DNA of 54,521 bases from Terriglobia bacterium (GTDB lineage Bacteria; Acidobacteriota; UBA6911), in assembly GCA_020072565.1 (NCBI GenBank), contig JAIQGI010000044.1, positions 1 through 54,521 of the forward strand. Direction: 5' to 3'. This document shows, piece by piece, positions 1 through 54,521 of this stretch. The stretch's first letter is position 1. Each line of letters starts with the position of its first letter. The position numbers and the translations under genes are program-made. The notes below the pieces were generated by a model. That model ran no database searches. It had not been told where the DNA came from and worked only from the letters and a program-made list of their open reading frames with translations.

Positions 1-114
1 GCGGAAGTTCAAAAAGGCGAGACAATGGAATGGCTGGTGGAGGATCGAAACACTTTCATCCTCAAGCGCGTCCGCTCCCGAAACTCATTTCTCAAAAAGC
101 GACACGCTCCTTAA
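1..114 (+). CDS. C-terminal fragment of a small protein, possibly AbrB/MazE-like (partial)
   Basis: An open frame enters from the left window edge and stops at TAA 112-114, leaving 37 visible codons. The residues are polar and basic. A segment of the form KGETMEWLVEDRNTFILKR resembles the 'KGD-x-W-x(n)-L-L-R' ending seen in some swapped-hairpin AbrB/MazE-type antitoxins, but the fragment is too short to be certain. It is followed by repeat sequence, so it is probably the last gene of a preceding unit and unrelated to the EPS genes. It could equally be a transposon-related remnant. Confidence 0.35.
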   Translation, partial: AEVQKGETMEWLVEDRNTFILKRVRSRNSFLKKRHAP

Positions 115-127
115 CTTGACGCGCATG

Positions 128-268
128 CCTGAAGGGGCGACACATTTATTCTCGGGATAGCGTGACAGAAGACAATTCCCAGCCCCGACGGGGCGGAAGC
201 AGCCTAGCCCCGGGCGTGAGCCCGGGGTTGGGAGCAGGTGAAGAAGGAGCCCTGAAGGGGCGACACAT
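128..268. repeat. Intergenic repeat element bounded by 18-bp direct repeats
   Basis: The 18-bp sequence CCTGAAGGGGCGACACAT occurs at 128-145 and again, exactly, at 251-268. Between them are two GC-rich hairpins: AGCCCCGACGGGGC at 181-194 and a perfect 8-bp stem CCCCGGGC/GCCCGGGG with a short loop at 208-227. The arrangement looks like a dispersed, palindromic non-coding repeat unit. It lies directly in front of the sugar transferase gene and could fold in the leader RNA. Confidence 0.6.
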
Positions 269-324
269 CAATCTCGTTATCTTCGCGCCCTCCGCGTTCA
301 CCTTTTGCTCTTCTTGGATCCTCA

Positions 325-1470
325 ATGAACCTTAGCATCCTCGCCCCGTCGCACTGGCTCGCCAGATCCGGCCGCTATCAGACCGACGATCTCCCCGTCA
401 TTGCCGACGAAGGCCTCTTCAACTACCTCCTCGCGCTCGAGCGCAAACGGACCGAGCGCACCGGCGACCCCTTCGTCCTCATGATCCTGGACCTCACCAC
501 TCTGAACGGCAGCGCCCCCCCGCCAAGAATATCGGAAATTTGCGCCGCCATCCGCGCCGAAACCCGCGATACGGACCTTTACGGCTGGTACAAATTTTCC
601 TCCGCCATCGGCGTGATCTTCACCACCTTGCGCACCGCGGACCGCGCCACGATCCAATCCGCTCTCGCCGGCAAGACCGACCGGGCGCTTCACGAAGTGC
701 TGCCTCCGGCTGAAGTGAGGAAAGTGGCAATCTCCTTCCACTTCTTTCCGGAGGAGATCGATAAAAACACGCCGGCCTTCAAGTCGGATGAAAAGCTCTA
801 CCCGGATCTCAGAGACCAGAAGAGATCGCGAGTCGCATTTCACTTTTTCAAGCGGACAATTGATATTCTCGGCAGCCTTGTAGCCCTGATCATTTTCTCC
901 CCTCTGTTTCTGGTCATCTCGATTTCGGTCAAGCTCACCTCAAACGGTCCCGTGCTTTTCAAGCAGCGCAGAATCGGAAAGTTCGGCAAGGAGTTTGCAT
1001 TTCTGAAGTTCCGGACCATGCATGTGAACACCAGCCATGAGATCCACGAACAGTACATCCGGAAACTCATCGAGCAGGATAAGGGTATCGCCGCGGCGGG
1101 CAAAGCAGGCCCCGTCTATAAGATTGTCAACGACCCGCGGGTCACCCGGATCGGACACTTTCTCAGGAAATCCAGCCTGGATGAACTTCCCCAATTCCTG
1201 AACGTCCTGAAAGGGGACATGAGTCTCGTAGGCCCCCGCCCGCCGATCCCCTACGAGGTCACCCATTACCGATCCTGGCACAAGCGTCGCGTGATTGAGG
1301 TAAAACCGGGCATCACCGGCCTCTGGCAGGTCTATGGCCGGAGCAAGACGACGTTCGATGAGATGGTGCGTTTGGACATACGGTACATCAAAAACCAATC
1401 CGGCTGGCTCGACTTCAAGATCGTGCTGAAAACCCCGGGTGCGGTTTTCTCCGGCTCGGGCGCCTACTAG
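325..1470 (+). CDS. EPS-initiating polyprenyl-phosphate sugar phosphotransferase
   Basis: This 381-residue protein should transfer a sugar-1-phosphate from a nucleotide sugar to undecaprenyl phosphate at the inner membrane, which starts repeat-unit assembly. The C-terminal half (from about residue 172) is a complete bacterial sugar transferase domain. It has one hydrophobic hairpin segment (about 178-200), then [34 protein letters not shown] and [14 protein letters not shown]. The N-terminal 150 residues are not the usual multi-membrane CoA-binding part of WbaP/WcaJ-type enzymes. They are soluble and loosely resemble a degenerate GGDEF-like fold without a GGDEF motif. The start at 325 follows a weak GGAT-type Shine-Dalgarno. 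It is the first gene of the EPS block and is separated from the next by a large inverted repeat. Confidence 0.88.
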
Positions 1471-1555
1471 CCCAGCCTATTCCTGAATGGCAAATATAGA
1501 TTTATGGACGTCAAAACACGCAGACGCACGTCGATAATCTTTACTTTGTCAGCGA

Positions 1556-1717
1556 GCAGGAGCTTTTGCCGCCGTGCTTGCCGGGAACGGGCTGTCGAGC
1601 GCTCGTGGATTCCGGGCATCCGCTTACCACTTACATGCGCGAGCATTCGACAGCCCGTTCCCGACAAGCACGATCAGCGCGAAGCGCTGACCCCTGCGGG
1701 GCGGCAAAAGCTCCTGC
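1556..1717. repeat. Long imperfect inverted repeat (about 160 bp)
   Basis: The left arm, from GCAGGAGCTTTTGCCGCC (1556-1573) through GTGCTTGCCGGGAACGGGCTGTCGA (to 1598), is mirrored on the right by TCGACAGCCCGTTCCCGACAAGCAC (1647-1671) and GGCGGCAAAAGCTCCTGC (1700-1717). The right arm is interrupted by an extra small hairpin around ATCAGCGCGAAGCGCTGAC. The structure has no convincing ORF. It looks like a miniature, MITE- or REP-like palindromic element between the sugar transferase and the oxidoreductase genes, and a transcript across it would form a long stem. The rest of the 1471-1851 gap holds no gene I can support. Confidence 0.75.
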
Positions 1718-1851
1718 CCGCGTCCGTCAGCGTCCAATTCCCTCGTTTTTCTTCTTTCCATCAAGCTTCATGAATATTTCAGGTTAGTGTTCATGCTTTT
1801 CCCAGCGTCCTCAGCTTCTTCTGCAGTGATATTTATCTCGGGAGCATTCTC

Positions 1852-2853
1852 ATGTTATCCATTGGCGTTATAGGTTACGGATATTGGGGACCCAATATTG
1901 TCCGAAACTTCCAGAACGTCAACCGCGGCTGCGTCAAAGTAATCTGTGATCTCAACCCCAAAGCCCTGGAACGTGCGCAGAAGAGCAGCCCCGGCATCGA
2001 GACCACCTCCGACTGCCGTGACGTCTGCACGCGCCGCGACATCGACGCGGTCGCGGTGATCACCCCGGTCTCGACGCACTACCCGCTCGTCAAGAAAGCC
2101 CTGGAAAACGGCAAGCACGTTTTCGTGGAGAAACCTTTTACGAACAGCATCGCCGAAGCCGAGGAACTGATCGAGCTTGCCGAAAAGAAAAACCTCAACA
2201 TCATGGTGGACCACACTTTTCTTTTCACCGGCGCGGTCAAGAAGATCAAAGAGCTGATCGACCAGGACGTGCTCGGGACTCTTTACTACTACGACTCCAC
2301 CCGCGTGAATCTCGGCTTGTTCCAGACCGACGTCAATGTGATCTGGGACCTCGCCCCGCACGACTTCTCCATCATGCAATATCTCATCCCGGGCAAGCCG
2401 GAAGCGGTCGTGGCGACCGGTGAGAAGCATGTGAACGGCATCGAGGACGTCGCTTATATCACTGTCTACTTTTCCAAGAATGTCATCGCCCACTTCAACG
2501 TCAATTGGCTGTCGCCGGTAAAGGTTCGGAGCACGCTGATCGGCGGCGAGAAAAAGATGCTGGTCTGGAACGATCTCGAGGCGGACGAGAAGATCAAGAT
2601 CTACGACAAGGGTGTAAAGACAGCGACCGGGGAACATGTGTATGACCTGCTCGTGAGCTATCGCATGGGGGACATCTGGTCGCCGCGCATTGACCAGATC
2701 GAAGCCCTGAAAGTCGAGACCCAGTACTTCGTCGACTGTGTCGAAAAAGGCGAGAGGCCCTTCAACGACGGCATGGCCGGCCTGAACGTGGTCAGGATGC
2801 TGGAAGCCGCCGGCAAGTCGCTGTCGCAAAAGGGAGGGATCGTGAATTTATGA
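1852..2853 (+). CDS. Gfo/Idh/MocA oxidoreductase, WlbA/WbpB-like UDP-sugar 3-dehydrogenase
   Basis: The 333-residue protein opens with an NAD-binding Rossmann segment (IGVIGYGYWGPNIVRNF), followed by the family's EKPF catalytic-lysine motif near residue 95 and an HDFSIMQY segment typical of the C-terminal substrate domain. By family and neighbours, it most likely oxidises C3 of UDP-N-acetylglucosaminuronate. This is the first step of the route to UDP-2,3-diacetamido uronic acid. A GGGAG ribosome site lies just upstream of ATG 1852. The stop overlaps the start of the acetyltransferase (ATGA), showing translational coupling. The order oxidoreductase-acetyltransferase-aminotransferase matches known wlb/wbp gene sets. 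Substrate identity is inferred. Confidence 0.88.
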   Translation: MLSIGVIGYGYWGPNIVRNFQNVNRGCVKVICDLNPKALERAQKSSPGIETTSDCRDVCTRRDIDAVAVITPVSTHYPLVKKALENGKHVFVEKPFTNSIAEAEELIELAEKKNLNIMVDHTFLFTGAVKKIKELIDQDVLGTLYYYDSTRVNLGLFQTDVNVIWDLAPHDFSIMQYLIPGKPEAVVATGEKHVNGIEDVAYITVYFSKNVIAHFNVNWLSPVKVRSTLIGGEKKMLVWNDLEADEKIKIYDKGVKTATGEHVYDLLVSYRMGDIWSPRIDQIEALKVETQYFVDCVEKGERPFNDGMAGLNVVRMLEAAGKSLSQKGGIVNL

Positions 2854-3326
2854 GCGAATACCAGTGCATCGCCCCCGACGTAAAGTTGGGCCAGAACGTA
2901 AAGATGTCGAAGTTCATCAATCTGTACGGCTGCACCATCGGCGACAACGTCAAGCTAGGCGCCTTCGTCGAGATCCAGAAGAACGCCTTCATCGGCAACA
3001 ACTGCAAGATCTCGAGCCACACGTTCATTTGCGAAGGCGTCACGATCGAGGACGACGTCTTCATCGGCCACAGCGTAGCCTTCATCAATGACACCTACCC
3101 GCGCGCCACCACCGCCGGCCAACTCCAGACGGAGTCCGACTGGAAAGTAGAAAAGACATTGGTAAAGCGAGGCGCATCCATAGGGAGCGGCGCCACCATC
3201 CTCGCCAAAGTAACGATAGGCGAGAACGCCATAGTCGGCGCTGGCGCCATCGTAACAAAGGATGTCCCCGCCAACACAATCGTGGCCGGCAACCCAGCAA
3301 AAATCCTCCGCCGCGTTGACAAATAA
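2850..3326 (+). CDS. Left-handed beta-helix N-acetyltransferase, WlbB/WbpD-like
   Basis: This 158-residue protein is built of hexapeptide repeats ([LIV]-G-x(4)) such as IGDNVKLGAFVEI, IGNNCKIS, IEDDVFIG, IGSGATI and IGENAIVGAGAIV, and it ends in the usual VPANTIVAGNPAKILR acetyl-CoA cap. Length and architecture match UDP-3-amino-sugar N-acetyltransferases. It should act after the aminotransferase of the same cluster, acetylating the 3-amino group of the UDP-sugar in the cytoplasm. It starts inside the stop of the preceding oxidoreductase gene. After its stop, a CTCTGCG-rich repeat (about 3336-3362) precedes the next gene. Confidence 0.88.
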   Translation: MSEYQCIAPDVKLGQNVKMSKFINLYGCTIGDNVKLGAFVEIQKNAFIGNNCKISSHTFICEGVTIEDDVFIGHSVAFINDTYPRATTAGQLQTESDWKVEKTLVKRGASIGSGATILAKVTIGENAIVGAGAIVTKDVPANTIVAGNPAKILRRVDK

Positions 3327-3331
3327 GAAGT

Positions 3332-3364
3332 CTTTCTCTGCGCCCTCTGCGCTCTCTGCGCTGA
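3332..3364. repeat. CTCTGCG-type intergenic repeat
   Basis: Near-tandem copies of CTCTGCGC fill the gap between the acetyltransferase and aminotransferase genes. The same word family appears in opposite orientation at 40552-40577 (CGCAGAGG). An AGGAGA ribosome site for the next gene follows at about 3375. Confidence 0.5.
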
Positions 3365-3388
3365 GATGTTTTTCAGGAGATAAATAAC

Positions 3389-4543
3389 ATGCCAATCCCA
3401 ATCCCATTCCTAGACCTGATAACCCCTCATAAAGAACTCGAACAAGAATTAATGGAGGCAGTACGCAACACGATAAGAACCGCCCATTTCATAGGCGGCC
3501 CTGAGGTCGAAGGCTTCGAAAAAGAATTCGCCACCTTCTGCCAGACAATGCATTGCGTCGGGGTCTCCAGCGGCACCGACGCCGTCCGCTTCGCCCTGAT
3601 GGCCGCCGGGGTAGGGAAGGGCGACATCGTAGTCACCGTCCCGAACACCTTCATCGCCACCACCGAAGCCATCACCCAGGCTGGCGCCACGATCGCCTTC
3701 GTCGACATCGACGAGCGCACATACAACATGGACCCCGAAAAGCTGCGCCAGTATCTCGAGTCCCATCCAGACGCCCCGATAAAGGCAGTCTTACCGGTCC
3801 ACCTCTACGGCCAGATGGCCAACATGGACCCGATCCTGGAGCTTGCGGAGAAGCATAACCTGATGGTCATCGAGGACTCCTGCCAGGCCCACGGCGCCGA
3901 GTATTTCTCGAGAAAAGAAAACCGCTGGTGCCGCGCCGGCTCGATGGGCAAAGCCGCCGCCTTCAGCTTCTACCCCGGCAAAAACCTGGGTGCCTGCGGC
4001 GAAGCCGGCGCCGTGACGACGAACGACCCGGCGATTGCGCAGAAAATCAGGATGCTCCGCGACCACGGCCAAGCCAAGAAGTACTTCCACGACATGGAGG
4101 GCTACAACGGCCGTCTCGATGCGATACAGGCAGGTATGCTGAGAATTAAATTGCGTCATCTGCCGGAGTGGAACAAACAGCGCCGCGAGGCTGCACAGCG
4201 CTACGCCACGCTGCTGCCCGGCGTCAAAGGAATCACCATCCCATACGAGCCAGACTGGTCAAAAGCCATCTACCATCTGTACATCGTTCGGGTTCCAGAC
4301 CGCGATTCCCGCCAAAAGCGCCTGACCGACCAAGGCATCAGCACAGGCCTGCATTACCCATACCCCTTGCACCTGCAAAAAGCATACGCACACTTGGGAT
4401 ACAGTGTCGGCACCTTCTCGATAACCGAGCAAGTCAGCCGCGACCTCCTGAGCCTCCCCATGTACCCAACCCTGAGCAAGCGCGAGCAGCTCCAAATAAC
4501 CGCTGCGCTCAGCGAACCGGCCGCCAAATCCGCCACCGCCTGA
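3389..4543 (+). CDS. DegT/DnrJ/EryC1/StrS aminotransferase, WlbC/WbpE-like
   Basis: The 384-residue protein is a PLP-dependent sugar aminotransferase. It has the N-terminal FLDLITPHKELEQEL and GGPEVEGFEKEFA segments, the cofactor-phosphate region GVSSGTDAVRFAL, the VIEDSCQAHGAEY motif, and SFYPGKNLGACGEAGAV carrying the PLP-binding lysine. It most likely aminates the 3-keto-UDP-sugar made by the upstream oxidoreductase using glutamate. The start is supported by CAGGAGA 14 bases upstream. With the two preceding genes it forms a complete three-enzyme cassette. UDP-GlcNAc 6-dehydrogenase, needed to feed the cassette, is not in the window. Confidence 0.9.
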   Translation: MPIPIPFLDLITPHKELEQELMEAVRNTIRTAHFIGGPEVEGFEKEFATFCQTMHCVGVSSGTDAVRFALMAAGVGKGDIVVTVPNTFIATTEAITQAGATIAFVDIDERTYNMDPEKLRQYLESHPDAPIKAVLPVHLYGQMANMDPILELAEKHNLMVIEDSCQAHGAEYFSRKENRWCRAGSMGKAAAFSFYPGKNLGACGEAGAVTTNDPAIAQKIRMLRDHGQAKKYFHDMEGYNGRLDAIQAGMLRIKLRHLPEWNKQRREAAQRYATLLPGVKGITIPYEPDWSKAIYHLYIVRVPDRDSRQKRLTDQGISTGLHYPYPLHLQKAYAHLGYSVGTFSITEQVSRDLLSLPMYPTLSKREQLQITAALSEPAAKSATA

Positions 4544-4583
4544 CCCCAAACCATAAACTCGCCGCCCCAATACATTATGCCCA

Positions 4584-4623
4584 CAGTGAACAGCGAACAG
4601 CCAATAGCGAACAGCGAACAGCC
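4584..4623. repeat. GCGAACAGC-type intergenic repeat
   Basis: The words AGTGAACAGCGAACAGCC and AATAGCGAACAGCGAACAGCC run to within a few bases of the next start codon. The same word family recurs at 41235-41390 in both orientations. Because this stretch is open in the forward frame, a naive ORF would extend upstream through it into the aminotransferase gene. The repeat argues that the true start of the next gene is ATG 4627. Confidence 0.6.
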
Positions 4624-4626
4624 ACA

Positions 4627-7026
4627 ATGTTTTCCTTCCTCCGCCACTTCCTAGCAACCAAAGGCCCCTGGCACGCAGCGGAGCGTTCCCTCGAGGTCAT
4701 TTGGCGTTTCACCAATGGCGCGCGAAGACTGGATTACATTACAGATTTGCTGGAACCAACGCTTGGCGCAAATGGAATTCGGATGACTTTTTTTGTCAGT
4801 GCGGGCGTGCTGGCGCGCCATGCTCCGCGCATCAAACGCCTGCACAAAATGGGTCACGACATCGGCTCTCATGGAATGTTTCACAGTCGCATGGACCTGC
4901 TCAGTCCGGAGGATCAGCTGGGGATTCTCGAGGAAAGCCACCGGTTATTGACGGAGGCCGGATTCCAGGCGTCCGGTTACCGCAGTCCTTATCTGAACTA
5001 CAACGAGGACACCTACGAGGCGTTGACGCGCAGCCCATATTCCTGGAGCAGCGGCGAGGTGATCCTCTGGGACAATGGCTGGGGGCAAAACGCAGGAACA
5101 AGGCGCCTGGATTCACTCAGCAACTATATTCCCGCTGGACAGAGAATCTCGCGGCCCAGACTGCGCGGCCGCATGGTCGAGATCCCGGTCACTGCGCCCG
5201 ATGACGAGATCCTCTACGAGCGGTACCGGGTCCGCCAGAAGGATCGCATCCATGAAACGTGGTTCCACGTTTTTGAAAAAATCCATTCCGCAGGCGAGTT
5301 CTTCCATTTGCTCTTTCACCCGGAGCGCTTTTTGTACATCCGAGAGTCGCTCGGTGATCTCGCAAAGCATGTTAGCGAGGTACGCCCCGCAGTCTGGCGC
5401 TGCAAACTCAGCGAACTTGCGCACTGGTGGGAGGAGCGCAGCACGTGGCAATGGCATCGGGCAGAAGACGGGAGCATCATCATAGATGGCCCTGCGCAAT
5501 CCGCAGTCCTGGTGAAGGGAAGCGGTTCAGAACTTCTGCTGCCTGAATCGGATTACTTCTATAAAAAATACCGGCTGCACCCGTCGGCATCTTCCTATCC
5601 GGCCTTCATCATCGGCCTTTCGCCTCGGTGCCCCGAATCTCTCGCCCGTTTCCTCCACGAAGAGGGATTTCCAACCGAGAGGGCAGCGTCCGCAAAGGGT
5701 TTTTCGATTTTTCTGGACCGTGCCGACTTCAAGCCGTCTGATGCTCGCGCACTCCTGGACGAGATCGACGGTTCCGAAAAGCCGCTATTGCGTCTCTGGC
5801 GCTGGCCGAACGGTTATCGGTCCGCCTTCGGCATATCCGCAGACATCTGCGCAGTCGACCTCAAGGATTTTCGCGAACGAACCCGTCACTTCGGAGCGCC
5901 ATGCCCCTACCGCAAAATAAAGAGTAACTCGTACACAGGGAACAGCGGGGAGCTGGAAGCTAAAAGCCAAAAGCTAAAAGCTAAAAGCTGCATTTGGATC
6001 GACCTGGATAACACACCTCACGTGCCGTTTTTCATCCCGATCATTCGCGAATTGGAAACCCGGGGACACCGGGTTGTCCTCAGCGCACGTGATGCCTTTC
6101 AGGTCTGCGAATTGGCGACTCAGTCAGGACTCACCTTTGAACAGATCGGCCACCACTACGGAAAGCACATGCTCCTAAAGGTTTACGGCCTGATCTGCCG
6201 ATCCGCACAAATGCTTCCACTTGCGCTGCGTGAAAAACCGGACCTGGCGCTGTCTCATGGCGCCCGATCCCAGGTGCTGGTCGCGAATTTCCTTGGGATT
6301 CCGTCCGTCGTCATCGGTGATTACGAACATTCGAAAACCCTGCCCTTTTGCCAGCCGAAGTGGCATGTTGTGCCTGAGGTCATTCCTGCCGACGCCCTCG
6401 GTCATGGCAAGGTTCTGACGTATAAAGGAATCAAGGAGGACGTCTACGTCCCGTTCTTCAGGCCGGACCCCGGAATTCTCAGCGAACTCGGCCTTTCGGA
6501 GCGCGATCTGGTAATCACCGTGCGCCCGCCGGCGACGGAAGCGCACTATCACAATCCAGAGGGTGAGGTTCTTTTTCGGGAGTTGATGGATTGGGCTCTC
6601 TCCTCTTCGGAGGCAAAGATTGTCATGCTGCCGCGAAACTCCAAGCAGGTAATGCAATATAGTCGAGAACACCCTGTGTGGTTTTCCAATGGGAGAGTCA
6701 TAGTTCCCAAACATGCCGTGGACGGGTTGAACCTTCTCTGGTACTCGGATCTAGTGGTGAGCGGCGGGGGCACGATGAACCGGGAAGCGGCCGCTTTGGG
6801 CGTACCTGTATACAGCATTTTCAGGGGTCCGATCGGCGCCGTCGACAGGCACCTGGAGGACGAAGGCCGCCTGATACTTCTAACTTCAGTTGAGGATGTT
6901 CGTACGAGGATCGATCTTCGCAAAAGGCAAAAGCTCGCCAGCGTCGATACTAAATCGCGACCGGCACTGAATGACATTATCGACCACATAGAGTTCCTTC
7001 TAGCATCGAATCATAAAACCGTGTAG
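4627..7026 (+). CDS. Fusion: polysaccharide deacetylase-like domain + DUF354 glycosyltransferase-like domain
   Basis: The frame is 799 residues from ATG 4627; a longer upstream frame only reads through repeat DNA and the previous gene. Residues 1-440 resemble a NodB-fold polysaccharide deacetylase: IRMTFFVSAGVLA, then DIGSHGMFHS with zinc-type histidines at about 82 and 86, and a GYRSPYL segment. The usual TFDDG at the first motif is replaced by RLDYITD. Near residue 400 there is a second NodB-like beginning (RWPNGYRSAFGISADIC). Residues 456-799 are a full-length DUF354 domain (WIDLDNTPHVPFF at the start, SHGARSQVLVANFLGIPS, VVSGGGTMNREAAALGVP), related to MurG/UDP-GlcNAc epimerase-like GT-B folds. 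The linker (445-454) is encoded by an AAGCTAAAAGC repeat of intergenic type, suggesting two genes joined by read-through. Activities are inferred. Confidence 0.8.
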   Translation: MFSFLRHFLATKGPWHAAERSLEVIWRFTNGARRLDYITDLLEPTLGANGIRMTFFVSAGVLARHAPRIKRLHKMGHDIGSHGMFHSRMDLLSPEDQLGILEESHRLLTEAGFQASGYRSPYLNYNEDTYEALTRSPYSWSSGEVILWDNGWGQNAGTRRLDSLSNYIPAGQRISRPRLRGRMVEIPVTAPDDEILYERYRVRQKDRIHETWFHVFEKIHSAGEFFHLLFHPERFLYIRESLGDLAKHVSEVRPAVWRCKLSELAHWWEERSTWQWHRAEDGSIIIDGPAQSAVLVKGSGSELLLPESDYFYKKYRLHPSASSYPAFIIGLSPRCPESLARFLHEEGFPTERAASAKGFSIFLDRADFKPSDARALLDEIDGSEKPLLRLWRWPNGYRSAFGISADICAVDLKDFRERTRHFGAPCPYRKIKSNSYTGNSGELEAKSQKLKAKSCIWIDLDNTPHVPFFIPIIRELETRGHRVVLSARDAFQVCELATQSGLTFEQIGHHYGKHMLLKVYGLICRSAQMLPLALREKPDLALSHGARSQVLVANFLGIPSVVIGDYEHSKTLPFCQPKWHVVPEVIPADALGHGKVLTYKGIKEDVYVPFFRPDPGILSELGLSERDLVITVRPPATEAHYHNPEGEVLFRELMDWALSSSEAKIVMLPRNSKQVMQYSREHPVWFSNGRVIVPKHAVDGLNLLWYSDLVVSGGGTMNREAAALGVPVYSIFRGPIGAVDRHLEDEGRLILLTSVEDVRTRIDLRKRQKLASVDTKSRPALNDIIDHIEFLLASNHKTV
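5956..5990. repeat. AAGCTAAAAGC repeat inside the fusion gene
   Basis: About four imperfect copies of AAAAGCTA/AAAAGCC lie exactly at the junction between the deacetylase part and the DUF354 part of the fused gene. They are in frame and encode an AKSQKLKAKS linker. Such word-repeats elsewhere in this window lie between genes, not inside them. Confidence 0.6.
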
Positions 7027-7052
7027 TAGCCTATCTGGACCAGACAAATCGC

Positions 7053-7712
7053 ATGTTCCGGATCATTCTTAATTTTCACGGGATCGGCCCGATTACCAGG
7101 AAGATTTATAACGGTGAGCACAACTGCTGGCTCGATCAGGACTTCTTTGAGGGGGTAATAGATCTCGTACGAGGGCAGGAGCATGTGCGATTGACTTTCG
7201 ATGATGGTAACGCTTCAGATATAGAGATCGTAGTACCGGCGCTTTTACGACGCGGTCTGAAAGCAACGTTTTTCATTTGCTCGGGCCGGCTCGGGCAACC
7301 CACGTTTCTCAACAAGGCCCAAGTTCGTGAACTGCAGGCGCATGGCATGAGTATTGGCAGCCACGGTGTCTCCCATCTCTCCTGGTGCCATCAGCATGCG
7401 ACTCGGCTATGCGAAGAACTCGAAGGCAGTCGGCAGATTCTCGAAGAGGTCTGCGGTAGCACTGTCGACGCCGCGGCGTGTCCCTTCGGCGCCTATGACC
7501 GCACAGTGTTGTCGGGCTTACGCCATGCAGGTTACCGCTTTGTTTATACAAGTGATGGGGGTGTTTCCGCTGCAAACCACTGGCTGAGGGCGCGAAATAC
7601 TGTTACGCGCTCGATGACCATCGACAGCGTCGCGCTGCTGATTCAGCGCGGACCCGGAACATGGAAACAAACGCTAATTCGTGCTCGTCAGATTGTGAAG
7701 CGTCTGTGGTGA
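7053..7712 (+). CDS. Polysaccharide deacetylase (NodB-type)
   Basis: This compact 219-residue protein has the canonical motifs of carbohydrate esterase family 4: LTFDDG (aspartates at about 50-51), KATFFICSGRLG, and SIGSHGVSHLSW carrying the two zinc histidines. The later ACPFGAYDRTVLSGLRHAGY segment is motif 3-like. There is no clear signal peptide, so it may act on lipid-linked or nascent saccharide at the cytoplasmic side. It follows the fusion gene by 26 bases, probably in the same operon. The presence of three NodB-like proteins in the window suggests de-N-acetylation of the EPS or its precursors. Confidence 0.87.
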   Translation: MFRIILNFHGIGPITRKIYNGEHNCWLDQDFFEGVIDLVRGQEHVRLTFDDGNASDIEIVVPALLRRGLKATFFICSGRLGQPTFLNKAQVRELQAHGMSIGSHGVSHLSWCHQHATRLCEELEGSRQILEEVCGSTVDAAACPFGAYDRTVLSGLRHAGYRFVYTSDGGVSAANHWLRARNTVTRSMTIDSVALLIQRGPGTWKQTLIRARQIVKRLW

Positions 7713-7811
7713 CAAGGGCGATCGATGCTTTGGCTCTTCTTACCTCGGTTATCGAACCGGAGAAGCTAGGCGCCTTAGTCCGTCAGCACTCAAACGTTTC
7801 GGCTGAGCACC

Positions 7812-8885
7812 ATGGCTGAGAAGCTTGAGGTAATGGTGGACGGCCAAACACGCGAATCGTGGGCCGACATACTCGCACAGTTCGAGGATGCCAACATTTA
7901 CCAGACATGGGCCTACGGTACAGTTCGTTGGGGTAGTCGCAACCTGAGCCACCTCCTCGTGAGCAAGCACGGTCATATCCTGGCCGCGGCGCAACTCCGC
8001 ATAGCCCGGCTGCCCATGCTTCCAGCGGGTATCGCTTATTTACGTTGGGGACCGCTTTGCCAGCGGAAAGGCCAGGCCCTCGACCCGGTCGTAGTCGTGG
8101 ACGTAGTAGCGCGGCTACGGGAAGAATACTGCAGGCGTCGCCGGCTGACTCTACAGGTAATTCCTAACGCCTATTCTGGCGAGGCCCGTGGCAATACCTA
8201 TGATTGGGCATTTGTGCGGTCAGCTCTACGACCTGATCCCCGCGGGTCTCGGTATCGAACAGTGATAGTCGATCTGGTCCCTCCAGCTGAAGTCATGCGC
8301 AAACGCCTAGATCAAAAATGGCGCAACCAGCTTAACCGATCGGAGAAGAACGGCCTCGTTCTCGAAGTGAGCGACAGTCCCGAGGCTTACCGCACATTCG
8401 TGAAACTGTATGAAGCAATGTGGGTGCGGAAGCGATTCAAAACCTCCGTGGATGTGGAAGAATTTCATCGTATCCTTGAACTCCTTTCTGGTTCCGCACG
8501 AATGCAGACCTTTATTGCTAAGACAGGCGGCCAGCCCATTGCAGCTTTGGTCTGCTCACTCCTGGGGGATACCGCGATTTATCTGCTCGGCGCGACCAAC
8601 GAGAAGGCGAGAGAACTAAAGGCTGCTTACTTTCTCCAATGGCAGGCCATGCTATGGCTGAAGGATCGCGGAGCCTGCTGGTACGATCTGGGTGGAATCG
8701 ATCCCCAAGCCAATCCCGGAGGGTACCATTTTAAAAGTGGTTTGAGGGGCTCGGAGGTTGCACAGTTGCCGCCATACACCTGCAATGGTAGCTGGCTCAG
8801 CCGTGCGGCAGCCTCATTCATCAATCAGCACCGCCGCGCGCTCAATGTCCTTAGGTCGGTTCCTCGCTCAGCTGCCATAGTGTGA
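7812..8885 (+). CDS. FemAB/GNAT-fold peptidyl- or aminoacyl-transferase-like protein
   Basis: This 357-residue protein has the double-GNAT architecture of FemAB/FemX-like proteins. The N-terminal part contains ANIYQTWAYGTVRWG and AAAQLRIARLPMLPAGIAYLRWGPL, typical of FemAB-like family starts. The second domain contains the KWRNQLNRSEKNGL segment, a YEAMWVRKRF helix, and WYDLGGIDPQANPGGYHFKSGLRG near the C-terminus. Members often sit in EPS clusters and are thought to attach amino acids or acyl groups to sugars or lipid-linked intermediates. The actual substrate here is unknown. It is transcribed with the flanking deacetylase and GT2 genes. Confidence 0.8.
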   Translation: MAEKLEVMVDGQTRESWADILAQFEDANIYQTWAYGTVRWGSRNLSHLLVSKHGHILAAAQLRIARLPMLPAGIAYLRWGPLCQRKGQALDPVVVVDVVARLREEYCRRRRLTLQVIPNAYSGEARGNTYDWAFVRSALRPDPRGSRYRTVIVDLVPPAEVMRKRLDQKWRNQLNRSEKNGLVLEVSDSPEAYRTFVKLYEAMWVRKRFKTSVDVEEFHRILELLSGSARMQTFIAKTGGQPIAALVCSLLGDTAIYLLGATNEKARELKAAYFLQWQAMLWLKDRGACWYDLGGIDPQANPGGYHFKSGLRGSEVAQLPPYTCNGSWLSRAAASFINQHRRALNVLRSVPRSAAIV

Positions 8886-8943
8886 TCTTGGCAATCACGA
8901 GAGACAGTTGGCTCGGCGATCTCGATCGACGCCTTGAAAAGCC

Positions 8944-9930
8944 ATGATTCTTTCCTCTGCGCCACCCATCTTGCCCAGCGCTACCGGACCAGCGCCAGAG
9001 ATTTCTGTAATCATAGTCAGTTGGAATGCATGCAGATTTCTCGAAGAATGCCTCGAGAGCCTCTCGCGCGGGGTCACGCGCTCCTATGAGGTGATTGTTG
9101 TGGACAACGCGTCGAGCGACGGTTCAGCGAACATGGTGACGGCAAGATTCCCCTGGGTGACATTGATTCAGTCAGAGGAGAACCTGGGATTCGCTAAGGG
9201 AAATAATCTGGGCATCCGCCGCAGCCGTGGAAGATACCTTGCCCTCATAAACTCCGATGTGAAAGTCCTGCCCGCCTGCCTCGATCGGCTCGCTGCGTTT
9301 CTTGACGATCGTCCCCATGTAGGCATGGTCGGGCCAAGAATCATGTACGACGATGGACGCCAACAAAGTTCCTGCCGCCGCTTTCCTGGTCTATGGAACA
9401 ACATTTGTGAGCTTTTCCGCCTCAACCGGCTTTTTCCACGCTCCGCGTTCTTCGCCGGCGAGCATATGTTCTATTTTTCCTACGACCGTGTTTGCGAAGT
9501 GGATGTTCTGGTGGGTTGCTTCATCCTTGTGCGGCGTGTGGCTGTGGAGCATGTCGGCCTTCTGGACGAGAGCTTCTGGATGTATGGCGAGGATCTTGAT
9601 TGGTGTCGCCGTTGCTGGTCAGCAGGCTGGAAGGTCATGTTCTATCCTGGAGCTGAGGCGATCCACTATTGCGGCGCTAGTTCTGCCAAAGACCCCGTGC
9701 GCTTCGGGGTTGCCCAGCAGCAGGCCCGCCTGCGGTTTTGGGCCAAACACTATTCTTGGTTAGCGCAATGCTGGTTTATAGCGATCAACGCGATCCAGTG
9801 TTGCTGTCGCCTTTTCGCCGCTGGCTTTGAGGCCTTGGCGAATAAGCCGAGGCGTCAGAACTCCGCCGTCCGTGTGCAAATGCAGATCCAGTGCCTTCGT
9901 GCAATTTGGGAATGCCTATTTGTCCGCTGA
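8944..9930 (+). CDS. Glycosyltransferase family 2 (rhamnosyltransferase-like)
   Basis: The 328-residue protein is a GT-A fold family 2 glycosyltransferase. EISVIIVSWNACRFLEECL opens the nucleotide-binding fold, VIVVDNASSDGS and NLGFAKGNNLGI follow, and INSDVKV is the DxD-equivalent metal site. A MYGEDLDWCRRCWSAGW segment matches the ED motif of rhamnosyltransferase-like members. The protein is cytoplasmic, with no transmembrane helix near the N-terminus. It should add one sugar to the growing lipid-linked repeat unit. A gap of 58 bases separates it from the FemAB-like gene, suggesting co-transcription. Confidence 0.9.
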   Translation: MILSSAPPILPSATGPAPEISVIIVSWNACRFLEECLESLSRGVTRSYEVIVVDNASSDGSANMVTARFPWVTLIQSEENLGFAKGNNLGIRRSRGRYLALINSDVKVLPACLDRLAAFLDDRPHVGMVGPRIMYDDGRQQSSCRRFPGLWNNICELFRLNRLFPRSAFFAGEHMFYFSYDRVCEVDVLVGCFILVRRVAVEHVGLLDESFWMYGEDLDWCRRCWSAGWKVMFYPGAEAIHYCGASSAKDPVRFGVAQQQARLRFWAKHYSWLAQCWFIAINAIQCCCRLFAAGFEALANKPRRQNSAVRVQMQIQCLRAIWECLFVR

Positions 9931-10081
9931 CAGCCGCAGCGGCTTAACTCAGTTAGACTTTCTGGAGCTAACTTGACCAAATGCTTACGTTTCTGCTGGA
10001 TGAAACGGTCTATCCGCAGTGATTGCGCCCTTTATTGTGCACCCGATGAAATATTGCGGTTTCAGTTGATACCTTCTTGCT

Positions 10082-10720
10082 ATGGCAATTAGCACTATGT
10101 TGATCACGAATTCTGTCAATCGCATCGCTTGGTTTTACCGGAGGAACGGTTTACGATGCACTGCTGTCCGCTTTTGTACTGCATTGAGACGCTTCTCATA
10201 TCTTGGTCGGATGGTCCTCTATGCCTGCCAGTTGCCGGGGGAGTATCTCGCCAAGACCACAGATGTATCTGTCCGACCCGTTACCCCTGCGGGTATATCG
10301 AAACCGGATTATGAATGTCTTTTAGATATTTGGAACCCCTCACTTAGGGCACACCAGCTTGCCGACCGGTTCGCGGCCGGAAGTGAACTGTGGCTGGCGA
10401 AGGTGGGCGACAAGTTAGCTGGCTTTGGATGGACCATTCAAGGACGAACCATCGAACCCTACTTCTTCCCCCTTCGGCCCGACGACGCGCATCTTTTCGA
10501 TTTCTTCGTGTTTCCTGAATTTCGTGGCCGCGGCATTAACGTAGTCCTGGTAATGGAAATCCTGGCAATGCTGAGCCAAAAACAGGTTCATCGCGCGTAT
10601 ATCGAATGTGCCGCATGGAATGATGCTGAGATTCGATCCCTTAGCAAAACAGCATTTCGCAGATATGCGGAAGCTACCCAGGTGACGCTTCTTGGCTACA
10701 CAATTGTTGTTTGGCACTAA
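10082..10720 (+). CDS. GNAT family N-acetyltransferase
   Basis: This 212-residue protein has a roughly 60-residue basic N-terminal region, then a GNAT domain. FDFFVFPEFRGRGINVVLVMEIL carries the acetyl-CoA pyrophosphate-binding motif A (RGRGIN), and a YIECAAWNDAEIRSLSKTAFRR segment matches motif B. It presumably acetylates an amino sugar or another small component of EPS synthesis, though the substrate cannot be read from sequence. It lies between a GT2 and the flippase. The 151-base gap before it has no gene. Confidence 0.78.
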   Translation: MAISTMLITNSVNRIAWFYRRNGLRCTAVRFCTALRRFSYLGRMVLYACQLPGEYLAKTTDVSVRPVTPAGISKPDYECLLDIWNPSLRAHQLADRFAAGSELWLAKVGDKLAGFGWTIQGRTIEPYFFPLRPDDAHLFDFFVFPEFRGRGINVVLVMEILAMLSQKQVHRAYIECAAWNDAEIRSLSKTAFRRYAEATQVTLLGYTIVVWH

Positions 10721-10846
10721 ACGGTTGCTGTTCAATACACATGATAAGGGTCCGTCCAACTCTGATCGGTCGCATAATAAGGTCCATTCTGCCTTTCCTG
10801 CCGCTATTTTCATGAAGGCCTTTGCTTTTAATCCGACTTAATTAAC

Positions 10847-12325
10847 ATGCCAACGGAAGAGCATTCAGCCCCATCTCGCATGCTGGTCAAAGGAACCGTG
10901 GTTTTGACCACGGGACGCGTCGCTGGATATGTCCTCTCCTTTTTGCGCAACATGATTCTGGCTCGAATGTTGGCCAAGGCTGATTACGGTTTGGCAGTCG
11001 TCTTTGGAATGGCGATGACGCTTGTCGAACTGAGCGGAAACATGCTCTTCGGACTACAACTCGTCCAGTCGAAGGAGGGAGAAAACCCGCTTTTTCAAGC
11101 TTCCGCCCAGGCCCTTCAGTTTTCCGGCGGTATCTGTAGTGGGGTGCTTCTTGCCGTCATCAGCGTGCCCATGGCACGGCTATTCAAGGTGCCCCAGGCC
11201 TGGTGGGCGTTCGCTTTGCTCGCGGTTGTACCGATATGTCAAGGATTGAGTCACCTGGATCCTGCGCGCCGTCAACGCAATCTCGATTATCTGCCGGTGG
11301 TATTGGTGGATGTTGTGCCGCAGTTCCTGATTACAGCGGCTGCCTTTCCCCTCGCCTCGTGGCTTGGAGACTATCGCGTCATCATTTGGCTGATGATCTG
11401 CAAGGCCGCCTTGGGAAGCGCCATGAGCTTTGTACTTGCCCGGCGACCCTACCGCTGGGCGTGGGAATCCGCGTACGTGCGCAGCATGCTTTCGTTTGGC
11501 TGGCCGTTGCTTTTGACTGGCTTCGTTATGTTTGGATGTCAACAAGCAGATCAAGTGCTTGTCGGCGCGGTGTTCTCATTGAACGTGCTGGCGAATTATG
11601 CGCTGGCATACTTTCTGGTGAGCATCCCGTGGTTCATTTTTGGCCAAGTGGGAGGATCGCTGATGCTGCCGCTCCTTTCCCGGGCCCAGGACGATCCCGA
11701 TTGGTTCCGCCGACAATACCGGGTGTGCGCACAAGCCTCAACCGTTGCCGGGGTTGTTATTATCCTCCCGCTCATCGTTGCGGGTGAGCAACTGGTCACC
11801 TTGCTCTTCGGGGTGAAGTATCGGGGGACCGGGATGTTTGTCGCGGTCCTGGGCGCCGCCTTTGCTTTGCGCTTTTTACGCGTTGCTTCCGCGACCTCTG
11901 CCATGGCAAAGGCGGATACGGTTAATCAGCTCTACTCGTACATCTGGCGGGCTGCCAGTCTCCCGCTTGCTCTCGGCGTTGTGCTAGCCCACGGGACTCC
12001 CCTGCAGATCGCGGCCTGCGCCGTCCTGGGGGAGGTGCTGGCCGCAATCGTGTCGCTGGTTCGACTGTGGCGACGCCAGCGCGTGCCGCTACGAGAGAGT
12101 TTCGCACCCAGCGCTTATTTACTGACGCTGGTTACCCTTGGAGTGGGATTTTCCTTTTTGGGAGGGGCAAATCTGAGCATTTGGCCCGCGATAATAATTG
12201 CAGTAGTAATGTTCTCAATTGCTGTCTGCACCGCCTGGTTCATGTTTCCCGAGGTTGGGCGCTCGTTCCTCGCAGCAATCCGCAGGAATACTCTCCTGCG
12301 CACAGTCCAGCCTGCCCGCTCATGA
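10847..12325 (+). CDS. Wzx-type oligosaccharide flippase
   Basis: The 492-residue protein is highly hydrophobic, with about 12-14 predicted membrane helices. It starts with a GTVVLTTGRVAGYVLSFLRNMILARML segment, the usual N-terminal signature of MOP-superfamily polysaccharide transporters (RfbX/Wzx). Its role would be to flip the undecaprenyl-linked repeat unit from cytoplasmic to periplasmic face. It is the last gene of the first EPS block and is followed by about 440 bp of non-coding DNA and an IS element. The reading frame is intact. Confidence 0.88.
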   Translation: MPTEEHSAPSRMLVKGTVVLTTGRVAGYVLSFLRNMILARMLAKADYGLAVVFGMAMTLVELSGNMLFGLQLVQSKEGENPLFQASAQALQFSGGICSGVLLAVISVPMARLFKVPQAWWAFALLAVVPICQGLSHLDPARRQRNLDYLPVVLVDVVPQFLITAAAFPLASWLGDYRVIIWLMICKAALGSAMSFVLARRPYRWAWESAYVRSMLSFGWPLLLTGFVMFGCQQADQVLVGAVFSLNVLANYALAYFLVSIPWFIFGQVGGSLMLPLLSRAQDDPDWFRRQYRVCAQASTVAGVVIILPLIVAGEQLVTLLFGVKYRGTGMFVAVLGAAFALRFLRVASATSAMAKADTVNQLYSYIWRAASLPLALGVVLAHGTPLQIAACAVLGEVLAAIVSLVRLWRRQRVPLRESFAPSAYLLTLVTLGVGFSFLGGANLSIWPAIIIAVVMFSIAVCTAWFMFPEVGRSFLAAIRRNTLLRTVQPARS

Positions 12326-12763
12326 CAGGTCGGCGCGATTCAAAGCCCTGGAATATCCGGCGCGGCGGCCTCGGCACACATCGAAGATTATTAGAGTTTC
12401 CCCACGAAGTTTGTGTGCGGCACGGAGCGTAGATTAACGTCGGCTTGAGTTTCAATGGCATTAGAATTGCCCCCCACGTCAGTTCTGCTTGTGGCATTGG
12501 TACTTAATGTACGCGGTTAAGAGTGCCGCGGTCAACCTTCGAGCCGCGATCTTGGCCGTCCTGAGCCTCCTCTAGTCCCAAAACAAGCGAGGTTTAAACA
12601 TGACCGTGGTCGTCGTAGTTTTTCTCAGTCGTTGGCCATTTCCCTCGCCTTGATTGTTTCCCATTGACACCACAATACACAATGAAGACAGACTTCCGCC
12701 TGCTGTTCGCTATCTTTTCGCTTTGCTTGTCTGTCTTCGATGCGCCCCTCTCTCCCTTTTCTC
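12326..12763. other. Non-coding gap between flippase gene and IS element
   Basis: I see no convincing gene in this 438-bp stretch; the open frames are short and lack family features. The left end of the neighbouring IS probably lies near its right border. Confidence 0.5.
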
Positions 12764-14377
12764 ATGTGCGCCGGCAAACCGGGATATTGCCGATGCTCTG
12801 GGTCATGAGAACTTGAGCTCCCGTATGTGGTCGAACGTGGAGAAGAACGTTTCCAGATGCTTGCTATAACTGAGGATACGAAATATCAAGCGTCGGCCGG
12901 TCTGCACGATTTGACATGGTATCTGGATGAAGCTCATCAGGAATCGCTTGAATTCCATTCGCAAGATTTCCCGGCGTGCCACGGGCGCCAGGGTCACAAG
13001 GCCATACCAGGCTTTCAGATTCCATGCCAGCGCCGCGATGACCATGTAAGCCCAGTTGGACTCCAAACCGTCCGATGGCATTCGCAACGCATTGATCCCG
13101 CTTTTCAGTTGACCAATGACGTTTTCCTGGTTGCAGCGGTCGTTGGCGAAAAAGACGACTTCCTGCATGTTCATGGTGCGATCGTTGGTGATATAGAAGA
13201 AGCACCTGACATCATCGAACAACCGGCGTTCTCCTTTTTGGATGGTCAGGTTTTTCCGCACGACCACCATCCGATAGGTCTTTTTGCAGTGCCCCGGACG
13301 ATAGTCGAACTCGGCGACTTGCTCACTCTCCAGACGGATGTTCTCGAACTCCCTCTGCTTGACCACCTGTTCTTTTACGTTATCAGGACGTTGCCGCTCT
13401 TCGGTCTTGATCTCATAGCGCGGGGGCCGTTGAAGCGCCTTCCAGTGGCTTTCCGGCAGGGCATCCGCCATATCGACGAGGTTCTTTTTGGCATCGTAGC
13501 CGAAGACAAAACCAACCTTCTCGTCCCATCGATCAAAGTTGCTGGTCAAGGAGAAATCCGTGTCGCCCCGCAGCCAGACCTTCTTGAATACCGGGATCGT
13601 GAGATCAATCGCACGGTCCATCCATACAGCCGCTCCGTCAGAAGACGGCCGGTTGCCGGGTCGATTGACCAGGTAGAGCGTCTCGCTCGTATTGGCCAGA
13701 GTCACAAGCAACGGAGCATAGCCCCAGATCCCGTTATAGGCGATGTCCATTCCTTCTTTGCACTGGCCCGTAGTTTCGGCAACGGTTCCGTCCACGTCGA
13801 TGATGCCTTCCTTCCGGAAGGAGGCGTCCTGCAAACTCCAGACCTTACGCCTGGTTTCGTTAAACGTCTCCTGGAGTCCGAATATCCAATCCTCGTCGAA
13901 TCGTCGCAGGAAATCTCCCGCCGTTGTGGGATCAGGAATCCTGTGGGCTCCGAGCGCGTTCATATAAGTCTCATCATGGCGCAGGCGCTCGATATCTTCC
14001 AGGCACGTTCCGCCGGCGAGCACGTTGTAGGCGATGTTCAACACGTGATCCGATTCCCAATACGGTACGTGGACCTTGAGCAGCACCACATTCTGGTTGA
14101 TCGCCTGATCCAATCCCAGCTTGCACACCAGCTTGTGCATAGCCCCGACGCCTCCGCAACCAACGGCACGTGTTCTCTCGGAAATCTCGTAATGGATGTT
14201 CGAGTCTTTGAACATGGGATCGAGCTGGTCCGGATACTGCTTCCGTTCCAATCGGGTTTCAAGATTTTGCTTGTCTCTGAGGTAGATTTTGTGGTTTCTT
14301 TTGTTCACCTGGAGTGTGCTCCTTTTGGTTGTAGTGGTTATTTGCTAATTCCTATTATAACCAATAAAGACGCACAT
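12764..14377 (-). mobile_element. IS1380-type insertion sequence (borders tentative)
   Basis: A complete transposase gene on the reverse strand is flanked by short non-coding margins. ATGTGCG at 12764-12770 is mirrored by CGCACAT at 14371-14377, giving an element of about 1.6 kb, close to the usual IS1380 size. The repeat is only 7 bp and I found no clear target-site duplication, so the ends are provisional. The element separates the flippase from the acetyltransferase gene and breaks the EPS cluster without visibly disrupting an ORF. Confidence 0.55.
12803..14308 (-). CDS. IS1380-family transposase
   Basis: The protein has 501 residues, the family's usual size, with a DDE-type catalytic core. 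Key segments are IIDVDGTVAETTGQCKEGMDIAYNG (first aspartate), KVWLRGDTDFSLTSNFDRWDE (second aspartate region) and FFANDRCNQENVIGQLKSGINALRMP, which carries the final glutamate in the NQENVI motif typical of IS1380-like enzymes. The frame is intact, so the element may still be active. The large forward-strand frame over the same DNA is a shadow. The start at 14308 is preceded on the reverse strand by AGGAGCAC, a plausible ribosome site. Confidence 0.9.
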   Translation of the reverse strand: MNKRNHKIYLRDKQNLETRLERKQYPDQLDPMFKDSNIHYEISERTRAVGCGGVGAMHKLVCKLGLDQAINQNVVLLKVHVPYWESDHVLNIAYNVLAGGTCLEDIERLRHDETYMNALGAHRIPDPTTAGDFLRRFDEDWIFGLQETFNETRRKVWSLQDASFRKEGIIDVDGTVAETTGQCKEGMDIAYNGIWGYAPLLVTLANTSETLYLVNRPGNRPSSDGAAVWMDRAIDLTIPVFKKVWLRGDTDFSLTSNFDRWDEKVGFVFGYDAKKNLVDMADALPESHWKALQRPPRYEIKTEERQRPDNVKEQVVKQREFENIRLESEQVAEFDYRPGHCKKTYRMVVVRKNLTIQKGERRLFDDVRCFFYITNDRTMNMQEVVFFANDRCNQENVIGQLKSGINALRMPSDGLESNWAYMVIAALAWNLKAWYGLVTLAPVARREILRMEFKRFLMSFIQIPCQIVQTGRRLIFRILSYSKHLETFFSTFDHIRELKFS

Positions 14378-14507
14378 TCCAGGGTTATTTTACCCTTTCA
14401 CGCAAACAATCACGCTGGTTTATGGTCTAGTCCTCTACACCAACATGGGCAAAAGTCAGAGCCCCAGAATTTATTTTTCTTTAGTATAATCTCTTAACCA
14501 ATCTGCG

Positions 14508-15140
14508 ATGATAACAACTTTATTACTCAACCTTTACGCCGTCAATTCCAAGCCGATACAGACAACTGTTATTCGGCTCGTCAAGACCTTAGAAAATGGG
14601 GAGATGTACTCGCCGACGCTGCGCCGGATATTCCTTAAATATCATGACATTCGCATAGGCCGATATAGCTATGGCGGATGTTTCGACGCTCAAAATATCG
14701 CATCTGGAACAACTTTTGGCGCTTATTGCTCAATCGCAAGACCTATATATATCTTCAATGGCAATCATCCATTACATTTTCGGTCAACGCATCCTTTTTT
14801 TTTTAATCCCAAGCTTGGCCTTGTTGAAACCGAGCAAATAACGCGCAAGCATCTTACGGTCGGAAATGACGTCTGGATTGGATGCAACGCCATCATTCTA
14901 CCAAGTGTGACCAAGATCGGTGACGGTGCTGTAATCGGTGCGGGTTCGGTGGTTATAACAAACGTACCGCCTTTTGCCGTAGTATTTGGCAATCCGGCGA
15001 CTATTATTAAATATAGGTTCAGCTCTGATATAATTACCGGCCTGCTTGAAGCTAAGTGGTGGACCAAGAGTATCGATGAGATAATAGCAAATAGGGAAAT
15101 CAACACTTTTACCAAACCGCTGTGGAAGGTCAAGGTTTAG
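14508..15140 (+). CDS. CatB/XAT-type hexapeptide O-acetyltransferase
   Basis: The 210-residue protein has a left-handed beta-helix of hexapeptide repeats: IRIGRYSYGG, IASGTTFGAYCSIA, LTVGNDVWIGCNAIILPSVTKIGDGAVIGAGSVV and VPPFAVVFGNPATIIKYRF. The NGNHPLHFRSTHPFFF loop includes the histidine typical of xenobiotic/serine-type acetyltransferases. Acetyl-CoA-dependent O- or N-acetylation of an EPS sugar is the likely role. The gene is visibly more AT-rich than its upstream EPS neighbours, consistent with separate acquisition next to the IS element. Confidence 0.85.
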   Translation: MITTLLLNLYAVNSKPIQTTVIRLVKTLENGEMYSPTLRRIFLKYHDIRIGRYSYGGCFDAQNIASGTTFGAYCSIARPIYIFNGNHPLHFRSTHPFFFNPKLGLVETEQITRKHLTVGNDVWIGCNAIILPSVTKIGDGAVIGAGSVVITNVPPFAVVFGNPATIIKYRFSSDIITGLLEAKWWTKSIDEIIANREINTFTKPLWKVKV

Positions 15141-15340
15141 AGCAGTGCTATATGCTGAATGGGTAGTTATCAGTATTTTTACGGTTGAGGATGCTGCTTG
15201 TTTTTGCACACACTCATTCTGCGGTAGCATGAAACGTTGTGTCTTGCCAGGGGCTCTCCCATATGGATCTCGCGTGTTTTCCCCATCCGAGACGCAGACT
15301 TTGGGAAAGTATTTTTTGCGGAGAACGCCAAAGAGGGACA

Positions 15341-16666
15341 ATGAAAATTGGCATCATGGGGACGCCTGTTAGCTCCGGTAACCGCGGCGTGCTGGCGTTG
15401 GGAGCGTCACTTATTAACCTCTGCTCGCAGGCATCTTACGGAGTCGATGTGGCGCTGTTGTTGGCGAACCGCAACAACAAACCCGTGCCCTTCCGAGTGT
15501 GCGGTGAGCCACGGCTGATTCAAGTGGTCAACTGCCGCCTTTCGCCTCGATCACGCCCCCAAGACCATTTGGTCTGGATTCTCCTGATGTCGCTCATATA
15601 CCGTTTTTTGCCTTTGAGAGCTGTGCGGGCTGCCATTGTCCGATCTACCCCTTGGATCTCGGCGCTCGCTGAGGCGGACTTCGTCGGCGACGTGCACGGT
15701 GGTGATAGCTTCAGCGACATCTATGGGCTGCAGCGGTTCGCGCTGGGATTCCTGATGGCCTGGACGGTGGTTCTAGTGAAAGGTACGATGGTACAGTTCC
15801 CGCAGACCTATGGTCCCTACCAGAATCCGCTGACCCGCTGGCTTGCACGTTTTCTCCTGAAACACTCTTCTGTCATCATGGCCCGCGACAAACAGAGCCA
15901 GAAGCTCGCCCAGGAACTGGTAGGTCCTAAAAAGGAAGTGCTACTTAGCCCGGACGTGGCCTTTTCTCTGGAGCTTATCCGGCCGGAGAGAATTGAGTTG
16001 GCCCCACCGCTTGTTGGCCCCGTTCCCCCGGATATCATTGGCCTGAACGTGAACGGATTGATGTATCACGGCGGTTACACCCGCGCCAACATGTTCGGCC
16101 TCAAGCTGGATTACGCTTCGTTCCTCCCGTCGCTCATTATCGCTCTGCTAAGCGATCATCCTGGCGAACTCTGGCTGGTCCCCCACACGTTCGCCCCGGA
16201 GGGTGATGTGGAAAGTGACCCGGAAGCATCACGCCAATTGCGCGATGCGTTGCCCCAGGAACTTCGCGCCCGCATCCGCATCGTAGGCCGCGAATACGAT
16301 CAACACGAGATCAAGGGGGTGATCGGCGAGTGCGATTTTTTCATTGGGTCGCGCATGCATGCCTGCATCGCCGCTTTGTCGCAAGGGATTCCCTGCGTCG
16401 CTGTCGCTTACAGCAGAAAGTTTGAGGGTGTGTTCGATTCCGTGAGCATGGATGATTGGGTGGTGGATGGCCGGTCCGCCACAAATGAGGAGGCAGTCCA
16501 ACGTATTATACAACTCTACAGTCGGAGAGAGGCTATCCGCGAACGATTGGTGCAAAACGCAGCGGTCGCCCGCTCCCAATTGCAGCAGATTTTTCGCAAG
16601 CTGGTGTCGGAAGGGAAATCGGGCTCACTTGTACCACCTTCCCGGGTAGCCCACGCCAGTACTTAA
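15341..16666 (+). CDS. Polysaccharide pyruvyl transferase family protein
   Basis: I place the start at ATG 15341 (KIGIMGTPVSSGNRGVLALG), which begins with the family's N-terminal beta strand and has AGAGGGA just upstream. A longer frame adds 34 residues without family character. The 441-residue protein contains GDVHGGDSFSDIYG, VQFPQTYGPYQNP, IMARDKQSQKLAQEL and the C-terminal GSRMHACIAALSQGIPCVAVAYSRKF segment of PF04230-type ketal pyruvyl transferases. It would transfer pyruvate from PEP to a sugar of the repeat unit, adding negative charge. It pairs with the iron-sulfur protein gene that follows, a combination common in EPS clusters. Confidence 0.88.
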   Translation: MKIGIMGTPVSSGNRGVLALGASLINLCSQASYGVDVALLLANRNNKPVPFRVCGEPRLIQVVNCRLSPRSRPQDHLVWILLMSLIYRFLPLRAVRAAIVRSTPWISALAEADFVGDVHGGDSFSDIYGLQRFALGFLMAWTVVLVKGTMVQFPQTYGPYQNPLTRWLARFLLKHSSVIMARDKQSQKLAQELVGPKKEVLLSPDVAFSLELIRPERIELAPPLVGPVPPDIIGLNVNGLMYHGGYTRANMFGLKLDYASFLPSLIIALLSDHPGELWLVPHTFAPEGDVESDPEASRQLRDALPQELRARIRIVGREYDQHEIKGVIGECDFFIGSRMHACIAALSQGIPCVAVAYSRKFEGVFDSVSMDDWVVDGRSATNEEAVQRIIQLYSRREAIRERLVQNAAVARSQLQQIFRKLVSEGKSGSLVPPSRVAHAST

Positions 16667-16798
16667 ACCCGAAGGTTGCGTTTCGATGGTTGAGTGATTC
16701 AAACTCTCGATCATAAGGTCTCCAGCAGATAAGCATTAACGGTTTGCAGGTATCTGATCTGCCATCTGTATTTGTGCATAGGTTAGAAACCCTTTGAC

Positions 16799-18112
16799 AT
16801 GCCCTGTATTCGAAAACTAACGGACGTCGTGGGTTGGCGTCTTTGCCTCGGCTGTGGCGCCTGTGCCTACATCTGCCCGGACCACAGAGTGCAACTCATC
16901 GATTTCTGCGCCGAGGGCATACGCCCGGTAGTCAATTCCGACGACTGCGGCGATTGTCGGCAGTGCCTCGAGGTTTGCCCAGCGGTGCAGAGCGACTTTC
17001 GGACATCCGGCCTCCATGCCAGCGGACAATTCGATGACGCCTTCACCAAAGAATGGGGGCCAGTCGTATCAATATGGGAGGGCTATGCCAGCGACGCGGA
17101 GATTCGGTTTAAGGGATCTTCCGGTGGTGCGCTCACGGCCATCGCGGCCTACTGCCTCGAGAAACTGGACATGCACGGGGTGCTACACATTGTTCAGGAT
17201 CCGGCTGATCCCATCCGCAACCACACCTGCTTAAGCCGCTCGCGCTCAGAATTGATCGCAGCCACGGGTTCACGCTATTCACCTGCATCCGTTTGCAACG
17301 GCCTCGGGCTTGTAGAGAAGGCTCCTTCCCCATGTGTGGTGATTGGAAAGCCGGCCGAAATGGCTGCCGTTAGGAACGCCCAAAGACTGCGGCCCGAATT
17401 GGATGTCAAGGTGGGGGTGACTCTTTCTTTCTTCTGCGCAGAAAGCCCCGCCACCCGTGGGACAATAGCGCTCTTGGAGAAACTCGGCATCGATCCTGGC
17501 TCGCTCAGCGATCTGCGGTACCGCGGACACGGGTGGCCGGGACAATTTGCACCCGTAAGAACCGGCGAATCGAAGCCCATCAAGTTGTTGACCTACCGCG
17601 AGAGTTGGGCATTTCTGCAGGCGTACCGCCCTTGGTCAGTCCGGCTTTGGCCCGACAGCACCGGAGAACTGGCGGACCTGAGTTGCGGCGATCCGTGGTA
17701 TGAGGAACCGGACGGCGATAATCCTGGTTTTTCTTTAGTAGTAGCGCGGACCGAGCGCGGCCGCGAGGTCATCCAGGGCGCAATTGCGGCAGGTTACATA
17801 ATTTTAAAGCCTGCGGAGAGTTGGAAGCTGAAGAAATCGCAGCCTGGTCTGTTGTCGAAAAAGGGGGCAATCTGGGGGCGCCGTCTGGCAATGCACCTAT
17901 TTGGCCTCCCGCTCACACAGTTCAAGGGTTTGAATCTGTGGCACTGCTGGCGTCAGATCTCCCTTGAAGCCGAGCTGCGATCAATGCTTGGCACGGTTCG
18001 CCACATCCTAACTCGAAGACTCTACCGTCCAATGGAGCTGAACTCGCATGACGGTGTTCCAGTCAACCCGCCGACCATCGGCACATGGTCCAATCCTCGC
18101 TTGAGGCCATGA
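16799..18112 (+). CDS. Coenzyme F420 hydrogenase/dehydrogenase beta-subunit-like iron-sulfur protein
   Basis: The 437-residue protein starts with two 4Fe-4S ferredoxin motifs, CLGCGACAYICP and CGDCRQCLEVCP. These are followed by the FrhB/FdhB N-terminal part (FKGSSGGALTAIAAYCLE) and the C-terminal domain (TLSFFCAESPATRGTIALLEKLG, LRYRGHGWPGQF, LSCGDPWYEEP, GFSLVVARTERG). Such proteins occur next to polysaccharide pyruvyl transferases in many EPS clusters, where they are thought to be flavin/Fe-S redox enzymes acting on a glycan or nucleotide sugar. Use of F420 itself is not implied. The reaction here is unknown. Confidence 0.87.
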   Translation: MPCIRKLTDVVGWRLCLGCGACAYICPDHRVQLIDFCAEGIRPVVNSDDCGDCRQCLEVCPAVQSDFRTSGLHASGQFDDAFTKEWGPVVSIWEGYASDAEIRFKGSSGGALTAIAAYCLEKLDMHGVLHIVQDPADPIRNHTCLSRSRSELIAATGSRYSPASVCNGLGLVEKAPSPCVVIGKPAEMAAVRNAQRLRPELDVKVGVTLSFFCAESPATRGTIALLEKLGIDPGSLSDLRYRGHGWPGQFAPVRTGESKPIKLLTYRESWAFLQAYRPWSVRLWPDSTGELADLSCGDPWYEEPDGDNPGFSLVVARTERGREVIQGAIAAGYIILKPAESWKLKKSQPGLLSKKGAIWGRRLAMHLFGLPLTQFKGLNLWHCWRQISLEAELRSMLGTVRHILTRRLYRPMELNSHDGVPVNPPTIGTWSNPRLRP

Positions 18113-18494
18113 ATTCATCGGGCAACAACCCAGCGCTCGCGACTCGCCGTATCTTTGTCTTGCGACCATTCAAAAAGACCAGTCTATTTCAATTTTCCGT
18201 AAACTATGAATTGCATTTGATCCACTCCAAAGATATAGCACAAGAGTTAGTGATGTCGTCCAAATCAGCCTATCCTGGTCACACAACCCATGCAGGGTCT
18301 CACGCGGCATGCCGTGCAGGAAGACCACCCGGCATCATCAGCATTGCCGCGAAAATGCCTGTCTTGGCGGCTGGTAGTCCTCGTCCCATCGTCTCCTTGC
18401 TCGATTGGCTAAACCGCACATCGTGCGGCCTTGTCGCACCCAAGACAGCAATGCCGCAGTTTCCACACATGACAAGCAGGTTCCGCCAACGATC

Positions 18495-19676
18495 ATGAGC
18501 GCGATGATGTCAAAGGGTCACGACAGCACTGTTGATCTCACTGAACTAATAGAGATCGCGACAGAGGGTCTGGTACCAATGTATGATAGAAACGCCCGGC
18601 TTTTTTGCGATCGGTTAGTTCGTACTCGCCATGGCCTTCAGGCGCGATCAATATCGCGTCGATACACAATGATGACGGTACTCGGCCTTCATCGTCTCCA
18701 GCAAAGCGGTACTCGCTCTCCCATAGGCATAGAAGCAGTTATCATACGAATTCTGGATGAGATTGATTCCATAACTAATGTAGGAGATCTTGGACTCCTT
18801 CTCTGGCTTCTTGCGACCTGCGCACCCTCGCGCCTTGAAGCCATCTATCATTCTCTGCATTTGGAAACCGCTGTTGCACGATATCTTGACGCCACGCAGT
18901 TCCAGACGATGCAGCTCAGCTGGTTCCTTACCGGACTCAGTTATGCAATCCTTTCCACAGATCGCCGTCACCCAGAGATTACTGACATCGCCGCCGACAC
19001 ATATCATGCCCTCATTTCAAACCAAACGTCCAAAGGCCTTTTTCATCATCAGACCGCACACCCGAGCTTGCCAGCGGCCCTCCGTCCACGGGTTGCAACT
19101 TTTGCTGATCAAATCTATCCTATTTACGCACTGATCGCATTTTATCGCGCCACAAATCAATCGGCGGCCCTGGCTGCTGCCGCGCGCTGTGCCAACGCGC
19201 TGTGTCCTCTGCAGGGCCCCCTTGGCCAATGGTGGTGGCATTATCTTCCCGTTAGCGGGACGGTTTGCTCCCTCTACCCGGTGTATTCTGTCCACCAGCA
19301 CGGAATGGCGCCCATGGCTCTGTTCGCCTTGAGCGAATACTTGGATTCGGATTTCATAAAACGCATAAACAGCGGCCTATCCTGGTTATACGGCAATAAT
19401 GAGCTGGGGACCAATCTGATTGATTCCCAAGCCCGCATAATCTGGCGGTGCATAGGCCCTGCGCGCGCCACCCGTTATCTTTCCGATTTATTCTGTATCC
19501 TTTTTAAGCAATGCCTCCAACCGCGTCACACAGCGCTGTCTATCACGCTCCATTGCCGACCGTATGAGCTGGGCTGGTTACTTTATGCGCTCTGCCCAAG
19601 ACCATCGTGCATTTCGGGCTCTGCCCCTTTCAATGACAAACGGCAAGTCCGGGCATTGACCTGCCCAAACGCCTAA
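18495..19676 (+). CDS. Uncharacterised alpha-helical protein of EPS cluster (alpha/alpha-barrel-like)
   Basis: I do not recognise this 393-residue protein by family. It is rich in amphipathic helices with regular spacing, and segments such as LGLLLWLLATCAP, QLSWFLTGLSYAIL, GLFHHQTAH, ADQIYPIYALIAFYRATN and VYSVHQHGMAPMALFALSEYLD alternate as in six-hairpin (alpha/alpha) toroids of glycosidases, epimerases and terpene-cyclase-like proteins. The conserved-looking histidines (FHH, VHQHG) and a WWWHY patch could line a carbohydrate pocket. No signal peptide is apparent. The start at 18495 is chosen because upstream codons lack coding character. ATG 18507 is an alternative. Confidence 0.6.
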   Translation: MSAMMSKGHDSTVDLTELIEIATEGLVPMYDRNARLFCDRLVRTRHGLQARSISRRYTMMTVLGLHRLQQSGTRSPIGIEAVIIRILDEIDSITNVGDLGLLLWLLATCAPSRLEAIYHSLHLETAVARYLDATQFQTMQLSWFLTGLSYAILSTDRRHPEITDIAADTYHALISNQTSKGLFHHQTAHPSLPAALRPRVATFADQIYPIYALIAFYRATNQSAALAAAARCANALCPLQGPLGQWWWHYLPVSGTVCSLYPVYSVHQHGMAPMALFALSEYLDSDFIKRINSGLSWLYGNNELGTNLIDSQARIIWRCIGPARATRYLSDLFCILFKQCLQPRHTALSITLHCRPYELGWLLYALCPRPSCISGSAPFNDKRQVRALTCPNA

Positions 19677-20469
19677 ACTCTAGCAGCCGACATCGTCACG
19701 CTCTCCCCAAGACACGCGATGTTACCGCGTGATTTCGAGATATTTACATCATGCATGTCGCCAAGTGGCTTGGTTGTGCCAAGTAATTCTCGAAACTGAG
19801 ACGCAAATCGTGATCTCCACAAATCGCGACCTTTTTAAGGACCGCAACCAGCAATCACCCCAGCCCGCTCCCTAATTCCAGGCGAACGATCGTACTCTTC
19901 AAGAAACGCTATGGAGGCTTTTGCTCACGCATACCGCCTGACCCACCTTCAAGAAAATGCCTGTCTCCATGCTAAGTCTCATGCTATTCGGAATATACAA
20001 AGTGAACGATCACTAGTCCCCCTACCCTTACGCACATTTTCCAAGCCTTGCGGTTGCGCAGCTAGACCTGTTTTGCGCCTTCTTCCAAAACAATCACGCT
20101 CATATCGGGCCACGAATCATTTCCAGCGAGAAAAATCAGAGTCGACTGTCAAAAGCTGTGATCCCCGTCACACATTTATATCCGGCATGGCCCGATATTC
20201 TATTCTGAGAAACCAGGTGAAACCTTGGATGGGCCTAGCCGCCGACTTCAGCTCAACGACGACTTCATCACATTTCCACGGATACAGTTCTTATTCGGCT
20301 CTGACGCTACGCCGCCCATTTAAACTGGGAACCGACATTGGGCGCCTTTTATCGCAAGATATTCACCCGCCAAGCGTCTTTAGTGGCCACTTCTAACACG
20401 AGGTACCTTTTGGCTTGCAGCGAAACAACAATACACTTGTTAAACACCACACAGCGAAGGAACGCACCA
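19677..20469. other. Intergenic stretch without supported gene
   Basis: About 790 bp lie between the helical protein and the beta-helix gene. A 161-codon frame (19911-20396) is open, but it is basic, Ser/His/Arg-rich, lacks hydrophobic periodicity and has no recognised motif, so I treat it as chance. The end of the stretch provides a GAAGGA ribosome site for the following gene. Confidence 0.45.
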
Positions 20470-21939
20470 ATGATCAGCCGGCGGAATAGAATGTTTCGAA
20501 TGATTGCTTTTCCAATCGTCGCATATTTTTTCTATTCTCTGCCTTTGTCGGCGGCAAAATATTACATCGATTGGCAGACAGGGACCGACACCAATCCGGG
20601 TACATCGATCACGCAGCCCTGGAAACGTCATCCCTTTATGGCCGGGTTTTCGGGCTCATACTCTCACTCTCCCGGCGACGGTTTTATATTCAAGGGCGGC
20701 GTTTCCTGGCCAAATTCCTGCTTCCGAATGGACGTTCCGCTGGGTGGAACCTCCGAGCAACAACGTGATTACTACGGCATCGACAAATCCTGGTTTTCAG
20801 GCAGTTCGTGGAGCCGCCCAATTTTCGACATGCAATCTCAACAGACCACTAAAGTGTTCAACCAAGTCATCTATATTGAGAACAGGGTCTCTTACGTGAC
20901 CTTCGATAACATCGAAATCGTCAATTTCTATTGGGCCGGCCCGCAGTCATACGGAAACGCGCTTATGATCTTTTTCCCTGGTGCTCAGTATATCACCTTT
21001 TCTAATTTATACGTCCATGCCTGGACTCACGCAACTTACGCGGCCGGAACACGCGATGATCTCAAGGTCTTTGTCGGGCTCAACACCTCGCCATATAACG
21101 TAGACAGCGTCATAGAGAATTGCGAAATAACCGGCTTACCAAATGGAACCGACAGTGGGATGGCGACTATTGGTGGAATCCCATCCATACATGATTGCAT
21201 CATTCATGATATGTCGAATGGCATACTTTCTTCGGGCCTGAGCGGACATCACCTCATCTTTAACAACACAATCTACAATATCAACCAGTCCTTTGACCCA
21301 GCAGCGCATGAAAACGGCATTGAGACATTCGGTCCAGCCGTGATTTATAACAACGTCATTCATAACGTCCAACACGGTGTGGTCATATTGACGACTCCTA
21401 CCGGCCAAAATCCCGGTGACCCCCATGGATACGATTACATTTACAACAATCTAATCTATGGAAACCTCTTTTCAATACCGGCGATCCAGATCGATGAAAA
21501 TCAAGATCCAATAAGCTCCGGGGCCTATGTCTTTAACAATACCTTGCAGTCCTCAGGCGCTGCACTATGTGTTCGCCTAATTGATCGTGGCACTGGAGCC
21601 TTTAACACTGTTTCCATCAGAAACAATCACTTTATAACAGAATATTCAACTCCTATATGTATTAATTCCTCGGGATGTGCTAATGCCACCAATCTGATTG
21701 TTGATCACAACCTGCTGCAGAGCAACTCTGCGGCATGCGCCGCTGGCTATTCTGCATCCCAAGGGTATTCGCCCACATCTTCGACGGGCCCTACCGTCGA
21801 TACTGGAACCGACCTCTCGAGTCTGTTTTCCTTCGATCTCCGCTATGTCGTGCGCCCACAAGGATCTTCATGGGACATTGGCGTCTACGAATATGGATTT
21901 TCGCTTTCCCCCCCTACAAACCTGCGAATAATACGATGA
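20470..21939 (+). CDS. Secreted right-handed parallel beta-helix protein
   Basis: From ATG 20470 (GAAGGA about 9 bases upstream) the protein has 489 residues and a signal peptide: basic MISRRNRMFR, a hydrophobic run, and a likely cut near LSAA. Repeated short strands of the pectate-lyase type follow: VSYVTFDNIEIVNFYW, AQYITFSNLYVHAW, DSVIENCEITGLP, IHDCIIHDMSNGI, HLIFNNTIYNINQ and VIYNNVIHNVQHGVVI, with asparagine ladders. This fold is used by polysaccharide lyases, hydrolases and epimerases acting on extracellular sugars. A role in trimming or modifying the EPS outside the cytoplasm is plausible, but no catalytic site can be assigned with confidence. It carries no PEP-CTERM tail. Confidence 0.8.
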   Translation: MISRRNRMFRMIAFPIVAYFFYSLPLSAAKYYIDWQTGTDTNPGTSITQPWKRHPFMAGFSGSYSHSPGDGFIFKGGVSWPNSCFRMDVPLGGTSEQQRDYYGIDKSWFSGSSWSRPIFDMQSQQTTKVFNQVIYIENRVSYVTFDNIEIVNFYWAGPQSYGNALMIFFPGAQYITFSNLYVHAWTHATYAAGTRDDLKVFVGLNTSPYNVDSVIENCEITGLPNGTDSGMATIGGIPSIHDCIIHDMSNGILSSGLSGHHLIFNNTIYNINQSFDPAAHENGIETFGPAVIYNNVIHNVQHGVVILTTPTGQNPGDPHGYDYIYNNLIYGNLFSIPAIQIDENQDPISSGAYVFNNTLQSSGAALCVRLIDRGTGAFNTVSIRNNHFITEYSTPICINSSGCANATNLIVDHNLLQSNSAACAAGYSASQGYSPTSSTGPTVDTGTDLSSLFSFDLRYVVRPQGSSWDIGVYEYGFSLSPPTNLRIIR

Positions 21940-22666
21940 TTTCGCATCTCGGCGAGCAAGCCGTTTTCAAGTCGCACTATAGTGTTTCACTTCTATTTTA
22001 CAAATTGCCAATTGCCGCTCAAATGAGGCAGCATCTTTTATTTTGTTTCTTGCCACTGCCTCCATTATGCAACGCTTCTGTTCGAAGCCGAAGCGGTCGA
22101 TGTTCCATCGCAAACGAATGCTAGACCCATAAATAATACCGACCTCTGATACCACTCTCGCCCAATATCCTCGCCAAGGCGATGCGCCCCACGGCCCTTT
22201 ACCGTTGCTTCCAGGCACATATACCCGTCAGTAACAAGTATTCCTAGTTACTTCAGGCTTGCATACCTGAAATGGAATTAGGCGTCGTAGTTAGTTTGAG
22301 ATTCAAACCGACCTTGCCCCTATTTAGAAAATCTCCTCGTGGCAGGAAGCTTGAAAACATGGTTTTCGGAGATTCTCTCACGCGCATATTCGCGTGCGTT
22401 CCTATTTAGATATTAACGTTAGCTCCCTCGTTTCTACAGTTTTGCAACGGTCTCGCATCCATCCCGCGCCAAAGGCAAAGCCGGCGACCTTTCGAGCCTC
22501 AAATGACGATACCATTCACAGATCCAGATGATCAGAGCATTCGTCGAACAATCGCGACATCAATTGACGGCGCGGCTTTTTCCGTCAGGCCTGTCGCCCT
22601 GTAATGCAAGAGCGGATTCCAACCAGGAACATCCAAATGTCGTAACCCTCGTATCAGGAGATTGTC
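21940..22666. other. AT-rich intergenic stretch, no supported gene
   Basis: This 727-bp stretch holds only short frames without family features. A small hairpin (TTCAGG...CCTGAA, about 22252-22271) is visible. The stretch marks a boundary between the beta-helix gene and the BioF2-like gene and may be a recombination scar. Confidence 0.45.
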
Positions 22667-23833
22667 TTGAAGCAAGAGCTTCCAATCACAATATTAAGTT
22701 CTCCATCAGAGATCGAGAAGCTTCGAGATATCTGGGCATGCTGGCAAGACCATCCCAACTCGGATATTGATTTTTTTCTCACCATTGCTAACGCACGCAA
22801 AGATAGGGTTACGCCGTATGTCATCGTTATAGGCCCTCAACAAAGCCCAAACGCTATTGCCGTAGGACGACTGGAGGACAGCGTTTTTCAGGTGAGAATA
22901 GGTTATAAATCCTTGTATCGGATCAAACTCAAGACGATTGTTATAATTCACGGCGGTTTGCTTGGAGAATTTTCGCCGGCTTCATCGCAGACACTCTTAT
23001 CTGCATTGATGAAGGCGTTAAGAGCACATCAAGCCGAGGCCTTTCAATTTAGTTCAATCAATGTCGATGCAGAGATAGCAAAATTAGTCCGTCATGAAGT
23101 TAATCCACTTTGCAGGGAACATTTTGTTAAATCGCAATTTCATTGGAAAATGATGATGCCAAACAGGGTCGAGGAACTCCTATCCGGCCTATCGAGGGAA
23201 CATAGAAATCAATTGCGCAGAAAGGCTAAGAAACTCGAAGCGGATGTTTCGGCACCGCGCGAGATACGTTGTTTCAGGAAGGTGGCAGAATTGGAACAAA
23301 TGTTTAAAGATGTCGAACAAATAGCGAGAAAGACTTACCAGCGAGGCTTAGGAGTGGGCTTCATTGACAACGTCGAGAATCGCAATCGTCTGATGCTCGA
23401 AGCAGAAAAAGGCTGGCTGCACATGTATGTCCTTTATTTAACAGCCAAACCTTGCGCCTATTGGTGGGGAGTATTATACCGTGACACTTTCCATAGTTGC
23501 GCATTAGGTTTTGACCCAGAATGTGGCAGGTACTCGCCAGGAACGTACTTGTTGATGAAGGGATTGGAATCCCTCTGCCAGGAGGGTGTTAAGGAACTTG
23601 ACTTTGGTCTGGGAGATGCTCGCTACAAGCAGCAGTTCGGTAATAAGAGTTGCAATGAAGCATCCATTTCTATATTTGCACCAACACTGCGAGCCATGAG
23701 TTTGAACCTTATTTTGACGCTCACTAATGGAATGGCTTTGATCGCAAGGCGCATTCTCGGTTGCTTTAAGGCAGATGAGATTTTAAAAACTAATTGGCGT
23801 CGAAGACTCAGGCCTGTTGATCACGGCGATTGA
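22667..23833 (+). CDS. BioF2/FemAB-like GNAT-fold acyltransferase
   Basis: The frame of 388 residues starts at TTG 22667, which is well placed behind AGGAG at 22656-22660; no better ATG is available nearby. The C-terminal half shows the family pattern: LSREHRNQLRRKAKKLE, a long linker helix, KPCAYWWGVLYRDTFHSCALGFDPECGRYSPGTYLLMKGLE and KELDFGLGDARYKQQFGN. This is the PF13480-type GNAT domain common in EPS clusters and thought to acylate sugars or lipid-linked intermediates. The N-terminal half is a divergent second GNAT-like domain. Relatively AT-rich codon use differs from the upstream FemAB-like gene, suggesting a separate origin. Confidence 0.82.
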   Translation: MKQELPITILSSPSEIEKLRDIWACWQDHPNSDIDFFLTIANARKDRVTPYVIVIGPQQSPNAIAVGRLEDSVFQVRIGYKSLYRIKLKTIVIIHGGLLGEFSPASSQTLLSALMKALRAHQAEAFQFSSINVDAEIAKLVRHEVNPLCREHFVKSQFHWKMMMPNRVEELLSGLSREHRNQLRRKAKKLEADVSAPREIRCFRKVAELEQMFKDVEQIARKTYQRGLGVGFIDNVENRNRLMLEAEKGWLHMYVLYLTAKPCAYWWGVLYRDTFHSCALGFDPECGRYSPGTYLLMKGLESLCQEGVKELDFGLGDARYKQQFGNKSCNEASISIFAPTLRAMSLNLILTLTNGMALIARRILGCFKADEILKTNWRRRLRPVDHGD

Positions 23834-23933
23834 TCTCGCATAACTGTGGGTCAATTTGGATTGGATGCTTTCCGCGGATTGACAGCTATTTGTCTGAAAA
23901 AGAGGATTTAAGCAGCATCCGCTGTCATCGGAT

Positions 23934-25625
23934 ATGCTAGCAAAGCGAAAAATAGGAATTGTCACTGCACCTCACGCTGGGGCATCTCCGGCCGACACGA
24001 CTGAGCTATGTGCTGCACTCTCCATGTTGTTTCCGGTGGAATTTTGCTATCGGGATAATAGGGATTGGGGCGATCTTGACGGAGCCATAGTGTTCGGGGA
24101 AGAATTATTTTCCGCTCTGGCTGGCGCGGCGCACGGGGTACCAGCGTACGTGGTTTGCGACTCGACCCGAGCGATAGAACGGCCCGGCTCAAGAGATGTC
24201 CGTATTGGGACTTCGGAGGAGTTGAACGAATGCCTCCGCGGTCGAGTGCTTGATGATTCCGATACCGAGCCAGTAGCTGGCATTGAGCTGCAGTTCCACG
24301 ATGTGGGTCTTGCCGACAAAGGCGGGGAACCGATCTGGGTGCGCCGCCGGATCGATAGTGGATGGCTCTACTTGGTCGCACTGGCCCCGCCTAGGTTGGA
24401 GCCTGGGGCTTCGCTCTACGACTGTTTCCGAGGCGGATCGTTTCTCAGCCTACTACCTCTCTTGCACTTCCTAATTAAACTGACGCAGGATACAAAATGG
24501 CAAGCTCCGCCCGTGCCAGCCTGCCTCGTCATCGACGATCCGAGCCTCTATGCAAAAACATATGGTTATGTTGATTTTTCTAGATTGGCATCGGATACCC
24601 TGGGGTGGAATTACTTCGTCGCTATTGCGACCATCCCGATTGATTGCTGGCGACTAAACCGTCGTGTGGTTGACATATTCAGGGCAAACAGGCCACGGCT
24701 TTCGCTCTTGGTCCATGGTAACAACCATACCTTTCACGAACTGCGGAGTCCGAGGTCATCCGAGGAGGACATCCGTCTATTGGCGCAGGCCCTGAACAGG
24801 TGGACTCGCCTGGAAGCTGAGCAGGGGCTCGAGATTTGCCGAGTGATGGAAGCGCCACATGGTTCCATCGCGGAGAGAATGTTCGCGCTGATGGCGGCGT
24901 TGGGTTACGAAGCTGTGTTGGGTGGCACGGAACTGCTGCTCCGCGCGAATTCAAGCGCACGACTTCCAAGAACACTCGGCTTAGACCGAACGTGCCCCAT
25001 GCGCAGCGGCTTCGCCGTCATCCCTAGAATCAGGGCATCGAAGTATTGGAAAACGGACGTGCTGCTGGCGGCATTCCTTCAGCAGCCTGTTGTTTTGGTG
25101 GCGCATCACTGGGATTTCGCTCGGTCCATGTCGCTGCCCCACGAGTTTGCAGACCTTGTAAACAGTCTGCCTGGCCTCTATTGGTCTAGCCCGCGCGGCA
25201 TAGTTCAGTCCTCTTATAAATTCCGCCACGAAGGCGAAGTATTGCATGTGAAGATGTATTCGGCGCGGATCCAAGTGCCCCTGCCGGAGGGTGTCCGGTT
25301 CCTGGTCGTGCATCGACCCTGGCTCGAGGAGTTTCCCGCCGAAGATCTGCTCACTGTGGCTACTGAAGGTGGCAACCAGTCACGCTTTCTCACTTCGTGC
25401 GCGGTTGTCGGACCCATGCCGGTTGTGTGCGGGACAACTCTTGTGATAGAAAACTCTCCTGCTCAACTAATCGACTCTCGGGGCGTAACCCCACCGCGGT
25501 CGAGATACTGGCCCGTGGTTCGGAAAGTTCTAATGGAGGTCCGCGATCGGAGCGCCCCGTGGCTGGGATTATCGAGAAATGCGGATCGTCGCTCAATTGC
25601 TCCCGGAACGATCCGACCGAATTGA
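23934..25625 (+). CDS. Divergent polysaccharide deacetylase-like protein with extra flanking domains
   Basis: This 563-residue protein is not a standard family member. Its core (about residues 195-430) looks NodB-like: ACLVIDDPSLY supplies paired aspartates at about 201-202, LSLLVHGNNHTFHE supplies an HxxxH zinc-type motif at about 261-265, and VMEAPHGSIAERMFALMAALGYEA matches a later deacetylase segment. The first 190 residues resemble a Rossmann-like receiver of unknown function (IGIVTAPHAGASP, GAIVFGEEL), and the last 120 are beta-rich (FLVVHRPWLEEFP). There is no signal peptide. It probably acts on a saccharide intermediate, but the reaction is not established. It immediately precedes the acyl-module operon. 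Confidence 0.65.
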   Translation: MLAKRKIGIVTAPHAGASPADTTELCAALSMLFPVEFCYRDNRDWGDLDGAIVFGEELFSALAGAAHGVPAYVVCDSTRAIERPGSRDVRIGTSEELNECLRGRVLDDSDTEPVAGIELQFHDVGLADKGGEPIWVRRRIDSGWLYLVALAPPRLEPGASLYDCFRGGSFLSLLPLLHFLIKLTQDTKWQAPPVPACLVIDDPSLYAKTYGYVDFSRLASDTLGWNYFVAIATIPIDCWRLNRRVVDIFRANRPRLSLLVHGNNHTFHELRSPRSSEEDIRLLAQALNRWTRLEAEQGLEICRVMEAPHGSIAERMFALMAALGYEAVLGGTELLLRANSSARLPRTLGLDRTCPMRSGFAVIPRIRASKYWKTDVLLAAFLQQPVVLVAHHWDFARSMSLPHEFADLVNSLPGLYWSSPRGIVQSSYKFRHEGEVLHVKMYSARIQVPLPEGVRFLVVHRPWLEEFPAEDLLTVATEGGNQSRFLTSCAVVGPMPVVCGTTLVIENSPAQLIDSRGVTPPRSRYWPVVRKVLMEVRDRSAPWLGLSRNADRRSIAPGTIRPN

Positions 25626-25642
25626 AGCCAGAACTACAAAAG

Positions 25643-26407
25643 ATGAAGGATCTCTTTCAGCTATCGGGCGTGTTTCTGGTCACGGGTGGCACGCGTGGAA
25701 TCGGAAGAGCCATGTCGCTAAGGCTCGGACGGGCTGGCGCCACTGTCGTGGCGAACTATGTAAGGAATGAAAAAGCGGCGATTGAACTCACGTCAGTGGC
25801 TGAGAGCGAAGGGCTGAAAGTTGAACCATGTCGCGCAGACTTGACTACGCCGGAAGGACTTCGCAGCATTGAGAGTCGCGTGCAGCAATTGGGGGGGGCG
25901 CTTTGCGGGTTGATTCACTGCGCTGCCACGGGGACCCACCGCTCATTTGAGGAATCAACCTCGCGACACCTCGATTGGACGTTCTCCCTCAATGTCCGGG
26001 CTTTTTTTGAACTGATAAAGATGTTACTTCCAAGGTTGGTGAGGGGTTCGAGCATCATTGCGGTCAGCTCGCCAGGCGCACTCCGTGCAGTTCAACGCTA
26101 TGCCGTGATAGGTGCGTCAAAAGGCGCACTGGAGTCTCTGGCGAGACACATGGCCATCGAACTTGCACCCAAGGAGATTCGAGTAAATATTCTTGCACCT
26201 GGAGCTGTCGATACCGATACCTGGAGGTCAATCCCAGGAGGTGACACTGTCCTGAATGAAGCGGCAAGACGATCACCCATTGGCCGTCTGGTCACGGCGG
26301 AGGAAGTCGCTTTCGCCGCTCATTTTCTTTTATCCCAGGCTGCCTCGGGAATCAACGGACAGACGCTGGTCGTTGATGGGGGCACAGGCGTTGCAGCTTG
26401 GTGCTGA
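25643..26407 (+). CDS. FabL-like enoyl-ACP reductase (SDR family)
   Basis: From ATG 25643 the protein has 254 residues. It has the SDR cofactor motif VTGGTRGIGRA, an IHCAATGTHRSFEE segment in place of NNAG, and a catalytic tyrosine and lysine spaced by six residues (Y153-AVIGAS-K160). That YxxxxxxK spacing is typical of FabI/FabL enoyl reductases rather than the YxxxK of FabG-type ketoreductases. GAVDTDTW and the C-terminal GQTLVVDGG also match FabL. It would reduce trans-2-enoyl-ACP with NAD(P)H. An alternative TTG start at 25622 overlaps the upstream stop. The ACP gene follows 91 bp downstream, supporting a thioester substrate. Confidence 0.82.
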   Translation: MKDLFQLSGVFLVTGGTRGIGRAMSLRLGRAGATVVANYVRNEKAAIELTSVAESEGLKVEPCRADLTTPEGLRSIESRVQQLGGALCGLIHCAATGTHRSFEESTSRHLDWTFSLNVRAFFELIKMLLPRLVRGSSIIAVSSPGALRAVQRYAVIGASKGALESLARHMAIELAPKEIRVNILAPGAVDTDTWRSIPGGDTVLNEAARRSPIGRLVTAEEVAFAAHFLLSQAASGINGQTLVVDGGTGVAAWC

Positions 26408-26498
26408 TTGATAGGGTCAGCCACTAGCGCCTGTTCTTTAGAATTATCAGCATTTTATCCAAACGCGTAAATAACAATCAAGGCTGGAAGAGTAATCT

Positions 26499-26741
26499 AT
26501 GGAAGACCTGCTGCAAAAAGTACGCCGAGCATTCTCGGCCACTTTCGACGTTGATCCGTCGTCCGTAAACTTCGACACGAGTCCGAAAAATATTCCTGCA
26601 TGGGATTCGATGGGGCACGTCGCACTGGCCAGCAAACTGGAGAGAGAATTTGGTCTTACATTCGACGTAGATGAATTGATGGAAATGGAAGATGTACGCC
26701 AGATTGTTCGAATCGTTGAGTCCAAATCGGTCAAGTCTTGA
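26499..26741 (+). CDS. Dedicated acyl carrier protein
   Basis: This is an 80-residue acidic four-helix carrier protein. The phosphopantetheine attachment serine is S37 in the WDSMGH motif (usual DSL/DSM). The following EFGLTFDVDELMEMEDVRQIV helix is the partner-recognition region. It would carry the acyl (or aminoacyl) chain for the neighbouring ligase, FabL-like, FabZ-like and Lux-type enzymes. It ends one base before the ligase start, so the two are translationally linked. It is clearly not the housekeeping AcpP, whose neighbours are fab genes. Confidence 0.9.
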   Translation: MEDLLQKVRRAFSATFDVDPSSVNFDTSPKNIPAWDSMGHVALASKLEREFGLTFDVDELMEMEDVRQIVRIVESKSVKS

Positions 26742-26742
26742 C

Positions 26743-28209
26743 ATGGCTAAGTCCGAGGAATGGAATTTTGCGGGCCGCCTCATTCAGCGTCTCGGGCCTG
26801 GTTCCTGCCTCATCGACGCTTCCTCCGGAGAGACTCTCCGAGGCCGCGCAATCACCGATACGATCATAGCATTCGCCGCCGGGTTTCTATCGACGGGTAT
26901 GCACGCAGGTGACCGAGTTCTTATCGGTTGTGGTCTGAGCCCGGGAAGCGCCCTTGCGTACCTGGGTGCAATGTACGCGGGCCTTGTTCCCGTGCCGGTC
27001 GAGCAGCGCGTACTCCCGATTTACGGCGAGGCACTCTTGGACAAGACGGGCGCAAAGGCAGCCTGGACTGCAAGGGACATTGGGCTCGACTGCACTGGGG
27101 ATCGTAACGTCGTTCGCGCGCAAGGATATTTCACTGGCAGTGGTGCTTGTTCGTTGAAGCCCTTCCCGTCCTCGGAGACTGATATAGCCGCCTTGATGCC
27201 GACGTCGGGGTCGACCGGCATTCCGCGGCTTGTAATGGTTAGTCACGGTAATTTGCTCGCCAACACGGAAGCAATTGTTCGCAGCCAAAAGCTGGGAACC
27301 GATGAGAGAGCCATGCTGGTAATGCCGATCAGCTACGTGTTCGGCGCCAGTATACTCCACAGCCACATGTATCAAGGTGGAGCGGTCGTGTTTGATTCGC
27401 GCTTCACATTTCCAGACAAGGTGCTCCGTGCCATAAATGCGCACGCTTGCACCACCTTTGCGGGCGTCCCAACAGCTTACAGTATGCTGCTGAGACGCTC
27501 AAACCTAAGATCTATTCCTTTGCCGACGTTGCGGCGATTCCTGCAGGCAGGCGGCGCGCTTTCTACACAAAGCATCCAGGAAACCCGCCAAATCGTTCCC
27601 AGCGCAGCGTTCTTTGTTATGTACGGCCAAACCGAGGCCACAGCGCGTATCTCCTGCCTTCCGCCCGAAAGGCTCCAGGAGAAACTAGGAAGCGCGGGTG
27701 TGCCGCTTGACAACCTCACCGTTCATATTAAGGACGATGAGGGACGAGAATTGCCCGCCGGGCAAACCGGTGAGGTCTGGGTGCGAGGTCCATCGGTCTG
27801 TTGCGGTTACTTAGACGATCCCGAAGAAACGAAGCGCAAGTTTGTGGACGGGTGGTTACGAACAGACGACCTGGGCTCTCTTGATAAAGATGGCTACCTG
27901 TGGATCAAAGGCCGCAAGGGTGAATTTGTCAAGATGCGCGGACTTCGAGTGAGCTTTGCCGAGGTGGAAGCCAAAGTTGCCGCAGTTTCGGGTGTCTGCG
28001 AGTGTGCCGCAACTGCCGTGCCACATCGTGAAGCCGGAGAAGCGTTGGCAGTTTTCATCGTGCCGGAGGCTGGAGACAGCGGAGTGTGCGAACGAGTTCG
28101 CCGCTCGTTACCTTTCCATTGGACCTGCGAGAACGTACGGGTCCTTGCGGAGATACCGAAAACGTCCAACGGTAAGATCGCTCGTTCCCAACTGATGAGC
28201 TTCCTATGA
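26743..28209 (+). CDS. AMP-dependent acyl-ACP/CoA ligase
   Basis: The 488-residue protein, starting at ATG 26743 directly after the ACP stop, is an ANL-superfamily adenylating enzyme. Motifs in order are LMPTSGSTGIPRLVMVSHGNL (A3 P-loop), VMPISYVFGASI, FVMYGQTEATARIS (A5), GWLRTDDLG (A7), GRKGEFVKMRGLRVSFAEVE (A8), and IPKTSNGKIARSQL with the catalytic lysine (A10). It most likely activates a carboxylic acid as acyl-AMP and loads it on the adjacent ACP. Its stop overlaps the LuxE-like start by four bases. The acid could be a fatty, hydroxy or amino acid; sequence alone does not tell. Confidence 0.87.
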   Translation: MAKSEEWNFAGRLIQRLGPGSCLIDASSGETLRGRAITDTIIAFAAGFLSTGMHAGDRVLIGCGLSPGSALAYLGAMYAGLVPVPVEQRVLPIYGEALLDKTGAKAAWTARDIGLDCTGDRNVVRAQGYFTGSGACSLKPFPSSETDIAALMPTSGSTGIPRLVMVSHGNLLANTEAIVRSQKLGTDERAMLVMPISYVFGASILHSHMYQGGAVVFDSRFTFPDKVLRAINAHACTTFAGVPTAYSMLLRRSNLRSIPLPTLRRFLQAGGALSTQSIQETRQIVPSAAFFVMYGQTEATARISCLPPERLQEKLGSAGVPLDNLTVHIKDDEGRELPAGQTGEVWVRGPSVCCGYLDDPEETKRKFVDGWLRTDDLGSLDKDGYLWIKGRKGEFVKMRGLRVSFAEVEAKVAAVSGVCECAATAVPHREAGEALAVFIVPEAGDSGVCERVRRSLPFHWTCENVRVLAEIPKTSNGKIARSQLMSFL

Positions 28210-29330
28210 CCGATCTGACAGAGATCGAACGTCGCATCGATACGCTTTTTGTATCTCCGCCGTATGCGGCAGAGCCTTCGCTGCGACTCTCTAACTTACT
28301 TGCGCTGCTCCAAGATGAACTGGAGTATGCAGCCGCCAGGAATCCGCACTTTCGCAACTACTTGGACAATTGGCCAGTTGACTACCATACTGCAGAAGCG
28401 ATTGCTGATCTGCCCTTTTTGCCGGTCGGCGCGTTTAAGGCTAATCCGCCATTAACATTGATTAACACCGATGAGATAAAGCGCATCTTGTCTTCGAGCG
28501 CGACGACCGGTCAGGTACCCAGTCGCGTGTTTTTGGATAACGCCACGGCGAGGCGGATGACCAAAGGCATCATAACGATAATCCGCGATTTCATAGGTTC
28601 GGCCCGGAGACCTTTCCTCGTGATAGACACTTCGGACAAACTGTCCGGAGAGGCCGAGCTCGGCGCGCGCGGTGCGGCAATTCAGGGACTGATACCCTTC
28701 GCGACCGAAACTGTTTGCTGCCTCAATGGCGACACGGTCACGGCCCCGTCGCTCGATCTCAGAAAGCTCATGGATTGTGGGCAAAAGTGGAAACAAGCGG
28801 ATGTCATCGTCTACGGGTTTACATATGTCATCTGGAATTATTTTGTAAAACCGTTGGAATCGGCGGGCATGAAATTGGACATGCCCAATGTTCGGGTGCT
28901 GCATAGCGGTGGGTGGAAGCGTCTGGAGGCACAGGCGGTGACGAAGGATATGTTCGCCGCACGCGTGGCCTCTGTGTTTGGTTGCTCACCAAAGGATGTC
29001 ATCGACTTCTATGGCATGGTGGAAAACGTGGGAGTCGTGTATCCGGATTGCCCATACAGCAATAAACACGCCCCTACATTCGCAGAGGTGATCATAAGAA
29101 ATCCCCTGACGCTGCAGCCGGTCGACGTTGGAGAGCAAGGGTTGGTTCAAGTCTGCAGTGCGCTGCCTACTAGCTTCACGGGTTTCCTGGTATTGACCGA
29201 GGACATCGGCGAAGTCGTCGACTATGACAATTGTCCCTGCGGACGGCGGGGCATCTGTTTCCACTTTGTCAAGCGTGTCCCAAAGGCAGAGTTAAGAGGC
29301 TGCGGAAACATGGACGTCAGCCGCCGCTAG
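28206..29330 (+). CDS. LuxE-like acyl-protein synthetase
   Basis: The 374-residue protein matches the acyl-protein synthetase (LuxE) family, the ATP-dependent component of fatty acid reductase. The SSSATTGQVPSRVFLD segment is the ATP-binding TSGTTG-like motif. FYGMVENVGVVYPDC and VEVVDYDN-type segments follow (here GEVVDYDNCPCGRRG), and the C-terminal AELRGCGN places a cysteine (C366) at the position that accepts the acyl group in LuxE. It starts within the ligase stop codon (ATGA). With the LuxC-like protein it should activate an acid and hand it on for reduction to an aldehyde. There is no luciferase gene (luxAB) in the window. Confidence 0.87.
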   Translation: MTDLTEIERRIDTLFVSPPYAAEPSLRLSNLLALLQDELEYAAARNPHFRNYLDNWPVDYHTAEAIADLPFLPVGAFKANPPLTLINTDEIKRILSSSATTGQVPSRVFLDNATARRMTKGIITIIRDFIGSARRPFLVIDTSDKLSGEAELGARGAAIQGLIPFATETVCCLNGDTVTAPSLDLRKLMDCGQKWKQADVIVYGFTYVIWNYFVKPLESAGMKLDMPNVRVLHSGGWKRLEAQAVTKDMFAARVASVFGCSPKDVIDFYGMVENVGVVYPDCPYSNKHAPTFAEVIIRNPLTLQPVDVGEQGLVQVCSALPTSFTGFLVLTEDIGEVVDYDNCPCGRRGICFHFVKRVPKAELRGCGNMDVSRR

Positions 29331-29352
29331 TTTTAGACGACCACAACAAACG

Positions 29353-30609
29353 ATGCGTGAAATGATTCGCAGATTGGATTCTCCTCAGGAATTCGCCGAG
29401 ACAGCCAGCCGACTTCGACAGGTCGCCACGGAGAAGCCGCTGTCTGCGACTATGGTGCTCGAAATCTTCGAGCGGTGGGCGTCCGCCCTTCATGGTCCCG
29501 GGCTGGATGGCGTGCCGGGTTTGGCTTTTTTTCGCTTGTGGTTGCGCCGCGGAACGCTGGAGCCGATCTTGCGAAGGGAACTCGGTTTGGACCTGCTCGA
29601 TGGCGGGTGGCGAGATGAAGGTCGCACAAGACTCCGGAGTTTTCCTGTTGGAGTGGTTGGACACTGGCCTGCGGGCAACATCGAAATTCAGCCCGTAGTA
29701 TCGCTCACGTGTGCCCTCCTCGGAGGAAACGCTTGTGTGGTGCGCGTTCCGTCAGGGCTGCAGGAAGCCACACGCTACATAATCGAAAAACTGGAACAGG
29801 CCGATGAGAGTGGTGTGTTGCCTCAGCGCATATTGATGACGACATTCGAGCACTCGAGGTTTGATCTTCACCGGGCAATGGCTCAGGTTGTAGACGGCGC
29901 TATGATCTGGGGTGGGGCAGAGGCCGTCACGCAGATCCGCGGACTGCCATTTCCTCACTGGGCGCGCATCGCTGCATTCGGCCCAAGGCTGTCCGTAGCA
30001 GCGATGGATGCGAGTTCGTGGGGGAATAGGTCTGAGCGAGATTCGTGGTGCCGCCGTATCGCTCGAGACGTTTGGCAGTTTGAGCAGCAAGCTTGTTCCT
30101 CACCACAGGCGCTCTTTCTCGAGCGAGATTCCAGATGTGATCTGAATGAATTTCTACAATGTCTCAGGCGGGCCTTTGACGAAGAGAATCGCCTGCATCC
30201 GCGACGCATTATCGATCTCGCATTGACTTCCGCAATCTGCCAGGCGCGCTCGTCATGGCTTCTGGATGATATCGCCCATCGTGCGTTATTTCCAAAATCA
30301 CCGGACTGGACGATCCTTATCGGTGAGGGGCCAGTCATTCCTAACCCGACCCAGGGTAGAACCTTGAACGTCCTCGTTGTGGATAGTCTCTTCGAACCGA
30401 TTGCCAGGTTTGACGGTACCGTGCAGACCCTGGGACTGGGTGTATCCGATGTCCACAAAGAGGAATCACTCGCACTTGCTGCGGGACAAAGGGGCGTCGA
30501 CAGGATCGTAAAGCTCGGAAGAATGCACGTTTTCAGCTCTCCGTGGGACGGCGCCGATTTGATTCGCCCGATGGTTCGCCTTGTACGACACCTACGCTCA
30601 CAAAACTGA
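29353..30609 (+). CDS. LuxC-like acyl-CoA/acyl-protein reductase
   Basis: The 418-residue protein belongs to the aldehyde-dehydrogenase-fold LuxC family, which reduces a thioester-bound acyl group to an aldehyde with NADPH. Recognisable are GVVGHWPAGNIEIQPVVSL, GGNACVVRVPSG, an MIWGGAEAV segment and the catalytic cysteine C248 in FEQQACSSPQALF. The glutamate-rich KEESLALAAGQRGVDRIVKLGRMH segment is typical of the C-terminal catalytic part. It follows the LuxE-like gene by 22 bp, which preserves the luxC/luxE partnership in inverted order. The product aldehyde may be used for EPS or lipid modification (inference). Confidence 0.87.
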   Translation: MREMIRRLDSPQEFAETASRLRQVATEKPLSATMVLEIFERWASALHGPGLDGVPGLAFFRLWLRRGTLEPILRRELGLDLLDGGWRDEGRTRLRSFPVGVVGHWPAGNIEIQPVVSLTCALLGGNACVVRVPSGLQEATRYIIEKLEQADESGVLPQRILMTTFEHSRFDLHRAMAQVVDGAMIWGGAEAVTQIRGLPFPHWARIAAFGPRLSVAAMDASSWGNRSERDSWCRRIARDVWQFEQQACSSPQALFLERDSRCDLNEFLQCLRRAFDEENRLHPRRIIDLALTSAICQARSSWLLDDIAHRALFPKSPDWTILIGEGPVIPNPTQGRTLNVLVVDSLFEPIARFDGTVQTLGLGVSDVHKEESLALAAGQRGVDRIVKLGRMHVFSSPWDGADLIRPMVRLVRHLRSQN

Positions 30610-30645
30610 TGATTCATTTCCCTTCAGAACATCAAGGATCTCATC

Positions 30646-31545
30646 ATGAGAGAAGGTGAGGCCTTTCTAGATGCACTGGATCGTAGAGCCAAGATTCTAG
30701 CGCCGGCTGCGAGGGCGACCTACGAAGCAAATCGCAATCTGTGCTCCTGGCTGCTTGATCCACTGGCGCGTTGGTCTGAGGCAGCATACGGTAATCGAGC
30801 TTTCGATGATGCCGCCAGAGGATACGCGAAATACTGCATGGCTGTTGGGAAAGCCCAAGAGGTCTACGAGCGCGCTAGAAGGTACACCACTGAAGACATG
30901 CCACAAATCATGTCCGGTGTGTACGAAGACGATGGCTACATGGTGCCGTACATGTGGGCCGCAGTTTTAATTTATGCGTTCTGGCCGTCTATGATCAACC
31001 ACATCGCGATCTTTCGAGACGAGTTCCTGAAGTGCTTGCCCAGAGAGTCAAGGATACTTGAGCTCGCCTGCGGGCATGGTGTGTTGAGCCTACTGGCCGC
31101 GGAGGAACGACCGGACGTTCAGGTTCAGGGTGTAGATATCAGCCCGCCAGCGATCGCAATTGCGAATCGCCTTCTTGACGTCTCTGGGCACTCCGCCAGG
31201 ATCACTTATGCCGTCAAGGACGCGCTCCAATCCGAAGCCATAGCGGGTCAGACAGGATACGATGGAATAATATCCGCGATGCTGGCGGAACATTTGCCCG
31301 ATCCACGACCTCTTTTCACCGCTGTGTCAAGGCAACTGTCCAAGGATGGCTATGTGTTTTTCAGCACAGCTATTGAGTCTGCGCAACGTGACCACGTCTT
31401 CGAAATGAACCATGAGAGCCAACCTATTCAAATGGCTGAGGCCGCACGGCTCCGTGTGACGCGGCTGGTATCTGACGCGGGCACAGTACCGCCCGGCTGT
31501 CACTTCCTCCCCAGGGCAACGGCGATGATCTTTAGACCACGATAA
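30646..31545 (+). CDS. Class I SAM-dependent methyltransferase
   Basis: The 299-residue protein has an N-terminal helical part (about 1-120) followed by a Rossmann-type methyltransferase. ILELACGHGVLSLLA is the SAM-binding motif I, VQGVDISPPAIAIANRLL supplies the acidic residue for the ribose, and YDGIISAMLAEHLPDP is motif IV. Position between the LuxC-like and FabZ-like genes suggests it methylates the acyl product or its sugar acceptor, but the substrate is unknown. The C-terminal ...PPGCHFLPRATAMIF is not diagnostic. Confidence 0.82.
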   Translation: MREGEAFLDALDRRAKILAPAARATYEANRNLCSWLLDPLARWSEAAYGNRAFDDAARGYAKYCMAVGKAQEVYERARRYTTEDMPQIMSGVYEDDGYMVPYMWAAVLIYAFWPSMINHIAIFRDEFLKCLPRESRILELACGHGVLSLLAAEERPDVQVQGVDISPPAIAIANRLLDVSGHSARITYAVKDALQSEAIAGQTGYDGIISAMLAEHLPDPRPLFTAVSRQLSKDGYVFFSTAIESAQRDHVFEMNHESQPIQMAEAARLRVTRLVSDAGTVPPGCHFLPRATAMIFRPR

Positions 31546-31609
31546 GAACAGATCAGACGACGCAAGATCTATATATTTGCACCTAATCTGCGGGCAAACG
31601 GATTAACAT

Positions 31610-32068
31610 ATGTCCAAACCATTAATGTGTTTCGAGGAAGTGCGGGCCCTACTAAAGCAGCGATTCCCTATGATTATGGTGGACAATGTCCTGGCACTAG
31701 AACCCGGAAGGAGCATCCGCGCGACGAAGAATGTTACGGGCAACGAAATTCAACTCCTAGGCCATTTCCCTGAATACGCTGTGATGCCCGGCTCGATGAT
31801 CCTGGAGGCAATTGGCCAGGCGGCCTCGATACTGTTTTCAAAGACGACTGGCACCGGGACAGGTGCTGGAGAATTTTTGGTGTTGGGGCTTGTTGACGAT
31901 ATGAGATTCCTCGTTCCGGTGACTCCGGGGGATCAAATGGAGATCAGCGTGGATGTGGCAAAAATCGTCAAAGACGTTGCATTTGTAAAAGGGGTTGTTA
32001 CGGTCGGAGATATCGTCGTGGCAACAGGCAAACTCGGCTTCGCGCGAAGACGACTGCAGGCAATCTGA
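31610..32068 (+). CDS. FabZ-like 3-hydroxyacyl-ACP dehydratase (hot-dog fold)
   Basis: This 152-residue hot-dog protein has FabZ-type catalytic residues: H52 in GHFPEYAVMPGS and E66 in ILEAIGQAA, spaced 14 residues apart as in FabZ. RFPMIMVDNVLALEPG at the N-terminus matches the family start. It would dehydrate a 3-hydroxyacyl-ACP to the enoyl-ACP that the FabL-like enzyme then reduces. A ketosynthase and a ketoreductase for chain extension are not present, so the module would depend on the housekeeping pathway or start from an imported hydroxyacyl chain. Confidence 0.85.
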   Translation: MSKPLMCFEEVRALLKQRFPMIMVDNVLALEPGRSIRATKNVTGNEIQLLGHFPEYAVMPGSMILEAIGQAASILFSKTTGTGTGAGEFLVLGLVDDMRFLVPVTPGDQMEISVDVAKIVKDVAFVKGVVTVGDIVVATGKLGFARRRLQAI

Positions 32069-32155
32069 GGTCGCATTTCATACTTTTTGACGCTGCAATC
32101 CAACATCTGACTCCCTACACAGTAGTGGTCTTGGAGTTTGAACGGAAGCAACATC

Positions 32156-32686
32156 ATGCGACGCGTAGCAAGGCAAGTCTTCAATCGAGTCCTCCACCTC
32201 ATGGCCAGGTTCCTTCCCGGCGCCACAAGCCTCAGGCCATTTCTTCATCGCCTACGAGGCGTAAGCATCAAAGGCAAGGTATTTATCGGAGACGACGTAT
32301 ATCTGGAAAACGAGTATCCCGAAGCAGTGGAACTGCGCGATGGGGCCTTGATAGGATTACGTTCTACGATCGTAGCTCACACTCGTGGAATCGGCCGAAT
32401 CATTATCGGCGAAAAGGCCGTGATTGGTGCAGGCAGCCTCGTAGTCTGCTCCGTGGGTAAAACCCTTGAAATTGGGGAAGGGTCCGTCATATCCGTTGGT
32501 TCTGTTGTCACCAACAACATTCCCCCATTCACTTTGTGCGGCGGTCCCCGGGTCCAGGTTTGTGCCAAGGTCACCGTCCCATTCACGTTACAAACTAGTT
32601 ATGAGGCGTTTGTTAGAGGCCTCGTGCCAATCCGTGACGTAGAGCCGCCAGAGGACACATGCTCTACAGGCAACAAAAGCGGGTGA
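32156..32686 (+). CDS. Hexapeptide-repeat acyltransferase
   Basis: I choose ATG 32156 because GGAAG at 32144-32148 is ideally placed; an earlier TTG adds six residues. The 176-residue protein has a basic, amphipathic N-terminus (RRVARQVFNRVLHLMARFLPG) and then a short left-handed beta-helix: IKGKVFIGDDVYLEN, IIIGEKAVIGAGSLVV, LEIGEGSVISVGSVV, NIPPFTLCGGPR. This resembles small EPS O-acetyltransferases. Its place at the end of the acyl module makes acyl (rather than only acetyl) transfer to a sugar a reasonable but unproven idea. Confidence 0.78.
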   Translation: MRRVARQVFNRVLHLMARFLPGATSLRPFLHRLRGVSIKGKVFIGDDVYLENEYPEAVELRDGALIGLRSTIVAHTRGIGRIIIGEKAVIGAGSLVVCSVGKTLEIGEGSVISVGSVVTNNIPPFTLCGGPRVQVCAKVTVPFTLQTSYEAFVRGLVPIRDVEPPEDTCSTGNKSG

Positions 32687-32776
32687 GTTAACCCAAGAAA
32701 GCCTTGCCAGTTGATCGCCTCGGCGAAACGTGTGGCACCCAATGCTGGGCAGATTAGCCGAATCCAATTAGGCACT

Positions 32777-33679
32777 ATGCCAGACTCACAGTACGTCATC
32801 ATAACTGCCGCGCATAACGAGGCGCCTTACATTGGGGCGACAATTGAGAGCGTCCTCACTCAGTCGGCTCTCCCCGCCCTATGGATCATTGCCAATGATC
32901 GTTCTATAGACGGTACCGCAGATATCGTAAGATTTCATGCAGAAGCCGCATCCTTCATTAAACTGATAGAGGTGCATTCTAACTGCACCGGTCGAGATTT
33001 CGCATCAAAAGCCAATGCGCTTAATGCAGCTCTTAGAACATTCTCGCTAGATAGATTTAATTTTCTGGGTATTCTCGATGCGGACGTCTCCATTCCATCT
33101 AATTATTATGGGACTCTGATCGGCCGATTTTTGTCCATCCCATCCCTTGGCCTGGCGGGCGGCATGATTCTCGACCGTCGAGATCACAGATACGCCCCTC
33201 GCGCTTTCGAGGGCATCCATAGCGTTGCCGGCGCAATTCAGCTTTTTCGAAAGGAGTGTTTTATTCAAATAGGACAGTTTCCACCCTTGCGCCACGGATT
33301 CGAAGATACGGTCGTCCAGATCATGGCTCGCATGAATGGATGGCAGACCATGACTTTTAATGATCTCCCAGTGCTTCATCATCGGCCCACAGGTATGGGC
33401 GCACCAGGTTTCTTGAGGGCTTGTCTCGATAGCGGGCGCGCAGAGTACTCTGTTGGTTACGGCATGTTCTATTCTCTCGCCAAGTCTCTGAGGCGCATCT
33501 TTGAGCGCCCTCCACTTCTGGGGGCAACATGCCATCTCGTAGGTTATCTTGCATCAATGCTCACTCGCCAAAGGCGATGTGTTCCGCCCGACTTTGTCCG
33601 ATACCTTCGTTTGGAACAACGCAGTCGCATTTATGACTTCTTCACGTTAGGTCATTATTCAAAACGTAGTCGTCCTTGA
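32777..33679 (+). CDS. Glycosyltransferase family 2
   Basis: From ATG 32777 the protein has 300 residues; an upstream in-frame ATG would add a non-homologous tail. YVIITAAHNEAPYIGATIESVL begins the GT-A fold, IIANDRSIDGTADIV is the nucleotide-binding DxS region, GILDADVSIPSNYY carries the DxD metal site, and GFEDTVVQIMARMNGW holds the catalytic-base ED motif. A hydrophobic C-terminal region follows. It should add a sugar to the lipid-linked EPS intermediate. Confidence 0.88.
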   Translation: MPDSQYVIITAAHNEAPYIGATIESVLTQSALPALWIIANDRSIDGTADIVRFHAEAASFIKLIEVHSNCTGRDFASKANALNAALRTFSLDRFNFLGILDADVSIPSNYYGTLIGRFLSIPSLGLAGGMILDRRDHRYAPRAFEGIHSVAGAIQLFRKECFIQIGQFPPLRHGFEDTVVQIMARMNGWQTMTFNDLPVLHHRPTGMGAPGFLRACLDSGRAEYSVGYGMFYSLAKSLRRIFERPPLLGATCHLVGYLASMLTRQRRCVPPDFVRYLRLEQRSRIYDFFTLGHYSKRSRP

Positions 33680-33808
33680 CGACACGCGGCGACAAATTGC
33701 CAATAATGTCAGACCGACACTCACAAGCCTGTATCGCAACCAGATCGCACCGCTCAATCGTTGACCGCATGCAACGCGCGCCAAGTCAAAACAGCTCTGC
33801 GAATTAGT

Positions 33809-35179
33809 ATGGAACAATCAATCCTACGTTTTGGTGGCGGCACCGACACGACGATAAATCTGCTAACACTCGTCGTACTGTTTGTTTCCGCTCTCATTAT
33901 CTTGCGTGTTTCTAGACGGCTCGCAGTATTTCCTCTCGTAATCGCTGGATCGATTGTCTCGCTCAGCCAAGTGGTAAATGTGGTTGGCCTGCATTTTACT
34001 GCCCTTCGAATTCTGATCTTGTTTGCATGGATTCGTATTGCACTCGATTATGGTCATGGCCGCACAAACAAGCTCCGTTCGCGGTTAACCCAAGTTGATA
34101 CCGCATTGCTGGCATTTGCGATTTGCCAAGCCTTATGCTTTAACATGCTCTATCACCAAGAGGCAGCCTTAATCAAATCTTTGGGTGTCCTATATGACAC
34201 GCTGGGCCTTTATTTCCTATTCAGGATATTTCTAACAAATGACCTTGACAACGATCGCTGTATCAACATTCTTGCCATCTTGAGCGTCTTTTTTGCGGCA
34301 TTCATGACAATCGAACAGATCACGGGACACAACCTCTTAAGTGTATTCGGTGGCGCTCCGCTTGACAGCACACTTCGTGAAGGCAGACTCAGATCCCAAG
34401 GATCCTTTGCACACCCCATCCTTGCCGGTGTGTTTGGTGCCACGCTTTTGCCTATTTTTTGGAACGAGTGGCGTCAACGGACTGCGCAACGCAAATCTGC
34501 TGCATTTGGCCTGATCGGGTGCACAGTTATGACCTTAACCTGCGCCTCAAACGGTCCTCCTTTAGCATATCTGGCGGGGGTAGTTGCTCTGGGTTTTTGG
34601 CCTCTTCGCAGTCGAATGCGGTCTGTTCGCTGGATTCTTGCCGGAGCAATTGTCTCTCTCCAACTAGTTATGAAGGCTCCAGTGTGGGCCCTGATTGCGC
34701 GCGTCGATTTTATCGGCGGCTCATCGGGATATCACCGCTATCAACTTGTCGATCAATTCATAAGGCACATATCGTCATGGTGGCTAGTTGGTACAACCGA
34801 CACGAGCAGTTGGGGTTTTTTTTTGTTCGATACCGCTAATGAGTACATTGATGTAGGTGTGACGGGTGGCATCTTTACTCTAGTCCTGTTTGTATGGATA
34901 CTAGTGCGGGCGTTTGGACTGCTGGGGACGACGCGCTCAGTTCCTACCGCCAATATCACGAAACAACGTCGGCTTTGGGCTTTTGGAGCAGCACTTTTTT
35001 CCCACGCTGTCGCCTTTATGGGCGTCAGCTATTTTGATCAGACACGGATCTTATGGTTTTTACTGTTGGCAATGATTTCGGCGGAAGCGGGGACTCCGCA
35101 CATAAGCGCATCGTCTCGCTCCGCCACCCATGCGTCTCTCGATATGCCAAATTTCACAAGAAGCTTTATCAATTCGTAG
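33809..35179 (+). CDS. Wzy/O-antigen ligase-like polysaccharide polymerase
   Basis: The 456-residue protein (start ATG 33809) is a polytopic membrane protein with about 11-12 hydrophobic segments and one large hydrophilic loop, as in WaaL/Wzy-type polymerases. Useful landmarks are GRLRSQGSFAHPILAGVFGATLLP, the family pattern with the R-[ST]-x-G-[ST]-x-x-H/P core before the loop, and YHRYQLVDQFIRHISSWWLVG. It is expected to polymerise repeat units in the periplasm after flipping by the Wzx protein. It is visibly AT-rich relative to the flanking LRR gene. Confidence 0.8.
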   Translation: MEQSILRFGGGTDTTINLLTLVVLFVSALIILRVSRRLAVFPLVIAGSIVSLSQVVNVVGLHFTALRILILFAWIRIALDYGHGRTNKLRSRLTQVDTALLAFAICQALCFNMLYHQEAALIKSLGVLYDTLGLYFLFRIFLTNDLDNDRCINILAILSVFFAAFMTIEQITGHNLLSVFGGAPLDSTLREGRLRSQGSFAHPILAGVFGATLLPIFWNEWRQRTAQRKSAAFGLIGCTVMTLTCASNGPPLAYLAGVVALGFWPLRSRMRSVRWILAGAIVSLQLVMKAPVWALIARVDFIGGSSGYHRYQLVDQFIRHISSWWLVGTTDTSSWGFFLFDTANEYIDVGVTGGIFTLVLFVWILVRAFGLLGTTRSVPTANITKQRRLWAFGAALFSHAVAFMGVSYFDQTRILWFLLLAMISAEAGTPHISASSRSATHASLDMPNFTRSFINS

Positions 35180-35411
35180 GTCACAAAGCGTCCATATGAT
35201 CTGGGCAGGCTATGTCATAGGTCAAAGTGTGAATCGTGCTCCTAATCCATGCGCCGGACCGCTCATTCATTTCCGATAAATTGGGTTTTGTCTACTTGGC
35301 GGCGTCTGACTTGGCATCAATATTTGCTGTCGTTTTGTGCGTTCAGAAAGGATGGAGAGGTGGCGCGGTGGTTTGTGCGTGCTGATGTGCTAACTGCGAG
35401 GATTTATCTCC
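35180..35411. other. Intergenic stretch upstream of DUF354 remnant
   Basis: No gene is visible. It ends with a possible ribosome site for the GTG of the truncated DUF354 frame. Confidence 0.4.
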
Positions 35412-35501
35412 GTGGCTGCTGACCGTATTGAATCAACAATCTGGATCGACCTGGATAACACGCCTCACGTGCCGTTCTTCAAACCTATATCAGGATGCTG
35501 A
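35412..35501 (+). pseudogene. Truncated 5' end of a second DUF354 gene
   Basis: Starting at GTG 35412, a 29-codon frame reads IESTIWIDLDNTPHVPFFKP before a stop at 35499-35501. The DNA from about 35440 to 35481 matches the DUF354 start inside the fused gene (5995-6036) at 39 of 42 positions. The remaining roughly 310 codons of a DUF354 domain are missing, and the fragment runs straight into IS-type sequence. It is therefore a relic of a stand-alone DUF354 gene cut by a transposon. Confidence 0.75.
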
Positions 35502-35579
35502 TGAACCAGCTGTTTGTGGCCAATTCATTGCAAAAGGAAATCCCTCCTTTAACGTATTTCTATGGTAAGGAGGCAATCG

Positions 35580-35920
35580 ATGCGCGGATCGGACGAACAG
35601 CAAGAATGGATGTTCAGTTACATCTCGGCGGAGAAAGGCGTGCCCAAGGATCATCCACTTGAAGCTATTCGCAATATGGTTGATGTCGTTCTCAAAGATC
35701 AATGGCCGCTCCCTCAATACCTGTATCTCAAAACAGGTCGCCCATTGATTGCACAGTAATGATCTCTGCGCACTATTCTGAGCGGCTTATCATGGAACAA
35801 CTTGACTACAATTTGCCGTTCCGCTGATTCTCGCCACTTCGCGCTTGACGAAACTACGTCTTCGTGGGATCGCCCCGGGAAAAGCTGGCGAACGCGGACC
35901 ATGCTTGCTGTTCCTCAACG
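35580..35920 (+). pseudogene. Decayed IS5-type transposase remnant
   Basis: ATG 35580 starts a frame (RGSDEQQEWMFSYISAEK, VPKDHPLEAIRNMVDVVLK, LKTGRPLIAQ) that matches the N-terminus of IS5/IS1182-like transposases but stops at 35757-35759. A second fragment in another frame (SERLIMEQLDYNLPFR, 35777-35827) corresponds to the next conserved segment, and further degraded pieces (REKLANADHA) continue to about 35915. Frameshifts, stops and deletions make it inactive. It separates the DUF354 relic from the LRR gene. Confidence 0.72.
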
Positions 35921-38900
35921 ATGCCAGTTTTTGCCATGTTTAAACAGATAGCAATAGCCTTTCTCTTGATCATCGACATGCACCCTGGCCTATGGTGTGC
36001 CATCCACGTGCAGGGGCCTGCTACGATACCGGATATCGAGCGCCGGGCGTTGGTCGCACTGTACCAGGATACCAACGGCTCAAACTGGAACACAAAATCT
36101 AATTGGCTTGGCGCCGCAGGCAGCGAAGATACATGGTATGGAATCCATATTACCTCCGGGAACGTGACATCGATTGATTTGGCCGACAATAACCTCGTCG
36201 GCTCGATCCCTCCGGAACTCTCCGATCTCACCGAGCTGAAAGAGTTAAGGTTGGGGGGGAATAGCCTAGCCGGGACCATTCCCGCAGCGCTGGGGAACCT
36301 GGCGCATCTCGAAGTCCTTGCGCTCGAAGTCAATCAGTTGACCGGCAGTGTCCCGGCGGAGCTGGGCAAATTGTCCAACCTGCACTCGTTGTACTTATAT
36401 GCCAACCGCCTGTCGGGCTCTTTGCCGGCTGAGATCGGGAATCTTACAAACCTGAACATGCTCCACCTCTTTGGCAATCAACTGACCGGGGCGATCCCGG
36501 CAACCCTCGGAAATCTCCTGGAACTGGACACCCTAGTCATTAGCAATAACCAGTTGAGCGGATCAGTCCCTGCCGCGCTTGGCCGACTCACCAAATTGCG
36601 GTTTCTCTACTTGAATGACAACAACCTCAACGGAACGGTACCGCCGGAACTGGGCGCACTGCTTAATCTGGTCGCGCTCTTCCTCGAAAATAATTCCCTC
36701 AGCGGGGGCATCCCGGGGCAGCTGGGCGCGCTGGCGTCATTATGCTGGCTCGATCTCTCCACCAACCAATTCACAGGATCCATACCAGTGGAGCTGTCTG
36801 CCCTGCCGAAATTAGAAGGCATGTGGCTGGCGAGAAATTCCCTGACGGGAAGCATTCCTTCACAATTCTCCGCACTTGCCAACCTGGAGAACCTCTGCCT
36901 CTCGCACAACAGGCTCTCGGGGACGATTCCCACAGACCTGAGGGCACTATCCAAGCTGCAGACCCTTCAGCTCGATAACAATCAGCTCAGCGGAGGGATT
37001 CCTGCAGAGTTTGCGGATCTCACTGCATTGTACGAGCTGGCTCTCAGCAACAACCTGCTTTCCGGGACCATACCGCCCGAGTTGACAAAGCTCACAAAGC
37101 TCGCGCTGCTTTCCCTGGACAACAACCAGCTGAAAGGATCGATCCCGAGCCAGATCGGGAATCTCGCCGGCTTGACGCGCCTCGCTTTGAGCGCCAATCT
37201 CCTCACCGGCACCATTCCCGACAACCTGGGAAGCCTGGCAAACCTTCAAAGCCTCACGCTCGATGCCAACTCACTCACCGGCCAGATTCCCGTGACTTTT
37301 CAGAAGCTTCGCAGCCTTCAATACCTGTCTCTGAGCAACAACCTGCTCGACGGGAACATCCCCTCCGGGCTTGGCGGTCTCTCCGGCATGAATCGCCTGT
37401 ACCTCGACCATAACCGGCTAAGCGGTGCGATTCCTCCCGAGTTGGCAAACCTCGCCTCCCTGGACATCCTTGATTTGAGCGGCAACTTGCTGAGCGGAAT
37501 GATCCCGTCCGCCTTCCGCCGGCTGTCCGGGATGTCGCGCCTCGATCTCTCCGGCAATCAGCTCAGCGGAAGTATTCCAAGAGAGTTGGGTGCGCTCCAG
37601 AATCTCACCGTTCTCTCGCTCGCCGACAATCAGCTCTCAGGCATCATCCCGCCCGAACTCGGCGGCATTTCGGGTTTGCGGGAGCTTTTGCTGCAGCGGA
37701 ATCTATTGAGCGGACCCATCCCGGCGCAACTCGGCAACCTCCAGGCGTTGACGAGGCTTGAGTTCCAGGAAAACCAGCTGACCGGGAACCTTTCCCCAGA
37801 ACTCGGTTCTCTAAAGAATCTAGTATGGCTCTACCTGGACAAAAATAAGTTGATAGGGGGCATTCCGCAGTCGTTTGGAAATCTTACGCAGCTGCAATGG
37901 TTGTCCCTCAGCAGCAACCAGTTGTCGGGAACGATCCCCACCTCTCTGGCTAATCTCACCGGCCTCCGATGGCTGGCCCTAAACGGCAATTCTCTTTTCG
38001 GGAACATTCCCGATTTTTTCTCCAGCCTGCAGGCTCTCGAAGTCGTGTCGCTGGGAGAAAATCAGCTGAGCGGGTCGATTCCGGGCTCTCTCGCAGGCCT
38101 GGGTAACCTGCGGTCGCTGGATTTGAGCGTCAACCTGCTGACTGGCTTAATACCATCGCAGCTGGGCAACCTGCCGAACCTGCAGCAGCTTCTGCTCGGC
38201 GGCAACAATCTGAACGGGAACATCCCCACGCAGCTGGGAAGCTTGGCAAAACTTCAGGCGCTCGACCTCAGCGCCAACCAGCTGAGCGGCCAGATTCCCG
38301 ACGAGCTGGCAAAGCTTACTGCGCTCGACAAGCTCCTGCTTGATCGCAATGCCCTGACCGGATCTATCCCCTCGTCGCTGGCAGCCCTCACGGGCCTGCA
38401 GGTTCTCATGCTCGGCGACAATCAAATGCAGGGGAGTATCCCGCCGCAGCTGGGCAGCATGAGCGCGCTGCAAGTACTGAGCCTGGCGCGCAACCGGCTT
38501 TCCGGCTCCATCTGCGCCACGCTGTCAGCCCTGGCCGACCTGCGCATCCTCTCTCTTGAAGGAAACGCGCTCTCAGGCACGATCCCGCGCGAACTCGGCG
38601 GAATGCCGGCGCTCAAGGTTCTTACACTCGCCGACAATCAATTGAGCGGTTCCATCCCCGTCGAACTTGGAAACCTCGGTGCACTCGAATCCCTCTCCCT
38701 GCGGTCCAATCAGCTGCAAGGGACCATCCCGGCGAGCTTCACGCGTCTCACCCAGATGCTTGGCGGCCAGCTTGATGTCGACTGGAACAGGCTGTCCCCC
38801 GAAAACGCCTCGGTAAGCGCGTTCATCGATCTCAAATCAACCGACCCGTCCTGGAAGGGAGCACAGGTAGTGCCGCCTGCCGGCATTGCGGCATCCACGG

Positions 38901-40522
38901 TGACTGCGAGCACGATACGCCTGCGCTGGTCCCCGCTCGACTGGCCGTCCATCGCGGGCAGCAGCGGCAAATATGAGATCTACATCCAGTCAGCCGGCGA
39001 ATCAGCGTTCAAATCCTGGGGCATGACCAAGGACTTTGCCCAGTCGACCGCCGTGATCACCGGACTAAATCCCTCGACTCAATATCGGCTCAAGCTCCGG
39101 TCGATCACTCCGGCCCACGCATACAATTCCAGCGCCCTGACAAGCGACTTCAGCCCCGAAATCCTGGCAACAACTGCGCCAATGACCAACCTGTACTTTC
39201 CCATGTTTTCTGAAGACCCGGACGGCTGGACCGGCTTCGCGGTGTCGAACAGCTCGGATGTCGACGCCGCCGTGCGCTTCTCGGCATTCGACGCCACCGG
39301 CGCCCCTCTGCCGTACCCCGTCGGGTCCTTCGACTTCGATATCCCGGCCGGCACCCAGCTGGCGCAGATGGGATGGCAGATCTTTCAGGCGCAAAACGTC
39401 CTCAGCCATAAAGGCTGGATGAGCTTGATGTCCGATAACCCTTTTCTCGGCTCTTTTTTCCTCTTTGGGAACGGGCGGTTGACGCAGCTGGACGGTGGAG
39501 TCCCGTCGACCCGCCTGGCGGCCAAACTTCTCTTCACCCGGGTCTATGAAGGCCCCGGAAGCTATCGCGGTGAAAGCGCTCATACCTACCTGAGTATCGC
39601 CAATCCCAACAGTTCGAGTGTCACTCTCCGCCTTACGCTGTTCTATACCGGCGGGGCAAACGGGACTTACGGCACGTTGGTGAGGACGCAGACCGTGCAG
39701 CCCAATTGTGAACTCCATGGAACCGTTGCGGAGATCTTTGGAACTTCGCAGCCCGTCCTCGGCGGGTACGTCGTTGTCGAAGCAACCAGCGGCGGAGGAG
39801 TGGCCGGATTCGAACTCGTCGAACTCCCCGACAGGCAGACCATCCTGGGAGTGCCGCCATGGGATGATTTCAGCGCACGTTCGCTGTATTCGGCGCAGCT
39901 TGCGGAATTTGCCGATTACTTCTATACCAACCTCAAGCTGGTGAATACCAGTGCTTCCACCAGACGGGTCTCCGTGCTGGCAGTCCGCGACAACGGCGTG
40001 CCGGTGGCAGCGCCCGTGGCGCTATATCTCCCTGCTGGGGGGACGCTCGAGCAGGATATCAGCGGGATTTTCCCCGCAGGGTCGGAAATGCAGGGGTCAC
40101 TGAGCATTTCGGCGGACGGGGACGGGGTCGTGGGAGACGTCGTTTTCGGCGATCCACGAACCTCGCAATACGCTGCCTGCCTGCTGCTTCAGAGCCAATC
40201 CTTCACCAAGGCAGTTTTCAGCCAGGTGGCCAACGGCGCCGGCTATCAGACGGGGATTGCACTATACAACCCAGGGCAAGTTTCAGGCGATGTTCACGTT
40301 TCGGTTTTTGAGCCTGACGGCTCCCTGTACGGTGACGCGATGTTCACACTCCCTGCCGGTCAGCGGGTGTCGAAGCTCCTCGAAGAGGTGGTGAAGGAAA
40401 GCGCCGGCCAGGTAAATGGGTATATTGTCATCGAGTCGACGCAACCCCTGATTGCGCAAGCGTTGTTCAGTGATTGGAAGCAAATGCTGGCCGCGATTCC
40501 GCCTACGATTTTAAGGAATTAG
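35921..40522 (+). CDS. Giant secreted leucine-rich-repeat / Fn3 protein
   Basis: The frame is open upstream through IS debris, so I take ATG 35921 (alternative 35936), followed by a hydrophobic signal-like segment (QIAIAFLLII). The product has about 1533 residues. After an LRR N-cap (ALVALYQDTNGSNWNTKSNWLG) come roughly 36 plant-type leucine-rich repeats of 24 residues with the consensus L-x-x-L-x-L-x-x-N-x-L-S-G-x-I-P-x-x-L-G. A fibronectin type III domain (about 985-1090) and about 440 residues with four similar beta-rich modules (for example GFAVSNSSD, YLSIANPNSS, LKLVNTSAS, GIALYNPGQ) complete it. It is probably extracellular, for adhesion or EPS matrix binding. It carries no PEP-CTERM tail, so anchoring is unclear. 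Confidence 0.85.
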   Translation: MPVFAMFKQIAIAFLLIIDMHPGLWCAIHVQGPATIPDIERRALVALYQDTNGSNWNTKSNWLGAAGSEDTWYGIHITSGNVTSIDLADNNLVGSIPPELSDLTELKELRLGGNSLAGTIPAALGNLAHLEVLALEVNQLTGSVPAELGKLSNLHSLYLYANRLSGSLPAEIGNLTNLNMLHLFGNQLTGAIPATLGNLLELDTLVISNNQLSGSVPAALGRLTKLRFLYLNDNNLNGTVPPELGALLNLVALFLENNSLSGGIPGQLGALASLCWLDLSTNQFTGSIPVELSALPKLEGMWLARNSLTGSIPSQFSALANLENLCLSHNRLSGTIPTDLRALSKLQTLQLDNNQLSGGIPAEFADLTALYELALSNNLLSGTIPPELTKLTKLALLSLDNNQLKGSIPSQIGNLAGLTRLALSANLLTGTIPDNLGSLANLQSLTLDANSLTGQIPVTFQKLRSLQYLSLSNNLLDGNIPSGLGGLSGMNRLYLDHNRLSGAIPPELANLASLDILDLSGNLLSGMIPSAFRRLSGMSRLDLSGNQLSGSIPRELGALQNLTVLSLADNQLSGIIPPELGGISGLRELLLQRNLLSGPIPAQLGNLQALTRLEFQENQLTGNLSPELGSLKNLVWLYLDKNKLIGGIPQSFGNLTQLQWLSLSSNQLSGTIPTSLANLTGLRWLALNGNSLFGNIPDFFSSLQALEVVSLGENQLSGSIPGSLAGLGNLRSLDLSVNLLTGLIPSQLGNLPNLQQLLLGGNNLNGNIPTQLGSLAKLQALDLSANQLSGQIPDELAKLTALDKLLLDRNALTGSIPSSLAALTGLQVLMLGDNQMQGSIPPQLGSMSALQVLSLARNRLSGSICATLSALADLRILSLEGNALSGTIPRELGGMPALKVLTLADNQLSGSIPVELGNLGALESLSLRSNQLQGTIPASFTRLTQMLGGQLDVDWNRLSPENASVSAFIDLKSTDPSWKGAQVVPPAGIAASTVTASTIRLRWSPLDWPSIAGSSGKYEIYIQSAGESAFKSWGMTKDFAQSTAVITGLNPSTQYRLKLRSITPAHAYNSSALTSDFSPEILATTAPMTNLYFPMFSEDPDGWTGFAVSNSSDVDAAVRFSAFDATGAPLPYPVGSFDFDIPAGTQLAQMGWQIFQAQNVLSHKGWMSLMSDNPFLGSFFLFGNGRLTQLDGGVPSTRLAAKLLFTRVYEGPGSYRGESAHTYLSIANPNSSSVTLRLTLFYTGGANGTYGTLVRTQTVQPNCELHGTVAEIFGTSQPVLGGYVVVEATSGGGVAGFELVELPDRQTILGVPPWDDFSARSLYSAQLAEFADYFYTNLKLVNTSASTRRVSVLAVRDNGVPVAAPVALYLPAGGTLEQDISGIFPAGSEMQGSLSISADGDGVVGDVVFGDPRTSQYAACLLLQSQSFTKAVFSQVANGAGYQTGIALYNPGQVSGDVHVSVFEPDGSLYGDAMFTLPAGQRVSKLLEEVVKESAGQVNGYIVIESTQPLIAQALFSDWKQMLAAIPPTILRN

Positions 40523-40551
40523 CAGGGGAAAAAGCAAAAGCTCAACGCAGA

Positions 40552-40577
40552 GGACGCTGAGGGCGCAGAGGAAACCT
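40552..40577. repeat. CGCAGAGG-type intergenic repeat
   Basis: CGCAGAGGACGCTGAGGGCGCAGAGG lies between the LRR gene and the Fn3/PKD gene. It is the reverse-complement family of the 3332-3364 repeat. Confidence 0.5.
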
Positions 40578-40602
40578 CAGGAGAGGCACTGGTAAGTAGG
40601 CG

Positions 40603-41229
40603 ATGAAATATCTTATCCGGATGGGGACGCTTTGTTGCTTATGTGGACTAGTATGTACAACCGCATTTGCCGGGCCGCTGCGGATTGCGTGGGACCCGCC
40701 TCCCAATTATTGGATCGCGGGATACCATGTGTACCGCGCCGATAGATCAGGAGGTCCATACAAACGCTTGACCAAAGACCCGGTCACGAAGTGCGAATAC
40801 TCGGATGAGACGGCGGTGCCGGGGAAGAAGTATTTCTATGTCGTGACCACTGTGGGGGCGGACGGCAAAGAGAGCGCGTTCTCTTCGGAGTTGGCGGTCA
40901 CGCTCGCCAACTACGATGCCGCGCCGGAACCGGGGGCGCTGATCGCGCGCGCCGCCAAAGATCTGACCGTGCACAGCGGGGATACGGTCCTGCTTACCGG
41001 AAATCACCGGGACCCGGAAGGGAAGAATGTCACATATCAATGGAGTCAGGTCCGGGATCCTATTCCGGGAGCTATTTCAGTGACACTTTCTGGCAGCGAC
41101 CGGGCCGAGGCAAGCTTTCTGGCGCCCATCGTCATCGCAAAGACCGAACTGATGTTTGCTCTCACTGTCACGGATGTCCAGGGCGGCAAGACGGTGGACT
41201 ACATCCGCGTGACGGTGCTTCCCCGATGA
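40603..41229 (+). CDS. Secreted Fn3/PKD domain protein
   Basis: The protein has 208 residues. A clear signal peptide (MKYLIRMGTLCCLCGLVC, cut near AFA) is followed by an Fn3 domain (LRIAWDPPPNYWIAGYHVYRA, YKRLTKDPV, KYFYVVTTVGADGKES) and a PKD-like domain (HSGDTVLLTGNHRDPEGKNVTYQWSQV, LMFALTVTDVQGG). Such two-domain exported proteins appear beside exosortase loci and may bind EPS or form part of the matrix. No enzyme site or sorting tail is visible. Confidence 0.8.
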   Translation: MKYLIRMGTLCCLCGLVCTTAFAGPLRIAWDPPPNYWIAGYHVYRADRSGGPYKRLTKDPVTKCEYSDETAVPGKKYFYVVTTVGADGKESAFSSELAVTLANYDAAPEPGALIARAAKDLTVHSGDTVLLTGNHRDPEGKNVTYQWSQVRDPIPGAISVTLSGSDRAEASFLAPIVIAKTELMFALTVTDVQGGKTVDYIRVTVLPR

Positions 41230-41234
41230 TTTTT

Positions 41235-41390
41235 TCGCTATTCGCTGTTCGCTCTTCGCTTTTCGTTCTGGTGGCTCTTGGCTTTCAGTAATTGGAAGCC
41301 GAAAATGAAATCGCCTATCTTCGACAGCCTTAATATCTCCCCAAGCCACTATCATTCATTCGGAACGAAGAGCGAATAGCGAACCACTGA
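41235..41390. repeat. GCGAATAGCGAAC-type palindromic repeat
   Basis: TTCGCTATTCGCTGTTCGCTCTTCGC (from about 41235) and the reverse-oriented GAACGAAGAGCGAATAGCGAAC (about 41361-41383) face each other across about 100 bp. They form an imperfect stem in front of the FemAB-like gene. The words equal those at 4584-4623. Confidence 0.6.
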
Positions 41391-41400
41391 CGGAAGCTGC

Positions 41401-42447
41401 ATGAATCATCACATCATTGATCCCTTATCGGATCCGAGGTGGGGGCGCCTCGTCGAGAGGCATCCGAAGGCGTCTGTTTTTCACACGGCGGGGTGGCTGG
41501 AGAGCTTGAGGCGCACTTACGGATACAGGATATTCGCCTTGACCGCTTCGCTGCCTGGACATGAATTGGAAACGGGCATTCCTTTCTGCCATATCAACAG
41601 CTGGTTCACAGGTCAGCGGCTGGTGTCACTTCCGTTCTCCGATCACTGCGATCCCCTGATAGATCAGCCCGGGCGAGTTTCGAGTCTGCTGCGTTCATTG
41701 CAGGCGCGCCCGGAACTGGGAAACCGGAAATATGTGGAACTTCGTCCGCTTGATGCCGCATGCGGGGTCGAGACGACGGCGACCGGGTTCACTTGCTGCG
41801 CGCGCTTCTACTTTCACCGGCTTGACCTTCGTTCGGGACCCGGCGCGATCTATAAGCGTTTTCACAAGGACTGCGTCCAGAGGAAAATCCGCCGCGCCGA
41901 GCGCGAGAAACTGACCGTCGAGCAGGGACAATCGGAACGTCTCCTCAGGGATTTCTATCGGCTGCACCTTCGGACGCGCCGGCGGCAGGGACTTGTGCCG
42001 CAGCCGTTTGCCTGGTTCCAAAACCTCGCCGGATGCCTCGGACCGGCAATGCAGGTCCGGGCAGCCTACTTGAAGAATCAGCCCGTAGCGGCCATCGTCA
42101 CGCTGAGGCATCGGGATCGCATCGTCTACAAATACGGCTCTTCCGACGCAAGGAGCAATGCGCTGGGGGGAACGCAGCTGCTTTTTTGGAGCGCCATTCA
42201 GGAAGCCTGCGAACAGGGATTACACGAGTTCGACCTTGGGCGCACCGGCTGTGATAATCCCGGGTTGATCATATTCAAGGAGCGTTTGGGAGCCACGCGC
42301 AACGACCTTGCATATGTGAGATGTCCGGCACCGATTACATCAGGTGCCGGAAAACCATACTTTCACGTTCTGAACCGAGTCCTCTCTTGGGCGCCGCTGA
42401 ATCTCTTGAGGGCCGCGGGCGCACTGTTATATCGACATGCAGGTTAA
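41401..42447 (+). CDS. FemAB-like protein of the exosortase locus
   Basis: The 348-residue protein matches the FemAB-related family often seen in XrtA/PEP-CTERM EPS regions. The N-terminal ASVFHTAGWLESLRRTYGYR is the usual start, followed by FHKDCVQRKIRRAEREKL, LHLRTRRRQGLVPQPF, KNQPVAAIVTLRHRDRIVYKYGSSD and GLHEFDLGRTGCDNPGLIIFKERLG. The protein has two GNAT-like domains and no membrane segment. It likely transfers an aminoacyl or acyl group in EPS assembly. It precedes exosortase 1 with a 151-bp gap filled by a repeat. Confidence 0.85.
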   Translation: MNHHIIDPLSDPRWGRLVERHPKASVFHTAGWLESLRRTYGYRIFALTASLPGHELETGIPFCHINSWFTGQRLVSLPFSDHCDPLIDQPGRVSSLLRSLQARPELGNRKYVELRPLDAACGVETTATGFTCCARFYFHRLDLRSGPGAIYKRFHKDCVQRKIRRAEREKLTVEQGQSERLLRDFYRLHLRTRRRQGLVPQPFAWFQNLAGCLGPAMQVRAAYLKNQPVAAIVTLRHRDRIVYKYGSSDARSNALGGTQLLFWSAIQEACEQGLHEFDLGRTGCDNPGLIIFKERLGATRNDLAYVRCPAPITSGAGKPYFHVLNRVLSWAPLNLLRAAGALLYRHAG

Positions 42448-42490
42448 TGCACAACAGTCGAACCCGGGCGCAGCAAAATAATGTTCTCCA

Positions 42491-42560
42491 TGGCGTCTTC
42501 GCGTCCTGGCGTCTTGGCGTTTGCTTTTCAAACCGCGAAGTCGCCAAGACGCCAAGCGCA
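42491..42560. repeat. GGCGTCTTGGCG-type inverted repeat
   Basis: TGGCGTCTTCGCGTCCTGGCGTCTTGGCG on the left is mirrored by CGCGAAGTCGCCAAGACGCCAAGCGC on the right. The stem ends about 40 bases before the exosortase start. Its presence argues against the longer in-frame ATG-less extension of that gene. Confidence 0.65.
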
Positions 42561-42598
42561 ATTTCTGGACAGATCTTCATTGGAATCAGAATGATCCT

Positions 42599-43516
42599 AT
42601 GGCTATGACTTTGACTGCAACCGCAAGGATGAGCATTAAGACGAGAGGCTTTCTGTTTACAGCAGTCTTTCTCGCTTCGATATTGGCAAACCTGGCGTTT
42701 TTCAAACAGCTGGTTGAGTTTTCGATCCACAATGAGTTTTCATCGCACATTTTCTTTATTCCCTTGCTCAGCCTTGCCCTCATTTTCCGCAAGAGAGCCA
42801 CGATTTTCAAAGATGTCAGCCACTCCGTGCTTCTGGGAGGGACCATCTCGGTCATCGCAGTAGCTCTTCTGATCTCGGAAAGCCTGGTGAAAAATGGGCT
42901 GGACGCTTCGGACGCTCTATCTGCAAGGGCACTTACAATCGTGATTCTGTGGGCCGGGATGTTTCTTTTCTTTTATGGAACTGAAAGCTTTCGGAAGGCG
43001 CTTTTCTCAATGCTCTTTCTTGTGCTCATGGTCCCGATCCCAAGGACTCTGCTCGAAGTCATTATATCCGCGCTACAGAGGGGCTCCGCCGATATGACCG
43101 CACTGCTGTTCAAGATAACAGGCACGCCTTACTATCGTGACGGCCTGACGTTTGTGTTGCCCAGGATCAGCATCGAGATTGCCACTCAATGCAGCAGCAT
43201 ACGATCCAGTTTGGCCCTGCTGATCAGCTGCCTCCTTGCCGGCCACCTGATTCTTAAGACCTTTTGGCGCAAGTCGTTCTTCGCGCTAGTGGCTGTGCCC
43301 ATGGCGATGATCAAGAACGCCATACGAATTGTGACTTTGTCACTCCTGTCGATCCATATCGACAGGCGATTCATCGTAAGCAGCGATCTGCACCACGAGG
43401 GAGGAATCGTCTTCTTTTTGACAACGCTGCTACTCCTGTGGCCCGTGCTCTGGCTTTTGCGACGATCGGAGCGCGAGACGGGCTTACCTAAAAGAACTGA
43501 TGTGAAGGCTGCATGA
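42599..43516 (+). CDS. Exosortase (exosortase 1 of the window)
   Basis: From ATG 42599 the protein has 305 residues and about eight membrane helices. The exosortase catalytic triad is present: Cys198 in IATQCSSIRSSLAL, Arg243 in KNAIRIVTLS and a histidine at about 265-266 in LHHEGGIVFF. It is a transpeptidase-like enzyme that cuts PEP-CTERM proteins between the recognition motif and the hydrophobic tail in the inner membrane. No EpsI-type C-terminal domain is fused. It overlaps the prsK start by four bases (ATGA), so exosortase and kinase are translationally coupled. A longer frame begins in repeat DNA and is rejected. Confidence 0.9.
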   Translation: MAMTLTATARMSIKTRGFLFTAVFLASILANLAFFKQLVEFSIHNEFSSHIFFIPLLSLALIFRKRATIFKDVSHSVLLGGTISVIAVALLISESLVKNGLDASDALSARALTIVILWAGMFLFFYGTESFRKALFSMLFLVLMVPIPRTLLEVIISALQRGSADMTALLFKITGTPYYRDGLTFVLPRISIEIATQCSSIRSSLALLISCLLAGHLILKTFWRKSFFALVAVPMAMIKNAIRIVTLSLLSIHIDRRFIVSSDLHHEGGIVFFLTTLLLLWPVLWLLRRSERETGLPKRTDVKAA

Positions 43517-45645
43517 GCTCAATCCTGTACCCGCAGAGCGCAACGCTTTCTTTCATTGCTGCGACTCTCACCCTGTTGCTGGCGTGCCTGGTCACGATCC
43601 GCGACCGACGCTCCTTTGCCAGTCGAAGCTTTATCGCGTCTCTCGCACTGCTTGCGTTGGCCCAGCTGTTCAGGGGCCTTAGCGCCGATGCCGGGGCTCC
43701 CGAAGACTCGATCTATTGGGAGAAAGTGCGCATTGCGGTTTCGGCCCTGCAGCCGGGAACGTGCTTACTCTTCTGCCTCGCCTTTGCGCGGACGGAATAT
43801 AGAAAGTATCTGGTGGGCTGGAAGTATGTGGTTGCCGCAGTATTTGCCTTGCCGGTGCTGAGTGTGGTCGCTCTTTCGGAATCCATCTTCGAAGGACTTC
43901 CCGTTCAGGGCTCCTCGGGCCAACGCATCATTCCGCTTGGTTATGGCGGCAAGATCTTTTACTCGCTTTTCCTCGTGTCCGCTGTCCTGATCCTTGCGAA
44001 TCTCGAGCGCACCCTGCGCGCATCCACGGGCCGCATTCGCTGGCAGATCAAGTTCATCGTCCTGGGCATGAGCGGCATTTGCGCCGTCTGGGTTTACATC
44101 AGCAGCCAGGCGCTGATCTATTCGGCGCTGGATACGTCGCTGGCTATGCTGGCCCCGGCCGTTCTTATTGCTGCCGACCTGCTGTTTGCCTGGGGGCTCG
44201 CGCGTTCGCAGTTTCTCAACGTAGATGTCTATCTTTCGCGGACGACCATCCAATTTTCGCTGACCGCTCTCCTCGCAGGCGTATATCTGGTCACCCTAGG
44301 GTTGCTGGCATACATGGTGCGCTTTTTCAACCCGCAGCGCCCTCTTCCGATCGATGCGCTGCTGGTTCTGCTCGCACTGGCCGGTCTCGCAATGCTGCTG
44401 CTCTCGGACCGGCTGCGGGAGCGCATCCGGCGCTTCGTGATCTGGCATTTTAAGAGGCCGATGTACGACTATCGCAAAGCCTGGATGGAGCTGACCGAAA
44501 AAACCAACTCCCTGGTGCAGGTGCGCGAACTCTGCGCCGCGGTCGCCAGGATCGTGTCGCAGACATTCGGGATACTCTCGGTGAACGTGTGGCTTTGTGA
44601 CCGGGTAGGAGATTGCCTGACCCTCGAGGGATCAACCGTCTTCACTCCGATCCAGGCCCGGGATCTCGAGAGGAGCGGCGAAAAGGTTTCCGACCTGCTC
44701 CGGGCGCTCAAGGGACGTTCGTCGCCCCTCGACCTCACGGAGAGACGAAACGCCTGGGCCGATGAGATCATGCGCGCCAGGCCTGAATACTTTCGTGAAT
44801 TCGAAATGCGACACATCCTGCCGGTGCAAACCGGCGGGCAGTTGGTCGGGCTCATTACTCTAAACTGCGACCGCGTGGGGAACGCGCCGCTCTCCATGGA
44901 AGACCAGGACCTGCTGAATGCCTACGCTTCCCAACTGGCGGCGCGGGTGTTGCAGATGAGGCTGGCGGACGACCTGCGCCGCGCGCAGGAAGTCGAGGCC
45001 TTCCAGAGCGCTTCCACCTTCTTCGTCCACGATCTCAAAAACCTGGCTTCGCGCCTGTCCCTCACCATGCAGAACCTTCCTGCTTACTTTGACAATCCGG
45101 ATTTCCGCAAGGACGCCTTGAAGTTGATTGGGGAAAGCGTCGCCCGGATCGATGCCACCTGCAGTCGGCTGTCTTCCCTAAAACAGAGAATCGAGCTGCG
45201 GCTTGTGGAGGGCGATCTCAACGAGCTGGTCGCCAGGATTCTGGACGAATTGGGGGCCAGCATCAAGACACCGCTCAAGCGAAAACTCGGGGCAATCCCA
45301 CTGATTTCGCTTGATTCCGAACAGCTCCAAAAGGTAGTTACCAACCTGATCCTGAACGCTCACGAGGCGTGCAACGGCAAAGGTTCCATCATCGTCGAGA
45401 CCGAGACGATCGACCACCAGGTCGTGCTGTCGGTGACGGACAACGGCTGCGGGATAACGCAGGAGTTCATTGAGAACTTGCTGTTCCGGCCATTTCGGAC
45501 CACGAAAAAGCGCGGCATGGGGATTGGGCTGTACCATAGTAAAATGATTGTGGAGGCGCATCACGGGCGGATCGAGGTGGTCAGCCGCGAGGGAGAAGGA
45601 AGCACGTTTCGGGTGATTCTGCCGGTGACGCAAGGGAACCTCTAA
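43513..45645 (+). CDS. prsK: PEP-CTERM system histidine kinase PrsK
   Basis: The 710-residue membrane kinase has about eight N-terminal membrane helices (1-300), a GAF-like sensor (about 330-490) and a kinase core. The phosphoacceptor is H506 in FFVHDLKNLASRLS. The N box (NLILNAHEACNG), G1 (DNGCGI) and G2 (KRGMGIGLYHSKMIVEAHHGRI) follow. Full-length architecture and position next to an exosortase identify PrsK, the sensor partner of PrsR. The signal sensed is unknown. Translation is coupled to exosortase 1 upstream, and a palindromic repeat follows the stop. Confidence 0.93.
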   Translation: MSSILYPQSATLSFIAATLTLLLACLVTIRDRRSFASRSFIASLALLALAQLFRGLSADAGAPEDSIYWEKVRIAVSALQPGTCLLFCLAFARTEYRKYLVGWKYVVAAVFALPVLSVVALSESIFEGLPVQGSSGQRIIPLGYGGKIFYSLFLVSAVLILANLERTLRASTGRIRWQIKFIVLGMSGICAVWVYISSQALIYSALDTSLAMLAPAVLIAADLLFAWGLARSQFLNVDVYLSRTTIQFSLTALLAGVYLVTLGLLAYMVRFFNPQRPLPIDALLVLLALAGLAMLLLSDRLRERIRRFVIWHFKRPMYDYRKAWMELTEKTNSLVQVRELCAAVARIVSQTFGILSVNVWLCDRVGDCLTLEGSTVFTPIQARDLERSGEKVSDLLRALKGRSSPLDLTERRNAWADEIMRARPEYFREFEMRHILPVQTGGQLVGLITLNCDRVGNAPLSMEDQDLLNAYASQLAARVLQMRLADDLRRAQEVEAFQSASTFFVHDLKNLASRLSLTMQNLPAYFDNPDFRKDALKLIGESVARIDATCSRLSSLKQRIELRLVEGDLNELVARILDELGASIKTPLKRKLGAIPLISLDSEQLQKVVTNLILNAHEACNGKGSIIVETETIDHQVVLSVTDNGCGITQEFIENLLFRPFRTTKKRGMGIGLYHSKMIVEAHHGRIEVVSREGEGSTFRVILPVTQGNL

Positions 45646-45714
45646 GGCTCGAAGGGCTCGAAGAATCTCTAACATCCCCTTCGAGATTCTTCGAGTCCTT
45701 CGAGCCTTCGAGGT
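45644..45714. repeat. GGCTCGAAG-type inverted repeat after prsK
   Basis: AAGGCTCGAAGGGCTCGAAGAATCTC is mirrored by GAGATTCTTCGAGTCCTTCGAGCCTT around a small loop. It can form a strong hairpin between the convergent ends of prsK and the GxxExxY gene and may work as a bidirectional terminator. Confidence 0.65.
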
Positions 45715-46109
45715 CATCTTATGACCCTCCGAATCCCATCCTTGATTCGCGCCACATTGAAGTTGATCAGGAATCCAAGATGAAGATCCACCAGCTTCAG
45801 CTGTGTCAGGATCTGCGCCAGAAACACCGGCGTCAGCGCCTCGACGGCCTTCAGCTCGCACACGATCCGGTTATCCACCAGCACGTCGAGCCTCACTCCC
45901 CAGGGAATCTTCACCCCGTCATACACGAGCGGCACTGAAACCTGGCGAACATGAGGAATGCCCTGCTTCTCCAGCTCGCAGCAGAAGCAGCGTTCATACA
46001 CCGCTTCGAGCAGACCCGGGCCCAGCGTTGTGTGTACCCTATAAGCGGAGTCGACGACGGCATGTGCGAGCACTTCTTCTCGTGATGTGGGATGATATAG
46101 CGCTTGCAT
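45714..46109 (-). CDS. GxxExxY protein (PD-(D/E)XK-like nuclease superfamily)
   Basis: The 131-residue protein, read on the reverse strand, has the name-giving motif at G32-LL-E35-AV-Y38 (GPGLLEAVYER) and a nuclease-like core D75 ... E85-L-K87 (RLDVLVDNRIVCELKAV). The final LGFLINFNVARIKDGIRR segment is typical. Members are common in environmental genomes but their function is unknown. The gene is inserted, in opposite orientation, between prsK and prsR, and is flanked by the same hairpin repeat family on both sides. It may be a mobile or accessory passenger rather than part of the sorting system. Confidence 0.9.
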   Translation of the reverse strand: MQALYHPTSREEVLAHAVVDSAYRVHTTLGPGLLEAVYERCFCCELEKQGIPHVRQVSVPLVYDGVKIPWGVRLDVLVDNRIVCELKAVEALTPVFLAQILTQLKLVDLHLGFLINFNVARIKDGIRRVIR

Positions 46110-46170
46110 GACCCTATTGTTTTGGGAAACCTATAAGTATTTCAGGGATTTTCTCCGAAAAAGGGAACCG

Positions 46171-46242
46171 CTAAGGCTCGAAGAGTTCAAAGAATCTCTA
46201 AGACCCACGTCGAGACCCTTAGAGTCTTTGAGCCTTCGCGGT
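46171..46242. repeat. GGCTCGAAG-type inverted repeat before prsR
   Basis: AAGGCTCGAAGAGTTCAAAGAATCTCTAAG pairs with the downstream CTTAGAGTCTTTGAGCCTT. It is related to the repeat at 45644-45714 and ends three bases before the prsR start, so it lies in the leader. Confidence 0.65.
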
Positions 46243-46244
46243 TA

Positions 46245-47606
46245 ATGATGAGCATGGAAAAGCCGAGAGTGCTGATCACCGAAGATGATGAATTCGTGCG
46301 CAATCAGATGAAGTGGGCGCTGAGCGCGCAGTACGAAGTGTCTCTCGCTGAGGACCGGCCATCCGCTCTGGAAATCCTCAAGAGAGAGCAGCCTCCGGCG
46401 GTGACGCTGGACTTGGGCTTGCCTCCCTCGCCTGGCGATACCACCGAGGGCTTCCTGGCTCTCGGCGAAATGCTCCGGATCGATCCGTTGCTTAAGGTGC
46501 TGGTGATTACTGGTCAAGGCGACCAGGAGAACGCCCTGGAGGCGATCGGGCAGGGGGCCTACGACTTTTTCTGCAAGCCGGTAGATGTCGAGGCGCTGAA
46601 GGTTGTCCTCGGCCGTGCCATCCGTGTTTCACAACTCGAGCGTGAGAATCGCGAGCGCATGGCAGGCTCACAGGTCCAGTGCTTTGAAGGCATGCTCGGC
46701 AACTGCCCGAAGATGCAGAGTGTGTTTGAGAACATCCGCAAGGTGGCTGCCGCAGATGTGCCTGTTCTGATCGCCGGTGAGAGCGGCACAGGGAAGGAAC
46801 TGGCGGCGCGCGCGATCCACCGCCTGAGTGCGAGGAACAACGCGCCGTTCGTTACGATCAACTGCGGTGCCATACCCGAAAACCTTCTCGAAAGCGAGCT
46901 GTTCGGCCACGAGAAGGGTGCATTCACGGGCGCGCATATGCAGCGCGAAGGCCGGCTCGAGAGGGCGCATCAAGGCACGCTCTTTCTCGACGAGATCGGC
47001 GAACTCACTCCGGCTCTGCAGGTCAAGCTGCTACGGTTTCTCCAGGAACACGTCATTGAGCGCGTCGGCGGACGAAAAGGGATTACGGTTGATGCCCGCG
47101 TGATTTGCGCTACCAACGCGGACTTGCAAAAGGAGATGGCTGCGGGCCAATTTCGCGAAGATCTCTACTACCGAATCGGGGTCGTGATCATTTCCATGCC
47201 GCCGCTTCGAGAGCGCGACGGGGACATCACCCTGCTCGCAGAGGCCCTGCTCCAACGTCTGGCTGTGGAACACAACAAGCCACTAAGCTTCAGCAAGAGG
47301 GCCGTGGAAGCCATGGAGGTGTACCCGTGGCCCGGCAACGTGCGCGAGCTGGAAAACAAGCTGAAGCGCGCAGTCATCATGGCCGGCGGAAAACAGATTA
47401 CGCAGCATGACCTGTCGCTCGTCGGACCCTACGCCGAACTCGAATGCATGGGGCTCAACAAGGCGCGCGAAGCGATCGAGCGCGACCTGATCGAGCGCGC
47501 CCTCGCCAGAAACCGCGGCAACCTCACCCGCTGCGCCGAAGAACTCCAGATCGCCCGCTCATCGCTTTATGAGCTGATAGAAAAGCTCGGCATCGCCCGC
47601 AAATAG
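46245..47606 (+). CDS. prsR: PEP-CTERM system response regulator PrsR (sigma-54 activator)
   Basis: The 453-residue NtrC-type regulator has three domains. The receiver (VLITEDDEFV) carries the phosphorylatable D56 in VTLDLGLPPS and the KPVD lysine. The AAA+ domain has Walker A GESGTGKE (about 178-185), the sigma-54 contact loop GAFTGA, GTLFLDEIGEL, and the R-finger region. The Fis-type helix-turn-helix ends the protein (LTRCAEELQIARSSLYELIEKLG). It should be phosphorylated by PrsK and activate sigma-54 promoters. The strong -24/-12 site before the PEP-CTERM gene at 51.6-52.2 kb is a candidate target. The alternative start ATG 46248 differs by one codon. Confidence 0.93.
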   Translation: MMSMEKPRVLITEDDEFVRNQMKWALSAQYEVSLAEDRPSALEILKREQPPAVTLDLGLPPSPGDTTEGFLALGEMLRIDPLLKVLVITGQGDQENALEAIGQGAYDFFCKPVDVEALKVVLGRAIRVSQLERENRERMAGSQVQCFEGMLGNCPKMQSVFENIRKVAAADVPVLIAGESGTGKELAARAIHRLSARNNAPFVTINCGAIPENLLESELFGHEKGAFTGAHMQREGRLERAHQGTLFLDEIGELTPALQVKLLRFLQEHVIERVGGRKGITVDARVICATNADLQKEMAAGQFREDLYYRIGVVIISMPPLRERDGDITLLAEALLQRLAVEHNKPLSFSKRAVEAMEVYPWPGNVRELENKLKRAVIMAGGKQITQHDLSLVGPYAELECMGLNKAREAIERDLIERALARNRGNLTRCAEELQIARSSLYELIEKLGIARK

Positions 47607-47611
47607 CTGTT

Positions 47612-47693
47612 GAACCACAAAGACTCAGAGACTCCAAGTTTTAAAAACTCTTTGAGTCTTTGAGCCTTCGAGTCCTCGAGGTTCAGTTCTTCG
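47612..47693. repeat. AGACTCAGAGACTC-type inverted repeat before prsT
   Basis: ACCACAAAGACTCAGAGACTCCAAG and the facing CTTTGAGTCTTTGAGCCTTCGAGTC form an imperfect stem in the prsR-prsT gap. It belongs to the same style of word-repeats as at 45644 and 46171. Confidence 0.6.
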
Positions 47694-47714
47694 ATAATTC
47701 CAGGAGATCCATCC

Positions 47715-50003
47715 ATGAGACCTGCCCTTAAGATCCTTGTTTTTCTGCTTGCAACAACCTTAATCGCCGGCTGCAAAGGCGATCCAAAGGCCCAGCGCGA
47801 CAAGTACTTCGCCAGCGGCCAGAAATACCTGGACAACAAGCGCTACGAAGAAGCTGCGATCGAGTTTCGTAACGCGCTGCGGCTCGACGGTGGGCACATC
47901 AAAAGCCTCTTGGGAATTGCCAAGGCGTTCCAGCAGATGGGTGATCACCAGAACGCGATCGGCGTCTACCAGCAGGTGGTCAAGGTCGACGGGAAAAACG
48001 TCGAAGCCAGGCTGCAGCTCGGTCAATACTTGCTGGCCGCGGGCGTCAGGACCCCCGATCTTTTCAAGCAGGCGCAGCAGGATGCGGAGGAGGTCCTGAA
48101 GGTCGAGCCGTCGAACATTGAGGCCATCATGCTGCTGGGGAACGCCTACGCCGGCCAAAACAAAAACGACGGGGCCATCGCCCAGCTGGAAAAGGTGCTG
48201 TCCCTGGATCCCGCCAACTTGAAGGCTATTTTGAGTTTGGCCGCCGCTCAGTTCCGAAAGAACGATCCGGTGAAGGCCGAACAGGTTTTCAAGGAAGCAC
48301 TGCAGAAGCACCCGGATTCGCCCCAGGCTCATCTTTCAATTGCCACGTTCTATACCGCCACCCAACGGCTGCAGGATGCCGAGACGAATTATCGCAAGGC
48401 CTTCGATCTGGCGCCTACCGATCCGCTCTACCTCTATCCGCTGGTCGGCTATTATATGTCCGCCAAAAAACCTGCCGAGGCAGAAAATGTCTTTAAGGAA
48501 GCAGCCGCCAGGCAACCTAAGGCGCGGGAACCACAGTGGGGGTTGGCGGGTTTTTACGCCCAGCAAGGCCACCCGGATCAAGCGATGGCAACTCTCAACG
48601 ACATGCTGAAGTCGAACCAAAAAGATCGCCAGGTGCTGTTGCGCCAGGCGGAGTTATATCTCGATCAGAAAAACGAAGCCAAGGCGGAGGTGAACATTAG
48701 CTCCGTTCTCGCTGAGAACAAGAATGATCCCGAGGCTCATTACCTCATGGGAAAGATTCAACGCCGCCGCCAACAGTTCGACAAAGCGATGGTGGAATTT
48801 GAGGCAGCAATCAAATCAAATCCTTCTTTATCCCCAGCATACTTGGAGAAGGCCAGTCTGCTCTTTATGCGCAACGACCTCGACGGCGCTCAGAATACTC
48901 TGGATGCGATTCTGCAGCGCGACAACGGATACCTGCCGGCCCGCGGCGCCCTGGCAAAGCTGCTAGCACTACGCCAGAAACCTCAGGACGCGCTCCAACA
49001 GGCTGACCAGGTTCTAGCCGCACTTCCGAACAATGAAGATGCGATCGCCGGGCGTGCGGATGCCCTGCGTTCTCTTGGCAGGCTGGACGATGCCAAGAAG
49101 GAGTATTTGAGGCTGTGCGACATGCAGCCGCAGAATCCCCTTTACTGGCATGGCTTGGGAACCGTGGAAGCCCTTAAGGGGGATTACACCTCATCCCTGT
49201 CCCACTTTCGGAAAGCAATTGAGGTAAAACCGGATCTTATCATGGCAATAAATGATGCTATCTATCTTCACCTTCGAACCAAACAGTACGACGCGGCGAT
49301 GGCAGAACTCGACCGCGCTGCCAAACTGCGAACACCGCAGGACGAAGTACATCGGTTCCGGGGCCATATCCTGATGGCAAAGGGGGACCTTTCGGGCTCG
49401 GAGCGGGAGTTTCAAAAGACGATCGAGCTGAATCCGCAAAACTACCAAGCCTATATCATGCTCGGCCAATTGAACATGCAGCGCAACAATATTCCTCAAG
49501 CACTAAAGGAAGTGAATCAGCTGATCGCGAGAAACAGCAAGCTCGCCCCGGCGTTCCTGCTGAAAGCCTTTTACCTCCAATTGGCCAAGGATGTTCAAGG
49601 GTCCATGGCAAACTACCGCAAGGTGCTGGAACTGGATCCCGAGAATCCGTATGCCGCTAACAATCTTGCTTGGTTGTTGTGCGAAAACAATATGAACCTC
49701 CAGGAAGCGTTGTCGCTAGCGAGGACGGCCCGGAAAAAAGCTCCCGACGATCCTGAAATCGCAGACACGCTCGGCTGGATCTACTACAAACTGAAGAACC
49801 ATACCCTCGCCGTTGACCAGCTGCTTTTCAGCGTCAACAACCGTAAGCAGCCCACGGCCGAGAATTACTACCATCTGGGCATGGCCTACTACGGCCAGGG
49901 AAATATCAGCCGGGCGAAGGAATCCCTGAAAAGAGCACTCGAACTCAACCAGTCCTTTCCCGGCGCCCAGGACGCCCGCAAAATCCTAACCCTCCCCGGC
50001 TAA
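47715..50003 (+). CDS. prsT: PEP-CTERM system TPR lipoprotein PrsT
   Basis: The 762-residue protein begins with a lipoprotein signal (hydrophobic stretch, lipobox LIAGC with Cys20) and then about 20 tetratricopeptide repeats, for example KRYEEAAIEFRNALRLDGGHIKSLLGIAKAF and GSEREFQKTIELNPQNYQAYIMLGQL. Full-length similarity and its position after prsR identify the TPR-repeat protein of exosortase/EPS loci. It is expected in the periplasm, probably outer-membrane anchored, where it may scaffold EPS export or PEP-CTERM handling. AGGAG at 47702-47706 supports ATG 47715. Confidence 0.92.
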   Translation: MRPALKILVFLLATTLIAGCKGDPKAQRDKYFASGQKYLDNKRYEEAAIEFRNALRLDGGHIKSLLGIAKAFQQMGDHQNAIGVYQQVVKVDGKNVEARLQLGQYLLAAGVRTPDLFKQAQQDAEEVLKVEPSNIEAIMLLGNAYAGQNKNDGAIAQLEKVLSLDPANLKAILSLAAAQFRKNDPVKAEQVFKEALQKHPDSPQAHLSIATFYTATQRLQDAETNYRKAFDLAPTDPLYLYPLVGYYMSAKKPAEAENVFKEAAARQPKAREPQWGLAGFYAQQGHPDQAMATLNDMLKSNQKDRQVLLRQAELYLDQKNEAKAEVNISSVLAENKNDPEAHYLMGKIQRRRQQFDKAMVEFEAAIKSNPSLSPAYLEKASLLFMRNDLDGAQNTLDAILQRDNGYLPARGALAKLLALRQKPQDALQQADQVLAALPNNEDAIAGRADALRSLGRLDDAKKEYLRLCDMQPQNPLYWHGLGTVEALKGDYTSSLSHFRKAIEVKPDLIMAINDAIYLHLRTKQYDAAMAELDRAAKLRTPQDEVHRFRGHILMAKGDLSGSEREFQKTIELNPQNYQAYIMLGQLNMQRNNIPQALKEVNQLIARNSKLAPAFLLKAFYLQLAKDVQGSMANYRKVLELDPENPYAANNLAWLLCENNMNLQEALSLARTARKKAPDDPEIADTLGWIYYKLKNHTLAVDQLLFSVNNRKQPTAENYYHLGMAYYGQGNISRAKESLKRALELNQSFPGAQDARKILTLPG

Positions 50004-50084
50004 TAACCTGTGCTTCCGTCCGTTTATCCGCGTCCAAATGCCTTGGCTCTTTCCTCTTTTCCGAGGCCCATCGCGCTTGAAAGG

Positions 50085-50100
50085 GGAATCATATGATTCC
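50085..50100. promoter_or_regulatory. Perfect 16-bp palindrome, likely toxin-antitoxin operator
   Basis: GGAATCATATGATTCC is a perfect palindrome centred about 40 bases before the antitoxin start. Two direct copies of TGGATCTGA follow at about 50105-50124. Ribbon-helix-helix antitoxins of VapB/FitA type repress their own operon by binding such sites, so this is the probable operator. No experimental support. Confidence 0.6.
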
Positions 50101-50131
50101 AAAATGGATCTGAATTGGATCTGAGGATCAT

Positions 50132-50377
50132 ATGCCGATCAACCTCTCAATCAAAAACGTCCCCGACGAGCTGGAGGAGCATCTGCGGCACAGGGCTGCG
50201 CGCAATCATCGCTCTTTGCAGGGAGAGCTCCTTGCCATCCACGAAGAAAGCGCTTATCCGCCACGCAGGATGTCGGTCGCGGAGACACTCAAGCGCGTGC
50301 TTGAACTCGGCCTGCGCACGAGGATGGAGTCGGCTGCCATTATCAGAGCGGCGCGTGATGGGCGTCAAGATTGTTGA
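50132..50377 (+). CDS. VapB/FitA-type ribbon-helix-helix antitoxin
   Basis: The 81-residue protein starts with an RHH DNA-binding fold (MPINLSIKNVPDELEEHL, RAARNHRSLQGELLAI), typical of FitA-like antitoxins. It has a longer basic/acidic tail that should wrap the toxin. It overlaps the toxin gene by 20 bases. The palindrome upstream is the likely autoregulatory site. It is unrelated to the EPS genes and probably a mobile accessory pair. Confidence 0.82.
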   Translation: MPINLSIKNVPDELEEHLRHRAARNHRSLQGELLAIHEESAYPPRRMSVAETLKRVLELGLRTRMESAAIIRAARDGRQDC

Positions 50378-51077
50378 TTCTTCCGCTGTAGCGGCGATCC
50401 TGTTTGGCGAGCGCGAAGGGGAATTCATAGCCGCTGCGCTTGAAGGGGAGTCCCTGGTCACCTGCGCACTGCTGCGATTCGAGGTGGCCGACGTGTGCAT
50501 AAAGAAGATGCATCATTACCCTGCGAAAGCCGCCGAACTTGTTGGCGCCTTTGGTTTCCTCGAGCAAATGGACCTGGATATCCGCGAGGTCAAAATGGAT
50601 GAAGTGGTGCTCATTGCTGATAAGGCAGGCTTGACCGCTAACGATGTCGCCTATCTCTGGCTTTCCCGGACCTATTCAGCAGACCTGGTTACGCTCGACT
50701 CCAATCTTTCTCGCGCCAGTCAGTCCTTGCAGTGGAGCAGCGCACGCGAGCCAAAGTGGGGCCCGGCCGCCGGACGGATTCTCTTTAGCTATCTTCTGAG
50801 AATACCCACTTGCTCAAGCCCCTCGAAGATCCCCGCTGACCTGACCTCATCACCCGCCGTTCCTGGTCCCCCATTTTTTCACGCTAAGCGCTCGTTGGCC
50901 GCCCTGTGGCTCAGTTACGGCCTCGAGCCCGCCACCTTCACAAATTGCGCACTCGATCAGGAGCTTAGCAACTTTATCCTCTTTTGCCGCGTGTGCAGGT
51001 CGGTAACCGCGACGCTCGAGCTATTATTGAAGCGGGGAATAAGGCGCAGATATCCAATGCCGGAGTTTACGGAGTAG
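50358..51077 (+). CDS. VapC-type PIN-domain toxin with C-terminal extension
   Basis: The frame starts at ATG 50358, inside the antitoxin gene. The first 125 residues are a complete PIN domain with the acidic metal site D7 (KIVDSSAVAAILF), E42 (LRFEVADV), D96 (TANDVAYLW) and D114 (LVTLDSNLSRA). It would act as a ribonuclease held in check by the antitoxin. Typical VapC proteins end at about 130-140 residues, but this frame continues to 239. The additional 100 residues have no recognised motif and may be read-through of a lost stop. Confidence 0.82.
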   Translation: MGVKIVDSSAVAAILFGEREGEFIAAALEGESLVTCALLRFEVADVCIKKMHHYPAKAAELVGAFGFLEQMDLDIREVKMDEVVLIADKAGLTANDVAYLWLSRTYSADLVTLDSNLSRASQSLQWSSAREPKWGPAAGRILFSYLLRIPTCSSPSKIPADLTSSPAVPGPPFFHAKRSLAALWLSYGLEPATFTNCALDQELSNFILFCRVCRSVTATLELLLKRGIRRRYPMPEFTE

Positions 51078-51424
51078 ATTCTGCGCTTTCACAACAATGA
51101 GCCTGCCCGCATGAGAGCGCAGGGATGGAGCGCTGATTTGCGGTACGGCGTCAACGGGAGGCGCAGTTCCCTGTGAGAGGTCTCTATCTTGTGCGCGATC
51201 CGCATAGCGTCAACAACAAAATCAGGACACTTACCCCTTTAGTCTGCGGCAATCGGCATGAGCCATTCTTGATTCTAAGCTGCTCTCTCTCCACGACACT
51301 GGCCCATCATTTCATAAAGGCGGGAACGTATTTTTCTGGATACAGATAAATGTGGATGGACGCAGACAGCACAAATATAAGCGGCGTTCACCCCCGTCCC
51401 TTGTTGTGGGTCCTTTTCCTGAAA
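51078..51424. other. Intergenic stretch, no supported gene
   Basis: This stretch contains only short frames. The words GGATACAGATAAATGTGGATGGACGCAG (about 51340-51366) resemble repeated 'GTCCGTTTATCCGCGTCC' material near 50018-50036. Confidence 0.4.
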
Positions 51425-51506
51425 ATGGTGTGACAGGATTAATCTCGTCGGATGAGCTCGAAAAAATGGTGTGACAGGATTAATCTCGTCGGATGAGCTC
51501 GAAAAA
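51425..51506. repeat. Exact tandem duplication, 2 x 41 bp
   Basis: A 41-bp unit beginning ATGGTGTGACAGGATTAATC occurs twice without mismatch, at 51425-51465 and 51466-51506. It sits immediately before the terminator of the PEP-CTERM gene. The exact identity points to recent slippage or duplication. Confidence 0.9.
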
Positions 51507-51508
51507 CA

Positions 51509-51537
51509 AAAAGGGGCAGCACACTGCTGCCCCTTTT
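51509..51537 (-). terminator. Rho-independent terminator of PEP-CTERM gene
   Basis: Read on the reverse strand, a 13-bp stem (AAAAGGGGCAGCA/TGCTGCCCCTTTT) with a three-base loop is followed by a T-rich run. It lies about 24 bases after the stop of the PEP-CTERM gene and is correctly oriented to end its transcript. Confidence 0.88.
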
Positions 51538-51560
51538 CCCAAGATTGGCTGCTGCGTCGG

Positions 51561-52247
51561 TTAAGCACGCAGCCTGCGCGAAATCAAGGCCAGACTTCCC
51601 ACGCCAATCCCTAGGAGCATCAGCGTCAGTCCGCCATCCGGGACACAGACCAACATATCCTGGCGCGCACCGGCAGTGGTGCCGACTTGGCCTGGAGCCC
51701 AGAGATTCAAAACAGCCACTGGAATTGTGGTGTTAAGTGCAAATCCGCCATTTGCGATGCCCAGGTTGCGGAACACATTACCGGCGCCCGGATCCGGTGC
51801 AACGCCCATAAAGTACCATATCGCAGTCTGAAGAGCTTGAATTTGAGCAGCGGGTCTATTGGTATAGTCATAGTTGGCTAGTTGACCGGTTTGAAACTGG
51901 TGATATAGCCACGCTGCGCCCAGTGTTAGACTTACGTTAGTAAAGATGGACTTATTGCTTATGGTTACGTCGAAAGTAGTATTTGGGTACACGAATTCCG
52001 CTTCTTCAACGCAGAATGTTTGGAAGGTGTTCGGTAAGCCTGGCAGGTTCTTGGTTACTCCGTCTACGTAACCTTTATTTAGAACCCAAAGGAAATTAGC
52101 ACTGGGGCTAAATGTGAACTCGCCACCCGTACCGGTTTGAAATGGTCCATAACCGGCGCCGCCGATGGTTGTGACCTGCAACGGACCAGCCATCAATGCT
52201 GGCGTCAAAGCGATGCCGACGAGAAGAGCTACCAATGTCCTTTTCAT
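51561..52247 (-). CDS. PEP-CTERM-class exported protein with VPDGG tail and candidate thioester domain
   Basis: The 228-residue reverse-strand protein has a signal peptide (MKRTLVALLVGIALTPALMA, cut before GPL). It ends in a sorting tail: VPDGG (202-206), a hydrophobic segment (LTLMLLGIGVGSLALI) and basic SRRLRA. This is the exosortase-type tripartite signal, with VPDGG instead of VPEP. In the middle, C79 in QTFCVEEAEF and Q140 in QALQTAIWYF match the Cys-Gln positions of thioester (TQxA/TED) domains, which form a reactive internal thioester in surface adhesins. If so, it would bind covalently to targets. A good sigma-54 promoter lies upstream, and an AAAGGAAT ribosome site precedes the start. 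Confidence 0.87.
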   Translation of the reverse strand: MKRTLVALLVGIALTPALMAGPLQVTTIGGAGYGPFQTGTGGEFTFSPSANFLWVLNKGYVDGVTKNLPGLPNTFQTFCVEEAEFVYPNTTFDVTISNKSIFTNVSLTLGAAWLYHQFQTGQLANYDYTNRPAAQIQALQTAIWYFMGVAPDPGAGNVFRNLGIANGGFALNTTIPVAVLNLWAPGQVGTTAGARQDMLVCVPDGGLTLMLLGIGVGSLALISRRLRA

Positions 52248-52312
52248 AGCTCATATTCCTTTCTTTCGTGATTCTTCTACGGCTCAAGCATTCCCCGAAT
52301 CCGAAATAATTT

Positions 52313-52330
52313 AAGCATTTAGCGTGCCAA
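52313..52330 (-). promoter_or_regulatory. Sigma-54 (-24/-12) promoter of the PEP-CTERM gene
   Basis: On the reverse strand TTGGCACGCTAAATGCTT matches the YTGGCACGrNNNTTGCW consensus, with the essential GG and GC separated by exactly 10 bases. Transcription would start near 52303, giving a leader of about 55 bases before ATG 52247. Because PrsR in the same window is a sigma-54 activator, this site is a likely target. Upstream (52349-52391) the arms CCCATTT/AAATGGG and two TTGTC words could be activator sites, but that is speculative. Confidence 0.75.
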
Positions 52331-52391
52331 ACTGCCAAGTTCACCCATCCCATTTGTCGTGAAACTTGTCATTTTATTGAAAATAAATGGG

Positions 52392-52872
52392 ATATTTGCC
52401 ACAGCATCGCGGATAAATATATCTTGCGCAGCTGTGCCTTTTATGTTTTGCGGCGCAAAAACGTACGGGTTTGGGACACTGCCCCAAAATCATGTTGTCC
52501 CGGATTCGATTATCCATTGATATTTAAAGAGTTCTGCGCGTGGCGCGTGAATAATTGAAAGTGTATGGTTGTCCGAACTGTCTGAGATTATCCCTAGCAG
52601 TCAGGTAGGACTAACTGAGCGCATTTGAAATACCCCCTCGTTCCGCAAAGTGAGTTGTGTGAAAACCGTCAGATTTTGCCACGGTGCGGCTGTTGCTCCT
52701 TAATCACCAAGACTTGGTTAAGTGCGTCTATCGTGCTGGTGTGCAAGGGCCATCAAACTTATTTTTGTCCAGGCGTCCGGATGGTCCCAACTTCGCTGGA
52801 GGCAGATCCTCGCCGAGGTAAGCCGTCGGCTCAGCATCGTCCTCTTCGTGCGGATTGATGCCTCCTCCTTGC
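52392..52872. other. Intergenic region between PEP-CTERM gene and exosortase 2
   Basis: No gene is supported. A weak hairpin GGGACA...TGTCCC is visible at 52473-52501. The open frames (for example 52625-52858) lack family features. Confidence 0.45.
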
Positions 52873-52906
52873 CCGGTCAAAAAGGCAACCGCAGCTATTT
52901 GACCGG
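52873..52906. promoter_or_regulatory. Stem-loop in exosortase 2 leader
   Basis: CCGGTCAAA at 52873-52881 pairs perfectly with TTTGACCGG at 52898-52906 around a 16-base loop. It ends about 65 bases before the exosortase start. There is no T-run, so it is not a simple terminator. A leader-RNA or operator role is possible. Confidence 0.4.
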
Positions 52907-52971
52907 CCCTTGACCGCTTCTGGAATCCACGCTATTCTTGCCCCCTGAAAAAAAGTGCCTGCCGTAATCGC

Positions 52972-53964
52972 TTGGACCGAATGCGCATCCTCGGGCAACA
53001 ATTGCAGGGCCAGGGATTTGGCATCCGCGGGAGGGCTCTCTTGAATTTCAGTGTCGCTCCGGGTCAAGCATCCGGGCCTGCGAATCGGAGCCAGCTTCCC
53101 CCCGGCGCTGGGGCGCTTCGCCGGTTCTTGATATTCGCGGCGTTGTTAGCGCTGTGCTTCGCAGGGCCTTTCGGTAACCTGGTACGATTTGCTTTCGAAT
53201 CAAACCTGTTCTCATATGTGCTACTTGTGCCTTTTATCTCCGGCTACCTCGTCTGGGTTCGGAGGAAGGATGTGGCGCTCACGGCCCGCGGGGCTTACTT
53301 GCTTGCCGCGATCGCGGCTGCAGTGGGTTTCGGGCTGCTCATGGCTGCACGACCCGGTTTCTCTGGAGTGTGGATTGAAGCGTCGGGGAACCTCCTCACG
53401 ATTCAAATGCTCTCCTTTTCCTTTTTGCTCTGGAGCGGAGGCTTCGTCTTCCTGGGCTGGCAGACGATGCGTGCGCTTGCATTTCCTGCTCTGTTCCTGG
53501 TTTTCGTGGCGCCGATTCCACTCTCGATCGTGGGGACGCTGGAGACGGTTCTGCAACATGCTTCAGCAGACTGGTCCTATAGGCTCATCGAACTCGCAGG
53601 AATTCCCGTGTACCGATCCGGCATCAACTTTCATATGCCCGGGATCGCGTTCAGCGTAGCTCAGGAATGCAGCGGGATCCGTTCGACGCTCGTTCTGTTT
53701 TTAAGTTCACTCGTAGCCGGTCACCTGTTCCTTCGTACGGCCTGGAGGCGATGGGTTTTTGCCTCGATCGTGATTCCCCTAGGAATAGCCCGAAACGCTT
53801 TTCGCATTCTCGTCCTTGCCGTGCTGTGTGCGCGAGTCGACCCGTCCTATATCCATTCCTCTATCCACAGGAACGGTGGCCCGGTATTTTTCGTCCTCTC
53901 GCTCGTTCCGTTTGGAATAATCCTGTTCTGGCTTTGGCGAACGGAAAGGAAGGGTAAGCGCTAA
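52972..53964 (+). CDS. Exosortase (exosortase 2 of the window)
   Basis: The frame gives 330 residues from TTG 52972; ATG 52981 is an equally plausible start. A soluble N-terminal tail of about 50 residues precedes eight or so membrane helices. The catalytic residues are Cys233 in VAQECSGIRSTLVLFLSS, an arginine in ARNAFRILVL, and a histidine in IHRNGGPVFF, the classic exosortase pattern. It is not adjacent to prsK but lies between two candidate substrates, the VPDGG protein and the VPEPG mini-ORF. It differs in sequence from exosortase 1, so the two may recognise different tails. Confidence 0.92.
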   Translation: MDRMRILGQQLQGQGFGIRGRALLNFSVAPGQASGPANRSQLPPGAGALRRFLIFAALLALCFAGPFGNLVRFAFESNLFSYVLLVPFISGYLVWVRRKDVALTARGAYLLAAIAAAVGFGLLMAARPGFSGVWIEASGNLLTIQMLSFSFLLWSGGFVFLGWQTMRALAFPALFLVFVAPIPLSIVGTLETVLQHASADWSYRLIELAGIPVYRSGINFHMPGIAFSVAQECSGIRSTLVLFLSSLVAGHLFLRTAWRRWVFASIVIPLGIARNAFRILVLAVLCARVDPSYIHSSIHRNGGPVFFVLSLVPFGIILFWLWRTERKGKR

Positions 53965-54062
53965 CGCGGAGCCCGTGCGCAAGCTAAAACCAAAGCGAGG
54001 AACGAGGCGAAAAAACTCGGTTACAGGCATTTCCCCAATTTCGGAAACAGGACCAGCTGATT

Positions 54063-54143
54063 ATGGTTCCGGAACCGGGCATCCTGCTGCTCTTGGGGAT
54101 AGCTTTGGTGTCAATAGCCATCCTTGCCAAGTATCGTCCCTAG
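54063..54143 (+). CDS. 26-codon ORF consisting only of a VPEPG PEP-CTERM tail
   Basis: ATG 54063 to TAG 54143 encodes MVPEPGILLLLGIALVSIAI followed by LAKYRP: a canonical VPEPG motif, a hydrophobic membrane segment and a basic end. There is no passenger protein. The same frame is open back to 53988, but with no signal peptide and no ATG. It begins about 100 bases after the exosortase 2 stop. It may be the last piece of a degraded PEP-CTERM gene, the end of a frameshifted small protein starting at GTG 53975, or a genuine micropeptide. Translation is unproven. Confidence 0.6.
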   Translation: MVPEPGILLLLGIALVSIAILAKYRP

Positions 54144-54521
54144 CACTTAGGACGCGGCAGTAGGATCAAATTGTTCGAGTCTCCCGGATGCATATTCTGC
54201 AGCAGGCCAGCGACCCGTTCCGAAGGAAATCCTGGTGACCAAATTCTTAGCTTCCCATGCTGCGGCCGCAAGAGGCTCTCGCATATTGTGATTTCTCTCC
54301 GACCGCCCGTTTTCAGACGGTGCTGCCACCAATAGAACTGGCTCAAAATATATAAGGCGGTGCCGTCGGCAGAACTCGCGAATCCCTCTGTGCCTATGAT
54401 GCTGAGACACCTACCCCATGCTAATTTAATGTAGAGGGTAGGGTGAAAATCCAAGATGGGAATAGCAGAATTGAAGAGAGAGACGGGGATGGTTGCCCCG
54501 GAGCGGAGTGAAGGCGAGCGT
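54140..54521 (-). CDS. Partial unidentified reverse-strand ORF at right window edge
   Basis: A reverse-strand frame enters from the right edge and stops at 54140-54142, leaving about 126 codons. The sequence (SLFNSAIPILDFHPTLYIKLAWG, GTALYILSQFYWWQHRLKTGG, ESLLRPQHGKLRIWSPGFPSERV) has balanced composition and aromatic patches, so it may be real coding sequence. I do not recognise a family. It converges with the VPEPG mini-ORF, overlapping its stop codon. Confidence 0.4.
   Translation of the reverse strand, partial: RSPSLRSGATIPVSLFNSAIPILDFHPTLYIKLAWGRCLSIIGTEGFASSADGTALYILSQFYWWQHRLKTGGRREITICESLLRPQHGKLRIWSPGFPSERVAGLLQNMHPGDSNNLILLPRPKC

Follow-up and report, generated by a model that had tools for sequence, protein, structure and literature searches.

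Eight genes, all on the forward strand, lie side by side at positions 25643-32686 of the stretch of DNA analyzed here (54,521 nucleotides of a Terriglobia bacterium, contig JAIQGI010000044.1; referred to as the window). In order, they encode an SDR, an acyl carrier protein (ACP), an AMP-forming acyl ligase, LuxE- and LuxC-like proteins, a methyltransferase, a FabZ-type dehydratase and a hexapeptide acyltransferase (Table 1). The first-pass annotation had reported these genes at this place and in this orientation and order, and the open reading frame calls agree with it, as do the Pfam and NCBIfam searches, if only weakly for the last gene; the residues it had named for the SDR, ACP, LuxE, LuxC and FabZ proteins are exactly those listed in Table 1. 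Its description of the genes as tightly spaced holds for the ACP and ligase genes (1 nt apart) and for the ligase and LuxE genes, which share an ATGA overlap, but not for the other joints, which measure 22-91 nt (91 nt between SDR and ACP; 22, 36, 64 and 69 nt, in this order, after LuxE). The ORFs around the module include no luciferase gene, likewise as annotated, and no luxD either.

Table 1. Features of the window and of related loci
Feature	Position	Strand	Remarks
Protein with polysaccharide-deacetylase-like motifs (DD, HxxxH)	23934..25625	+	Upstream of SDR
SDR, FabL (enoyl-ACP reductase) type	25643..26407	+	Pfam adh_short_C2; Y153-x6-K160
Acyl carrier protein, dedicated	26499..26741	+	Pfam PP-binding; Ser37
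AMP-forming acyl ligase	26743..28209	+	Pfam AMP-binding, AMP-binding_C; alternative start 26692
LuxE-like acyl-protein synthetase	28206..29330	+	Pfam LuxE 5e-57; Cys366
LuxC-like acyl reductase	29353..30609	+	Pfam LuxC 5e-52; Cys248
Class I SAM methyltransferase, helical N-terminal domain	30646..31545	+	Pfam Methyltransf_23
FabZ-type 3-hydroxyacyl-ACP dehydratase	31610..32068	+	NCBIfam FabZ PRK00006 above cut-off; His52/Glu66
Hexapeptide (left-handed-helix) acyltransferase	32138..32686	+	Weak NCBIfam hexapeptide matches; His81
Leucine-rich-repeat ORF, 1552 aa	35864-40522		Between EPS genes and exosortase
Exosortase	42521-43516
Clostridium locus (example)	L053:8234-19581		ACP-ligase-LuxE-LuxC, sigma-54 regulator, 4-hydroxybutyryl-CoA dehydratase, NifU-like protein, 4-hydroxybutyrate CoA-transferase, transporter
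Other 23 Clostridium loci			L046-L051, L054, L056, L057, L059, L061, L062, L064, L065, L067, L068, L070, L071, L073-L075, L077, L078

The top NCBIfam match of the SDR is FabL, with a score under the FabL cut-off, and its nearest solved structure is FabL of B. subtilis (3oic, 205 bits). The ACP is likely loaded by the AMP-forming ligase encoded next to it. Since profiles of amino-acid, malonyl, aryl and fatty acid ligases all match this enzyme alike, its profile does not disclose a substrate; its score against the exosortase A-associated acyl ligase model TIGR03098 (222.6 bits) lies below the cut-off of 592. LuxE and LuxC are textbook enzymes of bacterial light production. The LuxE-like protein matches 7xc6_E with 68 bits, the LuxC-like protein aligns with 7xc6_A across the QQAC motif, and both catalytic cysteines align with their counterparts in this LuxC-LuxE complex. 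An identity as long-chain Lux enzymes was rejected, as the NCBIfam equivalog cut-offs were missed by LuxE (68 versus 550 bits) and by LuxC (65 versus 750 bits). The structural model of the methyltransferase (pLDDT 83) has the fold of O-/C-methyltransferases (Z about 18); a fold search ranks class I SAM enzymes with O, N and C targets side by side and so does not tell which atom is methylated. Pfam assigns the dehydratase to FabA/FabZ, and it is an extra copy, since a second FabZ with 32% identity is encoded elsewhere in the genome. The acyltransferase gene starts with TTG, and an ATG at position 32156 might serve instead. The protein encoded upstream of the SDR possibly has a functional link to the module: a homologue with 38% identity lies directly 5' of the SDR in a related locus (L023). 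It has no match in Pfam or NCBIfam, a class-wide search found no relatives of it, and its predicted structure (pLDDT 45) was set aside.

Genes for a sugar transferase, Wzx, glycosyltransferases, DegT, a pyruvyl transferase, FemAB-like proteins and an exosortase mark the window as an EPS locus. With scores above the curated cut-offs for PrsK (385 versus 300 bits) and PrsR (607 versus 502), the cluster is of the exosortase/PrsK/PrsR type. The annotation's claim of a dedicated, ACP-borne acyl module in an EPS cluster, with LuxC/LuxE chemistry and no luciferase, is supported. The leucine-rich-repeat protein and the FemAB-like genes were considered and excluded; they belong to the wider EPS/exosortase locus. 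The polysaccharide pyruvyl transferase gene (15239-16666) adjoins a gene for an iron-sulphur protein resembling the beta subunit of coenzyme F420 hydrogenase (16799-18112).

The genome contains one clear LuxC (177 bits) and a second, partial match (34 bits). Relatives of the same family possess exosortase genes (52% identity in G013). Of the family's 14 other genomes, not one gave a strong LuxC match and only a congener (G001) gave weak ones; the cassette is therefore an accessory part. Across the phylum, 11 of 396 genomes gave a LuxE match; the methyltransferase profile, scored on five candidates per genome, matched in the window's genome alone, and this enzyme may be less rare in the phylum than that suggests. 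No LuxE was found in viral contigs.

Recurrence of the ACP-ligase-LuxE-LuxC core

With a LuxE alignment of four rows as the query, a search of 84,980 species genomes yielded 556 relatives, the best 80 of which were kept as loci; many of these records are MAGs, so individual host names may be wrong. Among these best 80 of 556 relatives, the ligase gene lies just 5' of LuxE in 73 of the 78 testable loci, an ACP gene lies upstream in 72 of 76, and LuxC follows LuxE in 77 of 80. Departures from this order include fusions (L055, L080) and insertions (L091, L093, L098), and the core is spread over bacteria and archaea. The Cys of LuxE and its adenylation residues (Glu, Asp) are invariant in 83 loci with one gap, the catalytic Cys of LuxC is present in 77 of 78 (the remaining one is a gap), and the Ser of ACP is invariant in 78 homologues; so are the E, D and K of the ligase adenylation motifs (75 sequences) and the His and Glu of FabZ (20 sequences). 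The module is not a product of chance, since the same neighborhood, its catalytic residues invariant, is met again in different phyla. A lack of neighborhood conservation, or a loss of catalytic Cys or Ser residues, had been named in the annotation as what would speak against it, and the counts show neighborhood and residues alike to be kept. Judged by its sequence, the eight-gene module is real, conserved and intact, and its function is what we infer below.

All six Asgard loci (L045, L052, L063, L066, L082, L085) have an iron alcohol dehydrogenase (ADH) directly before LuxE. It is inserted between ligase and LuxE in L045, L052, L066 and L082, fused to LuxE in L085, and located before LuxE with a divergent ligase gene in L063. 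The ORF of about 360 aa that separates ligase from LuxE in Asgard loci, at first unassigned, had been predicted beforehand to be such an enzyme by analogy with RfbM, the iron ADH of the tetronate operon of V. cholerae O1. Pfam Fe-ADH was found in all four of the Asgard proteins tested, and the remaining two are homologues at the same place (L052 and, fused, L085).

In 24 Clostridium loci among the best 80 of 556 relatives, the core stands beside a sigma-54 regulator gene, which separates LuxC from 4-hydroxybutyrate genes, so that these need not be co-transcribed with the core (Table 1). A 4-hydroxybutyryl-CoA dehydratase is encoded next to the core in 20 of the 24 (1u8v, 811 bits), a 4-hydroxybutyrate CoA-transferase-like protein in 19 (3gk7, 554 bits) and a MaoC dehydratase in seven, so that one or the other dehydratase is present in 23. 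This gene content provides an apparent fermentation context for LuxE and LuxC. Acyltransferase and glycan genes are mostly absent from these loci, so that ligase and ACP may have their role in the reduction itself. A holo-ACP synthase gene adjoins ACP in L043, L080, L081 and L087 (archaea, of which L080 and L081 are methanogens, and one Omnitrophota MAG), and the ACP therefore seems dedicated to the module. Split transketolase genes were seen by the four-gene set in L017, on a Rhizobium plasmid, and in L081.

Taken together, the Asgard ADH and the clostridial 4-hydroxybutyrate genes point to the conversion of a small acid via an aldehyde to an alcohol rather than to long-chain chemistry. The annotation had spoken of a lipid- or aldehyde-derived modification, and a long-chain fatty aldehyde or lipid could in principle anchor the polysaccharide to the membrane: LuxC and LuxE of luminous bacteria act on long-chain acids, and a liposugar was proposed by the authors of the flagellin-island papers. 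We hold this to be very improbable, since both window proteins score far below the cut-offs for the long-chain enzymes, the module has no ketosynthase, the clostridial context is one of C4 chemistry, and a genome-wide search for LuxD gave no match (its control was equally silent). Nothing at the locus indicates a long chain.

A clade of modules with a methyltransferase

In the LuxE tree, the window falls into a supported clade of 27 loci (support 100/98) whose members add a methyltransferase to the core; they come from Acidobacteriota, Verrucomicrobiota, Pseudomonadota, Bacteroidota, Actinomycetota and Thermodesulfobacteriota. Two members without this gene (L027, L033) are loci that end at contig ends. 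The methyltransferase is specific to the clade and 50-71% identical over 13 loci. FabZ nearly always accompanies it in the close group, being absent only from L022 among the testable loci. A FabL-type SDR occurs in 12 of 24 close loci, with Y-x6-K in all 12, whereas the SDRs of other groups have YxxxK.

The enzyme predicted to accept the acyl group varies. The hexapeptide acyltransferase of the window has counterparts of 64-67% identity in the corresponding position of L023 and L032, its His81 is invariant in six sequences, and a different hexapeptide type adjoins the module in L031, L033 and L086. GNAT-like neighbors of two types are found, one in L019, L024 and L035 (assigned by eye, with no Pfam match) and one in L026 and L083. 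In L030, an NRPS with the domains C-A-MT-PCP-TE (L030:12010-17661) lies between LuxC and the methyltransferase and may couple the acyl group to an amino acid in this locus. Such exchangeable acyl-accepting enzymes suggest that an acyl-ACP is the end product of the module.

The EPS link made in the annotation holds for the window and some of its relatives only. Glycosyltransferases surround the module in the window, L020, L031, L034 and L086, and an exosortase marker is present in L023; for many close relatives, the stretch covered contains no glycan genes. The cassette could also make a small molecule or metabolite unrelated to EPS and have come to lie in the EPS cluster by happenstance. This would suit its sporadic distribution within the phylum and those close relatives (L021, L024, L025, L026, L035, L083) that have few or no glycan markers nearby, L021 being flanked by lon. 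We consider it distinctly unlikely in view of the glycosyltransferases and the exosortase marker just mentioned, the hexapeptide acyltransferases that flank the module, and the location of the core among nonulosonic-acid genes in Aeromonas-type islands.

A proposed route from a small acid to an acylated sugar

From gene content, gene order, intact catalytic residues and conservation, all of them read from the sequence, we infer a substrate, an order of steps, a product and an acceptor. The reading that we favor, with confidence a little short of even, is that the cassette assembles a short, tailored acyl group on an ACP of its own and passes it to an EPS sugar, and that it reduces first and loads afterward. 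LuxE would adenylate a free acid of small size, probably a (hydroxy)dicarboxylate with four carbons that resembles malate or succinate; since its adenylation residues and its Cys are intact, LuxE could take a free acid and need not draw an acyl group from ACP. Via Cys366 of LuxE, the acyl group would move to Cys248 of LuxC and be reduced in an NADPH-dependent reaction to a (semi)aldehyde. A dehydrogenase would turn this aldehyde into an alcohol, giving a hydroxy acid; in other loci this would be the iron ADH or a FabG-type SDR, and in the window either the FabL-type SDR or a housekeeping enzyme. Unless the SDR performs this step, no obvious aldehyde reductase is encoded in the window. The ligase would then load the hydroxy acid onto Ser37 of ACP, where FabZ, together with the SDR should the latter work as an enoyl reductase, could process the beta position and the methyltransferase could add a methyl group. 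Finally, the hexapeptide acyltransferase would transfer the acyl group to a sugar precursor, at either an amino or a hydroxyl group. A dihydroxybutyryl-type product would fit the tetronate of V. cholerae O1; FabZ and the FabL-type SDR are not needed for tetronate, and the acyl group made in the window must hence be a different one.

As the main alternative, the same enzymes could operate in the reverse order. The ligase would charge ACP, FabZ and the SDR would process the chain, and LuxE/LuxC would release an aldehyde in the manner of a split carboxylic-acid reductase, so that the aldehyde or an alcohol derived from it would reach the polysaccharide. This comes near to the scheme of the first-pass annotation and accords with the thioester substrates that LuxC of light-making bacteria accepts, and with the persistence of ACP and ligase next to LuxE/LuxC in Clostridium loci that lack acyltransferase and glycan genes. 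We nevertheless regard it as unlikely, as a complete LuxE adenylation site would be superfluous in a reductase fed by ACP, several kinds of acyltransferase adjoin the module, and the ADH insertion suggests that the aldehyde goes on to a further step. From the inserted dehydrogenases and interchangeable acyltransferases, the aldehyde seems to be an intermediate and not, as annotated, the decorating or anchoring group itself.

If reduction does precede loading, the module would explain why bacterial glycans carry a family of unusual acyl groups and would open a route to a new EPS substituent that can be put to the test; with its modest size, the cassette lends itself to reconstitution in vitro. 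LuxE and LuxC tied to their own ligase and ACP recur in sugar-coat clusters, in archaea and in Clostridium fermentation loci, and our literature search found no tested function for the module in any of these three settings. More broadly, and with less assurance, ACP-ligase-LuxE-LuxC might be a general machine of ancient origin with which bacteria and archaea convert small carboxylic acids into hydroxyacyl-ACPs, the bioluminescence reductase being a specialized offshoot; the window would then contain a new clade of it, with methyltransferase, FabZ and often a FabL-type reductase, for a methylated acyl group not yet described and destined for exosortase-type EPS; we rate this extended proposal as rather doubtful.

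Comparison with known systems

The core is already known from other sugar-coat clusters, to which the version in the window adds methyltransferase and FabZ. The annotation's statement that such a system had not been described for this context thus stands only in part: the five-gene core is known from flagellin islands and a LuxE domain from RfbN. A literature search that covered a minority of the subscription journals turned up no paper on the variant with methyltransferase and FabZ, on the exosortase setting, or on the Asgard or Clostridium versions, which is a weak sign of novelty. The bioluminescence pair (PDB 7xc6) belongs to the same families and has the same catalytic cysteines as the pair in the window, which differs by its dedicated ligase and ACP and by having no luciferase or LuxD beside it.

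The rfbKLMNO (wbe) genes of V. cholerae O1 are responsible for the ACP, ligase, LuxE/LuxC and acyltransferase roles. For RfbN, a LuxE domain is on record. Five genes (VC0248-VC0252) are assigned to the tetronate pathway, which the title of a 1995 paper terms putative; the O-antigen sugar perosamine is N-acylated by a small hydroxy acid, and the product is an amide-linked 3-deoxy-tetronate. The window resembles this system in keeping ACP, AMP ligase, LuxE, LuxC and acyltransferase together. It differs in that LuxE and LuxC are separate proteins, that no iron ADH is present among the module genes, that it has a FabL-type SDR, a methyltransferase and FabZ in addition, and that the setting is EPS instead of O-antigen.

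The group II flagellar glycosylation island of Aeromonas (orf1-3, luxE, luxC) encodes ACP, an ACP reductase of the 3-oxoacyl (ketoacyl) kind, an AMP synthetase, LuxE and LuxC near glycosyltransferases, and the same gene families occur in enterobacterial flagellin glycosylation islands, for which the liposugar was proposed. Going by the published description, ACP, reductase, ligase, LuxE and LuxC are shared with the window; one of our loci (L092) has this layout together with nonulosonic-acid genes. The window falls outside the Aeromonas-type set because its SDR is of the FabL type (Y-x6-K), whereas the Alteromonadaceae examples have the FabG type (YxxxK); moreover, the Aeromonas-type island has no methyltransferase-FabZ pair and serves a protein glycan. 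The flagellin glycan of Aeromonas AH-3, whose island has the five-gene set, ends in a 102 Da unit (PMC7874193), for which a route that reduces and then loads, if true, would supply a candidate. The mass of a dihydroxybutyryl residue (102.03) equals that of this terminal unit, as a nominal mass only and with isomers in existence.

In the viosamine island of Pseudomonas syringae (VioS, VioR, ACP, VioB, VioM), mass spectrometry of mutants showed that dedicated ACP enzymes, an acyltransferase and a methyltransferase can modify an amino sugar. The window has such a combination too; the island has the ketosynthase VioS where the window has the ligase and LuxE/LuxC.
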